NCBI RefSeq assembly: GCF_004137765.1
Contig: NZ_NOIS01000001.1
Span: 62,001-126,000, forward strand
Length of the DNA: 64,000 bases
Direction: 5' to 3'
Source: Rothia uropygialis
GTDB lineage: Bacteria; Actinomycetota; Actinomycetes; Actinomycetales; Micrococcaceae
Shown: one piece after another, positions 1-64,000 of the stretch
Position numbering within the stretch: position 1 is the first letter of the stretch
Layout of the letters: the number at the start of each line of letters is the position of its first letter
Made by a program: the position numbers and the translations under genes
Notes under the pieces: generated by a model
What the model saw: only the letters and a program-made list of their open reading frames with translations
Database searches by the model: none
Told to the model about the DNA's origin: nothing

Positions 1-32
1 CCCGGGGTCCTTGATGTTTCAAGAGCCCCGGG
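1..32 (-). terminator. Hairpin downstream of tRNA-Ser(GCU)
   Basis: Positions 1-7 (CCCGGGG) pair with 26-32 (CCCCGGG), and an inner CTTGA/TCAAG stem tightens the loop. It lies just 3' of the minus-strand tRNA-Ser, so it probably terminates that transcript. Any U-tract would fall outside the window, so rho-independent function is inferred. Confidence 0.5.
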
Positions 33-39
33 AGCTACA

Positions 40-131
40 TGGCGGAGACGGGGGGATTTGAACCCCCGGTCGAGTTTAACCCCGACCCTTCATTAGCAGT
101 GAAGTCCATTCGGCCGCTCTGGCACGTCTCC
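40..131 (-). tRNA. tRNA-Ser (anticodon GCU)
   Basis: The minus strand folds as a class II tRNA with acceptor GGAGACG/CGTCTCC, anticodon stem CTTCA/TGAAG and loop CTGCTAA (anticodon GCU), a long variable arm, and T-loop GTTCAAATC. The CCA end is encoded at 40-42. It reads AGC/AGU serine codons. It diverges from the FAD-dependent gene that starts at 255. Confidence 0.97.
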
Positions 132-254
132 ACGTGAACACGGCTCAACTCGTGATAAACGAATATCGCCGTCGAACAGCCTTAACAGCGTACCGATAAA
201 CGCACGTCATGGTCAAAACCGAAGCTCCGGGGTCGGGGCACTACTCTTGGAAGC

Positions 255-2234
255 ATGGGAAGAACGCAACGCATCGTGGTAATTGGGGCTGGTCCGCGAG
301 GGCTGTCGACCGTTGAGAGATTGGCCGCTCACGCGGCAAGCCGATCCGACAAGAACGTTGAGGTCCACCTGGTGGACCCTTTCCCTCCGGGCCCGGGGCA
401 CGTGTGGCGCACAGACCAGTCGAGACTCTTTCTGATGAACACCCCGTCGTTTTTCCCGACGGTCGTTCCCACGGACGCCACGGTCACATCCGTTCCTTCC
501 GACGGATCCTATCCGCACCCCATTTCTGCGGTCCGGGGCCTCAGCTTCGAGGCGTGGCGAGCCCGGGTCACCGCCGATCCCTCTTTTCCGATCATCGGAC
601 TCTCCGACGGAGACTTGGCCGAGGTCCATGCTCTGACACGCGAAGGATTCCCGTCTCGGAAGCTCTACGGCACTTATCTTTCTGATATTTTTGCTCGCCT
701 CCGGGCCGGATTGCCGAAAACCATGAGCTTGAACTATCACCCCCAGGAAGCCGTGCGTATCGCCTATGGGGAGCAAAATACGGGACGGCCTTATCTCGTC
801 GAACTGGGCGACGGCGTCGTTTTGTCAGCTCATTGCGTCGTACTGGCACTCGGGCACACCGATGCCAAATTGCGTGATGACCAGCAGGACCTCATGGAAT
901 TCGCCGCGAGCAGGCGATTGCACTATTGGCCGCCTGCCATTCCGGCCGACGTTCGGTGGGGCTCTCTCCCGGAAGGGGAGGAAGTCCTGATCCGTGGTAT
1001 GGGGCTGAACTTCCATGACGTGCTCGCTCAGCTGACCGAAGGGCGCGGAGGATCATTCGAGGTCGACGGGGACCATCCGCATCGCCTCACATACCAACCG
1101 AGCGGCCGTGAGCCCAAGATCTGGGCCGGGTCCCGCCGTGGGACTCCTTACCGGGCCAAAGCCGTCCTGGATTCCTACTATCCGCGCTCCACGCAAAACA
1201 AGTTCTTCACCAGAGACTATGTGGACAGGACCCAACAAAGGGCACGGTCCGAGGGGAGGGAAATCGACTTCGAGGTCGACTACTGGCCGCTGATTCGCAG
1301 GGACGCCCAATGGAATTACTACCGAACCCTTATCCGCACCGATCCCGAGGCGATCCACGGCGACCCAGCCGAATTTCTCGCCCAAGTCGAGGCGATCTTG
1401 TCGGACACCGAGCACAGCTCGTGGTGGAGCCGTCTGGACCGCTTGGTCACGGACCGGGTGGCCCCGAACCTGATTTTGACTCCGGAGCGCCTTTCGAGGC
1501 CGTTCGAGGGGCAGAGCTTCGACTCTCACGAGGAATATGCCGCGGCCGTGGTCCATTTCTTGGACCGCGACGTCGCCGCCTCCTTCTTGGGTGAAGACAG
1601 TCCTATCAAAATGGCTATTGGGTCGATGAATCAGGCACGCGCCATAGTCAAATACGCCGTCCAGGACCATGGAATTTCTGATGAGTCGTGGATCCGTGGG
1701 CTCGAACGCAAATTCGGTGGATTGGTCGAGGGCCTCGCTTCCGGTCCGCCAGTGCTCAGAATCCAACAGATGGCGGCGTTGGCACGGGCCGGCGTCGTAC
1801 GTTTTCTCGGGCCGGACCCTGTTTTCGGCGCTGACGAGAACGCTGGATGTTTCATTGCCTCATCCCCTTGGGTGCGAGGCGAACCGGTCCACTCCGATTG
1901 GCTTGTCGAGGCCCTGGCGCCGGCCAACGACGTTCGGGTGAGCACGTCGCCTTTGCTCGGGCACCTCTTCGAGGACGGGTTTGCACGTCCGTGGCAACTG
2001 CACCTGGCCGATTCCCCGGCCCCGGTGCCTTCGAAAGGCCTGGAGGTCACGGAATCACCTCACCGACTCGTCCGAGCTTCCGGCGAGCCCGAAGCCGGAA
2101 TCTTCGTTCTGGGGCTGCAACTGTCTTCGACGCAATGGGGGACTGCTATTGCGGCGGAGGCGGACGCAGAACTCAGATTCGGTTCGAGTACCGTTTCTGA
2201 CTCCAATGAGGTAGCCAGGTCAGTCTTGGGGTAG
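255..2234 (+). CDS. FAD/NAD(P)-binding protein of unknown substrate (NAD_binding_9 type)
   Basis: A 659-residue protein that opens with a Rossmann dinucleotide fold, VVIGAGPRG (GxGxxG at residues 11-16). A second region, VVLALGHTD near residue 197, resembles the ATG-type motif of FAD-dependent oxidoreductases. The overall layout matches the long actinobacterial FAD/NAD(P)-binding proteins carrying PF13454. No signal peptide or membrane segment is visible, so it is probably cytosolic. A modest GGAA ribosome site precedes the ATG at 255. The gene stands alone: a tRNA diverges upstream and decayed DNA lies downstream, so context does not reveal the substrate. Family placement is fairly sure; the reaction is unknown. 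Confidence 0.8.
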   Translation: MGRTQRIVVIGAGPRGLSTVERLAAHAASRSDKNVEVHLVDPFPPGPGHVWRTDQSRLFLMNTPSFFPTVVPTDATVTSVPSDGSYPHPISAVRGLSFEAWRARVTADPSFPIIGLSDGDLAEVHALTREGFPSRKLYGTYLSDIFARLRAGLPKTMSLNYHPQEAVRIAYGEQNTGRPYLVELGDGVVLSAHCVVLALGHTDAKLRDDQQDLMEFAASRRLHYWPPAIPADVRWGSLPEGEEVLIRGMGLNFHDVLAQLTEGRGGSFEVDGDHPHRLTYQPSGREPKIWAGSRRGTPYRAKAVLDSYYPRSTQNKFFTRDYVDRTQQRARSEGREIDFEVDYWPLIRRDAQWNYYRTLIRTDPEAIHGDPAEFLAQVEAILSDTEHSSWWSRLDRLVTDRVAPNLILTPERLSRPFEGQSFDSHEEYAAAVVHFLDRDVAASFLGEDSPIKMAIGSMNQARAIVKYAVQDHGISDESWIRGLERKFGGLVEGLASGPPVLRIQQMAALARAGVVRFLGPDPVFGADENAGCFIASSPWVRGEPVHSDWLVEALAPANDVRVSTSPLLGHLFEDGFARPWQLHLADSPAPVPSKGLEVTESPHRLVRASGEPEAGIFVLGLQLSSTQWGTAIAAEADAELRFGSSTVSDSNEVARSVLG

Positions 2235-2286
2235 GCAAACCCGTGACCGGCCCTGGGCCGGGTTTTGTGGGAGCAGTCAGGCTTCG

Positions 2287-2604
2287 CAAGATTTCGGTGA
2301 CCATCATTACGTCGCTGGTCGGAGCCTGAGAGCCTCCCGCAGGTTCACCCGTTACCGCCAGGGCGTCGGCATCGCGAACATCACCGGTCGGCCAAACGCT
2401 GGAGCCACCGTTGAAGGCCGTGTCCGGAACGGGACTGCCGTCTTTCATCAGCCGGACCTGATACTGCCTGCCGTGTCCTGGATCGGTGAAATTCGAACCG
2501 ACAAACAGTGCGGCGGTTCTTCTTCGGGAAGCAACCAGCCTCGCGGAGGCCCTGACCTTACTCACGTATGGGGCGGCCTCATCCGGATCGGTCAAAAGTT
2601 CGTC
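2287..2604 (-). pseudogene. Remnant of RskA-type anti-sigma factor (C-terminal domain)
   Basis: Read on the minus strand, about 106 codons match the extracytoplasmic RskA domain: a DELLTDPDE start, then TAALFVGSNF, RQYQVRLMKDGSPVP, SSVWPTGDVRDADALAVT and GEPAGGSQAPTSDVMMVTEI. These follow the family pattern (YQLWxI, GDV..AD.vgVTvEPAGGS..PT). The zinc-binding cytoplasmic domain and the transmembrane helix are absent, no start codon lies where one should, and the frame runs on past the expected stop into the end of the neighbouring FAD gene. It is therefore a dead fragment of a SigK/RskA-like unit. The identification rests on motif memory, without an alignment. Confidence 0.55.
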
Positions 2605-2622
2605 CTGTCGTTGCTGCTGTTG

Positions 2623-2792
2623 CTGATTTCGAAGCACCGATTCGCGGTGGCTGAAGTCTACGGCCACTTGGGGTGACGCCCCATTGCCCCCTGATCACCT
2701 GCGACGGTTACGACGCCTCGTCCGGCCTCTTCGACGACAATGACGTGGTCCATGCGAGTCTGGACAACCAAAATAAGTCGAGCAGGAGATAA
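2623..2792 (+). pseudogene. Remnant of class F sortase C-terminus
   Basis: Two plus-strand frames together resemble the end of a class F sortase. 2623-2676 reads LISKHRFAVAEVYGHLG, like the segment before the catalytic strand. After a frameshift and a stop, 2691-2792 reads LITCDGYDASSGLF, then DDNDVVHASL, recalling the family LITCGG...DNVVV end with the active-site Cys. The N-terminal two thirds are missing. Class F sortases commonly sit near SigK/RskA genes in Arthrobacter relatives, which supports the reading. Confidence 0.4.
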
Positions 2793-3182
2793 GCAGACCG
2801 AAGATACGTTCGGTATCCGCAGTCTTTCTTGGCTCTGCTTGGACCAGCTGAAGTCTCCATGGCTCAGTCATTTCAGCTTCTCTTCCGCGAATCCCTGAAG
2901 ACCCCGGGCAGTCAGTTCGCGTCCTTAGCTAGGCCGATCGTCGCTTTGCCGAAGGGCAATCCTTCCTGACTGGCCGGTTGCTTGTTCACGTGCACCACGC
3001 AGGTATGTATCTGCTCGGCGAGCCGTCCGCCCCGTTCCAGAAAGTCCAAACTTCGAAGGCCCCTTTCGGGCCGGTGACCCAAGTGACACTATGGGAACAG
3101 GCCTTGTGCCCGCGAACAGAGCGCAACGGTCAATGGCTGTAACGACAGCCTGCTCAACACTGCACCCATGAGGAGGCATTTC

Positions 3183-5066
3183 ATGAGCACCAATGTCCGA
3201 CGGGATAGCTTTTCCGACATCGCCGAACTCGCCGCGCAGCTACGCGTGGATTCGATCCGCTCGAGCACCGCAGCAGGCTCCGGCCATACCACCTCGTCGA
3301 TGTCAGCGGCAGACGTTCTTGCCGTTCTCATCAGCCGGCATCTGCGCTACGACTGGAAGAACCCCAAGAGCTCGTACAACGATCACCTGATCTACTCCAA
3401 GGGCCACGCATCGCCGCTCGTCTATTCGGTTCTCAAGGCCGCAGGCCGGATATCCGATGATGAGATGGTGACCGGATACAGGCAGTTCGGGCAGCGGCTT
3501 CAGGGCCACCCGACGCCGGAGTTGCCGTGGATCGACGTGGCAACAGGTTCACTCGGACAAGGACTGCCGGACGGCGTCGGCATTGCCCTCGCCGGGAAAT
3601 ACCTGGACAAACTCCCTTACACCACTTGGGTATTGTGCGGGGACAGCGAAATGGCAGAGGGCTCCATATGGGAAGCACTCGACAAGGCCTCCTACTACGA
3701 GCTGGACAACCTGGTCGTCGTCGTCGACGTCAACAGGCTCGGCCAGACTGGCCCCACCGAGCACGGGTGGGACATCGAGACTTATATGCGCCGGGCCGAA
3801 TCCTTCGGAGCTGCGGCAGTGAAAATCGACGGCCATGACCTGCATTCGATCGATGATGCTCTTGCCGCTGCCGGCACAGGTGGTGGCCGGCCGACCGTGA
3901 TCCTCGCCCAGACGATCAAGGGCAAGGGATTCTCCGAAATCGAGGACAAGGACGATTGGCATGGAAAGCCGTTGCCCGAGGACGCGGCGGAGAGAGCGAT
4001 CAGCGAACTGGGCGGTGAACGTGACCTCCGAGTGCTCGGTCTTGCCCCTGAGGAGACCGGTGAACCTCAGCGATCCGAAAAGACGCAGGTCCAGTTGCCG
4101 TCCTACGAAATCGGTGACAAGGTCGCGACCCGTCAGGCGTATAGCGACGCACTCGTAGCACTCGGCCACAGCGACCCTGGGGTGGTCGCCCTTGACGCGG
4201 AGGTCGGAAACTCGACTCACACCGACGACTTCGAGGAAGCCTTCCCCGAGCGCTACTTCCAAATGTTCATTGCCGAGCAACAGCTCATTGCCGCCGCAAC
4301 CGGCCTGAACGTCCGTGGTTACAAGGCCTACGCATCGACCTACGCCGCATTCCTGACCCGAGCTTTCGATTTCATTCGTATGGCCGCGATCTCCGGTGCG
4401 GACCTGCGCATCGCAGGGTCGCATGCGGGGATCGAGATCGGTCCGGACGGCCCTTCCCAAATGGGCGTCGAAGACCTCGCGATGTTTCGCTCCGTGCACG
4501 GTTCGACGGTCGTCTACCCCAGCGACGCCGTCAGCGCGGCCGCCCTGAGCGCGGAGATAGCGGACCGTTCGGGAATCAGTTATCTGCGTGCAACCCGCGG
4601 CACATTGCCCGTGATCTACTCCGAAGCCGAGAAGTTCCCCATCGGCGGTGCGAAGACATTGCGAGCCGGCGACGATGACGAGGTAACTCTCATCGGGGCC
4701 GGAATCACGCTTCACGAGTGTCTCGCCGCGGCCGACACCTTGAGCGAGAAGGGAATTTCCGCTCGGGTTGTCGATTGCTACTCGGTCAAACCCCTGGACG
4801 CAGATGCCCTCCGAGGAGCCGTGAAGGCCGCGGGCGGAAATGTCGTGATCGCTGAAGATCACCATCCAGAAGGCGGCCTCGGTGAGGCGGTCGTCTCCGT
4901 GCTTGCCGGACAGGTCTCTCCTCTGCACGTCACGCATCTCGCGGTCGAAGGCATGCCGGGATCCGGCACCAGCTCCGAGCTGCTCGATTGGGCGGGAATC
5001 GATTCCCAACACATTGTCGAGGCAGCAGAACAACAAGTGACCAACGGAGGTTCATCGACAATCTGA
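3183..5066 (+). CDS. tkt: Transketolase, animal-type short form
   Basis: Transfers two-carbon ketol units between sugar phosphates in the pentose phosphate pathway, using thiamine diphosphate; cytosolic. The 627-residue length is closer to vertebrate transketolase (about 623) than to the usual bacterial enzyme (660-700). The order of motifs also follows the animal type: TAAGSGHTTS with His35, SKGHASP, DVATGSLGQGL, the TPP motif GDSEMAEG (153-160) followed by NRLGQ, KGKGFSEIEDKDDWHGKP, and Glu365 in the pyrimidine domain. The ATG at 3183 is preferred because AGGAGG at 3171-3176 sits six bases upstream; an ATG at 3168 would overlap that site. ctaD follows after 93 bases on the same strand. Confidence 0.93.
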   Translation: MSTNVRRDSFSDIAELAAQLRVDSIRSSTAAGSGHTTSSMSAADVLAVLISRHLRYDWKNPKSSYNDHLIYSKGHASPLVYSVLKAAGRISDDEMVTGYRQFGQRLQGHPTPELPWIDVATGSLGQGLPDGVGIALAGKYLDKLPYTTWVLCGDSEMAEGSIWEALDKASYYELDNLVVVVDVNRLGQTGPTEHGWDIETYMRRAESFGAAAVKIDGHDLHSIDDALAAAGTGGGRPTVILAQTIKGKGFSEIEDKDDWHGKPLPEDAAERAISELGGERDLRVLGLAPEETGEPQRSEKTQVQLPSYEIGDKVATRQAYSDALVALGHSDPGVVALDAEVGNSTHTDDFEEAFPERYFQMFIAEQQLIAAATGLNVRGYKAYASTYAAFLTRAFDFIRMAAISGADLRIAGSHAGIEIGPDGPSQMGVEDLAMFRSVHGSTVVYPSDAVSAAALSAEIADRSGISYLRATRGTLPVIYSEAEKFPIGGAKTLRAGDDDEVTLIGAGITLHECLAAADTLSEKGISARVVDCYSVKPLDADALRGAVKAAGGNVVIAEDHHPEGGLGEAVVSVLAGQVSPLHVTHLAVEGMPGSGTSSELLDWAGIDSQHIVEAAEQQVTNGGSSTI

Positions 5067-5159
5067 TCTGGTTCTGAAGTGGTACCCGCGAGAGTCGGTC
5101 CGGGGAACGAAGGCCTGGCCCCGCAGCAATTCTCCGCCCGGCGTTTGAAAGGTGACGTG

Positions 5160-6866
5160 ATGTCTACATTTGAGTATTCGGCTTCAGAGAGCCCAGTGAT
5201 TGCACGCAAGGTCCCCCGGTCCCGGGGCAGGATTGTGGTCGATTGGCTCACGTCCACGGACCACAAGACCATCGGATACATGTACCTGATTGCGTCCTTC
5301 ACGTTCTTCCTGCTGGCAGGGATCATGGCGTTGGTCATGCGTCTTGAGCTGTTCGAGCCCGGGATGCAGATCCTAGAAACTAAGGATCAGTTCAACCAGT
5401 TGTTCACGATGCACGGCACCCTGATGATGCTGATGTTTGGCACCCCGTTGTTCATCGGCTTCGCCAACGTGATCGTACCCTTGCAGATCGGTTCCCCCGA
5501 TGTTGCTTTTCCACGGCTCAATGCTTTGGCGTTCTGGTTCTTCCTCTTCGGTTCCCTCGTCGCACTTGCCGGGTTCATCACCCCACAGGGCGCGGCATCC
5601 TTCGGTTGGTTTGCCTACACGCCACTAAGCTCATCAACGTACAGCCCGAGTATCGGTGGTGACCTGTGGGTCTTCGGTCTTGCGTTGCAGGGCTTCGGCA
5701 CCATCATGGGCGGCGTCAACTTCATCACGACGATTCTGTGTATGCGCGCACCCGGACTGACCATGTGGCGGGTTCCGTTGTTTACTTGGACGACATTGAT
5801 CAACGCCATCCTCATTATTATGGCTTTCCCTCCTTTGGCAGCTGCGCTCTTTGCACTCGGCATGGATCGCAGGCTGGGGGGCCACATTTTCGATCCCGAA
5901 AATGGTGGTGCGATCCTGTGGCAGCACCTCTTCTGGTTCTTCGGCCACCCCGAGGTCTATATCCTGGTCCTGCCCATGTTCGGCATCGCATCCGAAATCA
6001 TCCCGGTATTCTCACGCAAACCGATCTTCGGGTACAAGGGACTCGTCTTCGCGACGATCGCGATCGGTGCGTTGTCCGTGACTGTGTGGGCCCACCACAT
6101 GTACGTCACCGGTTCGGTGATGCTTCCATTCTTCGCGTTCATGTCCATGATGATCGCGGTTCCGACCGGTGTGAAGTTCTTCAACTGGATCGGGACGATG
6201 TGGCAGGGATCCATTACCTTCGAGACGCCAATGTTGTGGGTCTTCGGATTCCTGTTGACCTTCTTGTTCGGCGGCATCACCGGGATCATCCTGGCTACCC
6301 CTCCGCTGGACTTCCACTTGTCCGATACCTATTTCATCGTCGCGCACTTCCACTACACAGCGTTCGGGACGGTCGTGTTCTGCATGTTCGGTGGTCTCTA
6401 CTTCTGGTGGCCCAAGTTCACCGGCAAGATGCTCAACGAACGACTGGGCAAAATCCACTTCTGGATGCTGTTCATCGGCTTCCACACGACCTTCCTGATC
6501 CAGCACTGGCTGGGTGTGGACGGAATGCCGCGTCGTTATGCTGACTACATGCCAGAGGACGGTTTCACCTGGATGCACCAGTTCTCGACCGTCGGCGCCA
6601 TGATTCTGGCGGTGTCGATGCTGCCGTTCTTCTGGAATGTCTACATCACGACCCGCAACGGCAAGAAGGTTGAAGTCGATGACCCGTGGGGCTTTGGAAG
6701 CTCCCTGGAATGGTCGACATCCTGCCCGCCGCCACGTCACAACTTCACGGCCCTGCCGCGAATCCGCTCGGAACGGCCTGCACTGGATCTGCACCATCCC
6801 GAGTTGTCCACCAACCACGACGTCGCGTCGGCCGCCCGCAGAGCGGCTGATCGCGTCAACAACTGA
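5160..6866 (+). CDS. ctaD: Cytochrome c oxidase subunit I (aa3 type)
   Basis: Catalytic subunit of the terminal oxidase: reduces oxygen to water and pumps protons in the cytoplasmic membrane. 568 residues with about 12 hydrophobic segments. All metal ligands are visible: His85 (MHGTLMM) and His398 for low-spin haem a, His396 for haem a3 (VAHFHY), and CuB ligands His263 (HPEVY, with cross-linking Tyr267), His312 and His313. The C-terminal [13 protein letters not shown] tail is typical of actinobacterial CtaD. The ATG at 5160 follows AAAGGTG; a GTG at 5079 lacks support. Subunits II, III and IV are not nearby, so this is a stand-alone copy, possibly a second paralogue. An MgtC-like gene follows after 67 bases. 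Confidence 0.95.
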
Positions 6867-6933
6867 CAAGATAGTGGGTGGACGACTGACGGAAGCTGAG
6901 GCTGCTCCGGCCGGAAAGTAGGGGATACACACA

Positions 6934-7659
6934 ATGGTTGTGGCGACGGATATCTGGACCTTGGGACCGGACTCGAATTTTGCGCTGACATCGAGCCTGC
7001 TTCTGACCTCGTTCGTTCTGTCGAGCATCATCGGCTTCGAACGTCAGCTTCGCCAGAAGCAGGCCGGCCTGCGCACCCTCATCCTCGTGGGGACAGGATC
7101 CGGGTTGTTCACGATCGTCTCGGGTTATGGGTTCGGGACCTTGCTCGGCTCCGACATCGTACTCGACCCTTCGAGGATCGCTGCGCAGATCGCCTCCGGA
7201 ATAGGCTTCCTCGGTGCGGGAGTGATCTTCACCCGCAAGAATTTTGTGCGCGGGCTGACCACGGCCGCGTCGATTTGGGTCACGGCCGCCGTGGGCATGG
7301 CCGCGGGGGCGGGACTGCCGTGGATCGCAATCGAAGGTACGATCCTGTACCTGATCGCCACAACCGTCCTCATGCCCATCGTGACAAGGCTTCCCGGGGC
7401 GTCGGACCGGAACGTTCTCCGGCTCACTTACATCGATGGACACGGAATCCTGAGGGATATCTTGTCCGAAGCGACGTCGATGGGCTATACGGCGCAGATC
7501 GAGTCGACCGAGAGAGTCGGAGACAAAGTAGTGTTGCGCGCGAGATTTCGGGGACGCCCGCCACTGCGTTCTCTCGTCGCCACTTTGACGGAGCTTTCAG
7601 GAGTGGTCAGCGTCAGGATTTCACAGGACACGGAGGGCGGGCCCAATGACGAGGATTAG
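6934..7659 (+). CDS. MgtC/SapB family inner-membrane protein
   Basis: A 241-residue protein with four or five hydrophobic segments in the first 150 residues (LLLTSFVLSSIIGFERQ, TLILVGTGSGLFTIV, SGIGFLGAGVIF, AASIWVTAAVGMAAGAGL), the MgtC/SapB signature including the conserved GFERQ and GIGFLGAG motifs. The remaining ~90 residues form a soluble ACT-like tail. MgtC proteins modulate F-type ATPase activity and survival at low magnesium in some pathogens; the role here is unknown. AAAGTAGGGGA precedes the ATG. It lies 67 bases after ctaD in the same direction and ends at a convergent hairpin, so it may be co-transcribed with tkt-ctaD. Confidence 0.88.
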   Translation: MVVATDIWTLGPDSNFALTSSLLLTSFVLSSIIGFERQLRQKQAGLRTLILVGTGSGLFTIVSGYGFGTLLGSDIVLDPSRIAAQIASGIGFLGAGVIFTRKNFVRGLTTAASIWVTAAVGMAAGAGLPWIAIEGTILYLIATTVLMPIVTRLPGASDRNVLRLTYIDGHGILRDILSEATSMGYTAQIESTERVGDKVVLRARFRGRPPLRSLVATLTELSGVVSVRISQDTEGGPNDED

Positions 7660-7685
7660 AGTTCTCAGACCCAGGAAGAACTAGC

Positions 7686-7718
7686 GGTGGCCGTTGCCGA
7701 AAGCCGGCAACGGCCACC
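7686..7718. terminator. Convergent hairpin between mgtC-like gene and katE
   Basis: A perfect 14-bp stem (7686-7699 with 7705-7718) closes a five-base loop. It lies between two genes that end toward each other, so it can serve both strands. U-tracts are weak on both sides. Confidence 0.7.
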
Positions 7719-7752
7719 CGAGAATCCGTTGTATTTGCCCCGAAGATTCCGT

Positions 7753-10020
7753 TTAGACGGAACCGCTCGTGGTCTCGAACCGCTCCCACACGCGATGCTT
7801 GCCCAGCAAGTCGGTAATTCCTTTCAACACCTCGTCAGGGCCTGAGCCCGTGACGATGCCCGGATCGTCGAGCGAATATCCGGCGCCGCGCAGGGCATTC
7901 GCCCCGGGTCCCCAAGCGCCGATCGCCTTGCCATGCCTCCATGACTCGTCGAGCAGCAGATCCACGCGAGGATCGAGGCCGGAGCCGGTTCGGACTCCGG
8001 TTTTGGCATCCTGACGTTCGGAGTCCGCCGCTTTCTTGGACGGTGCACCCGCCAGGATGATCGCGTCGAATTCCACGGAGCGGACGGTCGTGAGAGTTTT
8101 GGTGACGGGTACGCCGAAGACTTCGCCGCCGCGGGTGGACACGATGTTCGGGACCATGGAGGATTCGACGATGCTCTCATGGAGGCCAGCCAATCCTTCC
8201 GGAGCGTCTTGAGGATCCACGATAATGCCGATGACCCGACCGTTCACGGGCCATGTGCCCCTGATCTGCGACAAGGCAGGGCTGCGGTCGTCGCCGGTTT
8301 GCGCAAGCCCGTGGGCATCAGGCGTGGGCAGGCCCAGGCTGTCCGCTACTTGCTGACACAGCGACTTGTCGATCCGGGCGAGATTCTGCACCTGACGCTT
8401 CTGGATTGCCGTTTCGTAGCATTTTCCGAGCTCGAATGAATAGGCACCTACGACGTGGTCCTTTTCGATGTCGGTCAAACTATTCCAAAACAGTCTGACC
8501 TGACTGAAGTGGTCGTCGAAGCTCGCGGGAGCTGCGCGGGTCTTGACCGACTCGGCAACGGTAACGGGCAGGTCCGTGAAGGCCCCATCGGCTTCCGTTG
8601 CGGCAAATGGATTATTGCCGTCCAAGGAATTCGGCTTGTAGGGCGCGACGCCGGTATGGTCGGCCTGCTGCCCGTACCCGTCTCGGAACATGTCGTTGAC
8701 GGGGGCATGCGGTCGGTTGATGGGCAATTGATTGAAGTTCGGCCCGCCGAGGCGGGTCAGCTGCGTGTCAATGTATGAGAACAGACGCCCCTGCAACAAA
8801 GGGTCGTCGGTGACGTCGATGCCTGGCGGCAGATGACCGGGGTGGAATGCGACCTGTTCGGTCTCCTCGAAATAATTGCGCGGGTTGGAATTGAGGACCA
8901 TCCGGCCGATGAGCTGAACCGGCACCTTTTCTTCCGGGACGATCTTGGTGGGGTCGAGGAGGTCAATTCCTTCATACATCTGTTCGACAGTGTCCTCGAA
9001 GACCTGAATTCCCAGTTCCCATTCCGGATAGGCGCCGGGCTCGATGGCGTCGGCTAAGTCTCTGCGGTGGAAGTCGGGATCCATGCCCCCGGTGATCTGG
9101 GCTTCTTCCCACGTCATGGAATGAACACCCAGCTTGGGCTTCCAATGGAATTTCACCAGGCACGTCTCTGCCGACGCATTCTGCAGCCGGAACGTGTGGA
9201 TCCCAAAGCCCTCCATCATTCGGTACGAACGAGGGATCCCACGGTCGGACATGTTCCACATCGTGTGATGTTGTGCTTCGGTGTGCAAGGAGACGAAGTC
9301 CCAGAACGTGTCGTGGGCGCTCTGCGCCTGCGGGATCTCACGGTCCGGGTGAGGTTTGCCCGCGTGGATGACATCCGGGAACTTGATGGCATCCTGGATG
9401 AAGAACACCGGGATGTTGTTTCCCACCAGGTCGAAGGTGCCTTCTTCGGTGTAAAACTTGGTCGCGAAACCGCGAGTGTCCCGCACCGAGTCGGCGGACC
9501 CCCGGGATCCCAGGACCGTTGAGAACCGCACGAATACCGGTGTCCTCTTGCCCTGAGCCAGGAACCCTGCCCTGGTGACCGATTCCGCATTGCCGTAAGC
9601 CTCGAAGAACCCGTGGGCGCCGGCACCACGGGCGTGGACCACTCGTTCCGGTACACGTTCGTGATCGAAGTGCGTGATCTTTTCTCTGAAGTGGTGATCC
9701 TGAAGCAGGGTCGGGCCGCGTTCTCCGGCCTTGAGCGAGTGATCGGTGTCCTGCAGTCGGGAGCCTGCGGACGTCGTCAGGAATGAACCGTGCTGAGCAA
9801 TCGAATCGGGATCCTCGTTGGCCACTTCTCCCGTTGGTGTGCGTGGCACGACCTTGTGCTGATCTCCACTGGCACCCCACGGAGGCTGGGGATTAGTCGG
9901 CTCTTCGGCCGAAGGGTCTTCGAGGTTGGGACGGCCTGGCGGCGGAGTAAGGTTCGGTTGAGGGTTCTGACCCTTTGCAGGCTCGTCTGCTTGCGAGTGA
10001 TCTTGCTGATGGTGTGACAT
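7753..10020 (-). CDS. katE: Large-subunit catalase (HPII type)
   Basis: Disproportionates hydrogen peroxide in the cytosol. 755 residues, the usual length of clade 2 catalases with a C-terminal flavodoxin-like (class I glutamine-amidotransferase-like) domain. After a polar, disordered first ~75 residues come the catalase core motifs: catalytic His129 in [12 protein letters not shown], the [15 protein letters not shown] segment, and the proximal haem tyrosine Tyr416 in RLFSYIDTQ. The C-terminal domain begins around [15 protein letters not shown] 48-base gap separates it from the zinc alcohol dehydrogenase upstream on the same strand, so the two may share a transcript. Confidence 0.96.
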
Positions 10021-10068
10021 TTTTATTGCCTTTCCCTTGGTTGACCCGTGAGTGTTCGGTGGTCAGGT

Positions 10069-11256
10069 CTATGGCTTGAGGACGACCTTGATGCAGCCGT
10101 CCGTCTTCTTCTGGAACATGTCATACCCTTCCGGTGCTTGTTCCAGTGGAAGCGAATGCGTGACGAGGTCTTCCACGCCCAAGGGATCTTTCGGATCCTC
10201 AACCAGGGGCAAGAGGTCGTCGATCCAATGCTTGACGTTGCACTGGCCCATCCGAATCTGCAGTTGCTTGTCGAACATCTGCAGCAGCGGCATGGGGCTC
10301 GCTTGGCCGCCGTAGACGCCGCTCAAGGACAGCGTGCCGCCGCGCCGCACCAGCGAGATGGCATCGTGCAACGCCGAAAGCCGATCCACACCGGCGTGCT
10401 TCATCACGCCGCGGGCGACCTTGTCCGGAAGCAGGTTCGAAGCCTGGTGCGCGAGCTTTCCTGCGGGAGAATCGTGGCTTTCCATCCCGACGGCGTCGAC
10501 GATTGCGTCTGGTCCGCGGCCCTCGGTGGCGTCTTTGATCTTTTCGTAAGCTTCGTCGGCGGGTGCCAGAGCCGTCACGCCGTGGCGCTCCGCCATCTGA
10601 CGCCTTTCCGGTACTGGGTCCGTCGCGAAGACCGTATATCCCAGGTGTACGCCAATACGCGCCGCGAACTGTCCGACCGGGCCCAGGCCAAAGACCACCA
10701 TGGTTCCCTCGGGCGGGACATCGGCATACTGGACGGCCTGCCAAGCGGTCGGAAGAATGTCGCTCAAGAAAAGGTATCGCTCGTCCGGTGCTTCGCGCCC
10801 GTCTTCGACGCTGCCGATCTCAAGAGGACCGAAGTCGGCGTGCGGGACCCGCAGGTACTCAGCCTGGCCGCCGGGAACCGATCCGTACAGCCGTGAAAAG
10901 CCGAAGAGTTGAGCGCCACTGCCTGCAGAGGTGACCTGGGTCGTTTCACATTGGGAGTACAAGCCTCGCCGGCACATCCAGCACCGACCGCAGGAAATGG
11001 TGAACGGAATGACGACCCGTGATCCCACGCTCAGGTTCGTCTCCGACCCTGCTTCCTCGACGACGCCCATAGGCTCGTGACCCACGATGTCGCCTTGGTC
11101 CATGAATGGCCCGAGCACCTCGTAGAGGTGGAGGTCAGAACCGCAGATTGCGGTCGAAGTGATACGAATGATCGCGTCGTCGTTTAGCTGCAGGGTCGGG
11201 TCCGGTACGTCCTCCACACTGACGTTGCGTTTGCCTTGCCACGTTACTGCTCTCAT
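10069..11256 (-). CDS. Zinc-dependent alcohol dehydrogenase (formaldehyde-dehydrogenase-like)
   Basis: Medium-chain dehydrogenase of 395 residues, NAD(P)-linked, probably cytosolic. The catalytic zinc ligands appear in AICGSDLHLY (Cys) and GHEPMG (His, Glu). The structural zinc site is CGRCWMCRRGLYSQC. The nucleotide-binding fold is VVFGLGPVGQFAARIG. Length and motifs fit the glutathione-independent formaldehyde dehydrogenase-like branch often seen beside stress genes; the substrate is not provable from sequence. The start at 11256 (MRAVTW) is chosen because AGGAAGAAGG lies just upstream; the in-frame ATG at 11310 lacks a site. It precedes katE on the same strand. Confidence 0.9.
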   Translation of the reverse strand: MRAVTWQGKRNVSVEDVPDPTLQLNDDAIIRITSTAICGSDLHLYEVLGPFMDQGDIVGHEPMGVVEEAGSETNLSVGSRVVIPFTISCGRCWMCRRGLYSQCETTQVTSAGSGAQLFGFSRLYGSVPGGQAEYLRVPHADFGPLEIGSVEDGREAPDERYLFLSDILPTAWQAVQYADVPPEGTMVVFGLGPVGQFAARIGVHLGYTVFATDPVPERRQMAERHGVTALAPADEAYEKIKDATEGRGPDAIVDAVGMESHDSPAGKLAHQASNLLPDKVARGVMKHAGVDRLSALHDAISLVRRGGTLSLSGVYGGQASPMPLLQMFDKQLQIRMGQCNVKHWIDDLLPLVEDPKDPLGVEDLVTHSLPLEQAPEGYDMFQKKTDGCIKVVLKP

Positions 11257-11505
11257 GATTGGCCTTCTTCCTGAGGGGAACCGCCCCCGTTCCGTCGGGC
11301 AGCTGAACACTAGGTTCGCCCGGGAGGCTGTGTCCTTGAACTTGTGTGTGATGAGGATCGATATGTGACCGGCCAGGACGCTGTTGGTCTCGTCCCCGGA
11401 CCGGACGGACGAGAATTTCCCGTGAGAAGTCGGAAAATTCTGGTGTGCGGGAATCCGGGGAACTCCCGTGTCTCCTCCGCCCGCCGACTCGTCCGTCAGG
11501 AAGGC

Positions 11506-11766
11506 TTAGCCGGACTGATTGCCGCTGTGTCGGCCGCCCTTGGCCTTGTCCTCCGTGGACTGGGCCGCAGCACCCTCTCCGCCGGTCTCATGCGGGTCGG
11601 CCGAGTTTTGCGCGCCAAAACTTCCGGTACTTTCCCGACCGGCTCCTCGCGGGTCGGCAGTGGTCTTGCTTCCGAAGCTTCCGGCGCTCTGCTCGCCGCC
11701 CTTATGGGCTTGTTCTTTGGTGTCCTCGCGGTTTCCGAACAGTCCAGGGTTGTTTTTGTCAGCCAT
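11506..11766 (-). CDS. KGG-motif general stress protein (YciG/Con-10-like)
   Basis: A highly polar protein of 86 residues, rich in Gly, Ser, Ala, Lys and Glu, with little hydrophobic core. Near-repeats of the KGG family are visible: NREDTKEQAHKGGEQSAGSFG, then GAGRESTGSFGAQNSADPHE, and a final KAKGG. Members are small stress-induced, probably disordered proteins found in many bacteria and in fungal conidia. An ATG two codons upstream (11772) with GGAAATGGC before it is an equally good start. The gene lies upstream of the alcohol dehydrogenase and katE on the same strand, which fits a stress cluster. Their co-regulation is inferred. Confidence 0.75.
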   Translation of the reverse strand: MADKNNPGLFGNREDTKEQAHKGGEQSAGSFGSKTTADPRGAGRESTGSFGAQNSADPHETGGEGAAAQSTEDKAKGGRHSGNQSG

Positions 11767-11772
11767 AATCAT

Positions 11773-12563
11773 GCCATTTCCAATACCGGGAGGTTTTCTT
11801 AGGCCGTACACTTCATGATCCATGAAACTCTCTCGCAGCTTCTTTATCAAGCGCCTTCCAGGATTTTCTCGGCCGAATTTGTTTCCGCCTCGAAGATTCG
11901 GCCCGAAAATTTGTTTACGAATCGAGATTCTCATCGCCTGAGAAATGGCTGTCACGTGTAGAGGAGTCGAGGGGCCGTTCTCTCTCGATCGGCTTCTCGG
12001 CCTTGGAATCTCGAGCTGAAGCGCACATGTTTTGCCGGAGATGCCCCTCGCACGGATCACGGATATTGTGCCGTCGAGCTTTAAAAGCTATATCCCAAAA
12101 AGAAAAAAGCTGCGTCGGAAACGCTTATCATTCGGGTTAGTCATGCTTTGGTTACCGTGCGGTTCAGTGCTGTCTGCCACTACGAATATGCTGTTCGGGC
12201 GCATTTTCTTCGTTTGAGTGTCCGTAACAATAAACAATGAGGCCGATCCTGTACCGGTGGGTAACAGTTTCGAGGTTGTTTTTGGGTCGCGAGTATATTG
12301 TTGTGGCGGCCAGGGTGTGGTCGCAATTCCGGCAGTGTGCTTCACAGGCCATGCGGCCGGGCCAGGGGCGGGGATGGGGTGAAAATTCCCGGAGAGGTCT
12401 CCTGAGGGTGTCGAAGACAGCGCTCGGTGGCGTGCCGGGGCCTCGCAGGGGGGGCGGAGCGCGCGGCCAAAGGGTTCGTATGTGCCTCAGGGGCCGGAAG
12501 ATGCGACATCATTTTTAGATCCAGAGACATGGTTCCGGAAGCGGGATGTGACACCATCGTGGG
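11773..12563. other. Intergenic stretch with no convincing gene
   Basis: About 790 bases upstream of the KGG protein. The sequence around 12090-12310 is unusually AT-rich for this genome (runs such as AAAAAGAAAAAAG at 12098-12110), as expected for promoter DNA. Short open frames on both strands show no recognisable motif and no credible ribosome site. The stress-gene promoter on the minus strand presumably lies here, but I could not assign its -35/-10 boxes. Confidence 0.5.
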
Positions 12564-12707
12564 ATGGACCATGGCGTGGAAATTCATCCGGTGACAGAAT
12601 CTCTGTCTCCGACCGGTTTCGAAGTGGTCTGCACTTGTGGCTGGGAAATAGAGGTTACTGACCAAGAGGACGCGGCTTCTCAAAAACTCGGGCACCTGGG
12701 CGAATAG
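12564..12707 (+). CDS. Small CxCGW protein, 47 residues, unknown function
   Basis: A short frame starting at ATG 12564. It encodes a first half around HPVTESLSPTGFEVV, then CTCGWEIEVTDQEDAASQ and a C-terminal KLGHLGE. The pair Cys-x-Cys-Gly-Trp followed some 20 residues later by His is a pattern seen in tiny actinobacterial proteins that may bind zinc. No strong ribosome site is visible, and the neighbours give no hint. I call it a probable gene only because the composition looks protein-like and matches that pattern; it could be spurious. Confidence 0.35.
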   Translation: MDHGVEIHPVTESLSPTGFEVVCTCGWEIEVTDQEDAASQKLGHLGE

Positions 12708-13223
12708 ACCCAGGGCGAGCACGGGATATTCGAAAGGTTTGGGCGTGGGTTCGCAACGTTCGTGACGAACCGTCCTGCAAGATGACCTCTACCGTACACG
12801 CCCATATTCGAGTCCCGCACCCTTCGAGTTCACTTTGCTTCTCGATCAAATGGTCGAAAACCGGTACCCCGCCGGGTACCTCATTCGCCGAATTGTGATT
12901 GCGTTCGATGCCCCCCCCATAGCCGTGACCCAATCGCTCTGGCGAGGTGAGCCGCGAACGTATCTGTCGATGGTCAAGTCGATGAGACCCGCTTGGGCAG
13001 AAATGTCGTCGATCGAGCGACCGACGTGTTGGCGTTTTCTTCTCGCCGCAGTCATGGCGGGCCTCGGGGCGGCCTTGCCGTTTTCGCCTCCGGCCATGGG
13101 CTGACATTTGTGCACAGCATGCAAGGCACTGACGGCCAACCCCTCAGCACGCAGGCACAACCGCAACCGGTGTGTCGTGGCGCACAGTTGATGGAGTGTT
13201 CTTCACTCACAAGGGAGGTTCCC
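12708..13223. other. Leader region of the permease/amine oxidase operon; no gene recognised
   Basis: About 515 bases. The only long plus-strand frame here is a spurious upstream extension of the permease frame. A C-run (12911-12917) is present. Nothing else is identifiable. Confidence 0.45.
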
Positions 13224-14714
13224 ATGACAGAGAGATCCTCGCGGCTCGGCGCTCGACATCTTTCCACCGGTTCACTGGTATTCATGATCATCGCCGCCTC
13301 GGCTCCGCTGACGGTGCTGGCCGGTGGTGTTCCGACGAGCTTCGCCGTTTCGGGGCGCCTCGGTGTGCCCCTTTGCTATCTCGCTCTCGGCATCATCCTG
13401 ATGCTCTTCGCGATCGGCTACGGAGCCATGAGCGGACACATCCACAACGCAGGGGCTTTCTACGCCTACATCACGGAAGGTCTTGGCGGTCGGCAAGGAA
13501 TCGGGGCCGCAATTCTCGCGCTCGTGTCCTACAACATGATGCAGATCGGACTGTACGGGCTGTTCGGGTTCTCCTTCGCAACCTTGCTCAGCAGCTGGAC
13601 AGGGTTTAGTTTCCCCTGGTGGGGTGCGGCTCTCATGGGCTGGCTCATTGTCGGTGCGCTGGGCGTCAACAATGTGGACCTGTCGGTCAAAGTACTGGGA
13701 GTGCTCGTCAGCCTCGAATTCCTCGTCGTCATCGTCGTCTGCGTCCTCGGTCTGTTTACTGCTCCTGAGGGCCTCTCAGCTCAAACCATCAGACCCGGAG
13801 ATTTTTTCACCCACGGAATAGGCGTCCTTCTGGCTTTTGGCGTGGCCTCATTCATGGGGTTCGAATCGGGAGCGATCTATTCCGAAGAGGCCAAGGATCC
13901 GCGCAGGACGGTTTCTCGAGCGACGTTCATCGCTGTCGGCATTATCGCCGTGTTCTATGCATTGTCGTCGTGGTGCTTGGCCATGGGTATCGGACCTGGC
14001 GCGATCAACCAACAGGCTGCCGAGTTCGGACCCGACCTCATCTTCGTATGGCTTTCTCGGCTCGCACCCGCCCTCTCGGAAATCTCCAACATTTTGTTCG
14101 TCACGAGCTTGCTCGCGGCCTTGATCGCTTTCCACAATGCCGCTGCGCGGTACTTCTTCGCCCTCGGCCGGTCGGGAGTACTGCCTCGCCCACTCGCCAA
14201 GTCCGGGCGGGCAGGGGCGCCCGTTGGCGGCTCCCTGGCACAGTCCGTGTTGGCCCTGATCGTCGTCGTCGTTTTTGCATTCCTCGGTGCCGGATCCGAT
14301 ACGGGGGAGATGTTTCCCATCACGACCTTGTTCACCTGGCTCACCAACGCTGCAGCCTTTGGGCTCGTATTTCTGCTCGCCGTTACCTCGGTGGCGATCC
14401 TTGTTTGGTTTCTCCGCAATCCCCAAGGGCATGGTCCTTTCACCCGGTACATAGCGCCATCCTTGGCGACCCTCGGTTTAGGGACTGTGGCCCTACTCAT
14501 CCTCGTGAATTTCGACCTCATGATCGGTCCAGACAACCCCTCGGCTCTGGTGTTCATCATGCCGGGCATCATCATCGTTTCGGGGGTCCTGGGACTGATC
14601 TGGGGACAGGTCATTATTCGCCGACGACCAGAAACTGGGTTGGCGACCAAAGGTCTCGACCGTGTGAACGAACCCTCCGAAATACCTCTTCCCTCAGAAA
14701 GGAACTTCTCATGA
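13224..14714 (+). CDS. APC-superfamily amino acid/amine permease
   Basis: A 496-residue integral membrane protein with about 12 hydrophobic segments, importing an amino acid or amine by proton or sodium coupling or exchange. The first segment, ASAPLTVLAGGVPTSFAVSG, and GFESGAIYSEEAKDPRRTV (the conserved FxGFE...EEA..P motif) are characteristic of the APC family. AAGGGAGG at 13211-13218 fixes the start at 13224; the frame is open further upstream but without a ribosome site. It overlaps the amine oxidase by four bases (ATGA at 14711-14714), so the two are translationally coupled. The permease probably delivers the oxidase substrate. Confidence 0.9.
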   Translation: MTERSSRLGARHLSTGSLVFMIIAASAPLTVLAGGVPTSFAVSGRLGVPLCYLALGIILMLFAIGYGAMSGHIHNAGAFYAYITEGLGGRQGIGAAILALVSYNMMQIGLYGLFGFSFATLLSSWTGFSFPWWGAALMGWLIVGALGVNNVDLSVKVLGVLVSLEFLVVIVVCVLGLFTAPEGLSAQTIRPGDFFTHGIGVLLAFGVASFMGFESGAIYSEEAKDPRRTVSRATFIAVGIIAVFYALSSWCLAMGIGPGAINQQAAEFGPDLIFVWLSRLAPALSEISNILFVTSLLAALIAFHNAAARYFFALGRSGVLPRPLAKSGRAGAPVGGSLAQSVLALIVVVVFAFLGAGSDTGEMFPITTLFTWLTNAAAFGLVFLLAVTSVAILVWFLRNPQGHGPFTRYIAPSLATLGLGTVALLILVNFDLMIGPDNPSALVFIMPGIIIVSGVLGLIWGQVIIRRRPETGLATKGLDRVNEPSEIPLPSERNFS

Positions 14715-16039
14715 CCAATCCCCATGTCGTCGTCGTCGGTGCCGGATTCTCCGGGCTAGTGGCTGCGCGCGAACTGCAAGCGGCGGGCTTCGAGGTCGAA
14801 GTCGTCGAAGCCCGTGACCGCCTCGGCGGCCGGGCCTGGACCGATGAACGGATGGGGCACACCCTCGAAATGGGTGCGACGTGGGTCCATTGGATGCAGC
14901 CCCACGTGTGGAGCGAGATAACGCGCTACGGCCAAACGATCTACCCCAGCCCTTACGCGGATCAGGCCTACTGGGTAACCAACGGTGAAGTGCGGTCAGG
15001 CAGCGAAGCCGACATCGACCGTTTGATGGAACGGCCAATGAACGCGATTTTTGAGGCGGCGAAGGAGTTCTTCCCATACCCTCATAATCCGTTGTACGTT
15101 CTGTCGAATGAGTTTGACGGTCCGGCGGGAATCCGTGAGCGTTTTCTCGCCGCGGATCAGACGAGCGTTCTGGATATTCTGCGCCAGGGGGACTTCAGCC
15201 AGGAAGAGATCGACCTCTGCGATTCCTACTGGTCGGCAGGTTACATCGGCGATCCGAACCGAGGTTCGTCGCTCATGGCCAAACAATGGGTCGCTTTGTC
15301 GGACCACCGGCAATCCCTCATGGACGACCAAACCCTGAGGTTCAAGCTCACCAATGGCATGCGCGGTATCTATCAGAACATCGCCCAAGACCTGAACTGT
15401 CCGCTACGGCTGAACACGCCCGTCAGCAAAATCCGTCATGACGCTTCCTCATCCGTCGTCACCCTGGAGAATGGTGAATCCATTGCCTGTGACGCCGTGA
15501 TCGTCACTGTTCCGCTGGGTGCTCTGGGGAACATCGAGTTCGAGCCCGGACTGCCGCCGGCCATGAGGTCGGTGCTCAAGGAAAAATGGAATTCCACCGG
15601 ATGCAAGACGTGGATCAAGATCAAGGGGCATCACAGCATCTTCGGCTACGCACCGACCCCCGCCCGGGGAGCGCTTCTGCGCAGCGAGTACTTTCTGCCC
15701 GACGGCGATACCATCTGTGTCTGCTTCGGGTCCCAGCATGACCAAGTCGATGTGAGCGACCCGAGATCGGCCCAAAAGATCGTGGATCAGTGGCGGCCTG
15801 ATCTGGAAGTAGTGGACTGCACCGGGCACGATTGGGTCGCGGACAAGTGGAGCGGCCAGGCATGGGCGACGCTCAAGAAAGGACAGTTCACCAACGGGTG
15901 GCATCATTTCCACGAAACCGGGACCCGCTTGCGTTTCGCCGGAGCCGACTGGGCCAAGGGATGGCGCGGCGTCGTCGTGGACGGGGCAATCGAGACCGGG
16001 CTCTCGACTTCTCGACAGTTGATTCGTGAACTTGCTTGA
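14711..16039 (+). CDS. Flavin-containing monoamine oxidase family protein
   Basis: Oxidatively deaminates a primary amine using FAD, releasing aldehyde, ammonia and peroxide; cytosolic. 442 residues. The FAD Rossmann motif VVVVGAGFSGLVAARELQ is at the N-terminus, followed by VEARDRLGGRAWT (the ED/RxGGR motif) and MGATWVHW. The C-terminal FAD-contacting segment reads KGWRGVVVDGAIETG. No secretion signal. Its start overlaps the permease stop (ATGA). Putrescine, tyramine or another amine are all possible substrates; a partner aldehyde dehydrogenase is not adjacent. Confidence 0.9.
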   Translation: MTNPHVVVVGAGFSGLVAARELQAAGFEVEVVEARDRLGGRAWTDERMGHTLEMGATWVHWMQPHVWSEITRYGQTIYPSPYADQAYWVTNGEVRSGSEADIDRLMERPMNAIFEAAKEFFPYPHNPLYVLSNEFDGPAGIRERFLAADQTSVLDILRQGDFSQEEIDLCDSYWSAGYIGDPNRGSSLMAKQWVALSDHRQSLMDDQTLRFKLTNGMRGIYQNIAQDLNCPLRLNTPVSKIRHDASSSVVTLENGESIACDAVIVTVPLGALGNIEFEPGLPPAMRSVLKEKWNSTGCKTWIKIKGHHSIFGYAPTPARGALLRSEYFLPDGDTICVCFGSQHDQVDVSDPRSAQKIVDQWRPDLEVVDCTGHDWVADKWSGQAWATLKKGQFTNGWHHFHETGTRLRFAGADWAKGWRGVVVDGAIETGLSTSRQLIRELA

Positions 16040-16115
16040 GCGTCCCTGAACAACCAGAGAAGTCTTCCTCGCCGCGGTGAACCGGCCTGGTGTGAGGTGC
16101 ATCCAGACCAACTAG

Positions 16116-16128
16116 CCCCCCCCCCCCC
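16116..16128. repeat. Poly-C tract (13 C)
   Basis: An uninterrupted run of 13 C followed by GGGG in the space between two convergent genes. It touches no coding frame. Such runs vary by slippage and are prone to miscounting in sequencing. Confidence 0.9.
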
Positions 16129-16177
16129 GGGGCCGTCGTTCTGCACGTTGCGCGCCTGGTCTGCGCGACGATGGTCT

Positions 16178-16229
16178 GAGCGAGGACCGTGAGCGGACCG
16201 TTTCCGTGGCCCGCTCTCGGTCCTTGCTC
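16178..16229. terminator. Convergent hairpin between amine oxidase and sugar porter
   Basis: A 19-base arm at 16178-16196 pairs with 16211-16229 with two mismatches around a 14-base loop. Both flanking genes end toward it. No clear U-tract is present. Confidence 0.6.
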
Positions 16230-16241
16230 GGCCGAAGAACG

Positions 16242-17696
16242 TCACGGACGAGACTGGTCCGAGGTAGTCTCTTCCGTCCTGTCGAAGTCGTTGGTCACCG
16301 TCGCCTGCTCCTGACGGACCTGTTGGATCGGCATCGAGTTGGTCTCGATGTCTTCCAACGTGCGGCCTCGCGTCTCCGGGACGAAGAACTTCACGAATAG
16401 CACTCCGAGGATGCAGATGACTCCGAAAATCGCGAACACGGCTTCTTGCGGCATGGACGCCGTCATGATCGGGAAGAGCAAACCAACCGCAAAGGAGCCG
16501 ATCCAGTTGAACGACGAGGCCACCCCACTCGAACGTCCGCGGATGACCAGCGGAAAGATCTCGCCCACAATCACCCAGGTCAAGGGTGCCCAGGTGAAGG
16601 AGTAGAACGCCACGTAAAGGCTCAGGAAGACCACGATCATCATGGGGTTCACATCGCTGAACACGGTATTGATCAGGGCCGGCAGGATGAATGAGAGACC
16701 CATGACGAGCCCACCCATGATGAGGAAGGTTCGTCGGTTGAACTTGTCCGCGATCACCAAGAACAAAAGGGAGCCCAGGACCAGGATGACGCCCTGGACA
16801 ATGGGCCACAGGAGAGCGCTACTGGCAGAACTTCCCGTGGCCGTCTCCACGATCAGCGGGATATAGTAGAAGATCGCGTTGGCACCCTGGAATTGCTGGA
16901 ATGCGGCGATGCCGACCCCCGCGATGACAAGATACCGATACTTGCCGTTGAACAAGGTCGCAAAGGATGTCGACTTCTGTGCCCGGGACTCGAGCTGTGC
17001 TGTCTCCTTGATCAGGGTGAGTTCCCTCGTGATGTCATCGCCCTTGCGGATGAAGCCCAAGACCCGGAGAGCTTCCTGGTCCTTACCGTGCTTGACCAGG
17101 AAACGCGGGGACTCGGGCAGACGGAGGACGCCGAAGTACAGGATGATGGCCGGAACGGCTGCCATGATGAGCATGGTTCTCCAGGCTCCGGCCTCGGGGA
17201 GGTCTTTGAGGAAGAAATCCACAAGATATGAAATCAGCATGCCGGAAACGATCATTGTCTGGTTGAGCCCCGACAGGCGTCCGCGGAGCTTGGCCGGAGC
17301 CAATTCGGACATGTACGCGGGGACCAGGGCAGACGCCGCGCCCACGGCGAGGCCGAGGAAGATTCGCATCAGTACCAGATAGAACTCTCCCTGGTGGGGC
17401 GCGATTCCGCACAGGATCGATCCCGCCACGAAAACGAGGGCTGAAGCCAGAATCATCTTTCGGCGGCCGAAACGGTCGGAGAGTTGCCCGGCAAGGGCGC
17501 CGCCAAAAATGGCTCCGAACATCACACCGGAGGTGATCCATCCGATGACTGTCGCATTGTCGTGCAGCTCCCAATCGTTCTGCAGAAACGGTAGGGCGCC
17601 GGTCATGACGCCGATGTCGTACCCGAAGAGGATGCCACCGAACGAACCGAAGAAGTATATGAATTTGCTGGAAATCTTGTGATCTGCTGCGGGCAT
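16242..17696 (-). CDS. araE: MFS sugar porter, probable L-arabinose/proton symporter
   Basis: A 484-residue member of the sugar porter family with 12 hydrophobic segments. Family motifs are clear: GGILFGYDIGVMTGALPF in TM1, LSDRFGRRK, PESPRFLV after TM6, QQFQGANAIFYY in TM7, and PETRGRTLEDIE at the end. GAGGAG upstream of 17696 supports the start. It sits beside the LacI-type regulator and araBDA, and an AraR-like operator half lies 224 bases upstream (17920-17935), so arabinose is the likely substrate. A C-terminal Gln/Thr/Asp-rich tail is a small extension. The sugar is inferred from context; xylose is the main alternative. Confidence 0.85.
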   Translation of the reverse strand: MPAADHKISSKFIYFFGSFGGILFGYDIGVMTGALPFLQNDWELHDNATVIGWITSGVMFGAIFGGALAGQLSDRFGRRKMILASALVFVAGSILCGIAPHQGEFYLVLMRIFLGLAVGAASALVPAYMSELAPAKLRGRLSGLNQTMIVSGMLISYLVDFFLKDLPEAGAWRTMLIMAAVPAIILYFGVLRLPESPRFLVKHGKDQEALRVLGFIRKGDDITRELTLIKETAQLESRAQKSTSFATLFNGKYRYLVIAGVGIAAFQQFQGANAIFYYIPLIVETATGSSASSALLWPIVQGVILVLGSLLFLVIADKFNRRTFLIMGGLVMGLSFILPALINTVFSDVNPMMIVVFLSLYVAFYSFTWAPLTWVIVGEIFPLVIRGRSSGVASSFNWIGSFAVGLLFPIMTASMPQEAVFAIFGVICILGVLFVKFFVPETRGRTLEDIETNSMPIQQVRQEQATVTNDFDRTEETTSDQSRP

Positions 17697-18011
17697 GATC
17701 TCACTCCTCGTGAGCCCATTCGGCCCACTTTTCATCGTCGAGGAAGGGAGCACATGCTCGTGAGTCGACGACGTCGACGAGCCCGATGTTGCCCACAATG
17801 GCCGAAGCCGTGCATGCGGTCGGTGACGGACTCTTCTGACGCACAGTTGTCCACGCTGACGCACTGCCCTTTCCGTGTTGTACGCAGATGTTTGACGGTC
17901 AGGGAGACTGTCTGGCCAAATGAGAGCGCTAACATTTACGTTGATGTGTAGGCTAGTTCACATTTTTAGGGCTTGTCAATGCTTCCTCCGGGCGTCCCTT
18001 CGATGAGCGGG
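17697..18011. other. Intergenic region between araE and araR
   Basis: 315 bases upstream of the transporter and downstream of the regulator, both on the minus strand. It contains the operator-like element listed at 17920-17935 and is AT-rich around 17930-17980, consistent with the araE promoter. I see no gene here. Confidence 0.6.
17920..17935. promoter_or_regulatory. Probable AraR operator upstream of araE
   Basis: On the minus strand it reads ATGTTAGCGCTCTCAT. It shares the left half ATGTTAGCG and the ending CAT with the operator before araB at 19261-19276. The palindrome is imperfect in the right half (TCTCAT instead of TAACAT), suggesting weaker binding. A LacI-type gene lies next door. 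Confidence 0.65.
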
Positions 18012-19028
18012 TCAGGCCCCCGGCGATGCGGTCGAGCGACGGATCACGAGGGTGGGGTCGACGGGTGTCGGGTCTGCCGGTGCGTCTTGGATCTGGGCGA
18101 CCAGGGCGGCGACCACACGCCCACCCAGAGTGCGGAAATCCTGATGGACGGTTGTGAGCGGCGGTTGGAAGTATCCCGACTCAGGGAGGTCGTCGAAACC
18201 CATCACGCTGATGTCTTCCGGAACGCTCCACCCTCCGTCCCTGAATGCGGCCAAGGCGCCCAGGGCCATCGCGTCGTTGGCGGAGAGGATGGCGGTTGGC
18301 CGAGGCTTGTCGGTGCGAGACAAGAGGTTCGTGGCGATGCTGTACCCACATTCCGGGGACCAATCTCCTTCGATCGTCTCGAAGCTCACCGCCAACTTTG
18401 TGCACTCGTCGGTGGCTGCTCGGAGGCGTTGCTGGGCGTCGATCCAGTGGTGGGGCCCGCTCAGGAGGAGGATTTGTTTGTGGTGGAGCGAAGCGATGTG
18501 CTGGACGGCCAGTCTCATTCCGTGTTCCTGGTTCACGCTCATCGTGCTCAGATCGGAGACTTCGGTGCGACTCGGGCCGACCACGATGAGTGGGACCCCA
18601 ATGGATGTGGCACCTGCGTAGTGGACGAGTTCTTCATGAGCGGCAATGGTGACTATTGCTTCGACCCCACGATCGAGAAGCTGCCCCACGACGGCGTCGA
18701 ATTCGGCCTTGGATCCTTCGCGAAGCGTTGTCAGCAGTGTGGAATAGTTGTGAAGTCGCGCGGCTTCTTCGATTCCCACCAGCGTGTTGACTGGTCCGAA
18801 GAGGGCGGAGCCACTCGTTACGACGCCGATGAGGCCGGATTTGTTGGTCACCAGGGTTCGCGCGGCATGATTGCGGCGGTAACCGGTTTCGCGAATTGCT
18901 TGTTCGACGCGCTCTCGTGTCTGGGGGCGTACGCCTGGGAAACCGTTGATCACGCGGGACACCGTTTGGTGGGATACCTTGGCGAGTTGGGCGACTTCGG
19001 CCATGCTCGGACGGTGTGATGCGGCCAT
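18012..19028 (-). CDS. araR: LacI-family repressor, probable AraR
   Basis: A 338-residue LacI/GalR regulator. Residues 8-55 form the helix-turn-helix and hinge (MAEVAQLAKVSHQTVSRVIN; RVEQAIRETGYRRNHAARTL). The remainder is a periplasmic-binding-protein-like sugar domain ending in DPTLVIRRST. The in-frame ATG at 19052 is an alternative start with a weaker context. Placed between the transporter and araBDA, and with two matching operators, it is the obvious arabinose-responsive repressor, analogous to the LacI-type AraR of C. glutamicum ATCC 31831. The effector is inferred. Confidence 0.85.
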   Translation of the reverse strand: MAASHRPSMAEVAQLAKVSHQTVSRVINGFPGVRPQTRERVEQAIRETGYRRNHAARTLVTNKSGLIGVVTSGSALFGPVNTLVGIEEAARLHNYSTLLTTLREGSKAEFDAVVGQLLDRGVEAIVTIAAHEELVHYAGATSIGVPLIVVGPSRTEVSDLSTMSVNQEHGMRLAVQHIASLHHKQILLLSGPHHWIDAQQRLRAATDECTKLAVSFETIEGDWSPECGYSIATNLLSRTDKPRPTAILSANDAMALGALAAFRDGGWSVPEDISVMGFDDLPESGYFQPPLTTVHQDFRTLGGRVVAALVAQIQDAPADPTPVDPTLVIRRSTASPGA

Positions 19029-19337
19029 GAGGTGTTTTTCTCCAGGTGTCATTGACCGCCGTGGGCGCGGGCAGCTTTCCTTCGGTGGCGAAGTGGCTGC
19101 AATGGCCTTCAAGCGGGTCGAGGACGGGCGTTCTTTAGTCCAACGGTAATGGAAACAGTGGTCCGGACCGGCTTCTCCGGACGCTGGATGCGCCCAGTAT
19201 GTGATGGATCGGTGCTTGCCAAGGTGGCCAACTTGTTGCAGGATGAGACCTACGTCGCAAATGTTAGCGATAACATCACCCTGGGGGCGACGACGGAGTC
19301 GTTTTCTCCCAACTGAAAGACCACGGAAAGTTTCCAT
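19029..19337. other. Divergent control region of araR and araBDA
   Basis: 309 bases between two divergent genes. Holds one near-perfect operator (19261-19276). A TTGCAG hexamer at 19236-19241, 17-18 bases upstream of A/T-rich sequence overlapping that operator, is a candidate -35 box for araB. No gene is visible. Confidence 0.5.
19261..19276. promoter_or_regulatory. AraR operator upstream of araBDA
   Basis: The sequence ATGTTAGCGATAACAT is a palindrome around central CG with two mismatched positions (G and A flanking CG). It has the form of LacI-family sites and closely resembles the AraR site reported for C. glutamicum ATCC 31831. It lies 62 bases before the araB start and would overlap or follow the araB promoter, as expected for repression. 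Confidence 0.8.
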
Positions 19338-20972
19338 ATGACGCGGGACGACCGGAATGCAAACATCAATGAAACGAGGAAGGCGGCCCGCGTAGCTCTG
19401 GAGAACGGTGATGCTTATTTGGGCATCGAGCTCGGGTCGACCAGGATCAAATCGTGCGCGGTCCTGTCCGACGGGACGACGATCGGCACCGGGATCCACT
19501 TCTGGGAGAGCCACCGTGTCGACGAACACTGGAGCTACGACCTCGACGACGTGTGGGCGGGCGTGGCGGCCAGTTACGCGGACCTTGTCGCCGGATTGAG
19601 AGAGAACTACGCAGTGGCTCCGAGATCATTCAGGGCCCTCGGTGTCTCCGCGATGATGCACGGATACCTGGCTTTCGATTCTCGGGATGAGCTGCTCGTC
19701 CCGTTCCGGACGTGGCGGGACACGACCACGGCGGCCGCCGCCGAGGAACTCACCGACCTCTTCCAGATCAATATTCCCTTGCGGTGGTCCATCGCGCATC
19801 TTCGTCAGGCCGTGCTGGATCGAGAAGACCACGTGAGCCGATTGTCCTTCCTGACGACTCTTTCCGGTTACGTGCACTGGCGACTCACCGGGGAGAAGGT
19901 CGTGGGAATAGGTGACGCTTCTGGCATGTTCCCGATCGATTCTGCGGCCGGTGGTTACGACGAGCGTCTGATCCAACAGTTCAACGCCGCCTTTGGCGGT
20001 GACCTGCCATCCGGGGATCTCAGAACAGTCCTGCCCCGTTGTCTGTGTGCAGGACAGTGCGCGGGCGTGTTGACCGAGGCTGGTGCCCGGCTCCTCGACC
20101 CATCGGGTGAACTGCACGCCGGAATCCCGTTGTGTCCTCCGGAAGGCGATGCCGGTACAGGAATGGTGGCCACCAACGCGGTACGTTCGGCGACCGGAAA
20201 CGTGAGCGTGGGAACCAGTATTTTTGCGATGGTGGTCCTGGACAAGCAACTGTCCGAGGTGCACCACGAAATCGACCTGGTAGCGACCCCCGCGGGCGCC
20301 GACGTCGCCATGGTCCACTGCAATAGTGGCTCATCCGAACTCAGTCAATGGGTCAGCCTCTTCACGCAGGTGGCCAGCGCATTCGGCACTCGCGAGCACA
20401 TCGATCTGGACGAGGCCTACTCGATCATACTGACTGAGGCGTTGAGCGGCGACACCGATGCGGGCGGGCTTCTGAGTTTCAACAATGTTGCCGGTGAACC
20501 GGTTATGGGATTCGAAGAAGGACGCCCCCTGACCGTGCGTTCGTCTGACAGCCGCCTGACGCTGTCGAACTTCATGCGTTCTCAGATCTACGGAATCTTC
20601 GCCCCTCTGGTGATCGGTCTGAACATCCTGAGTGAAGAGAACGTGGCCATGAAGACACTCAGCGCTCATGGAGGCCTCTTCAAGACGGCTGGGGTTGCGC
20701 AACGATTCTTGGCGGCCGCGACTAAGACGCCCGTCGTGGTCTCCGAGGAAGCCAGCGAAGGCGGCGCCTGGGGCATCGCATTGCTCGCAGCTTTTGCGGG
20801 GACCGAGAACGCAGATTCTCTGCCCGACTTTTTGGAACGGCACATATTTGCGTCTTCCGTATCTCGTCGGACCGAGCCGCGAGCCTCGGACGTTGCTGGC
20901 TTCGAGCGATACCTCCAGCGTTACCGCGATGCATCAGATGTGCAAATGGTTGCCGGACGAACCATTCGTTGA
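19338..20972 (+). CDS. araB: FGGY-family ribulokinase
   Basis: Phosphorylates L-ribulose to L-ribulose 5-phosphate with ATP; cytosolic. 544 residues, within the ribulokinase range. Two actin-like FGGY lobes are recognisable: GIELGSTRIKSCAV (phosphate loop) near residue 30, GVSAMMHGYLAFD, the GIGDASGMFPID segment, and LSAHGGLFKTAG near the second lobe. The sequence is unlike E. coli AraB and belongs to the divergent actinobacterial branch, so annotation pipelines may call it xylulokinase or ATPase. First gene of araBDA; araD starts 64 bases after its stop. Its role rests on operon membership. Confidence 0.85.
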   Translation: MTRDDRNANINETRKAARVALENGDAYLGIELGSTRIKSCAVLSDGTTIGTGIHFWESHRVDEHWSYDLDDVWAGVAASYADLVAGLRENYAVAPRSFRALGVSAMMHGYLAFDSRDELLVPFRTWRDTTTAAAAEELTDLFQINIPLRWSIAHLRQAVLDREDHVSRLSFLTTLSGYVHWRLTGEKVVGIGDASGMFPIDSAAGGYDERLIQQFNAAFGGDLPSGDLRTVLPRCLCAGQCAGVLTEAGARLLDPSGELHAGIPLCPPEGDAGTGMVATNAVRSATGNVSVGTSIFAMVVLDKQLSEVHHEIDLVATPAGADVAMVHCNSGSSELSQWVSLFTQVASAFGTREHIDLDEAYSIILTEALSGDTDAGGLLSFNNVAGEPVMGFEEGRPLTVRSSDSRLTLSNFMRSQIYGIFAPLVIGLNILSEENVAMKTLSAHGGLFKTAGVAQRFLAAATKTPVVVSEEASEGGAWGIALLAAFAGTENADSLPDFLERHIFASSVSRRTEPRASDVAGFERYLQRYRDASDVQMVAGRTIR

Positions 20973-21036
20973 GTTCTCCTTCGAGACGATCACCCCCCCC
21001 GAGACCCATGAGATTCGCACGAGGAGCTTGCGACCT

Positions 21037-21795
21037 ATGATTCACCAGCCGAACTTGCCCGTTTCCTCCAACCGAGAAGCCATCGACGAGGCCAAAGAGC
21101 GCGTAGCGCACTTGCACGCTGAATTGCCGCGATGGCGCCTTGTGGTGTGGACCGCCGGAAATGTTTCGGAACGGGTGATCCGGAATCCGGAGGACGGGCC
21201 CGGCCCAGAGGATCTTTTTGTGATCAAGCCGTCCGGGGTTCGCTACGAGGACCTGGCCGCGGACTCAATGGTGGTGTGCGATCTCGACGGCAACCTCGTG
21301 GAAGGCCACCATCGGCCCTCCTCAGATACGGCGGCCCACGCCTATGTCTACCGGCACATGGAGGGAGTAGGCGGGATCGTCCACACGCATTCGACCTACG
21401 CGACGGCTTGGGCCGCAGTAGGCCGCGAAATCCCGTGTGCTCTGACGATGATGGGTGACGAATTCGGTGGATCGATACCCGTTGGACCATTCGCCGTTAT
21501 CGGCGACGATTCCATCGGCCGCGGAATCGTCGAAACTTTGCGGGACAGCAGGTCGCCTGCCGTCCTGATGAAGAATCACGGCCCGTTCACGATAGGTCCC
21601 ACAGCAGAGGCAGCGGTCAAGGCTGCGGTCATGGTCGAAGAGGTGGCCAAGACCATGGCGGTCGCTGGTCAGGTCGGCGAGCCATTGGCTCTGTCCGACG
21701 ACGTCGCCGAGCATTTGTACGACCGTTACCACAATGCCTACGGCCAAAAGACTCCCGATCCCATCCGTTCAAGTCAAGGAGCACCAAAGTCATGA
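21037..21795 (+). CDS. araD: L-ribulose-5-phosphate 4-epimerase
   Basis: Interconverts L-ribulose 5-phosphate and D-xylulose 5-phosphate, linking arabinose to the pentose phosphate pathway. 252 residues, class II aldolase fold with metal-binding histidines in [16 protein letters not shown] and a further conserved segment [12 protein letters not shown]. The substrate-phosphate region [10 protein letters not shown] is present. The ATG at 21037 follows GAGGAG (21021-21026) at ten bases; the frame is open upstream through the end of araB but that is antiparallel-free overlap with no site. Its stop overlaps the araA start by four bases (ATGA, 21792-21795), so the two are coupled. Confidence 0.94.
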
Positions 21796-23303
21796 TGAAG
21801 AACCCTTTCGCGTCCAAGGAACTGTGGTTTCTGACGGGCAGCCAAGGCCTTTACGGGGAAGAAACCCTGTCCCAAGTGGCACAGCAGTCACAGGCGGTGG
21901 TCGCTGCGCTGAACGAATCCCCCGACCTTCCGGTCAGGGTGGTGTGGAAGCCGGTCCTCACGGATTCCGAATCCATCCTTCAGACGATCCTCGAAGCCGG
22001 TTCCGCACCCAACGTCATCGGAATAGTGGCGTGGATGCATACCTTTTCTCCGGCCAAAATGTGGATCAGGGGTCTCGAGGCCCTCCGTAAGCCGTTATTG
22101 CATTTGCATACCCAGGCGGCCGCGGAATTGCCCTGGCCCACGATCGACATGGACTTCATGAACCTCAACCAGGCGGCCCACGGCGACCGGGAATTCGGAT
22201 ATATCCTCACTCGTATGGGGATTCCCCGGGTGAGTGTGGTCGGACATGTCAGTGAAGAATCCACGACGCGTCGCATCGGAGCGTGGGCACGCGCCGCAGC
22301 CGGATGGAACGAGGCGCAGAACATGAAGATGGTCCGCTTCGGCGACAACATGCGCAATGTCGCTGTCACTGAAGGTGACAAAACCGAGGCCGAGATTCGA
22401 TTCGGCATGTCGATCAACACGTGGTCCGTCAATGAACTCGCCGAGGCCGTGGCGGCCGTTCCTGAGGCGACGGTGGACGGTCTGATCGACGAATACTTGG
22501 GGAAATACGACGTATCTCCCGAGCTGGCGCCCAGCGGTCCATCGCATAGTTCCCTGCGATATGCGGCCCGCCAGGAGTCTGCGATACGCGCGTTCCTGGA
22601 AGCGACAGGAGCATCGGCGTTCACGGATACCTTCGAGGATCTTGGCGAACTTCGCCAGCTGCCGGGATTCGCGGTCCAACGCCTGATGGCCGATGGATAC
22701 GGTTTCGGGGCAGAAGGCGACTGGAAGACCGGTGCCCTCATCAGGATCGCCAAGGTCATGGGGTTCGGGCTTCCGGGCGGGGCAAGCCTCATGGAAGATT
22801 ATTGCTACAACATGGTCGGTGGTGAGGAGAAGATTCTCGGCGCGCACATGTTGGAGGTGTGCCCATCGCTGACGACGTCGAAGCCTTCCGTCGAAGTACA
22901 CCCTCTCGGTATCGGGGACCGCGAGGCTCCCGTACGAATGAAGTTCAATGCGGATTCAGGTCCCGGAGTCGTCGTTGCGATGTCCGACCTTCGGGACCGG
23001 TTCAGGCTCACCGCCAATGTCGTCGATGTCATCCAGCCAGACGAAGAGATGCCGAACTTGCCCGTGGCCAGCGCAGTATGGCAGCCCCAGCCGGACTTCC
23101 CGACGTCGGTCAGCTGCTGGTTGGCCGCCGGTGCGGCCCACCACACGGTGCTTTCGACACAGGTCGACCTGGATGCTTGGCGGGATTTTGCCAAAATCGC
23201 TCAGGTTGAACTCGCGGAGATCGATGAGGGAACTACCGTGAACCGGTTCGAGGAGACTCTTCGGTGGAACTCCGTTTACTACCGCGTGGCCCAAGGGTTC
23301 TGA
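21792..23303 (+). CDS. araA: L-arabinose isomerase
   Basis: Converts L-arabinose to L-ribulose in the cytosol using manganese. 503 residues, the normal length. Clear family segments: [17 protein letters not shown] at the N-terminus, [54 protein letters not shown]-like [12 protein letters not shown] (catalytic Glu region), [20 protein letters not shown] with the second metal Glu and His, and AAHHTVLS near the C-terminus. AAGGAG at 21778-21783 serves the ATG at 21792; another ATG follows directly at 21795. Last gene of araBDA. Confidence 0.97.
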
Positions 23304-23461
23304 TTCGTCAGTGAGAGGCCGGACAGTGAACCGGCAGGTCCCGCGGTGGCGGAGCCGGTGACGTGCGGTTTGAGGCTTTCTCGCACGGCGTGAGGTCTGT
23401 GCCTGGTGAGTATTTGGTGGCATGACCATCGGATTACCCGGTCATTGCAGCTGGCCCCGCC

Positions 23462-24733
23462 TCAGAAGCCTCCACGCCGTGCCCACGTGGGAACCTTCTC
23501 GGGGCGGACCCCTATCCCGACGATGTAGGCCGGGACAGCCGTTATGGCCGGGAAACGCCTGAGGAGCACCTTGATGAATTTCGGAACGCGGATTTCCATC
23601 CCGTTCAGCACCGGCATGACGATCCTGGCGTGCATCAGCCGTTGCACATTCTGGGTGAGCACCGTGGCCACCAGCCTTCTCCGTCGGACGCGCGCGAGTA
23701 CTCGGTCTCCGTGAACTTGCAGAAGCTTACCCCGGCGGAGCGGCCCGGCGAGAAGTCGGGCCGCGGCCACCGCATCCTGGACCGCGAGGTTGATGCCGAC
23801 CCCACCGACCGGTGACATGGCGTGAGCAGCGTCGCCGATGCACAAGACGCCCGGGGCATGCCACCTTCGCAGACGATCCACGCGCACATCGAGATGCTTG
23901 ACGTCGTCCATCGATTCGATGCTGGAGACGTCTCCCGTGAGATCGGAGAGCAGATCCGCAGCTTCGGCGCGGAAAGCCTCGATGCCCCTTGCGCGGATGC
24001 TGCTGTCGGTTCCCTTGCGGCCCAATTGTGCGACTTGGACGTACCCGCGCCGGGGGATTGCGATCACCGCGTGTCCGTTGTGGGTCCGTGGCAGAAGAGC
24101 CTCCCCGATGTTCCGTTCGGTCGTGATGCGGTACCACCAAATATCGAAACCTACGGGCAACTCTTTGCTGGGCAGTTCGACCGATGCACGGACAACGGAC
24201 CATCGACCGTCACAGGCGACCGTAAGGTCAGCCAGTAGTCGACCCTTGCCTTGCGGCGCCGTGAAGTCGACTCCTATGACGCGTTCTTCTTCGCGGACAG
24301 TTCCCGTGGCCTCGTGCTCGGTGAGCAGGGTGAAGTGCGGCTCGTGCGAGGCAGCTTCGGAAATGAGGTTGAGCAGATCCCATTGCGGGACCATAGCTAT
24401 ATAGGGGTGACGCACGGGCAGTCTCGTGAAGTCCCCCACCACGACGTCGGCACCGTCCTCGGCCGGGACCTTCACGTGGGAGATATGCGACTGGGGGAGG
24501 CGATCGAAACGGTCGAAGAGCCCGAGGTCGTCCAAGAGGGTCAGGGTCGTCGGATGGACCGTGTCGCCTCGGAAATCACGCAGAAAATCCGCGTGTTTTT
24601 CCAACACCGTGACCTCAACGCCTGCGCGGGCCAACAAGAGCCCCAGGACCATGCCTGCCGGGCCTCCGCCGACGATAGCGCACGTTGTTGTGAGTACATG
24701 ACCGTGTGCCGGGTTGGTGGATCTGGTGCTCAT
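23462..24733 (-). CDS. FAD-dependent aromatic-type monooxygenase (PheA/TfdB family)
   Basis: A 423-residue FAD protein. The dinucleotide motif CAIVGGGPAGMVLGLLLARAG is near residue 18, the DG motif LADLTVACDGRWSVVR is mid-protein, and the GD motif APGVLCIGDAAHAMSPVGG is near residue 300; this trio defines the p-hydroxybenzoate hydroxylase/UbiH fold. Substrate unknown. The C-terminus carries a moderately hydrophobic segment (FPAITAVPAYIVGIGV). It starts 21 bases after the end of the P-loop kinase gene upstream on the same strand, so they may be co-transcribed. Confidence 0.88.
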   Translation of the reverse strand: MSTRSTNPAHGHVLTTTCAIVGGGPAGMVLGLLLARAGVEVTVLEKHADFLRDFRGDTVHPTTLTLLDDLGLFDRFDRLPQSHISHVKVPAEDGADVVVGDFTRLPVRHPYIAMVPQWDLLNLISEAASHEPHFTLLTEHEATGTVREEERVIGVDFTAPQGKGRLLADLTVACDGRWSVVRASVELPSKELPVGFDIWWYRITTERNIGEALLPRTHNGHAVIAIPRRGYVQVAQLGRKGTDSSIRARGIEAFRAEAADLLSDLTGDVSSIESMDDVKHLDVRVDRLRRWHAPGVLCIGDAAHAMSPVGGVGINLAVQDAVAAARLLAGPLRRGKLLQVHGDRVLARVRRRRLVATVLTQNVQRLMHARIVMPVLNGMEIRVPKFIKVLLRRFPAITAVPAYIVGIGVRPEKVPTWARRGGF

Positions 24734-24754
24734 GATGAACTGGCTTTCGTAGGG

Positions 24755-25357
24755 TCAGGATTCGCCGGAAAGGGTTGTTTCGTCCGACGAGGTCGCGGCG
24801 AGGGCCTCTGCCAAGCGATTCAATTCTCGGGGGTGATGTAGTACGACCATGGCGGGTGCCACTGGGTCGGCGTCGTACTGAGGGATTTCGGTTTGGGGTT
24901 TGTTCCGAGTCTGCCACCACCACCCGATTATTGAGTCCCGGGTGAACAGCCGCCACAAGGACTCGCGGTTGCCATTGCAGGCTTTCTCCTTGAAGAGCAC
25001 GCGACGCAGCGTCCGTCGGAGTAAACGGCTCAGTGTCACCCGGTGAGGATAGGCGAGATATACGATGAGGTCTGTTCGGGGTAGGAGCACATCTGCGCAT
25101 TCGCTCCCCAAACTTGCCAGAACCCAGCGGTGATGAGCGGCGATGTTTTGGGCCCGTTGCCGCTGTTGGGCTGGACTCCGGTGTGTCCAGGCTCCGTCGC
25201 AGGCCGGTGCCCAGAGGACATGGTCATCAAAGTCGAAAGGTCGTGCGGAGATCGCACAGGCCAGCCGACGCGTCGAGGTGGACTTGCCGCTCCCCGAGAC
25301 GCCCAAGACGAGGATTCGGTCCGCCGTCGAGATACGGTCGGGTGTTATTCGACTCAT
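24755..25357 (-). CDS. P-loop adenylate-kinase-like protein (topology-modulation/FlaR type)
   Basis: A 200-residue nucleotide-binding protein with Walker A GVSGSGKST (19-27). The line ALACAISARPFDFDDHVLW and the segment RTDLIVYLAYPHRVTLSRLL..TLRR recall the DNA topology modulation/FlaR family (small kinases of unknown substrate). AAAGGA upstream of the ATG at 25357 decides the start; a longer upstream frame runs through the tRNA-Ser gene and is spurious. The true function is not known. Confidence 0.75.
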   Translation of the reverse strand: MSRITPDRISTADRILVLGVSGSGKSTSTRRLACAISARPFDFDDHVLWAPACDGAWTHRSPAQQRQRAQNIAAHHRWVLASLGSECADVLLPRTDLIVYLAYPHRVTLSRLLRRTLRRVLFKEKACNGNRESLWRLFTRDSIIGWWWQTRNKPQTEIPQYDADPVAPAMVVLHHPRELNRLAEALAATSSDETTLSGES

Positions 25358-25608
25358 GAGCGATTCCTTTTCGAATGTGGACGTACCCTGGCTTGCCTCA
25401 TGAAACGTAAAAGGCGGCTGAAGGGCCGAGGCTCCGGTGCCGCCAGGACGGTTGTTGGACTCCTCGGCATTTTCTCGAGGTCCTTGCTGCGTCGGAGAGA
25501 GGGCAATGACGACGTTGCTGCGCATCTTGACCTGTACCGAGATCGGTATTCGAACGAGAATGCCCCCGGACCGTTGCATGTGCAACGAACCGAGGGCTCC
25601 TCGTACTG

Positions 25609-25696
25609 CGGAAGCTATGGGATTTGAACCCATGGTACGGGGTTGCCGCACACCGGTTTTCAAGACCGGCTCCTTCGGCCGCTCGGACAAGCTTCC
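25609..25696 (-). tRNA. tRNA-Ser (anticodon UGA)
   Basis: Class II tRNA on the minus strand: acceptor GGAAGCT/AGCTTCC, anticodon stem CCGGT/ACCGG with loop CTTGAAA (UGA), a long variable arm, and T-loop GTTCAAATC. No CCA is encoded. It reads UCA and other UCN codons. A short palindrome at 25572-25587 just downstream could end the transcript. Confidence 0.96.
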
Positions 25697-25744
25697 CTGC
25701 GTCCAGGTTACCCGCCTAGACTGGCGAGCGATTCCATAGCGCGA

Positions 25745-25773
25745 TTGTCAATGGTACAGCCAGTCGCTATGGC
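25745..25773 (+). promoter_or_regulatory. Candidate sigma-70 promoter for quinone oxidoreductase
   Basis: TTGTCA at 25745-25750 and TATGGC at 25768-25773 are separated by 17 bases, 40 bases before the start codon at 25813. This is a good match to a vegetative promoter; activity is inferred. Confidence 0.5.
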
Positions 25774-25812
25774 TTGTCTAAGACTGCAACCCCGTTGGAA
25801 GGCAGGTAGAGG

Positions 25813-26877
25813 ATGAAGGCCGTCGTAGAGAACCAGCACGGTGGACCGGAAGCGCTGCGCATCACCGAAGAGCCGACGCCCGAGGTGGGACCGGACGATG
25901 TGTTGATCGACGTCAGCGGAGCCGGTCTCAACAGGGCCGATACGATGCAGCGGAAGGGCAAATACCCGCCGCCAGAAGGGGCTTCGAACGTTTACGGACT
26001 GGAGATCTCCGGAACCATTGCGCACTTGGGGGACGAGGCCGCCCGGACTTCATTCCTCAAGCAAGGCCAGAATGTTGTGGCGCTCCTGGCCGGGGGCGGA
26101 TATTCGACGCAGGTCGTCGTCAATCATGCGCAAGTCTTGCCGGCACCTGCTGGAATCGACCTTGTCGATGCGGCTGCGTTGCCGGAGGTCGGCGCAACCG
26201 TGTGGTCCAATCTTTTCGGGCCCGGCGGGCTCAACCCGGACGGGCCGGAGCGGAAGGACGGAGAGCAGTCGGTTCTCATCCACGGCGGCACGGGAGGTAT
26301 CGGCGCACACGCGGTTCAGCTGTGTCGTGCACTTGGCTACCACGTGTTCACGACCGTCGGTACCCAGGAGAAGGCCGATTGGGTCACGGAGTTGGCGACC
26401 CGGCAAGAACAAGCCAATCAGCGCAAGACCAAGCCTAAGCGGCTCGGAGAGCTCGTGGTCATCAACTACCGGGACCAGAATTTCGCCGAGGTGATCGAGG
26501 AAAAAACCGAGGGCCAAGGCGTCCGGGCCATCCTCGATGTCGTCGGAGGCGACTACCTCTCGGACAATGTGAAGTCGCTCAGCCTCAACGGTCTGCTGAC
26601 CGTGATTGCGGTTCAGAGCGGTCCCACGGGCGAACTGAATCTGGCCCGATTGATGTCCAAACGCGCCACAGTTCGCGGAACAACTCTGCGCGGTCGTACA
26701 TCTGAGAAGAAGGGCGAGATTCTGCGCAACATGGCCGGCGCGGTGTGGCGGCTGATCGCCGACGGACTGATCGATCCCGCCGTGGAACGTCGATTCGCAT
26801 TCGATGATGTCCAGGCCGCGCACGAGTACTTCGACTCAGGGGAACAGCTGGGCAAGACAGTATTGGTGATGCACTGA
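25813..26877 (+). CDS. NAD(P)H:quinone oxidoreductase, medium-chain zinc-free type
   Basis: Likely reduces quinones or activated alkenes with NADPH in the cytosol (QOR/PIG3 branch). 354 residues. N-terminal GroES-like domain with ISGAGLNRADTMQRKGKYPPPEG typical of this branch, no zinc-ligand cysteines, then the nucleotide fold SVLIHGGTGGIGAHAVQL. About 20 extra residues rich in Lys/Gln (TRQEQANQRKTKPKRLGE) interrupt the Rossmann half. AGGTAGAGG precedes the ATG. It stands alone before cstA, which begins 86 bases later with its own upstream space. Confidence 0.9.
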   Translation: MKAVVENQHGGPEALRITEEPTPEVGPDDVLIDVSGAGLNRADTMQRKGKYPPPEGASNVYGLEISGTIAHLGDEAARTSFLKQGQNVVALLAGGGYSTQVVVNHAQVLPAPAGIDLVDAAALPEVGATVWSNLFGPGGLNPDGPERKDGEQSVLIHGGTGGIGAHAVQLCRALGYHVFTTVGTQEKADWVTELATRQEQANQRKTKPKRLGELVVINYRDQNFAEVIEEKTEGQGVRAILDVVGGDYLSDNVKSLSLNGLLTVIAVQSGPTGELNLARLMSKRATVRGTTLRGRTSEKKGEILRNMAGAVWRLIADGLIDPAVERRFAFDDVQAAHEYFDSGEQLGKTVLVMH

Positions 26878-26963
26878 AATAAATAAATCGTGACGACCGC
26901 CATGTGCCATGATGATTTGAGTCGCAGAAATCGCTCACACTATCGAGGCAATGGAGGCTCACG

Positions 26964-29246
26964 ATGAGTAGTACCGCATCTGCTCACCCGGTCGATCGAC
27001 CCCCTGAATCCGCCGACGGGCGCCCACCCAATCACGTGGATCCTGAGGTCCTGGAAAAGGAGCATTCCAACTGGACCTGGAAGAAAATCCTCGTATGGGT
27101 GCTGATCGCGCTGGTCGGCGGATTCAGCTGGGTCATGGTCGCTTTGGTCCGGGGAGAAACCGTCAACGCCATTTGGTTTGTTTTCGCGGCGGTGTGCAGT
27201 TACTTCATTGCCTACCGCTTTTACTCGAAATACATCGAGAACAAGCTCCTCAAACCGGACGACCGGCGAGCTACCCCCGCTGAGTACAACGAAGACGGCA
27301 AAGACTACATGCCGACTGACCGCCGTGTTCTCTATGGGCACCACTTCGCGGCCATCGCCGGGGCCGGGCCGCTCGTCGGGCCGGTTCTCGCCGCTCAGAT
27401 GGGCTACTTGCCAGGCACGATTTGGATCGTCGCGGGTGTAATCCTGGCCGGCGCCGTGCAGGATTATTTGGTCTTGTTCTTCTCGATGCGACGCGGAGGC
27501 CGTTCACTCGGTCAAATGGCCCGTGACGAGCTCGGCGTCGTCGGCGGCTATGCGGCGATCGTCGCAACCCTGGCCATCATGATCATCATTACTGCCATCT
27601 TGGCGCTCGTCGTGGTGAACGCGTTGGGGGAGTCGCCGTGGGGCGTCTTCTCGGTAGGTATGACCATTCCGATTGCCCTCTTCATGGGCGTATATCTGCG
27701 GTACATCCGACCGGGCAAGGTCATGGAAGTCTCCGTGATCGGATTCGTCTTGCTGCTCGCGGCGATCATCGTGGGTGGTTGGGTCGGACACTCGGAACTG
27801 GGTATCCAGCTTTTCACCCTTGACCGGGTCTCGCTGGCATGGTTCGTGATCATTTACGGTTTCATCGCCGCGGTCCTGCCCGTGTGGTTGCTTCTTGCGC
27901 CGCGTGATTACCTCTCGACTTTCATGAAGGTCGGGACCATCATTCTGCTGGCCGTCGGAATCATCGTGGTACGCCCCGAGATCTCGGTTCCGGCGTTCAG
28001 CGAGTTTGCTTCGCGGTCTGACGGCCCGGTTTTCTCGGGTTCCTTGTTCCCATTCCTGTTTGTGACCATTGCTTGCGGCGCGCTTTCCGGATTCCACGCG
28101 CTGATCGCTTCCGGTACGACGCCGAAGATGGTCGAGAAAGAACGCCAGGCCCGCTTCATCGGTTACGGCGGAATGTGCATGGAATCATTCGTGGCGATCA
28201 TGGCCTTGGTCGCCGCGATCACTGTGGATCGCGGTATCTACTTCGCGATGAACGCCGGCCCAGGTTCGACCGGCGGAACAGTCGAAGGCGCCGCTGCTTT
28301 CGTGAACTCGCTCGGACTCACCGGCGTCGACGTCTCTCCGGAGCAGCTCACGGCGACGGCTCAAGGAGTCGGAGAGAACACGATTGTCTCGCGAACCGGT
28401 GGCGCCCCGACCCTCGCGGTCGGCATGGCCGGAATCATGCATTCCATGATTCCGTCACTCAACCTCATGAGCTTTTGGTACCACTTCGCGATCATGTTCG
28501 AGGCTCTCTTCATCCTCACCGCCGTGGATGCGGGTACACGTGTTTCGCGCTTCATGCTTTCCGACACCCTCGGAAACTTCATACCGAAGTTCCGAGATCC
28601 GCATTGGCGAGTCGGCGCATGGGTCACCACGGCGATCATGGTCGCGGGATGGGGGTCGATTCTGATCCTGGGTGTTACCGACCCATTGGGAGGCATCAAC
28701 ACGTTCTACCCGTTGTTCGGTATCGCCAATCAGCTCCTCGCCGCCGTCGGCTTGGCAGTCTGCTTGGCCATCGCGGCGCAGAAGGGCCGATTCAAATACC
28801 TCTGGATCATCGCTCTGCCGCTTGCCTTCGACGTCGTCGTCACAGTGACCGGCTCGTGGATGAAGATCTTCTCGAGCGATCCGAAGGTTGGCTACTGGTC
28901 CAATTACTCCGCTGCCAAGTCAGCTCTGGACTCGGGCGCCGAGAAATTCGGAACGGCCAAGTCGCCCGCCGAAATCGAGGCCGTCGTCCGGAATACGTTC
29001 GTCCAGGGGACCTTATCGATCCTGTTCGTGGTGCTGACACTGATCGTTGTCATCGCGGCTCTGATCGTGACGATCCGCGCGATGAACGGCCATCGCGGCA
29101 AGGACCACGAGGATCCCTTCGTCGAATCGAAGTTCTACGCTCCAGCCGGGCTCATCCCGACTCCGGCGGAGCGAGCCCTCGAAAAGGAGTGGGCCGAGTA
29201 CGACGCCGGCGCTGACAAGCCCACGGTGGCGGCGACGGAACATTAG
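26964..29246 (+). CDS. cstA: CstA-family carbon starvation/pyruvate transporter
   Basis: A 760-residue membrane protein with about 16-18 hydrophobic segments. CstA/BtsT proteins import pyruvate (and peptides were earlier proposed) with proton coupling. Family signatures: HFAAIAGAGPLVGPVLAAQMGYLPG near residue 130, GAVQDYLVLFFSMRRGGRSLG, SGFHALIASGTTPKM, and DAGTRVSRFML...LG. A polar cytosolic tail contains DPFVESKFYAPAGLIPTPAE. AATGGAGGCTCACG precedes the start. The 68-residue YbdD-type gene follows after 21 bases, the usual partner. Pyruvate as substrate is inferred from the family. Confidence 0.95.
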   Translation: MSSTASAHPVDRPPESADGRPPNHVDPEVLEKEHSNWTWKKILVWVLIALVGGFSWVMVALVRGETVNAIWFVFAAVCSYFIAYRFYSKYIENKLLKPDDRRATPAEYNEDGKDYMPTDRRVLYGHHFAAIAGAGPLVGPVLAAQMGYLPGTIWIVAGVILAGAVQDYLVLFFSMRRGGRSLGQMARDELGVVGGYAAIVATLAIMIIITAILALVVVNALGESPWGVFSVGMTIPIALFMGVYLRYIRPGKVMEVSVIGFVLLLAAIIVGGWVGHSELGIQLFTLDRVSLAWFVIIYGFIAAVLPVWLLLAPRDYLSTFMKVGTIILLAVGIIVVRPEISVPAFSEFASRSDGPVFSGSLFPFLFVTIACGALSGFHALIASGTTPKMVEKERQARFIGYGGMCMESFVAIMALVAAITVDRGIYFAMNAGPGSTGGTVEGAAAFVNSLGLTGVDVSPEQLTATAQGVGENTIVSRTGGAPTLAVGMAGIMHSMIPSLNLMSFWYHFAIMFEALFILTAVDAGTRVSRFMLSDTLGNFIPKFRDPHWRVGAWVTTAIMVAGWGSILILGVTDPLGGINTFYPLFGIANQLLAAVGLAVCLAIAAQKGRFKYLWIIALPLAFDVVVTVTGSWMKIFSSDPKVGYWSNYSAAKSALDSGAEKFGTAKSPAEIEAVVRNTFVQGTLSILFVVLTLIVVIAALIVTIRAMNGHRGKDHEDPFVESKFYAPAGLIPTPAERALEKEWAEYDAGADKPTVAATEH

Positions 29247-29267
29247 TCTCCGTCCGGAGAGGACATC

Positions 29268-29474
29268 ATGAAAGAATCCCCGACCCTCATGAACAAGATC
29301 CGAAAGTCCGCAATCGTCCGGTTCGCTTCGGGTGTTCTGGGCGCGGACAAGTATGAACGCTACCTGGACTACCATCGACGCCACGGGAACTCCGAGCCTC
29401 CCATGACCGAGAAAGAATATTGGCGTTCGCTGACCGACCACCAGGAAACCAACCCTGGCGCGAGGTGTTGCTAG
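29268..29474 (+). CDS. YbdD/YjiX-family small protein, CstA partner
   Basis: 68 residues; contains the family sequence FASGVLGADKYERYLDYHRR, close to the VxGxxxYxxYxxHxxxxHP pattern, with MTEKEYWRSLTDHQE following. These proteins accompany CstA/BtsT and are thought to aid transporter activity. GGAGAGGA before the ATG. A strong hairpin lies 17 bases after the stop. Confidence 0.88.
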   Translation: MKESPTLMNKIRKSAIVRFASGVLGADKYERYLDYHRRHGNSEPPMTEKEYWRSLTDHQETNPGARCC

Positions 29475-29490
29475 CGGCTGCACACAAAAG

Positions 29491-29540
29491 CGGCGCGCGC
29501 CGTTCTCCTGCCCGTGGGCCGGAGAACGGCGCGCGCCGCC
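29491..29540 (+). terminator. Terminator of cstA-ybdD
   Basis: A perfect 19-bp stem (29491-29509 with 29522-29540) around a 12-base loop, followed by CGTTGTT and later TTCTTTGGTTTT. Placed just after the YbdD-type gene. Confidence 0.85.
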
Positions 29541-29936
29541 GTTGTTCGGGGGTGCTTCTTTGGTTTTCGACAAACCGTCACGGCGAGTTTCCTCGGATGT
29601 CTTCTGGTTCTTCTCGGTGTTCTTCCGTGACCGAGGGGCGAGGTGGGACCGGGAGCACGGATGTGTCACCTCGCGGAGGGGGTCCACGTCGTAGCCCGTG
29701 CCGGGTGCTGTTGGGTGGGGGTGCCGGCACCGAATCAGGCACCATCACCCAACGAGGCAGACGGATACCGAGAAGAACAGCGCCCGTCTCAGGGCCTTGT
29801 TCCCGCGCCGCGATGCCTTACCCGGATCACGGGTAACTAGGGGGGAAACATCGTGCCGGGCCCGGCTGGTGACTCACGCCGTCGTCCTCGCGGCTATTGA
29901 CGCCACGGAAAAGGTAACGGGGAAACCGACGCCACC
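29541..29936. other. Intergenic region with insertion-sequence scar
   Basis: About 395 bases between the cstA terminator and the ABC transporter end. Apart from the IS110-like fragment at 29745-29837, I see no intact gene. Confidence 0.5.
29745..29837 (-). mobile_element. Fragment of an IS110-family transposase gene
   Basis: On the minus strand this short frame encodes VTRDPGKASRRGNKALRRAL and then FFSVSVCLVG before a stop. It resembles the C-terminal transposase_20 (IS110/IS116/IS902) region, where a basic stretch and GNKxLRRALFxSA are conserved. About thirty codons remain and no ends or flanking repeats can be seen. The assignment is by pattern only. Confidence 0.4.
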
Positions 29937-30674
29937 TCAGATCGCCGTGAACGTATTGAGGTATCGCTTGATGCGCTCGTTCGCGGAAGAGAAGAACTCT
30001 TCGGGGGTGCCGTCGAAGCCGAGGCGACCGTCGTCGAGGAAGATCACGCGGTCGGCAACTTTCCGAGCGAACTGGATGTTGTGGGTCACGACCACCAGTG
30101 ACCGCTTCTCCTCGGCCAGGTCGACCAGCACCTTGATGACTTCCGCCTCCAACTCAGGGTCCAGTGCGGAGGTCGGCTCGTCGAAGAGCAGGTAGTCCGG
30201 CGCGACGGCCAGAGCCCGTGCAATCGCCACACGTTGCTGCTGCCCTCCGGAGAGGTTGTCCGGGTATTCCGTGAGCCGATCCGCCAGGCCTACCTTGCGG
30301 AGCAGCTCTTTCGCGCGGGCCTCGCCCTCCGAGGGCGAGATCTTGCCATTCAGAACCGGTGGCAGCGACACATTCTTCAGCACGTTCTGATTGGGGAAGA
30401 GGTTGTAGCCCTGGAAAACCATGGCCGAATGCCTTCGTATGGACCGAATCTGAGCGTCGGACAGGCGTCCGCCGAACTCGACCGCGTCGTCGTTGATCTG
30501 CAGGGTCCCGGACTCCGGCACCTCCAGCAGATCCATGATGCGCAACAAAGTCGATTTGCCGGAACCTGAGGGGCCCAGAACCACCGTTGTTTCGCCTTCA
30601 CGCAGTTGCAGGTCCACGCCGTTCAGGACTGTGTTGTCCCCGTAGGACTTCGATACGTTTTTCAGCTCAAGCAT
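29937..30674 (-). CDS. Polar amino acid ABC transporter, ATP-binding protein
   Basis: A 245-residue ATPase energising uptake at the inner face of the membrane. Walker [11 protein letters not shown]-loop [10 protein letters not shown], signature [15 protein letters not shown] and Walker [15 protein letters not shown] are all intact. The arrangement ATPase-permease-binding protein plus a trans-sulfuration enzyme upstream suggests cystine or a related amino acid as cargo. Its start overlaps the permease end by eight bases. It is the last gene of the unit running 33338 to 29937. Confidence 0.93.
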
Positions 30675-31341
30675 TGGTGCTCCTGATGTAGCGCGAGGAT
30701 GCTTTTTCGACCCGGCTCTGGATCAACGACAGGATCGTGAAAATCACCAGGTAAATGACCGCGACTTCGATGTAGAGAGTCAGCGGTTGGAAATTGGTTG
30801 CCGCGATCTGGCGCCCGACCTGAAAGACATCGGCCAGGGTAATCACCATGACCAGCGAGGTCCCCTTGACAAGGTCGATCAGGTCGTTGCCCAGCGGGGG
30901 CAGGGCGATCCGCATGGCCTGGGGAGCCACCACGTGACGAAGGGTCTGCCAACTGGTCAGATTCAATGTCTTTGCCGCCTCGAGCTGTCCGCGAGGAATC
31001 GATTGAACCGAGGCGCGCAACGTCTCGGCGGCATAGGCGCCGGTGTTGAAAGTGAACGCGATGATTGCGGACGTCCAGGCTGAAAGCGTGATCCCTATTG
31101 CCGGCAACCCGTAGAAGATGATGAACAGTTGCACCAGAATCGGGGTTCCGCGGAACAGCCACACGTAGAAGCGAGAAATCCATTGCAGAATTCGTATACG
31201 TCCCATGCGCATCGCGGTGGCGAGCACGGCGACGATCAGCGCTAGGACGAACGCTATGATGCTCAGTGGGATGGTGACCTTGATGGTCGCCATCAGCAAC
31301 TGGGGCAGTGACTGTGCCCAGAGATTCAAAGTTTCGTTCAT
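30667..31341 (-). CDS. Polar amino acid ABC transporter, permease
   Basis: A 224-residue permease of the His/Glu/Gln/Arg/Opine family with about five membrane spans. The EAA-type loop is visible (GQLEAAKTLNLTSWQTLRHVVAPQAMRIALPPLGNDLI, of which EAAK...LP is conserved), as are the segments FRGTPILVQLFIIFYGLP. It lies 13 bases after the binding-protein gene and overlaps the ATPase gene. TcyB/YecS-type cystine permeases are similar in size and pattern; the cargo is inferred. Confidence 0.92.
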   Translation of the reverse strand: MNETLNLWAQSLPQLLMATIKVTIPLSIIAFVLALIVAVLATAMRMGRIRILQWISRFYVWLFRGTPILVQLFIIFYGLPAIGITLSAWTSAIIAFTFNTGAYAAETLRASVQSIPRGQLEAAKTLNLTSWQTLRHVVAPQAMRIALPPLGNDLIDLVKGTSLVMVITLADVFQVGRQIAATNFQPLTLYIEVAVIYLVIFTILSLIQSRVEKASSRYIRSTNA

Positions 31342-31354
31342 GGTTTCGCTTCGC

Positions 31355-32188
31355 TCACGAGGTGGCTGACGTGGGAGTCAGATCGGTCTGGACGTACTTC
31401 TGATAGATATTCTTCAAATCTCCGTCGTCCATGTGCTTCTTGAGGGACTGGTCGATGGCCTGTTTGAGCTGTTCCTGCCCTTTGCCCATCAGGACCGCGG
31501 CCTGGGACGGATCGCCGAGGTTTCCGTCGAGCAGCCGAATTTTGTGGTCCGGCCGTTGTTCGAAGAACGCTTGGAAGGTGACGAAGTCGTTTCCGGTCAT
31601 GTCCACGCGGCCGAAAGAGACCAGCATCGCGGCTTCGTCGAAGCCGGTTACCGGCACCAGATTGGCTCCCTCGGCGGCCATCTGCTGGCCAAAATTCGAG
31701 GTTTCGGTTTGGGCCGCCGAATGGCCGGAGATCTCATCGGTGGTCTTCATCGGGGAATCCTCGACGACTCCGACCTTCCCCTGGCTTTCGGCGTACGGGA
31801 TCGAGAAGTCGAACTTCGCTTTGCGCTCGTCCGTGGCCGAGATGTTGTTGATGATGATGTCGTAGCGTCCCGCATCGACACCTGCGATGAGCGAGTCCCA
31901 TTGCGTCTCGACGTACTTGGCTTTGACACCGAGATCTTGGGCGATCAGGTCACCGATCTCCTTCTCAAAGCCGACCAGTTCGCCCGAGTCGTCGTGGTAT
32001 CCGTAGGGCCGGAAGGTGCCTTCCATGCCGATTCGAAGAGTTCCGTTGTTTTGGATGGCCGGCAGACCGGTACCCGTGGTCGCGGCCTCGTCACCCGAGC
32101 TTTCCGATGAGCACGCCGCGAGCAGGGCGCCAAAGGCCCCCAAGCCGACGAGCCCCAGTGCGTGTCTCCGGGTAGGTAGTGATGTCAT
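31355..32188 (-). CDS. ABC transporter substrate-binding lipoprotein, probable cystine/amino acid
   Basis: 277 residues. An N-terminal signal with twin arginines (R7-R8) and lipobox LLAAC (Cys26) predicts a membrane-anchored extracellular lipoprotein, perhaps Tat-exported. The SBP_bac_3 pattern follows: LRIGMEGTFRPYGYHDDSGELVGFEKEIGD and YDIIINNISATDERKAKFDFSIPY. The ligand is probably cystine given the adjacent trans-sulfuration enzyme, but other polar amino acids fit. Confidence 0.92.
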   Translation of the reverse strand: MTSLPTRRHALGLVGLGAFGALLAACSSESSGDEAATTGTGLPAIQNNGTLRIGMEGTFRPYGYHDDSGELVGFEKEIGDLIAQDLGVKAKYVETQWDSLIAGVDAGRYDIIINNISATDERKAKFDFSIPYAESQGKVGVVEDSPMKTTDEISGHSAAQTETSNFGQQMAAEGANLVPVTGFDEAAMLVSFGRVDMTGNDFVTFQAFFEQRPDHKIRLLDGNLGDPSQAAVLMGKGQEQLKQAIDQSLKKHMDDGDLKNIYQKYVQTDLTPTSATS

Positions 32189-32204
32189 GGTCTTCCTTTC
32201 GACC

Positions 32205-33338
32205 TCAGGCCGCGTCCAACGCGCCGACGAGGTCGGAAATCAAGTCTTCCGCGTCCTCGATGCCCACGGCCACTCGCACGAGGTTTTCGGAAATCTCCGC
32301 TGTGACTAGGTCTTTCTCAGAATAGGCGCCTTGAGTCATGCTTGCGGGAAGGCACAGCAAAGATTCGATGCCGCCGAGGCTCACGGCGAATCCGAAGACC
32401 TTCAACGCACCCAGGAAGGCTTGGATGTTCTTGCCGTCCGCGATCTCCATCGAGAACACCGCTCCGGGCCCGTCCGCCTGTCGGATCTGGATTTCGGTCT
32501 CCTCGGCGCTGTACGAACCTGGGGTGTGGATCCGTGAGACGGCAGGGTGGTCCTGGATTGCCTCGATGACGCGTCGGGCGTTCTCTTGCTGACGATCCAC
32601 GCGGAGGGCGAGGGTCTTGACGTTTTGGAGGAGCCTGTACGAATCGATGGGGGAGAGCACACCACCGGAAATGAGCTGAGCTTTGAACAGCTCTTCTGCG
32701 AGCGCCTCATCGTTGGTTGCCGCAACGCCTCCCAGCAGATCGCCGTGTCCGGCAAGGTACTTGGTGGCCGACTGGACCGTCATATCGGCCCCAAGATCGA
32801 GCGGACGCTGAAGGTAGGGGGTCAGGAAGGTATTGTCCACGACGAGGACCGCGCCGTTGCGGTGCGCCAAATCCGCGATCCGCTGGATATCGGCGACGCG
32901 CAGCGTCGGGTTGGAGGGCGTCTCCAGGAAGACCATGGCGACCGAATCGTCGAAGTCCTCATCGGTCAGCGCATTCGGGTCGTTGACGAAGCGATGTTCT
33001 ACCCCGCGCTTGGGCAGCTCAATGGTCGCGAAGCGGTAGTTGCCGCCATAGACGGGCAACGACATGATGACGGACTCACCGGCCCGCAAAGTGCCCAACG
33101 CCGCCGCGGTTGCGGCCATGCCCGTCGCGTACAGAAATGCGTGAGTGGCATTCTCCAGTGCTGCGAGGGTCTGCTGCGCGTTATCGCGGGTGGGGTTGCC
33201 GCCTCGCTGATACTCGTATTCCCCCTCGCCGCCTTCGGTCGGTTGGAGAAAGGTCGACGCCGCATAGATCGGTGGCGTCACCGCGCCTTGTTCGACATTT
33301 TCAAGCGCGTGGATGGTTCGAGTCGTGAAGCCTGCCAT
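32205..33338 (-). CDS. Cystathionine gamma-synthase/gamma-lyase (trans-sulfuration PLP enzyme)
   Basis: PLP enzyme of the Cys/Met metabolism family, 377 residues, cytosolic. Substrate-contact motifs ASTFLQPTEGGEGEYEYQRGGNPTRDNAQ (YxYxR.GNPT) and the PLP lysine in QSATKYLAGHGDLLGG are clear; the terminal SLGGIESLLCLPASMTQ segment is also typical. Whether it makes or cleaves cystathionine cannot be told from sequence. GAAAGG upstream of 33338 favours this start over the in-frame ATG at 33389. First gene of the unit with the ABC transporter, 16 bases before the binding protein. Confidence 0.92.
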   Translation of the reverse strand: MAGFTTRTIHALENVEQGAVTPPIYAASTFLQPTEGGEGEYEYQRGGNPTRDNAQQTLAALENATHAFLYATGMAATAAALGTLRAGESVIMSLPVYGGNYRFATIELPKRGVEHRFVNDPNALTDEDFDDSVAMVFLETPSNPTLRVADIQRIADLAHRNGAVLVVDNTFLTPYLQRPLDLGADMTVQSATKYLAGHGDLLGGVAATNDEALAEELFKAQLISGGVLSPIDSYRLLQNVKTLALRVDRQQENARRVIEAIQDHPAVSRIHTPGSYSAEETEIQIRQADGPGAVFSMEIADGKNIQAFLGALKVFGFAVSLGGIESLLCLPASMTQGAYSEKDLVTAEISENLVRVAVGIEDAEDLISDLVGALDAA

Positions 33339-33664
33339 GTTAGGGCATACCTTTCGAGTTACTGGAGAGTCGTGAATCTGACCTCTCAACGACTATTCAA
33401 TGCTGGAAAATTCCTTGGGGCATCGAGAAGGTCCGCTGTGTGACGCCGCGTTGCGATTCGCTGGGAATCTCCGGTGCGACAGGCGTGAGTGGGTGGCCGT
33501 GTGATCCGATCGCTCAGGGCCGTTCGTCTGGGAGGGCGCTGCGTATTGTCCCGAAGGTCTTGGCGTCGGCTTCGTGAAGTGACAGTGTGTCAATAAGTCA
33601 TTGACCCTGTATCCTAGTGAGGTAGACCTAACCCGCTGAGGGCGGGCATGCGAGAGGAGGGACC
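33339..33664. other. Divergent control region
   Basis: 326 bases between the minus-strand trans-sulfuration/ABC unit and the plus-strand gene at 33665. Contains the promoter listed at 33587-33615. I looked for a SAM or T-box leader before the trans-sulfuration gene and found none that I can recognise. Confidence 0.5.
33587..33615 (+). promoter_or_regulatory. Candidate promoter for the 166-residue hypothetical gene
   Basis: GTGTCA (33587-33592) and TATCCT (33610-33615) with 17-base spacing, about 50 bases before the GTG start at 33665. Confidence 0.45.
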
Positions 33665-34165
33665 GTGGGGCTGAAGGATTTCGTCCAGGGGAGGCGTGAC
33701 TCCGCCGATATGGGGCAGGGCGTATGGCGCCGGGCCCATGATCGTTTTCGGCGCGGTCTCGACCGGTTCCACCAGATTCTGGAGAGGGTCGATGACGAGG
33801 CCTCTCTCGATGCTCTGATTCCGGCGGCCAATAGGCTGGCCGACCTCTTGCCCGAGGTGCGAGGAATAGCAACCGGTGCGCAGCGGGTCGCCCCCAGCGA
33901 TTCAACGGATGTTCCGGCCTCGCGGGAAGGGCATTACGCCGATCTGCACCGGGCCCTGTCCAAGGCGGGCAATTCGCTGGCATTGTGCGCCGAGGCCTTG
34001 GCCATGATGCGGTGCGACGGAGCATGCGCGGGCGGATGTTCCAAGGTTGAGTCGGTCGAGCGGCGAGTAGTCACGGTCGAAGAGCAGGTTGCGGAGGCCG
34101 CTCGGCTCCTCCGCCTCGTCGAGGGTTCCGGTGAATCCGCCGATGGTGGCGTTTCGGCCGCTTAG
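33665..34165 (+). CDS. Hypothetical helical protein with a C-terminal-half Cys cluster
   Basis: 166 residues, GTG start preceded by AGAGGAGGGACC, an excellent ribosome site. Mostly amphipathic helices (for example WRRAHDRFRRGLDRFHQILE) with no signal peptide or membrane span. Four cysteines: Cys108, then Cys117, Cys121 and Cys125 in RCDGACAGGC, spaced by threes, which could bind a metal. A final heptad-like helix VVTVEEQVAEAARLLRLVE suggests a coiled coil. I do not recognise a family. It has its own promoter and is isolated from neighbours. Confidence 0.75.
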   Translation: MGLKDFVQGRRDSADMGQGVWRRAHDRFRRGLDRFHQILERVDDEASLDALIPAANRLADLLPEVRGIATGAQRVAPSDSTDVPASREGHYADLHRALSKAGNSLALCAEALAMMRCDGACAGGCSKVESVERRVVTVEEQVAEAARLLRLVEGSGESADGGVSAA

Positions 34166-34343
34166 CGGGCTTTGCCTGTGGCGTTCCGTCGATCGCTCTA
34201 CGGCCTCGCCGGGTCTCTGCTCGGGCCCGGATCGTGTACGCCCTGAACGGCACGAAGAGCCGTTCCTCGGTCGGTGAAGGTGTTAGCGATCGGTGAGGCA
34301 GCGGCAGTTTTTGGCGCCGGGTGGCCTGGCGCGGATGGGTGCC

Positions 34344-34799
34344 TCAGTCCTGCGCCCGTACGTGGTTGACGACTTTCATCATCGACGAGTGGAGGGCCTG
34401 TAATTCTTCTTTGTCCATGCCGAGTCGTTGCATCATGATGCCCGGGATCTTCTCGGCCTCTTTCCTCAATTCCTTGCCGGTCCGGGTTAGCGCTATGTCG
34501 AGGGACCGGTTGTCCTGGGAATTCCTGTCTCGAGTGAGGTAGCCCTGCGTCTCGAGGCGTTTGAGGAGTGGGGAGAGTGTTCCCGAGTCGATGCTCAGGC
34601 GTTCGCCCAGTTCCTTGACCGAAATGGGGGAGCGCTGCCACAGGGCGAGCATGACCAGGTATTGCGGATGTGTCAGCTTGAGCGGCTCCAGGACGGGCCG
34701 ATACGCCGCGATCACACTGCGGGAAGCCAAGGAAATCGCAAAGCAGACCTGGCTTTCCAGGGCGAGGGGATCTTCCGTGGGGAAGTCCGGTTTGTTCAT
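34344..34799 (-). CDS. MarR-family regulator, OhrR-like
   Basis: 151 residues. Winged-helix MarR protein whose N-terminus matches OhrR, the peroxide sensor repressing organic hydroperoxide resistance: LESQVCFAISLASR places a cysteine at residue 19 in the position of the reactive OhrR cysteine, followed by LTHPQYLVMLALW. The recognition helix is in VKELGERLSIDSGTLSPLLKRLE. An OhrR-box-like palindrome (34888-34902) lies upstream. Divergent on the other strand is a 61-residue protein, where one would expect ohr. No ohr gene is in the window. Confidence 0.85.
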   Translation of the reverse strand: MNKPDFPTEDPLALESQVCFAISLASRSVIAAYRPVLEPLKLTHPQYLVMLALWQRSPISVKELGERLSIDSGTLSPLLKRLETQGYLTRDRNSQDNRSLDIALTRTGKELRKEAEKIPGIMMQRLGMDKEELQALHSSMMKVVNHVRAQD

Positions 34800-34887
34800 T
34801 CGTGTCGCTCCCTACCCGTGAGGAGATTCGTGTGCTGTCGCGGCCGCAATAGATTCTAAACCGGATTGCCTGACCTCGTAGTTTGCG

Positions 34888-34902
34888 TACAATGAGTTTG
34901 TA
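34888..34902. promoter_or_regulatory. OhrR-type operator
   Basis: TACAATGAGTTTGTA, an inverted repeat with 5 of 6 paired positions, close to the TACAATT/AATTGTA element bound by OhrR. It lies between the divergent OhrR-like and 61-residue genes, 24 bases before the latter's start, so it could control both. Confidence 0.65.
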
Positions 34903-34925
34903 CACAAACTAATGGAGGGACAGTC

Positions 34926-35111
34926 ATGAGCAAGCCCCAAAAAGGCGATCAGTTCTCCTGGGGATTCCGACTCCAGAATCGAGCCGTCAGCACCCTCCTG
35001 CTGTTTATCGGACCTGCCCAGGGTAGTTCGGAAAGTGACCCCCGGCAGCGTCTCAAGCGCGAGTACAACCGCCGCAAGGCCCTCCATGAGCAACGGAAAT
35101 CGGAAAGCTAA
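34926..35111 (+). CDS. 61-residue protein of unknown function, probably OhrR-controlled
   Basis: Small basic protein beginning MSKPQKGDQFSWGFRLQNRA, followed by a short hydrophobic stretch VSTLLLFIGPAQG and a charged tail DPRQRLKREYNRRKALHEQR. GGAGGGA precedes the ATG. The middle segment is too short and polar for a sure membrane span but could associate with membranes. Its divergent placement from an OhrR-like regulator across a shared operator suggests induction by organic peroxide or a similar stress. I recognise no domain. Confidence 0.75.
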   Translation: MSKPQKGDQFSWGFRLQNRAVSTLLLFIGPAQGSSESDPRQRLKREYNRRKALHEQRKSES

Positions 35112-35199
35112 CTCCCTCCTGCCGGAGGAGCCCTTCGGATCGTTCAAAGGACCCGTTTTAGCACTGAAACGGGTCCTTTCGGCAACTCGGAGGAGGAGG

Positions 35200-35835
35200 T
35201 CAGATCAATTTGCTTTCGCGAGCTTTCGATATCGCGGCCGTCCGATTTTCGACGCCGAGCTTCCCATAGATGTGCACGAGGTGCGTCTTGACGGTCGCCT
35301 CGGAAATGAACAGTTTCTTGGACAGCTCACGGTTGCTCAACCCGGTGGCCAAGAGACGCAGTATCTCGGTCTCCCGTTCCGACAGGTTCTGCTCAGGGCG
35401 TTGCATGCTGGCCATGAGAGCCGCACTGACCTCCGGGGCCAAAGTGCTCTTGCCCGCCGCGGTATCCACGACGGCCCGTCGAAGGGCTTCGGCAGGTGCG
35501 TCCTTCAGGAGATACCCGAGGGCACCGGCTCGCACCGCGGCGACGATGTCGGCCTGCGTATCGTACGTGGTCAGGATCAACACCGGTGGACCCTGCATCT
35601 CCTTGAATCGGGCGGTAGCGGTGATTCCGTCCATCTCGGGCATCTGTATGTCCATGACCACGAGGTCAATGGCCTGGTCGGTTCCGGTCTTCGACTCAGC
35701 GACCTCGAGTGCTGACCGGCCGTTGCCGGCTTCGGCCACGACGACGACTTCGTCAAAACCGTCTAGGAGAGCGCGCAATCCAGCTCGCACTACGGGGTGA
35801 TCGTCGACCAATAGAACCCTGATCTTGGAGCTCAT
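35200..35835 (-). CDS. Response regulator, NarL/LuxR type (ChrA/HrrA-like)
   Basis: 211 residues: receiver domain with VLLVDDHPVVRAGL, phospho-acceptor Asp in LVVMDIQMPEMDG and Lys in GYLLKDAP, then a LuxR-type HTH (LSERETEILRLLATGLSNRELSKKLFISEATVKTHLVHI). The line ILTTYDTQADIVAAVRAGALGYLLKDAP closely follows ChrA/HrrA of corynebacteria, which answer haem. Its ATG overlaps the sensor kinase stop (35832-35835), so the two are coupled. The hrtBA pair next door is the expected target. Confidence 0.92.
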   Translation of the reverse strand: MSSKIRVLLVDDHPVVRAGLRALLDGFDEVVVVAEAGNGRSALEVAESKTGTDQAIDLVVMDIQMPEMDGITATARFKEMQGPPVLILTTYDTQADIVAAVRAGALGYLLKDAPAEALRRAVVDTAAGKSTLAPEVSAALMASMQRPEQNLSERETEILRLLATGLSNRELSKKLFISEATVKTHLVHIYGKLGVENRTAAISKARESKLI

Positions 35836-37193
35836 GCTCCCCCTTCGTTGTCGCTTGCGGTGTGCGCAGAGGTCAGTGGGATACGAACCCCGACAGCGGT
35901 GCCTTCGCCGGGAGAGGAGTCGATCGAAAGACTGCCTCCCAAAGTCTCGAGACGACGTCGCAATCCTATGAGCCCGTAGCCGCCTTCTGACGAATCGTTC
36001 AGACCGGCGGCGGGGTTGAAGCCGTCTCCGTCGTCGAAGATATCCAAAGTGACTTCGGCTTCCCAAACAGCAAGAGTCACCACAGCGAGGTCCGCGTTCG
36101 CATGTTTCGCGACGTTGGCGAGGCTTCCTTGGGCGGCGCGCAAGAGCGCGGAGGTGACGGGTTGGGGAAGGTCGGCTGCATCCTTGCCTTCGACGCGGAG
36201 TTCGCAACGCAAGGACCGGCCCGACGCCGCAGCCTGGCTCTGCGTCCTTTCGCACGTCACGCGCAGTGCGGGAAGGAGCGATTGACTCAACTCGGGGGAG
36301 GACAAGTCCTTGACGAACCGCCTGGCCTCGTCCAAATTCTCTGACGCAGTTTCCTGGATGGTCCCGACCCAGGAGCCAGCCTCGTCCAGACGTCCCGCCG
36401 CAAGGCTTCCGGCGGTCGCACGGGACATGAGAACTATGGACGACAGTCCCTGGGCCACAGTGTCGTGGATTTCGCGTGCTAGCCGCTCGCGCTCTTCCAT
36501 GCGGCCGGCTTGATGTTCTTTCTCGGCGAGCTCGGCTTGTGCGATGCGCAGGGCCTCGGCGACGCGCAGATGGTGGAGCGCTTCGTCGTGCAATGACCGG
36601 TACGCCGTGGAAATGATGATCGCCAGGCCTGCGCCCAGCATGGGGCCCAGAAGCGATCCCGGGGTGAAGCTGTCCAATTGGTCGGCGCGGGCCAGTTCCC
36701 ACAGTGGCACGAATGAAGCCATTGCCCAGAGCACCCCGACCGCAATGACCCCCTGCCACAGTTTGAGCAGGTGTAGGAAAAGGAACATCAGGGGGAAGAC
36801 GACCCACACGAAGTTCGCCGAGATGATGAGCAGCGCGATCCAGACTATGGTGACGGCCCCGAGCCACCACCCGGCAAAACGGCGCGGGTTCGCCGCGGTC
36901 GTGACGTGGCCCGACCGCAACGCTCGGGCATACCTGTTCTCCCACACGGTTCCGGTGAGATAGATAGCGCCCAGAAGCACGACGGCACAGATCGCGCAGA
37001 TCGCGGGCACCGTACTCGGAGTATCGGAGCTTCCGCCGAGGTAACGGATCAACCCGAAGACCAAGAGGAAAGCGAACATGACGTGCAAAGCGATGCGCAA
37101 TGTCTGCAGGACCCGGCTCGGGGCCGGCTGGGGCGCAAGGGTGTTCGGGGAGCTCACACATCTCACACTAGCGGGGAAGGGTTGACCGGACAT
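35832..37193 (-). CDS. Sensor histidine kinase (ChrS/HrrS-like, HisKA_3)
   Basis: About 453 residues with five or six membrane segments in the first 200 residues, then a dimerisation domain with phospho-His in EERERLAREIHDTVAQGLSSIVLM and an ATPase domain ending GYGLIGLRRRLETLGGSLSIDSSPGEGTAV. The topology fits intramembrane sensing of haem or envelope stress. The start is uncertain: an ATG at 37193 has no good ribosome site, and downstream GTGs are possible. Coupled to the regulator; hrtBA diverges upstream from 37295. Confidence 0.9.
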   Translation of the reverse strand: MSGQPFPASVRCVSSPNTLAPQPAPSRVLQTLRIALHVMFAFLLVFGLIRYLGGSSDTPSTVPAICAICAVVLLGAIYLTGTVWENRYARALRSGHVTTAANPRRFAGWWLGAVTIVWIALLIISANFVWVVFPLMFLFLHLLKLWQGVIAVGVLWAMASFVPLWELARADQLDSFTPGSLLGPMLGAGLAIIISTAYRSLHDEALHHLRVAEALRIAQAELAEKEHQAGRMEERERLAREIHDTVAQGLSSIVLMSRATAGSLAAGRLDEAGSWVGTIQETASENLDEARRFVKDLSSPELSQSLLPALRVTCERTQSQAAASGRSLRCELRVEGKDAADLPQPVTSALLRAAQGSLANVAKHANADLAVVTLAVWEAEVTLDIFDDGDGFNPAAGLNDSSEGGYGLIGLRRRLETLGGSLSIDSSPGEGTAVGVRIPLTSAHTASDNEGGA

Positions 37194-37294
37194 CAACCGA
37201 ATGGATGATACGAGGTTCAGCAATCCTTCCGATGTGCGCGTGAGGCCTGCGCGGAAGAGTGGATACCAACGAAATCCACTCGAAAGGAACCAAG

Positions 37295-38431
37295 ATGTTC
37301 GTCGGTATCAGAGACGTCTTCTACGCCAAGGGGAGGTTCGCCCTGATCGGTTCGGTCGTCGGGCTGATCACGCTCCTGCTGGTCATGCTCACCGGACTGA
37401 CCGGCGGCCTTGCTTCACAGAACACATCGGGGCTCACCGCCATCAATCCGGACAGATTCGCTTTCGGGGCCCCGGCCACAAGCGTCTCCGGCTCGGATTC
37501 AGAACATGAGGCCAAGGTCGACTACTCGGCTTCCCAGATCACGCAGAACCAGGCCCAGAAGTGGAAGGAGACCGACGACGTCGACTCCGCAGTTCCGGTC
37601 GGCTTCGCCCAAACGCAGCTCGCGGCCGAGGGCAGTGCCGGAGTTGCTGTCGTCGGTGTCCCGGACGATTCCAACACCGTCGGTGACGCGGTCGGGAAGG
37701 CCATCGACGGTTCGACCGAGCCGGGCGCCGGCGGCGTGGTGGTGTCCCAGTCGATCGCGGACGACCAAGGAGCGAGCGTCGGTCGCGAGGTCAACATCTC
37801 GGGCCAGAAGTTCAAGGTCAGTGGCGTCGTCCCGGACGAGTATTACAGCCACAGTCCCATCGCTTGGGTGGATACCGCCGGATGGCAGTCCGTCGCCCAC
37901 GTCCCCTCAGAGGGTGAGGACGCCGTGGTTGGCACCGCAGTCGCTCTCAAAGGCGACCTGAACAAGGACGCCTGGAACGACGCCGCCGACAAGACCGGGA
38001 CCGTGGTGTCCAAGGTCAAGGACTCCTTCTCGGGGCTTCCCGCCTACTCCTCGGAGCACAGTTCACTGCTGACCATGCAAGCCTTCCTCTACGGGATCTC
38101 GGCACTCGTGACAGTTTCCTTCCTGACCGTATGGACGATCCAGCGGACTCGTGACATCGCGATTCTCCGCGCTCTCGGTGCCGGTGGCCGCTACCTGATC
38201 AAGGACGCCGTCGGTCAGGCGGGCATCGTTCTTGCAGTCGGAGCGGTCCTCGGGCTCGGGCTCGGTGCGGGCCTCGGCTGGTTGGCGCAGAACGGTGTGC
38301 CCTTCCAGCTGAGCGCGGGCACAACCCTGTTGCCCGCCGCCGGGATCTGGGTGCTCGGGATGCTCGGCTCCCTCGTCGCAGTACGCAAGGTCGCAAAAAT
38401 CGATCCGCTCATCGCCCTAGGAGGCAACTAA
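37295..38431 (+). CDS. hrtB: FtsX-like ABC permease, probable haem exporter HrtB
   Basis: 378 residues: one N-terminal membrane span (VVGLITLLLVMLTGLTGGL), a ~220-residue extracellular MacB-like domain, then three spans including QAFLYGISALVTVSFLTVWTIQRTRDIAILRALGAG and the EF-type coupling helix. The opening MFVGIRDVFYAKGRFALIG closely follows corynebacterial HrtB. AAAGGA at 37283-37288 fixes the start at 37295. Together with the ATPase behind it and the ChrSA-like system in front, this points to haem efflux, although other FtsX-type substrates are possible. Confidence 0.85.
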   Translation: MFVGIRDVFYAKGRFALIGSVVGLITLLLVMLTGLTGGLASQNTSGLTAINPDRFAFGAPATSVSGSDSEHEAKVDYSASQITQNQAQKWKETDDVDSAVPVGFAQTQLAAEGSAGVAVVGVPDDSNTVGDAVGKAIDGSTEPGAGGVVVSQSIADDQGASVGREVNISGQKFKVSGVVPDEYYSHSPIAWVDTAGWQSVAHVPSEGEDAVVGTAVALKGDLNKDAWNDAADKTGTVVSKVKDSFSGLPAYSSEHSSLLTMQAFLYGISALVTVSFLTVWTIQRTRDIAILRALGAGGRYLIKDAVGQAGIVLAVGAVLGLGLGAGLGWLAQNGVPFQLSAGTTLLPAAGIWVLGMLGSLVAVRKVAKIDPLIALGGN

Positions 38432-38490
38432 ACATGATGGCTCACGTCGCAGAACATGTAGCAGGAACCCAGCATCGCGAGAAGGAATCA

Positions 38491-39186
38491 ATGCCAGCCC
38501 TTGAAATCCTCGAAACCACCCTGGAATATCCGGATGGCACCACCGCGGACGGCAAGCCGCGGACAGTAACCGCCCTCGACGCCGTCACCTTCCGGGCAGA
38601 GCGCGGGACGATGACCGCGCTCGTCGGGGAGTCGGGGTCCGGCAAGTCCTCACTGCTGGCGGTTGCCGGGGCCCTCGTCGAGCCCACGAGCGGTTCGGTC
38701 AAGGTCAACGGTATTGAGGCAGTTGGGCAGCCGGAGAAAACGAGGGCAGGGTTGCGCCGCGAGCAGATCGGCGTCGTGTTTCAGCAGCCCAACCTCATTC
38801 CGTCGCTCACGGCACGGGAGCAGCTTCTCGTGGGAGAACACATTCGCGGACTGCGCGGCGCAAAGTTCAAGGAACGCGGCCGCGCGGCCGACGAATTGTT
38901 GGCGAGGGTCGGCCTGGACGGTGCCGGGGACCGCCGTCCGCATCAGCTCTCGGGAGGACAGCGGCAACGGGTCAATATTGCTCGTGCGCTGATGGGCAAT
39001 CCGGCTCTCCTCCTGGCGGATGAGCCGACCTCGGCCCTGGACCACGAGCGTTCCCTCGAGATCGTCGAGCTGCTCCGCGAAGTCACCCGGGAATTCAACG
39101 TAGCGACCGTGATGGTCACCCACGAGACCGACCTGTTGGACAAGGTCGACTCGGTGGTCACGATGCGTGACGGGAAGCTTTCCTAA
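38491..39186 (+). CDS. hrtA: ABC ATPase, probable haem exporter HrtA
   Basis: 231 residues: Walker A GESGSGKSS, Q-loop VVFQQPNLIPSLTAREQLL, signature LSGGQRQRVNIARAL, Walker [13 protein letters not shown] and H-loop VTHETD. It belongs to the MacB/LolD branch paired with FtsX-like permeases. GAAGGA sits six bases before the ATG at 38491. An ATG at 38434 with AGGAGG upstream is a real alternative, adding 19 residues that look non-conserved. It follows hrtB by 59 bases and ends at a strong terminator. Confidence 0.88.
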   Translation: MPALEILETTLEYPDGTTADGKPRTVTALDAVTFRAERGTMTALVGESGSGKSSLLAVAGALVEPTSGSVKVNGIEAVGQPEKTRAGLRREQIGVVFQQPNLIPSLTAREQLLVGEHIRGLRGAKFKERGRAADELLARVGLDGAGDRRPHQLSGGQRQRVNIARALMGNPALLLADEPTSALDHERSLEIVELLREVTREFNVATVMVTHETDLLDKVDSVVTMRDGKLS

Positions 39187-39199
39187 CGACTCGCCCAAA

Positions 39200-39232
39200 A
39201 AGGCCCCGGATCCCTCAAGGGTCCGGGGCCTT
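39200..39232 (+). terminator. Terminator of hrtBA
   Basis: A 14-bp stem with one G-T pair (39200-39213 with 39219-39232) and a five-base loop, followed by CTGATT. Located 14 bases after the hrtA stop. Confidence 0.75.
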
Positions 39233-39281
39233 CTGATTGCATACCGGCTCGGGCGACGCGGCGGAGCGATCAAGCCCTGGG

Positions 39282-40133
39282 TCAGCGACCCCACATTCCG
39301 TACGTCTGGGCCAGTTCGGACACCTTCCGCGCACGGGCGAGACGGGGCAAGTAGGAACCGTCCTTCGGGACCGAACCGCCTTCGTCCTTCTCCAGCATCT
39401 CCCGGGCCCAGCTGATCTCCTCTTCGGAAGGAGCCAAGCCGTGATTGATCGTGTCGGTCTGGGCAGGGTTCAGCGTGAGCTTGCCCGTCATACCCATCGA
39501 TGCGCTCAACCGGCTGGCGTCCAGGAGGCCCTTGTCATCCACACCGTTGGCGGGACCGTCGATCGGTCCCGGTAGTTCTCCCACACGGGACGCTACGACC
39601 AACGCCGAACGCGGATACGCCAGAGCCAACGGATCATCGCTGATCCCAGTGTCCTTGCGGTAGTCACCCATTCCGAAAGCCAGACGGAAAGTTCCGGGAG
39701 CCTTGGCGATGTCGACCGCATTGACGATCCCGACGGCCGACTCGATCAGTGCAATGACCGGCGTGCCGGCGTGGGACATCATGGCCGTGCGGGTGACGTG
39801 ATTGGGATGCTCGGTCTTGGCCAACACCAAACCGCGAAGACCCTTGGCACTGGTCAGTGCAGCCAAGTCGTCTTCCCAGAATTTGGTGGTGATGTCGTTG
39901 ATACGGACCCACGCGCGCATACCGTTGTTGAGGGCGTTGACGACGTTCTCGCGGGCCTGTTCCTTCTGGTCGGCCGGGACAGCGTCTTCCATATCGAGGA
40001 TGATCGAATCCGCTTCCGACTCGTAATTCGGCTCGAAGGAGGCAACGTTCACGGCAGAAGTCAGCAACCAAGAACGTGAGAGGCGTGCTGGGAGGTCCGC
40101 GGCGCGTTCGTTGCGATGATAAGTAGTCGTCAA
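39282..40133 (-). CDS. HpcH/HpaI aldolase / citrate lyase beta-like protein (CitE family)
   Basis: 283 residues, TIM-barrel lyase of the CitE-like branch. Mg-binding acidic motif SIILDMEDAVPADQK, then RINDITTKFWEDDL and ALIESAVGIVNA with the second acidic ligand. Family members cleave malyl-, citramalyl- or citryl-CoA or act on free acids; the substrate cannot be fixed here. No CitDF partners are nearby, so it is not a citrate lyase complex subunit. Monocistronic as far as visible. Confidence 0.85.
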   Translation of the reverse strand: MTTTYHRNERAADLPARLSRSWLLTSAVNVASFEPNYESEADSIILDMEDAVPADQKEQARENVVNALNNGMRAWVRINDITTKFWEDDLAALTSAKGLRGLVLAKTEHPNHVTRTAMMSHAGTPVIALIESAVGIVNAVDIAKAPGTFRLAFGMGDYRKDTGISDDPLALAYPRSALVVASRVGELPGPIDGPANGVDDKGLLDASRLSASMGMTGKLTLNPAQTDTINHGLAPSEEEISWAREMLEKDEGGSVPKDGSYLPRLARARKVSELAQTYGMWGR

Positions 40134-40354
40134 ATTAAAACCTCACTCGTTAACTCAGTTTCGTCCTCATTGTGGCAAATGCTTCGGGTGAAGGGCGAGG
40201 GACCTTCCGGCCCGTCCAGCGGGCTTCCCGCCCCAGCGGTGCTGATTCGCCTCCGTGCTTCCTCGACCGTTTGCTGCTCACGGAACGACGGCGCGGGGAA
40301 CGGCCCACATCGGATTCAGCTTCTTCGAAGGATCGCATCCACGGATGCAACAGT

Positions 40355-40386
40355 AAGGCCCCGAAACCAGCGTGGTTCCGGGGCCT
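40355..40386 (-). terminator. Terminator downstream of tRNA-Thr
   Basis: Minus-strand hairpin AGGCCCCGGAACCA/TGGTTTCGGGGCCT (12-14 bp with one mismatch) followed by TACTGTT, 10 bases after the tRNA 3' end. Confidence 0.65.
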
Positions 40387-40396
40387 AACCGTTACA

Positions 40397-40472
40397 TGGA
40401 GCCCCCTGCCGGAATCGAACCGGCGACCTTTTCGTTACGAAGGAAACGCTCTACCGACTGAGCTAAGGAGGC
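40397..40472 (-). tRNA. tRNA-Thr (anticodon CGU)
   Basis: Cloverleaf on the minus strand: acceptor GCCTCCT/AGGGGGC with one T-G pair, D-arm GCTCAGTCGGTAGAGC, anticodon loop TTCGTAA, T-arm GCCGGTTCGATTCCGGC, encoded CCA. The anticodon stem TTTCC/CGAAA has four pairs and a C-C clash next to the loop (positions 31 and 39), an oddity noted in the findings. It reads ACG. Confidence 0.92.
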
Positions 40473-40648
40473 CTGCGCTCACGCTTTGCGGTCACGGACC
40501 GCTCCACAGCGCGAATGTCACTTTAGCAGAAGACATCCGGATGCCACCAACTCGTATGACCCGTCGTTCAGAAGGGGGTTATGGCATAAATGCGTTGGTG
40601 CGATGGTTGTGGTGGAAGACAGACGAACGCTTTCAAAAGGAGTTGACT

Positions 40649-41326
40649 ATGGGACACGTAGGAATAATCGGTGGACACGGCAAGATCGCGCTCCTGACGG
40701 CACCGCTTTTGGTCGACGAGGGCAACACCGTCACCTCGATCATCCGCAAGAAGGACCAAGTCGGCGACGTCGAAGAGACCGGCGCCAACGCTCTGGTCAA
40801 AGATATCTCGGATCTCTCGACCGAGCAGATGACCGAGGTTTTCAAGGACCAGAATTTCGACGCCATCATCTGGTCTGCGGGCGTGGGCGGCGGCGACCCC
40901 GAGCGCACGTGGGAGGTTGATCGTGACGCAGCCATCCGGTCGATGGACGCCGCAGAGAATGCCGGTGTGAAGCGTTACCTCATGGTCTCCTACCTGGGTG
41001 CCTCCTTCGATCACGGCGTTCCTGAGGACGACGACTTCTACGCCTACGCCCAGTCGAAGGCAGAAGCGGATCAGCATTTGCGCGAGACCGGTCTGGACTG
41101 GACCATTGTGGGCCCGACCGCGCTCTCGCTCGACGAGCCCTCCGGCAAGATCACCGTCACCACCGAAGCGGGCGGAAACAAGGCATCCCGCGCCAACGTG
41201 GCGCGGGTCCTGGCGGCCGCCCTCTCGGACGAGACCACCGTGGGCAAGGCTTTGCCGTTCACCGATGGCGACACCCCGATCGCCCAGGCCCTCGCGGAAG
41301 CACCGGCCACGGACAAGCTGGCCTAG
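40649..41326 (+). CDS. NAD(P)-binding Rossmann protein (SDR, YwnB/NmrA-like)
   Basis: 225 residues. The dinucleotide motif [17 protein letters not shown] near the N-terminus departs from classic GxxGxxG but matches the atypical SDR5 group. [11 protein letters not shown] and the C-terminal [17 protein letters not shown] are typical of these small flavin-/NAD-binding or regulator-like proteins. Function unknown. AAAAGGAG at 40636-40643 selects the ATG at 40649; an upstream open frame runs through the tRNA and is spurious. The acylphosphatase begins eight bases after its stop. Confidence 0.85.
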
Positions 41327-41333
41327 GGGCCTC

Positions 41334-41675
41334 ATGGGACTCTGGGATTCCATCCGAGGCAAGGCCCAGTCTTCGGCAGGATCCGACGCCGCCGCGGCCC
41401 TCCCGGAGGCGCGCTTGGAAGCGCTGGTCTCCGGGAGGGTCCAGGGCGTCGGATTTCGCTGGTGGACACGCGGTATCGCGCAGGAACATGGGCTGATCGG
41501 CTACGCGGAGAACCTGCCGGACGGTCGCGTGGAAATCGTGGCCGAAGGCACGCGGGAAGGAGTCGACGCATTGTACGCCGCGCTGACGTCCGGAGATACG
41601 GCCGGTCACGTCAGTGACGTCGACCAATCGAGACCCGAACCCACCGGCGAGTTCAGGGAATTCGATGTGAGGTAA
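41334..41675 (+). CDS. acyP: Acylphosphatase
   Basis: Hydrolyses acyl phosphates; small cytosolic enzyme. 113 residues: a ~25-residue non-conserved N-terminus then the acylphosphatase fold with [17 protein letters not shown] (catalytic Arg in GFRWW) and [17 protein letters not shown] (catalytic Asn). The usual length is 90-95, so the extra N-terminus is an extension; an internal start may be used. AGGGG precedes the ATG. It follows the SDR gene by seven bases. Confidence 0.92.
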
Positions 41676-41691
41676 TACCGTCGAACCGCCC

Positions 41692-41720
41692 TTCACCTGG
41701 CACACCCCCTGCGATAAAAT
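41692..41720 (+). promoter_or_regulatory. Promoter of the cation-efflux operon
   Basis: TTCACC (41692-41697) and TAAAAT (41715-41720) with 17-base spacing. Initiation would fall around 41727, inside the palindrome at 41721-41736. Confidence 0.6.
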
Positions 41721-41736
41721 ATAAGTAATCGCTTAT
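41721..41736. promoter_or_regulatory. Candidate metal-repressor operator
   Basis: ATAAGTAATCGCTTAT, an inverted repeat with 5-bp arms, placed at the expected transcription start of the cation exporter. The layout is like ArsR/SmtB- or TetR-controlled exporters. No repressor gene is adjacent. Confidence 0.5.
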
Positions 41737-41755
41737 GAATGGAGGTGCGGTTCCG

Positions 41756-42679
41756 GTGGGGCACAACCACGATCACGGTCATCAGCACGGCCCCGGGGCC
41801 GGGCGCACACGCCTGGCGGTCGCCTTCGGCATCTCGATTCTCATATTCCTTGCTCAAATGATCGGTGCCGTGCTCACCGGTTCTTTGGCGTTGCTCTTCG
41901 ACACCGTTCACGTCTTGACCGACGCCGCCGGTCTGGCGATGGCCCTCGGCGCCGCGGTGCTCTCATCCCGGCCGGCCACGGACCATCGGACGTGGGGGTG
42001 GAAACGGGTAGAAATCCTGGTGGCCGCGGTCCAGGCGACGGTTCTGATTGTCGTCGGAATTATGGTGATCATCGAGGCAGTTCAACGGTTCTCCCATCCG
42101 CAGCCGATCGCCGACCGGGAACTCATCGTTTTCGGCATCGTGGGACTCCTCGGCAATATCGCAGCCATTGTCGTCCTGTTCGGCGGAGAGAAGAACCTTA
42201 ATCTCAGGGCGGCCTTCTTGGAAGTCGTCAACGACGCTCTGGGTTCGGTTGCCGTGATCATTTCCGCGCTCGTCATTGCCTCGACCGGCTGGATGCAGGC
42301 CGACGCCGTAGTCGCGTTGCTCATCGGAGCCCTGATCATCCCGCGAGCTGCTCTCATTCTGCGCGAGTCCGTCAGCGTACTTTTGGAGAGCGTCCCACCG
42401 GGGCTCGATATGGAAGACGTGAAACGGCACCTCGAGGACCATCCCCGCGTGGTCAAAGTTCACGATCTCCACGCGAGCCGAATTTCGACCGATCTTCCCG
42501 TTCTGACCGCCCACGTGGTCCTGGACGACGAGAGCTTCAAGGACGGGCGGAGTGCACAGTTGCTCTGCGAAATTCAGAAGTGTATTTCCGAGCACTTCGA
42601 CGTGTCGATTGCCCATTCGACGATTCAACTCGAACCGAAGAGTCATTACGACCACGAAGCCGGGGAATTCGTCGTATGA
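41756..42679 (+). CDS. czcD: Cation diffusion facilitator (zinc/cobalt efflux)
   Basis: 307 residues with six membrane spans; exports Zn or related divalent metals in exchange for protons. Histidine-rich N-terminus (HNHDHGHQHGPG), TM2/TM5 metal sites FDTVHVLTDAAG and EVVNDALGSVAV, and a C-terminal cytosolic domain with VLTAHVVLD. GGAGGTG (41740-41746) sits nine bases before GTG 41756, so I start there; the ATG at 41735 lies inside the operator and upstream of the ribosome site. Its stop overlaps the next gene (ATGA). Confidence 0.9.
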   Translation: MGHNHDHGHQHGPGAGRTRLAVAFGISILIFLAQMIGAVLTGSLALLFDTVHVLTDAAGLAMALGAAVLSSRPATDHRTWGWKRVEILVAAVQATVLIVVGIMVIIEAVQRFSHPQPIADRELIVFGIVGLLGNIAAIVVLFGGEKNLNLRAAFLEVVNDALGSVAVIISALVIASTGWMQADAVVALLIGALIIPRAALILRESVSVLLESVPPGLDMEDVKRHLEDHPRVVKVHDLHASRISTDLPVLTAHVVLDDESFKDGRSAQLLCEIQKCISEHFDVSIAHSTIQLEPKSHYDHEAGEFVV

Positions 42680-43515
42680 GCCGAGGCCATAGCGTCCATC
42701 TCGGGCTCTCGGGGCTCAACGCGAGGATTCTTCCGGACGGTTTCAGCGACAACGGCTACGTCTTGGAGATCGGGGGCGCCGAACAATCGCATGTCGATCT
42801 TGATCATCCCGAAAGCATTTTCTACGAGTACCTTCGTCGTGTCGGCAATATCGTGGATACGATCGCCCCTCCGGGTGAGACGATTTCCGCCGCGCACCTA
42901 GGGGCCGGCGGGTTAACGTTGCCCCGATATATTCAAGCCACCCGCCCGGGATCGCCCCAAACGGCCGTGGAGATCGAGCGTGAGCTGCCTTCATTGGTCC
43001 TGCGCGAATTGCCGCTTCCTGCCGGTACGCGTTTGAACATCCTGACCGACGACGCCCGTGCAGCGCTTCCGGCGCTGGCGCAGGATGCGGGGCCCGAAGC
43101 CGGATACGGGTTGGACCTGGTCTTCGTCGATATATTCTCGGGCAAGGATTCACCCGAGCATTTGGCATGCCGCGACTTCTACGCGGAAGCGCTCGCGACA
43201 CTCACGGATAGAGGCGTTCTGGTCGTCAACGTGGGTGATGACCCCGGTCTTCGATTCTTTGCCAGGCAAGCACAATTCCTGTCAGACGCCGCCTGCGAGG
43301 ACCCCCGGATCGGGGCCGCCTCGGGGGCCTGGACGTTGGCAGATGCAACCATGATCTCCGGCCGTCAGGAAGGCAACTTGATTCTCGCGGCCGGGCCGGG
43401 ATTGTCCACGGGAACCCGGGAATTCGCGCAGCACTGGAAGGAAGCAGGGCCGCACCCCGCTGAGGTCCTGGATCCCCTCCAGACGCAGGCTTTCACCCGG
43501 AAACTGGTGTCGTAA
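42676..43515 (+). CDS. Spermidine-synthase-like protein
   Basis: 279 residues with a SpeE/methyltransferase fold. ISAAHLGAGGLTLPRYIQA occupies the nucleotide-binding loop, but the GGGDGG motif of true aminopropyltransferases is replaced by GAGGLT. VFVDIFSGKDSPEHL fills the acidic active-site loop. Such proteins are common in actinobacteria and may not make spermidine. Its ATG overlaps the exporter stop, so it is co-translated with the metal efflux gene, an association I cannot explain. Confidence 0.8.
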   Translation: MSRGHSVHLGLSGLNARILPDGFSDNGYVLEIGGAEQSHVDLDHPESIFYEYLRRVGNIVDTIAPPGETISAAHLGAGGLTLPRYIQATRPGSPQTAVEIERELPSLVLRELPLPAGTRLNILTDDARAALPALAQDAGPEAGYGLDLVFVDIFSGKDSPEHLACRDFYAEALATLTDRGVLVVNVGDDPGLRFFARQAQFLSDAACEDPRIGAASGAWTLADATMISGRQEGNLILAAGPGLSTGTREFAQHWKEAGPHPAEVLDPLQTQAFTRKLVS

Positions 43516-43600
43516 AACCCGGCGCTTAGGGTCAATTTTGACTTCTGCGCTCTCGGCTGAGCGCGGTTGTGCACTTGCGTGCGCGTGGTTAGATGTGAGT

Positions 43601-44458
43601 ATGGCACCGAAGTTTCCCTTTGATTCCGCAATGAAAAACGCATTCGACGACAGCGGGCAACCAAAGCCGGCTCTGAACAAGGCCCTGGACACCGTTTTGC
43701 GGGTTCAGCGGCCACTCGTCGTCACCTCGATCAAAAAACTCCGGAAAAAGCACCCCGATGAAACCCCGGAGCAGATCGCACATCGTTTGGAGAAGCTCTA
43801 TCTGCGTGATGTCACGGTCGGCGGTGGCGCCGTGGGCGCCTCTGCGTTCATCCCGGGGATCGGCACTGTCACGTCAGTCGGCCTATCGGTCGTGGCGGTG
43901 GGCGGGTACCTTGAGCGCACCGCGATCTACGCGCAGTCCATGGCGGAGCTCTTCGGGGCTCACGTGGAGGACCCCGAGAAGGCCCGCACTATGGTCATGG
44001 CCCTCATGCTCGGCGAAGACGGCGCCGTTCTCATGCAGCAGATCTTGGGGCAGTCCGGGCGAACAGCCGGAATCTCCAATAAATGGGGCCTCATGATGGG
44101 CAAGGACGATGGGAAAGGTTTCAGCGTCTCCAAGACCATCCGCAATATGTTCGTCAAGCGCTTCCTGGCACGTCAATCCGGGGCGATGCTCGGCCGGGCC
44201 CTGCCGTTCGGCCTGGGGGCCGTTGTCGGCGGCGGCGCCAACCTTGCACTGGGCCGTCAGGTCATCAAATCGACCAAGGAAGCCTTTGGCAAGGCACCCT
44301 CCTTGTTCCCGGACTCTCTGCAGCTGGACGGCAGGGCACCGAAGTTCGACGATCCGCAGGAAGAGAAGAAGGCCCAAGCCCTTGCGGGCGATCTCCCGGC
44401 CGGCGCTGACAAGAAAGACAAAGACTCCAAGGCCAAGGGCGCCGGGACGGACGATTAA
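43601..44458 (+). CDS. Hypothetical protein with glycine-rich hydrophobic centre
   Basis: 285 residues. No signal peptide. Residues ~70-105 contain a Gly/Val-rich hydrophobic span (VGGGAVGASAFIPGIGTVTSVGLSV), and ~205-225 another (ALPFGLGAVVGGGANLALG), so it may be membrane-attached, somewhat in the way of EcsC-like proteins. The tail is Lys/Asp/Ala-rich and disordered (DKKDKDSKAKG). The start ATG 43601 has AGATGTGAG upstream, a weak site. No family is recognised with confidence. Confidence 0.75.
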   Translation: MAPKFPFDSAMKNAFDDSGQPKPALNKALDTVLRVQRPLVVTSIKKLRKKHPDETPEQIAHRLEKLYLRDVTVGGGAVGASAFIPGIGTVTSVGLSVVAVGGYLERTAIYAQSMAELFGAHVEDPEKARTMVMALMLGEDGAVLMQQILGQSGRTAGISNKWGLMMGKDDGKGFSVSKTIRNMFVKRFLARQSGAMLGRALPFGLGAVVGGGANLALGRQVIKSTKEAFGKAPSLFPDSLQLDGRAPKFDDPQEEKKAQALAGDLPAGADKKDKDSKAKGAGTDD

Positions 44459-44466
44459 TTCTTCTC

Positions 44467-44519
44467 CGCTCCGTTGCGCACACCCTCTTCCAGCGGAGAC
44501 GGATGTGCGCAACGGAGCG
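44467..44519. terminator. Convergent terminator between 43601 gene and purB
   Basis: A perfect 16-bp stem (44467-44482 with 44504-44519) around a 21-base loop, between two genes ending toward each other. Confidence 0.75.
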
Positions 44520-44537
44520 TGATCCCGTGAGGACTCG

Positions 44538-45989
44538 CTACTTCACGTAGTCGACGAGCCGGCCAGCGATCCCGTTGTAGGTTGCGGGCGTCAGATTCTT
44601 GAGTCGTTCTTCCGCTTCGGGGGAAAGGCCCAAGCCGGACACGAACTCGACCAAGCGTTCCTGGTCCACGCGGTGCCCGCGTGTCAGATCTTTCAGCCGC
44701 TCATAGGGGTTGTCCATTCCTTCGACCCCGGCGATCGCTTCCGCGCGCATGACCATCTGGATTGCCTCGGCCAGGACCTCCCAGTTGTTCTCGAGGTCCC
44801 GTGCGAGAACGTCTTCTGCGACGTCGAGCTTGGTCAAGCCTTTGGTCACGTTGGACATTGCGAGCATCGAATGGCCGAAGGCCACGCCGATGTTGCGCTG
44901 CGAAGAAGAATCGGTCAGATCGCGCTGCCACCTGGAGGTCACGAGCGTTTCTGCGAGCGTGTCCAGAAGCGAACACGAGATTTCCAGGTTGGCCTCGGCA
45001 TTTTCGAAGCGGATCGGATTGATCTTGTGAGGCATGGTCGACGAGCCCGTGGCTCCCTCGACCGGAATCTGCCGGAAATATCCGATCGAGATGTACGACC
45101 AGATATCCGTGCAGAGATTGTGCAGCACACGGTTGAAGTGCGCGATGCTCGAGTAGAGCTCCGCCTGCCAATCGTGCGACTCGATCTGCGTCGTCAAAGG
45201 GTTCCAGGTCAGGCCAAGGTGCTCCACGAAACCGCGAGACACCTTCTGCCAGTCGACCTGGGGCGCAGAAGCGTAGTGAGCGGCGTATGTGCCGGTCGCA
45301 CCATTGATTTTGCCCAGGAACTCCTGGTTTTCCACGTGTCTGATCTGCCGCTGGAGGCGGAACGCGAGGACGGCCATTTCTTTGCCGAGGGTCGTCGGAG
45401 TCGCCGGCTGGCCGTGTGTCCGAGACATCATGGCAATATCCCGGGCCGATTCGGCCAGGTCGGTCACCACACCGACGAGTTTCCGGGCGGCGGGTGCCCA
45501 TGCGTTGTGGACCGCGTCCCGGATTCCCACGGCGTAGGAAAGATTGTTGATGTCCTCCGATGTGCATCCGAAATGCACGAGCGGTTTGAGATGACCGAGG
45601 CCCAGTGCTTCGAGACGGTTTCCGATGAAATATTCGACCGCCTTGACGTCATGCACTGTCACGGCTTCGATCTCGGCCAATTCCCTGATCGAGTCGGCGT
45701 CGAAATCGGTCACGATGGCGCGCAGACCCGCAACCTGGCCCTCCGTTAGAGGAGCAAGACCGGGCAGAATTTCATTGCAGCAGAGGTAGATGAACCATTC
45801 GACCTCGACGTGCACGCGATCGCGATTGAGTGCCGCTTCCGAGAGGTAATCCGTCAACGGTGCGGTCTGGGGCTGGTACCGCCCGTCCAGGGGCCCGAGG
45901 GCAATGGGAGGGGAGACCTGGGTCAGGCTTGTGCGCCCATTCGGGAGGGTCAAACTGGACAGATTGGTGTTCTCTGAAGAATTGGCCAT
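44538..45989 (-). CDS. purB: Adenylosuccinate lyase
   Basis: Purine biosynthesis: cleaves SAICAR and adenylosuccinate to release fumarate; cytosolic tetramer. 483 residues. Signature GATGSSTMPHKINPIRFENAEANLE (only the SSTMPHKINP core is diagnostic) with the flexible catalytic Ser loop, catalytic His in SRTHGQPATPTTLG, and HFGCTSEDINN. The ATG at 45989 has AAGGGC just before it. It is monocistronic and divergent from the WXG100-like gene. Confidence 0.96.
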   Translation of the reverse strand: MANSSENTNLSSLTLPNGRTSLTQVSPPIALGPLDGRYQPQTAPLTDYLSEAALNRDRVHVEVEWFIYLCCNEILPGLAPLTEGQVAGLRAIVTDFDADSIRELAEIEAVTVHDVKAVEYFIGNRLEALGLGHLKPLVHFGCTSEDINNLSYAVGIRDAVHNAWAPAARKLVGVVTDLAESARDIAMMSRTHGQPATPTTLGKEMAVLAFRLQRQIRHVENQEFLGKINGATGTYAAHYASAPQVDWQKVSRGFVEHLGLTWNPLTTQIESHDWQAELYSSIAHFNRVLHNLCTDIWSYISIGYFRQIPVEGATGSSTMPHKINPIRFENAEANLEISCSLLDTLAETLVTSRWQRDLTDSSSQRNIGVAFGHSMLAMSNVTKGLTKLDVAEDVLARDLENNWEVLAEAIQMVMRAEAIAGVEGMDNPYERLKDLTRGHRVDQERLVEFVSGLGLSPEAEERLKNLTPATYNGIAGRLVDYVK

Positions 45990-46182
45990 GCCCTTATTGT
46001 GGCACGGCCACCACGCCCCTCCGAGTTTGTCCACAGGGCAATCAACGCCGAAGGAACTCAACGGTTGTCCACACAGTGGCGGGGTTCCGGACGCTGTGGG
46101 AGACGCCCGGACTCTCCGTGGGCCAGGATGTTCTGCATCGAAGCGGACAAGTGATCCGCTTCCTGGGGAGGAAAAGGACGAA

Positions 46183-46725
46183 ATGGATATCGTGTCCGCG
46201 CTGGGGCTGGTGGCGCCCACGGTGGTACGGCGTGCGGGGATAGCGGCCGAAGAAAGGCTCACGGATCTCGCGGATCAATTGGCAAGGCAATTGGCTTCCG
46301 TGCGGTCAGCCGGGACAAGAGTCGAGGGGACGGCCCAGACCGCGTGGGAATCTTCGGCGGCGGATCTGTTCCGGGAGGGCATTCGCCGTCAAGCCGCACG
46401 ATCTCACGCCGCGGAAGAGGCGATGCGCAGGGCGGAATTGCATGTTCGGCGGGCGGGCGTGGAGATCCGTCATCGGCTCGAACAGATCTCCCACGAGTTG
46501 GCGGGTTGGGAAGAGAAAATGGTGCAAACCGCCGCTCGGCTCGCTTCGGAGGCGGAAACTCGGTCCCGAGAGGCGGTGGGGACGGCCGCTTTCGGATCCG
46601 AGGCCCTGCTGGACTCCGACGCAGTGCGGCAGCTGAGGAGCGCATACGAAAACGCCGTGGAATCCTCCCTTGCCCGAAACGTCTTGACGGCCGTGGCCGC
46701 TGGAAACGCCGGGTGTGCGCAATGA
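46183..46725 (+). CDS. WXG100-like helical protein, partner of the downstream hydrolase
   Basis: 180 residues, almost wholly alpha-helical with heptad patterns. The segment AQTAWESSAADLFREGIRRQ resembles the WXG100 turn (W-x-G/S followed by A..F), and a second helix RRAELHVRRAGVEIRHRLEQ completes the hairpin. A longer C-terminal coiled part rich in Ala/Glu/Arg follows. No signal peptide, as in ESX/type VII substrates. AAAAGGA precedes the ATG. Its stop overlaps the hydrolase start (ATGA at 46722-46725), so the two are made together. No type VII machinery is in the window. Confidence 0.75.
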   Translation: MDIVSALGLVAPTVVRRAGIAAEERLTDLADQLARQLASVRSAGTRVEGTAQTAWESSAADLFREGIRRQAARSHAAEEAMRRAELHVRRAGVEIRHRLEQISHELAGWEEKMVQTAARLASEAETRSREAVGTAAFGSEALLDSDAVRQLRSAYENAVESSLARNVLTAVAAGNAGCAQ

Positions 46726-48236
46726 CCACGCCGTGGAACGCCAGCCTTCGTGAATGGTGCATCTTCGGACTCGCCCCGGCCCAATCAACGGGCGCATTCC
46801 AGGTCGGGTGGGGCGCAGTGCCTGCCGGCAGCGCGACGGTGCGCGCGTCAACGTCCCAGCAAAGGATCGACACCGAAGAGATTGCCCGCCTCGAGGCCGA
46901 ATTGCAGGGAGCTGGAGAGATCTACGGCGGAGCCATGCTCGCGGCGGTCCCTCTTCGGGCCGAGATCGCACACCTTTGGGCGCATGTCTCCTCGGCAGCG
47001 GCGATGGCCGCGCAGGAGCTCGACGAAGCGCAGAAACTTCTGCTGTCCTTAGGATCCTCCGTGGCTGAGTACGGTGCGAAACTCCATCTGGCCCGGACGT
47101 CCTATGAGGAGGCAGAAAACCTCGCGGAGGTTCTGGTCAGCGGTTTTGACGCCGTCCACTGCCTTCCCTACCGCCATCTTTACGGATCGGCGATGCTCAG
47201 CGGAGGCAATCCTCTAGGCCTACTGGCCGCCGTGGGGGCCTTCGCGGTCACGGGTGGGGCGATTCTCGCGGCCGACGCTTCGGTCCGCGGAACGGCCGCA
47301 GCAACGCGTTCATCGATCAAGGGCAGCGGCATTCCCCTGGAACATCTTCGCCTGGACGTCGCTCGGGTCAAACAGCTCAGGCGGCGCATGGGCCTGGGGC
47401 TGGTTCGCTTGAGAGATTTCCGGCAGGTCGAAGCTTCTCCCATGACGGTGATGAGCGAGGCCGCCAACGTATCTACTATTGCGGAGGGCCTCAAGAACGC
47501 GGGGGAACGCGATATCGTGCACGATGCCGCTCACGGTCCCCAGAACCGCGTGTCCCTGGCCCATATCGACGTAAAGGTTGTGCACAGACCGGATGGCACG
47601 AAATCCTTCGTGGTCTCGATCCCCGGGACCGATTTCGACAATCTTTCGAGCCGAACGGATCCTGACGGGGCCCACAGTATCCTCGACGTCGTGACCACAA
47701 GCCCCGGTACGCCCTTGTCGGAGTCCCCAGGGCTCATGCAGATGGTCGATCGAGCTCTCCAGGAGGCAGGCGCCGGATCCACGGACCCCGTCATTCTCTC
47801 CGGTTTCAGCCAAGGCGGAATGACCGCCATGAGCCTCGCTTCGAACCGGGAATTCTCAGGGCGGTACACCATCCGTGGGGTAGTGACCACGGGGACGCCT
47901 ACTGTCACCTACCGAGGAGTCGACCCGAAGACCAAAGTCCTTCACCTGGCAGACGTGAACGATCCGGTCCCGGTCCTGACCGGCGGGGGCTCCGACCCAG
48001 GCAACAATCACGCCGTCGTCGTGACCAGCAACGTCGGGAAAGGCGGGGCAATTCAGATGACGCACGACGCCGAGACGTATGTGCGGGCCGCTCGGGTCGC
48101 CGACCGCGAATTGTCGCGGACCACCGAGGGGCGAAAACAACGGCGAATGATTCAGGAGGCGATCCCTGCCGGGGCATCCGTTCAGACCCTGACTTTCGAA
48201 GCATCGTCCGAGTCCTATGACCGCAGGACGAAATGA
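46722..48236 (+). CDS. Helical-domain alpha/beta hydrolase (lipase-like), possible secreted effector
   Basis: 504 residues. Residues 45-145 are helical, WXG-like (TEEIARLEAELQGAGEIYGG and so on), with W86. Residues 165-185 (GLLAAVGAFAVTGGAILAA) are hydrophobic. From ~280 a lipase fold: VVSIPGTDF (oxyanion strand), nucleophile Ser363 in LSGFSQGG, Asp414 in LADVNDPVP, His430 in GNNHAVVV, so a plausible Ser-Asp-His triad is complete. Coupled to the WXG100-like gene. Layout recalls actinobacterial proteins with a WXG-type domain joined to a hydrolase (for example DUF1023 proteins), but I cannot name the family. Whether it is secreted, toxic or enzymatic is inference. Confidence 0.75.
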   Translation: MTTPWNASLREWCIFGLAPAQSTGAFQVGWGAVPAGSATVRASTSQQRIDTEEIARLEAELQGAGEIYGGAMLAAVPLRAEIAHLWAHVSSAAAMAAQELDEAQKLLLSLGSSVAEYGAKLHLARTSYEEAENLAEVLVSGFDAVHCLPYRHLYGSAMLSGGNPLGLLAAVGAFAVTGGAILAADASVRGTAAATRSSIKGSGIPLEHLRLDVARVKQLRRRMGLGLVRLRDFRQVEASPMTVMSEAANVSTIAEGLKNAGERDIVHDAAHGPQNRVSLAHIDVKVVHRPDGTKSFVVSIPGTDFDNLSSRTDPDGAHSILDVVTTSPGTPLSESPGLMQMVDRALQEAGAGSTDPVILSGFSQGGMTAMSLASNREFSGRYTIRGVVTTGTPTVTYRGVDPKTKVLHLADVNDPVPVLTGGGSDPGNNHAVVVTSNVGKGGAIQMTHDAETYVRAARVADRELSRTTEGRKQRRMIQEAIPAGASVQTLTFEASSESYDRRTK

Positions 48237-48308
48237 TGGCCGACCTCAAGCGCGGCGGAGAGAGCACTGACGTGACTGTTGCCACTTTTGCTCGAAGGAG
48301 CGGATACA

Positions 48309-49466
48309 GTGGAATTCATGAGCGAAAATCTGATCCCCCATGACGAAAGAATCACCCCACGACACGTCTTCAGCGCATTGCCGAAGTACGCCGCGGGCAA
48401 GCCGCCCCGTGCGGTCGAAGGCCTTCAACAATACAAGTTGTCCTCGAATGAGAACCCCTTCGGCCCGGTTCCGGCAGTTCAGTCAGTGATCCAGAAATTT
48501 TCGACATCCAATCGATATCCCGATCCGTTGTGCACGGAGCTTCGCACGGTTCTGGGACGGCACCTCGGTGTCGACCCGGATGACATCGTCACCGGTGCTG
48601 GGAGCCTCGGAGCTCTCGCCCAGATCCTCGCGGCCTTCGCCGGCGGCAACGAAGACGGCAGCCAGGACGAGGTCATCTACCCGTGGAGATCCTTCGAGGC
48701 ATACCCGATCGTCACAGGTCTTGCGGGAGCCAAGGAAGTGCGTATCCCCAATTTGGCCAACGGCGAGCATGATCTGGACGCCATGGCCGATGCGATCACC
48801 GATCGCACCAAGGTTGTCATCCTGTGCACACCCAACAACCCGACCGGGCCGGCCCTGACCAAGAAAAAGGTCCAGGAATTCATGGCCAAGGTCCCGTCCC
48901 GCATCGTGGTTGTGTTGGACGAGGCCTACCTCGAGTTCTGCCAGGCCTCCGAACTCAACGAGCAGGAAAGAAGCGAAGGCGGTCTCGCGGAGGGTATAGA
49001 TCTCTTCCCCGACTACCCGAACCTCGTGGTCCTCCGCACATTCTCCAAAGCCGCCGGGCTCGCCGGTTTGCGGGTCGGATACTCGATTTCGCACCCGGAA
49101 GTCACACAGTACCTCCGCGTTTCGGCCACGACCTTCGCCGTGACCAAATTGGCCGAGGAAGCTGCCATCGCTTCGGTCGAACACGCCGACGACGTCGAGC
49201 AACAGGTCCGGCATCTCGTCTCGGAGCGAACGCGCGTCGTCAATGCCCTGGAGGAACAGGGCTGGGACATCCCTACGACCCGTGCGAACTTCGTATGGCT
49301 CCCTTTGGGCGAAAAATCTCAGGACTTCGCGCAGCTAGCCGACGAGAACGCGTTGTCCGTGCGTGCGTTCCAGCCCGAAGGCGTCCGGGTCAGCATCGGA
49401 GAAGATGAGGCGAATTCGAGATTCATTCGGATCGCCGGAGAGTTCCTGGGCAATTCCGGCAGGTAG
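48309..49466 (+). CDS. hisC: Histidinol-phosphate aminotransferase-type enzyme
   Basis: PLP aminotransferase class I/II, 385 residues. Substrate/PLP motifs SSNENPFGP, ATPNNPTGP-like CTPNNPTGPALT, VVVLDEAYLEF and the PLP lysine in RTFSKAAGLAGLRVGY. It could act on histidinol phosphate or aromatic amino acids (HisC2/Pat type) and has no other his genes beside it. GTG 48309 is preferred since AAGGAG (48295-48300) lies eight bases before it; ATG 48318 is the alternative. The pyruvate-dehydrogenase-type genes follow after 94 bases. Confidence 0.92.
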   Translation: MEFMSENLIPHDERITPRHVFSALPKYAAGKPPRAVEGLQQYKLSSNENPFGPVPAVQSVIQKFSTSNRYPDPLCTELRTVLGRHLGVDPDDIVTGAGSLGALAQILAAFAGGNEDGSQDEVIYPWRSFEAYPIVTGLAGAKEVRIPNLANGEHDLDAMADAITDRTKVVILCTPNNPTGPALTKKKVQEFMAKVPSRIVVVLDEAYLEFCQASELNEQERSEGGLAEGIDLFPDYPNLVVLRTFSKAAGLAGLRVGYSISHPEVTQYLRVSATTFAVTKLAEEAAIASVEHADDVEQQVRHLVSERTRVVNALEEQGWDIPTTRANFVWLPLGEKSQDFAQLADENALSVRAFQPEGVRVSIGEDEANSRFIRIAGEFLGNSGR

Positions 49467-49560
49467 GCTAAGGGTGTATTTTTTGATCCGCGGGACTTGC
49501 GCATAACGCGACCCGGCGGACCAGCCGGGCGCCGGACAACCTAGCCACATGGGAGGACTC

Positions 49561-50724
49561 ATGGAAACCGCGGAAACCCCCCACCCCGGGGCGACCGAGG
49601 GCCGTCTGAACCGGGTGACCATTCTGGACGAGAACGGTCACCGCGGTTCGGATCCGGACTTTGATCCCTACATCGAGAACGTCACCCTCGAGGACCTCAA
49701 AGGGTCGTATGCCAATATGCTGAAAGTTCGGCGCTTCGACGACGAAGCGACCTCCCTGCAACGGCAAGGCAAACTTGCACTGTGGGTTCCGTCCAAAGGT
49801 CAGGAAGCCGCGCAGATCGGTTCGGCACGCGCCATACCCGAGCGCGACTACATCTTCCCCTCCTACCGGGAGCATGCGCTGGCGTTTGAGCGCGGTGTCG
49901 ATCTCAAAGACTTGATGAGGATCTTCCGCGGATACTCGCCCGGAGGATGGAACCCCAAGGAACACAACTTCAACTTGTACTCCTTCGTGTTGGCCTCTCA
50001 AATTCCGCATGCCGTGGGATATGCCATGGGACAGAAACTCGACCAGCACGTGAACAAGGAGATTGCGCAGGGTTCCGAGGAGTCTTCGGCGACGGTCGTC
50101 TACTTCGGCGATGGTTCGTCGACCCAAGGGGAAGCCCACGAATCCATGGTCTTCGCCGCCTCCTACGACGCCCCTGTTCTGTTCTTCATCCAGAACAACA
50201 AATGGGCGATTTCGGTTCCCTTCTCCACGCAGTCTCGCCTGCCTTTGGCCGAGCGCGCCGCCGGATACGGATTCGAAGGAATCCGCGTGGACGGCAATGA
50301 CATCCTCGGAGTCCAGGCCGTCACGGCCTACGCCATGGAGAAGATCCACCGCGGGGAAGGCCCGGTATTGATCGAGGCCGAAACGTACCGTCTCGGCGCC
50401 CACACGACGGCCGACGACCCGACCAAGTACCGGACTCGTGACGAAGAAGACGAGTGGACGACCAAGGACCCCCTCGTGCGCCTGGAAAAACATCTTCGCC
50501 TGGAAGGCGTTGACGACGCGTTCTTCGAGGAAGCCAACGCAGAGGCCAAAGAATACGGTGCATCGATTCGCGAGGCGGTCCTCGCCATGGAGCCGCCGGA
50601 ATTCGATCATGCTTTCGAGAACGTTTACGCCGAAGAGAATGCGCTCGTCGAACAAGAACGAGCCTGGTTCCACGAATACGAAGCGGGGTTCGACGAAGCC
50701 GAAACCCAGGAAGGCGGCCGCTGA
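49561..50724 (+). CDS. 2-oxoacid dehydrogenase E1 component, alpha subunit
   Basis: 387 residues. Together with E1beta and E2 it decarboxylates pyruvate or branched-chain 2-oxoacids using thiamine diphosphate. TPP motif GDGSSTQGEAHESM...NNKWAIS and the substrate-loop YREHALAFERGVDL are clear, as is YRLGAHTTADDPTKYR (phosphorylation-loop region). GGGAGGA before the ATG at 49561; an ATG at 49549 upstream has no site. Likely pyruvate or branched-chain substrate; sequence alone cannot decide. E1beta starts two bases after the stop. Confidence 0.93.
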   Translation: METAETPHPGATEGRLNRVTILDENGHRGSDPDFDPYIENVTLEDLKGSYANMLKVRRFDDEATSLQRQGKLALWVPSKGQEAAQIGSARAIPERDYIFPSYREHALAFERGVDLKDLMRIFRGYSPGGWNPKEHNFNLYSFVLASQIPHAVGYAMGQKLDQHVNKEIAQGSEESSATVVYFGDGSSTQGEAHESMVFAASYDAPVLFFIQNNKWAISVPFSTQSRLPLAERAAGYGFEGIRVDGNDILGVQAVTAYAMEKIHRGEGPVLIEAETYRLGAHTTADDPTKYRTRDEEDEWTTKDPLVRLEKHLRLEGVDDAFFEEANAEAKEYGASIREAVLAMEPPEFDHAFENVYAEENALVEQERAWFHEYEAGFDEAETQEGGR

Positions 50725-50726
50725 CC

Positions 50727-51731
50727 ATGAGCGACGTATCAGCACAGGCAAGTGCAGTGGAATCGATGCCCATGGCCAAGGCGCTCAACGCGGCGATGTC
50801 AGACGCCATGACTGAGGACCCCAAGGTCCTTTTGATGGGCGAAGACATTGGAACTTTGGGCGGGGTCTTCCGCGTGACCCAGGGGCTCAAAGACGAATTC
50901 GGAGCCCACCGCGTCATGGACACCCCGCTCGGCGAAGCGGGAATCGTGGGCACCGCGATAGGCCTGGCCATGAGGGGTTATCGTCCCGTCTGCGAAATCC
51001 AGTTCGATGGATTCGTCTTTCCTTCCTTCAACCAGATCACCTCTCAGTTGTCCAAGATTCACGCGCGCTCCAGCGGTGCCATCAGCCTGCCCGTCGTGAT
51101 CCGTATCCCGTACGGCGGGAATATCGGATCGATCGAACACCATTCCGAATCCCCGGAGGCTCTGTTCGCTCATACCGCCGGCCTCAGAGTGATGTCCCCG
51201 TCGAATGCCCAGGACGCTTACTCGATGCTTCGGGAGGCAATCGCCTCTCAGGACCCCGTGATCTTCTTGGAACCGAAGCGACGGTACTGGCTCAAGGGTG
51301 ACGTCGAACGTGCTGCCCGAGTCCCCACGACTCAACGTGCACAAATAGTTCGCGAAGGCCGCGACCTGACGTTGGCCGCATACGGTCCGCTCGTGCCTGT
51401 CGCGCTCGCGGCCGCGGATGCGGCGCGCGAGGACGGACTCAGCATCGAGGTCGTTGACCTGCGTTCGATCTCCCCCTTGGACTTCGACTCCGTCGAGCGT
51501 TCGGTCAACAAAACCGGACGACTCGTCGTCACCCACGAGGCCCCGACCTTCGGCGGCATGGGCGGAGAACTGGCCTCGGTCATCGCGGAACGTTGCTTCT
51601 ACAGTTTGGAAGCTCCTGTCCTCAGAGTCGGCGGCTACCACATGCCTTACCCCGTGGCCAGCGTCGAAGAAGATTACCTCCCCAGCATCGACCGTTTGCT
51701 CGAGGCCATCGACCGTTCGCTGAATTACTAG
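50727..51731 (+). CDS. 2-oxoacid dehydrogenase E1 component, beta subunit
   Basis: 334 residues; completes the E1 heterotetramer. Contains [40 protein letters not shown] (TPP pyrimidine-contact Glu), and [20 protein letters not shown]. It is translationally coupled to E1alpha by proximity, and E2 starts 26 bases after its stop. The set matches the Gram-positive PDH/BKDH arrangement, which is unusual in actinobacteria that mainly use AceE-type PDH. Confidence 0.95.
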
Positions 51732-51757
51732 TCAGCCCCGGAATCCAGGAGTTCACA

Positions 51758-53443
51758 TTGTCTTCGATTTTTCATCTACCGGACGTTGGGGAAGGCCTGA
51801 CCGAGGCCGAGATCCTCTCATGGAAGGTTCGTCCCGGAAGCTCGATCCATGTCAACGACGTGCTCGTCGAGATCGAAACCGCAAAATCCGTCGTCGAGCT
51901 CCCCTCCCCGTTCGCCGGCACGGTTGAACGCATCATCGCCGAGGAAGGCGCAACCGTCGAAGTCGGCGCCCCGTTGATCGCCGTTTCGGCCACCGCTTCC
52001 GCCGACGAGACCGCCGAGGGCGGCTCTCCCGAAGGCGCTTCTGCGGAATCCGGTACGAGCGCCCCGCCCGCGCCCAACGAACCGAATTCCCAGGTTCCTG
52101 TCGCGGAAAAGGAAGCCGAGAGCTTCGCTGCGCAAGCGGCACCGACGACTCAAGCAGACGCCTCAACCACCGGGCCGGACGCGACCGGCGACGAGAGCTC
52201 ACGGTCGACGTCGGTGCCATCCGAAGACCAAACCGCCGCGCTCGTAGGTTCGGGCCCCAAGGCAGATCCGGTCAAGAGACGGGCACGCAAACGCCCGATC
52301 GAGGGCGGGGCCGCACGTCAGGACAGGTTGGACCAGGTTGGCACGGCGGGAGAAGGAAATGAGCCGCCGGAGACTCTCCTGACTCAGCTCCTGCACCGCG
52401 CGCCTATCCAGGGCGGAAATCTCGGCACGGGAATTGCTGAGCGAGCGAAGCGCCTGGCGGAAGAAGGCCGTGGGGCTCTCAAACGATTGCCGGGTCGAGC
52501 CGTTGACCAGCCGATGGAACATGCCGCTGCGCACCGTACCGTCGGCACGGAGCCCCCGCGGCGGCCGGCCTTGGCCAAACCGCCTGTGCGAAAGGCCGCG
52601 AAAGATCTGGGCATCGACCTCGCCGACGTTCCCGCGACCGGATCCCAGGGCCAAGTCACACAACGCGACTTGGTCAATTACGCGGGCCACGCCCAGGATG
52701 TTGAAAGCCACAAACCATCCAACTTCTGGGTCCAACGCGGCGGCACCGAGGAACGCGTCGAACGCGTCCCTGTGAAGGGCGTACGCAAAGCAACCGCGAA
52801 AGCCATGGTCAAGTCCGCTTTCGAGGCTCCGCACGTTTCGATCTTCGTGGACGTGGACGCATCCCGGACCATGGAATTCGTCAAGCGTCTCAAAACGTCT
52901 CCCACTTTCGAGGGGGTGAAGGTCACGCCGTTGTTGATCCTGGCCAAGGCCGTCATCTGGGCCACCGCCAGGAATCCGCAGGTCAACTCCCAATGGACGG
53001 ATTCGGAGATCTTGATCAAGCGGTACATCAATTTGGGTATCGCCGCGGCAACACCGCGAGGGCTGATGGTGCCGAACATTAAGGACGCCCAGGACCTCTC
53101 TCTGCGTGAATTGGCTGTGGCCCTGAACGCACTGACCCACAAAGCTCGGGAAGGAAAGACACAACCGGGGGAGATGTCCGGCGGGACGATGACTATCACC
53201 AACATCGGTGCGCTGGGAATCGATACCGGAACACCCATCATCAACCCGGGAGAGGCCGCGATCCTCGCCTTCGGAACAATCAAGCAGAAGCCTTGGGTCG
53301 TCGACGGTGAGGTCATCCCGCGTTGGGTCACCACATTGGGCGGGTCATTCGACCACCGCATCGTCGACGGCGACCTGTCGGCGCGATTCATGGCCGACGT
53401 CGCCGCCGTGCTCGAAGAGCCCGCGCTGTTGCTGGACATGTAA
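51758..53443 (+). CDS. 2-oxoacid dehydrogenase E2, dihydrolipoyl acyltransferase
   Basis: 561 residues. One lipoyl domain with the acceptor lysine in [17 protein letters not shown], a long Ala/Pro/Thr-rich linker, peripheral subunit-binding domain [21 protein letters not shown], and a C-terminal catalytic core with [15 protein letters not shown] (His and Asp of the HxxxDG motif). The start appears to be TTG 51758, behind AGGAG at 51747-51751; no nearby ATG or GTG fits. No E3 (lipoamide dehydrogenase) gene is present, so lpd must lie elsewhere. A strong terminator follows. Confidence 0.93.
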
Positions 53444-53472
53444 GCGGCTGGTCCCACGGAGCGAGCCATATA

Positions 53473-53530
53473 AAGACGCTCCCGCGTTGCTTCCTCGCCT
53501 TTCGGCATCGAAGCAACGCGGGAGCGTCTT
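53473..53530 (+). terminator. Terminator of the E1-E2 operon
   Basis: A perfect 21-bp stem (53473-53493 with 53510-53530) around a 16-base loop, starting 29 bases after the E2 stop. Confidence 0.8.
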
Positions 53531-53599
53531 CTGCGCTGGGTACCGGCTCGAGAGGGCGAGACGGCATAGCTCTTCATCGAGCCGTATACGCCGCGAAGA

Positions 53600-54652
53600 T
53601 CAGCGTCCTTCGAAGCCCCAACGGTCTACCGCGCGGTGGAAGCGCGTGCCCCACAGTCCGCCCAGGATTGCCCCGATAAGACCCACGATGAGCGCGGAGA
53701 CCGCCGCGGCCAGCCCCCATATGAAGTCCGAACCTCCGAGCGACTGAACCGAGCCGAGCGGCACGCTGTCTCCCATGCGATCCGCCAGAAACAGCGTCAG
53801 CACGGTCGTCACCGCGGTCCCCATGAGCTGCCAGAGCCACACGGCCACGCCCTGTTTGACCCCGGAGAATCGCCCCGCGCGGCCTGCGGCGTATCCACCG
53901 GCCACGTACGAGACGAAGAAGATCACACCGAACACGGCGCCCCATACCGCCCCGTTCCCGGAACCTTGGACGAGATTCTGCATCGAGTCCCCTACATGAG
54001 CGGGAACCCCTGTTCCGGCCGCACTCGGGGCAACAGCCCCGACGATCCAGGTCAGGAAACCGATGAGCGTCATTGCGACGAGCCACCCCAAGAGACCTGG
54101 GAGGAGCTGGAGCCGGCCGTATTCCGCTTTCTGGCGTCGCACCACCATTGCCCGCAGGTCAGCACCGGACGGCGCCTGTGTTTGGCCCGCGTAGCCCCCT
54201 GGCTGACCGGGACCTCCGGGCGGGACCGCCGTCGGCCGGGCTTGCGACGAGCCGGATCCGGGGTATTCCGCGGGCGTGAATTCCCGCGGACCGGATTGAG
54301 GCACGGATGCTTGATCGTCGTATTCGAGGCCGGACCTCCTCTGCGCGGTCGGCGACGTCGTTGCCTCCCCGTACGACGGGAGGGGTCGGGTGACGTTGGA
54401 GTCCTCAGCAGCCGAGGAACCCCATGAGCCGTGGTCCAGGATCTGTGTTCGCTGATCGTCGGTCGATAGGACTTCCGTCCGACCGCCGTCGAGTACCTCG
54501 GTACGGTCCTCGTCGATCTGCTGGCTCCGCTGGTCGGAGAGCACCTCCGTGGGGTCGCCGTCCAAGGGGATCGTACGGTTCGAATCGTTCAGGTCAGCGT
54601 CGGATTCGCCGCCCCGACCCTCGTCCCACGGTCCTTCGTTCCGGTTCCTCAT
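53600..54652 (-). CDS. Four-span membrane protein with N-terminal TEVL repeats
   Basis: 350 residues. Residues 1-165 are polar, disordered and low-complexity, containing Thr-x-x-Leu motifs: TIPL (T27), TEVL (T35, T51, T59) and TQIL (T69). The rest has about four membrane spans (LLGWLVAMTLIGFLTWIVGA; GAVWGAVFGVIFFVSYVAGG; WLWQLMGTAVTTVLTLF; FIWGLAAAVSALIVGLIGA). Spacing and the leucine at +3 suggest phosphothreonine motifs read by FHA domains. Start codon overlaps the acetyltransferase stop (54649-54652). Function unknown. Confidence 0.75.
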   Translation of the reverse strand: MRNRNEGPWDEGRGGESDADLNDSNRTIPLDGDPTEVLSDQRSQQIDEDRTEVLDGGRTEVLSTDDQRTQILDHGSWGSSAAEDSNVTRPLPSYGEATTSPTAQRRSGLEYDDQASVPQSGPREFTPAEYPGSGSSQARPTAVPPGGPGQPGGYAGQTQAPSGADLRAMVVRRQKAEYGRLQLLPGLLGWLVAMTLIGFLTWIVGAVAPSAAGTGVPAHVGDSMQNLVQGSGNGAVWGAVFGVIFFVSYVAGGYAAGRAGRFSGVKQGVAVWLWQLMGTAVTTVLTLFLADRMGDSVPLGSVQSLGGSDFIWGLAAAVSALIVGLIGAILGGLWGTRFHRAVDRWGFEGR

Positions 54653-55380
54653 ACGAGTTCCTCTCGTGTTGTTGTTCGTGTGTCTCCAGGGCCATGCGAT
54701 TCCGCGGCGACTTGTTCCCTGTACACGCGTGGAAAATTCCCGACGGCGTACTGTCCCGAACGCTCTTCGGGGTCTACGGTCTTGATGACTCGCGCGGGCG
54801 ATCCGACGGCCACGGAAGACGGCGGAATGTCCTGAGTGACCACCGAACCTGCTCCCACCACAGAATCATGGCCCACGGTGACGCCAGCCAGGATGATTGC
54901 GCCGCCACCCAGCCAGACGTTGTCCTCGATCGTGATGGGCAGCCCGCCTTCCCACCCCCTCTTGCGGTCCACTGGGTTCAACGGATGTGTTGGGCACAGC
55001 AATTGGACGTTCGGGCCGATCTGCACGTCGTCGCCGATCCTGACCTCGCACACGTCCAGGACCGTGAGCCCGAAATTCGCGAAGAGCCGGTCGCCGATGT
55101 GAATGTTGTACCCGTAGTCGACCTGAAGCGGCGCTCGGATACGAACGTCGCGGCCCATGCTTCCGAGCAGTTCGCCCAAGAGGACGAGAGCGGCCGGATC
55201 CTCTTCCAGATCAAGCCGGTGATAGCGGTCCGTCATTCTCGCAGCTTCGGCGGACGTGCGATGGGTCGGGTGTGCATCGTTATTGGTCTCGTTCGCCGTC
55301 GTCTCACCCCGGTACGGGAGCCCGGAGTGCATGCGCTCGCGCATGGTCATGTCATCGTGACTTGTCTGAGGTGTGGTCAT
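54649..55380 (-). CDS. maa: Maltose/galactoside O-acetyltransferase-like enzyme
   Basis: 243 residues. Left-handed beta-helix hexapeptide repeats after residue ~100, with DYGYNIHIGDRLFANFGLTVLD, catalytic His in LLCPTHPLNPVDR and the final GAGSVVTQDIPPSSVAVGSPARV. The first ~75 residues include MTTPQTSHDD and a poorly conserved extension. GAAAGG precedes 55380. Transfers acetyl from acetyl-CoA to a sugar; physiological role unknown. Coupled to the TEVL-repeat membrane protein. Confidence 0.88.
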   Translation of the reverse strand: MTTPQTSHDDMTMRERMHSGLPYRGETTANETNNDAHPTHRTSAEAARMTDRYHRLDLEEDPAALVLLGELLGSMGRDVRIRAPLQVDYGYNIHIGDRLFANFGLTVLDVCEVRIGDDVQIGPNVQLLCPTHPLNPVDRKRGWEGGLPITIEDNVWLGGGAIILAGVTVGHDSVVGAGSVVTQDIPPSSVAVGSPARVIKTVDPEERSGQYAVGNFPRVYREQVAAESHGPGDTRTTTREELV

Positions 55381-55433
55381 TCGACGGAACCTTTCCGTGA
55401 CCGCTTCCGTGCGGCCTGGTGGGAAGAGCAAAT

Positions 55434-55577
55434 TCAGGAGAACAGGGCGGCCAGTCCGATGATGACCAGTCCGACCAGGATCGCGATGCCGACCCCGATC
55501 AGCATCCTTTTGTTGATTTCCCTCATGACTGTTCGGACTTCTTCTTTTGACCATTGCGTATTGCGGCGTGCACTCAT
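55434..55577 (-). CDS. Small single-span membrane protein, 47 residues
   Basis: Short frame with an N-terminal charged half (MSARRNTQWSKEEVRTVMRE) and a hydrophobic helix LIGVGIAILVGLVIIGLAAL near the C-terminus, ending FS. Composition and start/stop placement look like a genuine small membrane peptide, although no strong ribosome site is seen. It sits between the acetyltransferase and the divergent fadD. Function unknown. Confidence 0.5.
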   Translation of the reverse strand: MSARRNTQWSKEEVRTVMREINKRMLIGVGIAILVGLVIIGLAALFS

Positions 55578-55625
55578 GGTGGACAGTATTCCAGGTGCAG
55601 AGGCCCTCATGGCAGAATCTCGTAT

Positions 55626-57332
55626 ATGCCAGAACCTCAGACTGACGCCTCAGGGCCCCTGACGAGTCGACGACCGTGGCTCAAGAATTACAATCCCGAC
55701 ACCGCAACCGAGCTTGATCTCCCGGAGACCTCACTGGTCCACGTGATGGAGAGATCCGTGCGAGCGGCAGGTTCCAAAACCGCCCTGGAGTTCTTCGGCG
55801 CGGCGACCAGTTACGCAACCCTCGGGGACCAGGTCAACCGGGTTGCGGAGGGGCTGCGTCTGCTGGGCGTCCAGCCGGGGGATCGTGTCGCCGTAATTCT
55901 GCCGAACTGCCCGCAGCACGTCGTCGCGTTCTACGCGATTCTGAGGGTGGGCGGGGTCGTGGTCGAGCACAATCCGCTGTACACCGAAGGCGAACTGAGG
56001 CACCAATTCGAGGACCACGGCGCCAAGATCGCGTTCGTGTGGGACAAGATCGCCGACAAAGTCACGCACCAGCCTGCGGACGTCCGCCCTCGAGAGATTG
56101 TTTCGGTCAACATGGTCGAGGCGATGCCGACGCACATGCGGCTGGCCCTGAAATTGCCGTTCAAAAAGGCCAAGGACTCCCGCGAAAAGCTCGAGGGGCC
56201 GGCCCCGGACACTACGCCGTGGCGCAAGATGATCAAGAACGAGCCGATCGCAGAAGACCATCATCGGCCGACCGCCCATGATACGGCTCTTCTGCTCTAC
56301 ACGTCAGGAACCTCGGGGGATCCCAAGGGCGTCATGCTGACGCACCGGAATCTGGAGTCGAATGCGCAAATGGGCCAGGAATGGATCGGGCTAGACGATG
56401 AGGAGGTCATCTATGGTCTGCTGCCGCTGTTCCATGCCTACGGAATGACTCTCGGCCTGGGGATCGCCGTCGCGGTCCAGGCGAAGCTCGTTCTGTTTCC
56501 AACCGTGGACCTCGACCTCGTCTTCGGTGCGATGAAGAAGTCCAAACCGACTATTCTCCCTGCTGTGCCACCCGTCTACCAGCGGATGCTGGACATGGCC
56601 AACGAACGGGGCACTGACCTCTCCGGTATCCGGTATTCCGTTTCCGGTGCGATGAACCTGCCGTCGCAGCTCGTGGCCGATTGGGAAGCCAAAACCGGCG
56701 GATATCTGGTCGAAGGGTACGGCCTGACCGAATGCGCGCCGTTGGTCGCCTGCAACCCGTTGAACGAATCACGCCGGGCGGGGTCCATCGGGACGCCGTT
56801 CCCCTCAACTGACATCCGTATTGTCGACCCCGAAACTTTCCAGGACGCCGAAGACGGGCAAGCTGGCGAGTTGTGGGTCAAAGGCCCTCAGATGTTCCGC
56901 GGATATTGGAAGAACGAGGAAGCAACGCGAGAGACCGTGACCACGGACGGCTGGCTGCGCACCGGTGACGTGGTGACCATGGATGACGACGGATTCCTCT
57001 TCGTCGTCGACCGGCTCAAGGAAGTCATCATCACCGGGGGATTCAATGTGTCTCCCTCCGAGGTCGAGACCGCTCTGAAAACGTTCGATACGGTCAAGGA
57101 CGCTGCGGTCGTCGGAATTCCCGCCGAGGGAGGAGGAGAAGAAGTGGTGGCGGCTGTCATCATGGCTGCCGGTCACGCTCTCGATGCTGAGGCTCTGCGT
57201 CAACACTGCTACACCAAAGTCACCCGGTACAAAGTCCCTCGCCGCATCGTCGAGTTGGATGATTTCCCCCGTTCGATGCTCGGCAAGACGTTGCGCCGCG
57301 AGGTAAAAAAAGAGGTTCTGGAGAAGCTGTAG
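55626..57332 (+). CDS. fadD: Long-chain fatty-acid-CoA ligase
   Basis: Activates fatty acids with ATP and CoA; peripheral membrane/cytosolic. 568 residues. Adenylation motifs: P-loop YTSGTSGDPKGVMLTH, gate GYGLTECAPLVACNP, TGDVVTMDDDGFLF, and the catalytic C-terminal lysine in SMLGKTLRREVKK. The start at 55626 (MPEPQ) is chosen by family alignment memory; no strong ribosome site, so the transcript may be near-leaderless. It stands alone and ends at a perfect palindrome. Confidence 0.93.
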   Translation: MPEPQTDASGPLTSRRPWLKNYNPDTATELDLPETSLVHVMERSVRAAGSKTALEFFGAATSYATLGDQVNRVAEGLRLLGVQPGDRVAVILPNCPQHVVAFYAILRVGGVVVEHNPLYTEGELRHQFEDHGAKIAFVWDKIADKVTHQPADVRPREIVSVNMVEAMPTHMRLALKLPFKKAKDSREKLEGPAPDTTPWRKMIKNEPIAEDHHRPTAHDTALLLYTSGTSGDPKGVMLTHRNLESNAQMGQEWIGLDDEEVIYGLLPLFHAYGMTLGLGIAVAVQAKLVLFPTVDLDLVFGAMKKSKPTILPAVPPVYQRMLDMANERGTDLSGIRYSVSGAMNLPSQLVADWEAKTGGYLVEGYGLTECAPLVACNPLNESRRAGSIGTPFPSTDIRIVDPETFQDAEDGQAGELWVKGPQMFRGYWKNEEATRETVTTDGWLRTGDVVTMDDDGFLFVVDRLKEVIITGGFNVSPSEVETALKTFDTVKDAAVVGIPAEGGGEEVVAAVIMAAGHALDAEALRQHCYTKVTRYKVPRRIVELDDFPRSMLGKTLRREVKKEVLEKL

Positions 57333-57352
57333 GCCTTGGTCCGCTATCAACC

Positions 57353-57402
57353 ACGACGACGCCCGCCGTGCCTTCTCGAGAAGGCACGGCGGGCGTCGTC
57401 GT
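57353..57402. terminator. 50-base perfect palindrome between fadD and metI
   Basis: Positions 57353-57377 are exactly complementary to 57378-57402, with no unpaired loop. It lies between two convergent genes and ends GTCGTCGTTG on the plus side. The outer ACGACGACGCCC arm recurs in the hairpin at 62062-62111. Confidence 0.85.
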
Positions 57403-57420
57403 TGGGGGAGTCGAAACGGG

Positions 57421-58131
57421 CTATCGCCGCATGATCTTGCGAGCGAGCCAGTTTCCGAAAAGCTGAACGAACTGGACCATCACGATGATGATCAGCACGG
57501 AGGCCATGGTGATGTCCCAGTTGAAACGCTGGTAGCCCTTGGAAAGCGCGTAATCGCCCAGACCGCCGGCGCCAATGTAACCGGCCATTGCGGACATGTC
57601 GACGACACCGATGAGCAGGAACGTGTAACCGAGAACGAGCGGGCCTAGAGCCTCGGGAAGGATGACCGAGAACATGATGCGAGCCTTTGAGGCACCCATG
57701 GCCCGGGCTGCTTCGATCACACCCGGGTCGATCGACACCAAGTTCTGCTCCACGATCCGCGCGACGGCGAAGATCGCGGCGACGACCATGCCGAATACGG
57801 CGGCCTTCATCTCGATCGTGGTGCCGATAGTCGCGAGCATCACGGGCCCCAGCGCCACGAGAAGGATGATGAAAGGAATGGGGCGAACGAAGTTCACCAC
57901 GAGGTTGAGGATCCAGTTGAGGGGCCGGTTCTGCAAGATATTCCCGCGACGGGTTGTGTACAGCAGCAAACCGATCAGGAATCCTCCGATGCCCGCGATC
58001 ACCATGGTGATCGCGACCATTTGGATGGTTTCCAAGGTCGCCTGCAGCAGATCGGGGCGGACCTCGCTCCAGTCGGTCTTGGGCTTTGCCTCGATGGTGG
58101 CGGCGATGAGGGAGTGGGGATTCAGCGACAT
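57421..58131 (-). CDS. metI: Methionine ABC importer permease
   Basis: 236 residues with five spans. EAA loop VIEAARAMGASKARIMFSVILPEAL and GYIGAGGLGDYALSKGYQRFNWDI are typical of MetI. Start codon overlaps the metN stop (TGATG at 58129-58133), so it is coupled. Part of metQ-metN-metI, reading leftward. Confidence 0.95.
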   Translation of the reverse strand: MSLNPHSLIAATIEAKPKTDWSEVRPDLLQATLETIQMVAITMVIAGIGGFLIGLLLYTTRRGNILQNRPLNWILNLVVNFVRPIPFIILLVALGPVMLATIGTTIEMKAAVFGMVVAAIFAVARIVEQNLVSIDPGVIEAARAMGASKARIMFSVILPEALGPLVLGYTFLLIGVVDMSAMAGYIGAGGLGDYALSKGYQRFNWDITMASVLIIIVMVQFVQLFGNWLARKIMRR

Positions 58132-59189
58132 CAGGCGCGCACCTCCTGGACGAGTGTAACGAGTTTCAGCTGTTCAACGGCGGCATCGACCGCGGAGACC
58201 TCGCCCAGCAGTTCGAGGGTGAGTTTTCCGTAGGTTCGTCCCTGGAGGGTTTCCAAGCCGCCCTCGACGATGTTGAAGCGCACATTGCGATCGCCGAGCC
58301 GTGAGAGGACATCTCCCAATTCGGTCTGGTCCGTGACCTCGACGCTGACGAGATAGCCACGGTGGCGTTCCATCAACTCGCTGGCTCGGTCTCCGGAAGG
58401 GGTCGGTTTGACGGTCGTGGACACGAACCGTCGGGCGGGCGCGGTCTGAGGATTCGAAAAGACGTCGTAGACATTGCCTTCTTCTACGACTTTGCCTTTC
58501 TCCATCACCGCGACTCGGTCCGCGATCGAGGCGACCACGTCCATTTCGTGGGTGATCACGACGACGGTGATCCCCAGATCCTCATTGACCTTCTTCAGAA
58601 GTCCGAGAACTTCCTCTGTGGTTTCAGGATCCAGCGCAGACGTGGATTCGTCGGCGAGGAGGAGAGAGGGCTCGGTCGCCAGGGCGCGGGCAATGCCGAC
58701 GCGCTGTTTCTGACCGCCCGAAAGCTGATCGGGATAGCTCTTGGCTTTCTCACCCAGCCCCACGAACTCCAGGAGCTCCTCGACCCGTTTCTTGCGACGG
58801 TCACTCGACCAGCCCGCTACTTTGAGCGGGAAATCGACGTTACCGGAAACGGTCTTGGAGTTCATGAGGTTGAACTGTTGGAAGATCATGCCGATATTGG
58901 TTCTGGCCTTGCGCAGGTCGGCCTCTTTGGCCCCTGAGATTGTCGTATTCTCTACCGTCAAGGTTCCCGATGTGGTGGCCTCGAGGCCGTTGATCAGGCG
59001 GACCAATGTGGACTTTCCGGCACCCGAATAGCCGATGATCGCGTAGATCTGTCCACGTTTGATCGTGAGCGAGACGTCGTCCACGGCTCTGACGGGGTTC
59101 TTCCCGGTTTTGAATACCTTGGAGACGTGATCGAGGACCACCATGTCCGAAGAGTGCGCCTCGGACACGGGACTCGTGTGCTCGGTCAT
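58131..59189 (-). CDS. metN: Methionine ABC importer ATPase with C-terminal regulatory domain
   Basis: 352 residues. Walker A GYSGAGKST, Q-loop MIFQQFNLM, signature LSGGQKQRVGIARAL, Walker B LLLADESTSALDPE. The C-terminal ~95 residues form the NIL/ACT-like methionine-sensing domain that inhibits transport when methionine is plentiful (YLVSVEVTDQTELGDVLSRL). AAGGGA makes 59189 better than the ATG two codons earlier. Lies 127 bases after metQ with a hairpin between. Confidence 0.95.
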   Translation of the reverse strand: MTEHTSPVSEAHSSDMVVLDHVSKVFKTGKNPVRAVDDVSLTIKRGQIYAIIGYSGAGKSTLVRLINGLEATTSGTLTVENTTISGAKEADLRKARTNIGMIFQQFNLMNSKTVSGNVDFPLKVAGWSSDRRKKRVEELLEFVGLGEKAKSYPDQLSGGQKQRVGIARALATEPSLLLADESTSALDPETTEEVLGLLKKVNEDLGITVVVITHEMDVVASIADRVAVMEKGKVVEEGNVYDVFSNPQTAPARRFVSTTVKPTPSGDRASELMERHRGYLVSVEVTDQTELGDVLSRLGDRNVRFNIVEGGLETLQGRTYGKLTLELLGEVSAVDAAVEQLKLVTLVQEVRA

Positions 59190-59250
59190 GTGCATTCCCT
59201 TGCTTGTCGACTGTTGAGGGGTTCGATCGTTTCACACCGTGAGAGCGGAC

Positions 59251-59286
59251 GACGCCGGCCGGCAGCTGAGCTGTCGGGCCGGCGTC
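59251..59286 (-). terminator. Intercistronic hairpin between metQ and metN
   Basis: A 10-bp stem (59251-59260 with 59277-59286) plus inner pairing. Sitting between metQ and metN, it may stop part of the transcripts or protect the metQ 3' end, giving more binding protein than ATPase. Confidence 0.55.
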
Positions 59287-59316
59287 GGTCACCGAGACGA
59301 GTGGTGAAACTCTGGT

Positions 59317-60204
59317 TTACTTCTTTTCCTTGTTCTCGTCCTCGAGCTTCTTCTGGACATCGCGCAACTTGTTGACGTCGGTGTCGACCACGACAGCGGT
59401 GTTCTTGGACGACTTCTGCTGGGCGTCCTGAACGGGCTTGCTGTGGTAGATATCCACGATCTTCTTGTACGTCTCGTTGTCCTCCTGGCCCTTCTGGGCG
59501 ACGAACAGGTTGACGTACGGGAGGGCCGAATCCTGGGACGCGTCGTCCTGGAAGAGTGCATTCTTGGGATCGAGGTCTGCATCATCGAGGAAGTCGTTGT
59601 TGACCACGGAACCATCCACGGAGGACATCGAGGTCACGGTCTGGTTCGCTTCGACCGAGGTTACCGTCACCTTGGAGTTGTCCTTGTCAATGTCGTTTTC
59701 GGTCGGCTGGAGAGTATCGCTCTTGAGCTTCAGGAGATTGGCCGACTTCAGGACGTTGATCGCGCGAGCCTGATTGACCGCGTCGTTCGGGATTGCGATC
59801 TTTCCGCCCTCCGGAATCTCGTCGAGGGACTTGTGGTTCTTCGAGTAGAGACCCATCGGGAAGATCGCGGTGGGGCCGACGATCTGAAGATCGTCGTCGT
59901 TGTCGACGTTGTAATTGGCCAAGTAGGAGATGTGTTGGAACCAGTTCAGGTCAACCTGCCCCTGCGTCAGCTGCGGGTTCGCCTCGGTGTAGTTGTCGAG
60001 CTCTTTGTACTCGATGTCGATGTCCTGCTTGGCGGCCTCTTCCTTGAGGACGGTATTGACGTCCATTTCCTTGGCGATGGCGATCTTCACGACCGTCTTG
60101 CCGTCTTTGGTTTCGGGACCGCTGGGGGTGTCGTTGCCCCCGCATGCGGCAAGCCCAAGGGTTAGGGGAACAATCGCCAGGAGGGCGCCAAGTTTTTTCT
60201 TCAC
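59317..60204 (-). CDS. metQ: Methionine-binding lipoprotein
   Basis: 295 residues, slightly longer than usual. Signal with lipobox LGLAAC (Cys21) anchors it outside the membrane; NlpA/MetQ domain follows with VKIAIAKEMDVNTVLKEEA, VDLNWFQHISYL and VGPTAIFPMGLYSKNHKSLDEIPEGGKIAIPND. Asp/Lys-rich inserts are frequent. First gene of metQNI. Confidence 0.95.
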   Translation of the reverse strand: MKKKLGALLAIVPLTLGLAACGGNDTPSGPETKDGKTVVKIAIAKEMDVNTVLKEEAAKQDIDIEYKELDNYTEANPQLTQGQVDLNWFQHISYLANYNVDNDDDLQIVGPTAIFPMGLYSKNHKSLDEIPEGGKIAIPNDAVNQARAINVLKSANLLKLKSDTLQPTENDIDKDNSKVTVTSVEANQTVTSMSSVDGSVVNNDFLDDADLDPKNALFQDDASQDSALPYVNLFVAQKGQEDNETYKKIVDIYHSKPVQDAQQKSSKNTAVVVDTDVNKLRDVQKKLEDENKEKK

Positions 60205-60615
60205 GGCTATGAATCTCTCTACTCGGTGCGGTGAGTTTTTGGGGTCGACGGAATAGCCCGGAGCCTCCGCGTCAGCCCTATTACAACACGCGCTCGCCCG
60301 ATGACTTGAAGCGACGGAGATGTGTAGACGTGCCTTTCACGGGGCGTCATAATTCGAAATACTGGCGAGTGGCAGGTGAGGGGCCGCTGCCAAGGGTGCG
60401 CATTTTCCCGCCGGGAGGCCAAGTCGACCTTGTCCCGGAACGTTGCTCGTGTGCACATTTGTTCAGAACGGTTGTGCGAAGCGGCAATCGGCGCCTATGC
60501 TAACCGCATGCCTGTGGGGCGCCTCACGTTCGCCATTGTCACCGAATGAGGAGAAGGTCCCCTGGGCGGAGTTTGTCAACGGGGACGGACGTCGACCCCC
60601 AAGAAGGAGCACCTT
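60205..60615. other. Divergent control region of metQNI and the polyol permease
   Basis: 411 bases. I looked for a SAM-sensing leader before metQ on the minus strand and saw no match to SAM-I or SAM-IV cores. The promoter elements were not assignable. AAGAAGGAGCA at 60601-60611 is the ribosome site of the plus-strand gene. No gene is recognised. Confidence 0.5.
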
Positions 60616-62046
60616 ATGTCTTCCACTGGCGATAGCTCGGTACCGCTGCAAGTCGAGGGTCACTACCTCGACCGAATAGGCATTCCCTCGGTCCTCAAAT
60701 GGGGCTTCCTAGGGGTTCTGCTGTTCATGACCGGTATCGGCGTCGAGTCCAATATCCTCACCCCCTACCTCGTGGAGGTTCTGGGCAGTCCCGAGAGTGC
60801 CGTTGCGGGCATCATCGCCTCGTATTCGCTGGCCGTGCTCGTCGGCAGCTATCTTTCCGGCGCTCTGTCCGACCTGATCGGCCCCAAGCGCGTGATGCTC
60901 ATCGGCTTCATCGTGTGGGCTGTCTTTCAGGCCGGCTTCCTTCTGGCGGCCGCCAGTGGGGTCTTTTGGCTGGTAGCGGTTACCTACTTCCTCCGCGGAT
61001 TCGGCATGCCTCTGTTCACCTTCTCCTTCTTGGTGTGGGTCAACATCACGGCGCTGAAGTCCAAGGCCGGAACCGCCGTCGGGTGGTTCTACGTGATGTT
61101 CACGGGTGGTCTGCCCACCCTCGGTTCACTGGTGGCCATCGGTGCCATCCCCGTCTTCGGCGGCGGCGTGATCGGTGAAGCGGGTGCCATCATTTTCTCG
61201 TGCGTGCTGAATGTCGTGGGCTTCCTGCTCGTGTGGTTCGGTTGCCATGACTCCAAGGGTAAGAAGCGGATCGCGCCCGAAGGGGAAAGCGCTTCACAGG
61301 TTCTTTTCTCGGGCCTGCGTCTGACCTTCACCAACGCCAAGGTTCTGCAGGGCTTCCTGGTGCGCCTGATCAATACCGCGCCGGAATTCGGCATGTTCAT
61401 CATCATGCCGGCCGTGATCACTACGTCCCTCGGCTGGGGCCAGTCGCGTTGGTTGGCGATGACGGTGTGCGTGTATGCCGGCAACATTTTGTTCAACGCT
61501 TTCTTCGGCAACCTCGGTGACCGGCTCGGATGGGTCACGACGGTCCGTTGGTTCGGCGTATTCGCCTCGGCGGTTTCCCTCTTGGCCTGGTGGTATGTGC
61601 CGCATATGGTGCCGGCGGGTTCCACTTGGGGGTATGTCCTCTCGGTGATCGCCGGCGTGTGCTACGGCATCTTCCTGGCCGGGTTCGTGCCGATGGGCGC
61701 GATCATGCCCGCCAACGCACCGTTGCACCGGGGCGCGGCCATGGCCATGTACACCACGGCAGCCGGTGGTGCCACGTTCCTCGGCACGGCCGTCGTCGCC
61801 ATCGTCCTGAACGTGACCGGTGCCCTGGGAATGAGCACTTTCGCGCAGAACTCCAGCGTGATCTGGGTGTTCGTGGCCCTGTACGCTTGCGCTTTCGTTA
61901 TGGTCGGCAACTTGAGGACGGAACAGGACGATCCCGAGCATCGTCGCAAGATCAAGGAAGCAGACACGGAGGCTCTTGCGATCCAGGAGGCTCGCGAGGG
62001 CGGCAATTCCAATGTGACGATCCAGCAGCCGGGGGACCGCACTTAG
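60616..62046 (+). CDS. MFS polyol permease (RbtT/DalT/CsbX family)
   Basis: 476 residues, 12 spans. The opening YLDRIGIPSVLKWGFLGVLLFMTGIGVESNILTPYLVE follows the family (RIGIP..L.WGFLGLLLFM.G.GVE), as does LSGALSDLIGPKRVMLIGF. Relatives carry ribitol or arabinitol, or serve the general stress regulon (CsbX). AAGAAGGAG upstream. The SorC-type regulator 1.3 kb away may control it. Substrate is inferred only at the polyol level. Confidence 0.87.
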   Translation: MSSTGDSSVPLQVEGHYLDRIGIPSVLKWGFLGVLLFMTGIGVESNILTPYLVEVLGSPESAVAGIIASYSLAVLVGSYLSGALSDLIGPKRVMLIGFIVWAVFQAGFLLAAASGVFWLVAVTYFLRGFGMPLFTFSFLVWVNITALKSKAGTAVGWFYVMFTGGLPTLGSLVAIGAIPVFGGGVIGEAGAIIFSCVLNVVGFLLVWFGCHDSKGKKRIAPEGESASQVLFSGLRLTFTNAKVLQGFLVRLINTAPEFGMFIIMPAVITTSLGWGQSRWLAMTVCVYAGNILFNAFFGNLGDRLGWVTTVRWFGVFASAVSLLAWWYVPHMVPAGSTWGYVLSVIAGVCYGIFLAGFVPMGAIMPANAPLHRGAAMAMYTTAAGGATFLGTAVVAIVLNVTGALGMSTFAQNSSVIWVFVALYACAFVMVGNLRTEQDDPEHRRKIKEADTEALAIQEAREGGNSNVTIQQPGDRT

Positions 62047-62061
62047 TTCTTCTCCCGCTTC

Positions 62062-62111
62062 ACGACGACGCCCCCGCCGCGACCTTTCGGTCGTTGCGGG
62101 GGCGTCGTCGT
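62062..62111 (+). terminator. Terminator of the polyol permease
   Basis: Stem 62062-62084 with 62089-62111 around TTTC, with one mismatch, followed by T residues (CGTCGTCGTTTCC). Sixteen bases after the stop. The outer arm matches the palindrome at 57353-57402. Confidence 0.8.
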
Positions 62112-62389
62112 TTCCGGCTGTCTGCCGCAGGTTCAGCCTCAGTCGCCCGAAGCCAGGTTCGGCTGGCCGATGTTGTCCGCCGCATCCGGACGGGTCGTTG
62201 CGGAAGCTTGAACTGAAGCTCTTTCGAGAGCAACGCTGTTCGGGAGTGGGCCGACCGCTGAGTGATGCGTCGATCGTCGCCACGTCATGCATACTCCCCT
62301 AGGTGGAATCGGATGGGTTGATGATCGAGCGGCAGGTCTGACCGTCATGCCGTCAGAGTGCACGAATCCTGGAACGCCCCTAGGGGTCT

Positions 62390-62680
62390 CTATTTGTGCG
62401 AGGAGGCTCCCTCTTTGGCTTTCGCCAACTCTCGCTCCTCATGCTCGCGGGTGGCGTCGCTGGCCTTCCGGACCTCGGTGGGCAATGTCCCGACGAACTG
62501 CTCGTGCTCTTTGATGAACTGCTCGGAGTAGCCAAGATCCCTGAGCTCTTCGGAGGTTGGCAAGTAGGCCTCCCGTTGAGTATTGGGGCATAGTCCTGCG
62601 TCTCGGCGTCGGGAATCCCGGCACTGACCTGGTCGATCGGAAACTTTGAGGAACCTCCCAACTTTGGATGAGCGGGTGGG
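62390..62680 (-). pseudogene. C-terminal remnant of an unidentified gene, frameshifted
   Basis: On the minus strand, 62578-62390 encodes QREAYLPTSEELRDLGYSEQ, then FIKEHEQFVGTLPTEVRKAS and DATREHEERELAKAKEGAS before a stop; it has convincing protein-like composition. The preceding residues, KFPIDQVSAGIPDAETQDYA, are in another frame ending at about 62580, so a single-base shift divides them. Upstream of 62680 I find no continuation. I do not recognise the family. Confidence 0.35.
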
Positions 62681-63381
62681 GTGATTTCGTGGAACTTGCC
62701 AGACCCTGGCGATGCTTTCGTCGCGGTGGGGTGAGCTCTCGCCTGAGCCGTTCTCGGATTTTGTCGCCGATTTCGTGCCCGTGTCGCTCCGTCAGTGAGT
62801 GTGGCGGGACGGCTCCGGCCCCAGCTCCCGTGGGTGGGGCGGCCCCGCCCCCTCGCCGTCAGCTTCAACGCCGGTACGCACCTTGGGATGGAATGCGGCC
62901 TGGCTGATGGTCGCGTAAACGACCAAGGGGCCACTGCCCACCCGAGAGCGGTGCCCACGACTGACCAGGGGACAGGCGTCTCCGAAGGGTCGAAGGCCGC
63001 ACTCGCTATGACGCATAGCGTACATATGTGCATGGCTGCTTCTCCGTTGAGCAGCTGTGTCCCTATTCGTAGAGGTCGTCGTGCCGCATGGGTGTTTTGC
63101 GTGGTGCGGCGGTCGTTGAGAAGTAGTCGCCACCCCACAGGGCCGTGCCGGCACAGGCCGGCAAGAGGGCAAAGGATTGGCATCCTTTGCGTGGTGATCA
63201 TGACGATCAATGCGGTGAGCATCATGAGGAGGGCAATAATCCGGACGGTGGTGCTCATGTCTTCGCATCCCCGTGGTTGCGGGCGTCTTCCCTGGTGGTT
63301 CCAGGTAGGAAAAAGATGGGTCTACTTACTGCCCTAGGGGTTCGCAGCGTGGTGGCAAGGTGCCGGCCGACCTGTGGGCCC

Positions 63382-64000
63382 TCAGCTTCGCAGCGCCCGC
63401 AGGATGTGCGTTGCGGTGGCCTCGTCCGTGACCAGCCGGCGGAAGTACTTCATCGATGCCGCGGTCACGATGGACCAACACTTTTCCTCACCCACGGCCA
63501 CCGCGGTCGAGAAGGGGATGGCGGCTAGGTCCTTCGTGGGAATGCGGACGGTTCGCTCGGAGCCGGGAAAAGTGAGTTCTCGGCCTTCCCTGTTGAAGAA
63601 GTGCAGACAGACGTCGCCGATCGAATCGGGCAAGCTGTCCTTCGGGATCGCGGAAGACAGCGAGGTTCGGCCCGTCGTCGGGGAGCCGATGCCGACGAGA
63701 GCTCCCTTCGCAGAGCTCCAGAGCCGCCGGACCTCCGCGAAGGACTCATCCTTTTGTAAGGCTTGATAAATGCTTTTGGACGGGATCGCGCTCGCGAAGA
63801 GGGGTGAATGGGTGCTTCCCGTGCTCTGCGCGAGCATGCGAACGATCTCGTTGGTCTGGTGCCAGGCCTCCGGTTCGGAGACACCGCCAACGGAGGGGAC
63901 CAACTTGACCCCATCGAGCCGGGAAAGCCGCATTTGGGCTATGCCGTAGAGCGCCATTCCGGATGAGATGACGAGCGCGTCGCCCGGTGCGAGGTGCATG
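63382..64000 (-). CDS. SorC/DeoR-type sugar-binding transcriptional regulator (partial)
   Basis: The C-terminal ~205 residues of a SorC-family regulator; the N-terminal helix-turn-helix (about 100-120 residues) lies beyond the window end. The sugar-phosphate-binding domain is clear: SGMALYGIAQMRLSRLDGVKLVPSVGGVSEPEAWHQ, ALQKDESFAEVRRLWSSAKGALVGIGSP, and GDVCLHFFNREGRELTFPG. The last residues VTDEATATHILRAL are typical. Such regulators respond to phosphorylated sugars or polyols; the RbtT-like permease nearby is a likely target. Truncation is by the window, not the genome. Confidence 0.85.
   Translation of the reverse strand, partial: MHLAPGDALVISSGMALYGIAQMRLSRLDGVKLVPSVGGVSEPEAWHQTNEIVRMLAQSTGSTHSPLFASAIPSKSIYQALQKDESFAEVRRLWSSAKGALVGIGSPTTGRTSLSSAIPKDSLPDSIGDVCLHFFNREGRELTFPGSERTVRIPTKDLAAIPFSTAVAVGEEKCWSIVTAASMKYFRRLVTDEATATHILRALRS

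Follow-up and report, generated by a model that had tools for sequence, protein, structure and literature searches.

A His-type clade of OhrR-like regulators in actinomycetes and its neighbouring microproteins, candidate effectors of a membrane stress response

The classical OhrR regulator represses ohr, the gene for a 140-residue peroxidase. Its one-Cys MarR sensing scaffold is also that of SarZ and MgrA, which differ from the regulator described here in being global regulators; these two proteins were the next best named PDB relatives of our regulator after the OhrR entries. The locus under study lies in a stretch of 64,000 nucleotides of Rothia uropygialis DNA, which is termed the window in the following. 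Like the classical OhrR-ohr pair, as represented by the structure 1z91 and by the Streptomyces avermitilis OhrR-ohrB2 pair (PMC6034001), it combines a regulator of the MarR fold, a reactive Cys at the equivalent position and a shared tyrosine (Tyr33, Tyr29 in 1z91) with an operator that overlies a promoter between divergent genes. Unlike the classical system, the regulator contains His44 in place of Tyr40 and Ser23 in place of Tyr19 of 1z91, the neighbouring gene codes for a microprotein with no ohr in the locus, and the putative operator is of the type TTNGTNNACNAA, compared to ACAATTNAATTGT in the S. avermitilis system (PMC6034001). Among the titles and abstract openings listed for OhrR, MarR and DUF5313, none points to a pair composed of an OhrR and a microprotein.

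The gene for the OhrR-like MarR-family repressor (34344-34799, minus strand) encodes 151 residues, including Cys19 and the signature LTHPQY that characterizes the His-type OhrR clade (see below). The 61-residue microprotein is encoded divergently (34926-35111, plus strand, ATG start), with the operator region between the two genes; both open reading frames are thus located where the earlier note had placed an OhrR-like gene with Cys19 and a small basic protein diverging from it. The small gene is preceded by a promoter-like site, TTGCCT-16-TACAAT (34866-34893, plus strand; one occurrence, compared to a mean of 0.1 in shuffled sequences), and by a ribosome-binding site, GGAGG (34914-34918, plus strand). 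Two putative operator boxes are located in this region. Box 2, TTTGTACACAAA (34897-34908), matches the clade motif TTNGTNNACNAA exactly, whereas box 1, TTTGCGTACAA (34882-34892), is imperfect; it lies 15 bp from box 2 and overlaps the -10 element of the small gene. Upstream of the small-gene start codon, box 1 begins at 44 bp and box 2 ends at 18 bp; the two are found at 83-109 bp from the start of the OhrR-like gene. The TACAAT-type palindrome previously proposed as the operator (34888-34902) is a genuine dyad, TACAA-TGAGT-TTGTA, or GTACAA-N5-TTGTAC in its longer form (34887-34903), but comparison among loci indicates that the conserved unit consists of box TTTGTACACAAA and the imperfect second box TTTGCGTACAA, the dyad being formed by their inner halves. 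Downstream, a perfect 13-bp hairpin with an 8-nt loop, AAAGGACCCGTTT (35146-35179), separates the small gene from a luxR-type gene that converges on it and is likely a terminator; it was not returned by a terminator scan that demands a T-run after the stem. When positions 34000-35400 were searched for RNA elements, nothing in Rfam reached the gathering threshold.

The regulator belongs to the MarR family (Pfam E 1.5e-16), and its nearest solved structures are the OhrR entries 1z91 (E 1.2e-31), which we take to be B. subtilis OhrR, and 2pfb/2pex. Of the features expected of an OhrR, it possesses the MarR winged-helix domain and the N-terminal reactive Cys. In the alignment with 1z91, Cys19 corresponds to chain position 15 (Ser in the 1z91 sequence), Tyr33 to Tyr29, His44 to Tyr40 and Ser23 to Tyr19. 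Tyr29 and Tyr40 are presumably the two pocket tyrosines near the Cys in B. subtilis OhrR; the first of these is retained in the window regulator and the second is replaced by His44. The protein matches NF052638 over nearly its full length with 160 bits, short of the NCBIfam equivalog cut-off of 200 bits. Cys19, Tyr33 and His44 are invariant in all 14 aligned OhrRs that adjoin the small gene, each of which also carries LTHPQY.

In a tree of 109 rows (106 different), one branch with a support of 100/97 separates 84 His-type from 25 Tyr-type sequences. The regulator falls in the His-type clade, a distinct branch of OhrR that occurs widely in actinomycetes and has THPQY where classical OhrRs have TYPQY; four of the 84 His-type rows read VTHPQY or ITHPQY. 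The His-type set was chosen partly by patterns that include LTHPQYLV, such that its size does not reflect frequency; absence of ohr was not a selection criterion, and ohr is present in none of the 84 His-type loci, compared to 23 of the 25 Tyr-type loci. Likewise, none of the best 80 named His-type loci, drawn from at least 587 relatives, contains ohr. The earlier note suggested induction by peroxide or NaOCl; the sensor pocket, however, differs from that of classical OhrR (His for Tyr), and the signal could be of another kind.

The small protein was originally thought to stand in the place of ohr. This is true of the locus itself, but a classical divergent ohr-ohrR pair is encoded elsewhere in the same genome (G000:C4, about 70289-71253; L238:1290-2254), with an OhrR that carries TYPQY and is 40-44% identical to the window protein. 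The OhrR-like/microprotein locus therefore constitutes an additional system, and we rejected the notion that it replaces ohr.

The distribution of the operator was assessed upstream of 140 related OhrR genes, a set in which a few loci were entered twice (e.g., L146/L065). The motif TTNGTNNACNAA occurs within 233 bp upstream in 67 of them and is lacking in the other 73, compared to means of 0.2 in shuffled regions and 2.4 (maximum 7) in segments taken from elsewhere in these loci. An unbiased count of palindromes in the same regions yielded TTAGTGCACTAA in 17 and TTGGTGCACCAA in 6 of the 140, and perfect 12-bp palindromes were found in 35, whereas shuffled regions gave 11.9 on average and 17 at most. 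Two or three boxes spaced by 14-15 bp are also present in L006, L015, L017, L018, L195 and L136. Throughout the 2.96-Mb genome, 23 places match TTNGTNNACNAA, compared to 10 for a control pattern, and the GTRYAC core is contained in two of the 23: the window site and another that falls within a long ORF whose composition is coding-like.

The two clades differ in operator type. None of 25 Tyr-type upstream regions contains TTNGTNNACNAA, as opposed to the 67 of 140 His-type regions. The reverse is true for the ACAA-N5-TTGT type (counted with a purine also accepted as first base and a pyrimidine as last), which appears in 8 of the 140 and 20 of the 25; this is the core of the footprinted Streptomyces OhrR box (PMC6034001). 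The classical operator ACAATTNAATTGT, searched with up to two mismatches, was not found upstream of the window gene; the counts are 4 of 140 for the His-type and 16 of 25 for the Tyr-type regions. An ACAA-N5-TTGT element does, however, lie between the two boxes of the window. The looser core TNGTRYACNA was counted in 74 of the 140 His-type and also in 13 of the 25 Tyr-type regions (the L250s loci); to judge from these counts, the classical and His-type operators may therefore share an inner GTRYAC-like element while differing elsewhere.

The spread of the window-type small gene was followed with a profile (A2) composed of eight small proteins. Within the genus it matches 9 of 35 genomes, eight of them clearly and the ninth (G201) at E 0.007 with two internal stops; a close OhrR is present in the same eight genomes. 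The profile is matched in 63 of 395 genomes of the Micrococcaceae sample, representing 10 of 32 genera. Of 72 distinct copies, 71 originate from Micrococcaceae; the exception, L133, belongs to a different family within the order. Fifty-three copies have an OhrR-like gene at a distance of no more than 700 bp, and the gene order varies: 31 on the same strand with OhrR upstream, one on the same strand with OhrR downstream, 13 convergent and 8 divergent. The remaining 19 have no OhrR in the DNA examined (1.5-6.9 kb on the shorter side), and the small gene is present in genomes, such as G044, G046, G070, G048 and G092, without an OhrR match at E 1e-36, a search in which at most nine candidates were scored per genome. 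A phylum-wide profile search with the mixed alignment A6 detected the family in 1 of 296 genomes, which says little about its breadth; breadth outside the order consequently rests on OhrR-anchored loci.

Presence of the operator goes with pairing: in 40 of the 53 paired copies TTNGTNNACNAA is found in the 200 bp that precede the small gene, whereas none of the 19 unpaired ones has it there. Fisher's test gives p 2.9e-9 without correction for relatedness; like the other counts given here, these come from related species, which inflates them, and are not independent. Where convergent and same-strand loci possess TTNGTNNACNAA, the box precedes the small gene, and in several of them it takes the form of a 20-bp palindrome such as TTAGTTGGTGCACCAACTAA. 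Within one genus (g17), locus L044 of G017 contains both the OhrR and the box, and locus L046 of G046, whose neighbours match, contains neither. The strict box is absent in 13 of the 53 paired copies, several of which show near-variants by eye, e.g., TTAGTGCGCTAA and TTTGTGCGCAAA. On the basis of these comparisons, regulation of the small gene by the OhrR-like protein appears well supported. The functional link proposed in the earlier note thereby gains strong comparative support, and the pairing is far wider than was suggested there. Conservation of the small gene away from OhrR had been named as evidence against such a link; 19 of the 72 copies are conserved in this manner, yet all 19 lack the operator, which weakens co-dependence of the two genes and not regulation where they are paired.

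Inspection of unpaired loci did not reveal any further gene, beyond OhrR, that regularly adjoins the small gene. Three unpaired copies of the window type (L059, L060, L105) adjoin a two-gene pair, read from translations, which we take to be an OmpR-type response regulator and a histidine kinase. A link to menaquinone or cytochromes, raised by neighbours in some loci, was dropped, as it was inconsistent across loci.

The small protein scores above cut-off with no family in Pfam or NCBIfam and matches nothing in PADLOC; its best PHROGs match (E 0.025) is to a family of unknown function, and assignment to a phage or defence family on the basis of the latter two collections was discarded as unconvincing. 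No solved relative was found (best E 0.97). The predicted structure consists of helices at residues 12-27 and 39-60 (mean pLDDT 72.7, pTM 0.31), separated by a GPA turn at residues 29-31; the second helix is rich in Arg and Lys, and the protein has a net charge of +7. The hydrophobic stretch followed by an Arg/Lys tail, as read initially, accordingly holds for the window protein. A model of the Micromonospora protein (pTM 0.35) exhibits the same general form, in which the GPA loop joins a short helix to a long charged one. For a transmembrane span the hydrophobic segment is short (best 19-residue KD mean 0.76), and docking at the membrane is for this reason a guess. The window protein displays the features by which we delimit the GPA family: 60-80 residues, a hydrophobic or amphipathic helix, a GP[AP] turn, a variable tail and proximity to a His-type OhrR. 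Absence of purifying selection had also been considered an argument against a functional link; the small gene is under purifying selection, with dN 0.007 and dS 0.28 relative to its nearest relative. In other comparisons among the five closer congeners dN/dS is about 0.05-0.31, with dS mostly near saturation, and in comparisons with the two most divergent congeners it is 0.24-0.64.

The hydrophobic helix and the Gly-Pro-Ala/Pro turn recur across partner types, whereas the tails may be basic, acidic or similar to a zinc ribbon. Taken from one example each, the net charge of the tail is +4 in the window type, +6 in the Micromonospora type, and -3 in both the Arthrobacter and the Microbacteriaceae types. 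The window-type gene is missing from 20 Micrococcaceae OhrR loci; 14 of these contain a small protein with a different tail and a similar helix and FGPA turn, and in the other six a GPA partner was not found. Eleven of these 14 small genes are divergent from OhrR, and several loci contain two in tandem. In a sample of 297 genomes from the order, 31 are matched by the profile of this FGPA type; in 30 loci of the type, an OhrR-like gene lies within 3 kb in 12 of 13 inside the family and in 7 of 17 outside it.

A scan of named actinomycete genomes revealed at least 587 relatives of the regulator, and partners within 900 bp were surveyed in the best 80 loci. A GPA microprotein is present in 43 of these and DUF5313 (PF17240) in 17; two other small, apparently membrane-type proteins are found in 6 and 5 (11 together). 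In the remaining 9 the profiles detected no partner, although the motif reveals a GPA protein in two of them, L152 and L221. The partner profiles were built partly from the same loci, and the counts thus represent recurrence and not an independent test. Like the GPA proteins, DUF5313, which adjoins the His-type OhrR in Pseudonocardiaceae and some others, is a small protein with long hydrophobic stretches; unlike them, it is about 130-180 residues long as called, and sequence similarity between the two is not established. The Kribbella-type proteins (L165, L207) are close in form to the window protein.

The relationship among partner types was examined by profile-profile scores, each compared to the best of 12 column shuffles. 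The excess is largest between types A and B (130.9 vs 4.0), followed by A and M, the Micromonospora type (24.0 vs 9.2), and by the window type with A (20.9 vs 6.3), M (17.3 vs 4.5) and B (15.8 vs 6.5). The zinc-ribbon-like Z type shows a modest excess with the window type, A and B (10.3-15.0 vs 4.5-7.9), and the B-M (6.0 vs 6.3) and M-Z (0.3 vs 5.9) comparisons show none. Probabilities from hhalign are low except for A-B; for the window type and A they are 12.6%, and 42.5% over 16 columns in another comparison. Judged by profile similarity, common descent can be considered certain only for A and B.

Two tandem small genes divergent from OhrR, the second of which encodes a TDSxGHHYAVRK-type tail, are found in L067, L068, L069, L074, L076, L078, L079 and L080 and in L115-L119, L121, L122 and L126. 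A CPxC...CP zinc-ribbon-like tail follows the GPA/GPP/GGA turn in L153, L155, L164, L166, L168, L191, L199 and L211; partners with such tails are mostly from Microbacteriaceae. In L064, L065 and L066 (G040, G064, G087), the OhrRs are 67-68% identical to that of the window and the GPA gene was not found. These three loci share as a neighbour an HTH protein of 318-339 residues, and two of them a small membrane protein, which in our view resembles cytochrome oxidase subunit 4.

We propose that thiol oxidation of the OhrR-like protein probably derepresses a small membrane-associated stress protein, the candidate effector of the system. In the resting cell the regulator, seen as a one-Cys thiol-switch repressor of the His-type clade, would occupy two TTNGTNNACNAA-type boxes over the small-gene promoter and keep the gene off. 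Oxidation or thiolation of Cys19 would release the repressor, and the 61-residue protein would be produced from its own promoter. The microprotein may then dock on the inner face of the membrane via its short hydrophobic or amphipathic helix, which ends in the Gly-Pro-Ala turn, and the charged helical tail, left in the cytoplasm, would bind a membrane partner or lipid headgroups. It would thus serve as a fast, cheap stress effector and not as a peroxidase. Its action is placed at the membrane because the hydrophobic helix and turn recur among tails that differ in kind and charge, and because long hydrophobic stretches can be read in the sequences of the clade's other partners. Between the two possibilities raised in the earlier note, binding to membranes or to nucleic acid, the recurring helix and turn together with the variable tails favour the former over a general role in nucleic-acid binding.

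A possible, though doubtful, alternative is that the small protein serves as an adaptor or minor subunit in a respiratory enzyme or membrane transporter that is made under thiol stress. An amphipathic helix with a charged tail resembles known small subunits, the other partners of the clade look membrane-type, and one unpaired copy is preceded in the same frame by a transporter-like stretch, presumably related to a short-chain fatty acid transporter; the lack of a consistent neighbour besides OhrR in the unpaired loci examined argues against this reading. It is unlikely that the basic tail marks an RNA- or DNA-associated stress factor that binds nucleic acid. The charge of +7, the Arg/Lys-rich helix 39-60 of the window type and the similar basic helix of the Micromonospora type are consistent with such a role, but it leaves the hydrophobic helix without a function, and the Arthrobacter- and Microbacteriaceae-type tails are of net charge -3, the latter being zinc-ribbon-like. 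Equally, we consider it quite improbable that the small protein is a feedback partner, i.e., an anti-repressor or co-repressor that tunes its own expression by binding OhrR, despite its small size, its charged helix, a linkage to OhrR that stays tight across several gene orders and, in divergent loci, an operator located between the genes. The clade is kept with DUF5313 or another apparently membrane-type neighbour in 28 of the best 80 named loci, which would not be explained by a dedicated OhrR ligand; moreover, the small gene is present in genomes, such as those named above, that lack an OhrR match at E 1e-36, and in our view it therefore has a target other than OhrR. That the 61-codon frame is a chance ORF beside an ordinary OhrR, as its length and the lack of database matches might imply, is hardly credible and was rejected, given the family's presence in 10 of 32 genera, the selection acting on it, and its own promoter-like site, ribosome-binding site and operator.

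More tentatively than the derepression of a membrane-associated protein at this locus, we suggest that the entire actinomycete clade may have left peroxidase control: with a changed pocket and an operator of its own, it would govern a shared class of membrane microproteins, in which individual lineages swap the tail, or replace the entire protein by DUF5313 or by other small proteins of apparently membrane type, and retain the regulator. If this is true, the clade would represent an undescribed, thiol-triggered response to membrane stress, with a signal other than the classical organic peroxide. The textbook peroxide switch is tied to a single enzyme, and the altered pocket, new operator and microprotein neighbour suggest that it has been rewired. 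The operator, the THPQY signature and the GPA motif provide a testable handle on a small-protein family that is unannotated in many genomes, and the same handle extends to the role of DUF5313.

Other genes surround the pair in the window. A 166-residue ORF on the plus strand (33665-34165) contains the cysteine cluster CDGACAGGC, and its best Pfam match, Hemerythrin (E 0.046), is below cut-off. Beyond the hairpin, the genes at 35200-37223 (minus strand), convergent to the small gene, code, according to their translations, for what we take to be a LuxR-type response regulator and a histidine kinase; they are divergent from what is presumably an ABC exporter-like pair (37259-39186, plus strand).
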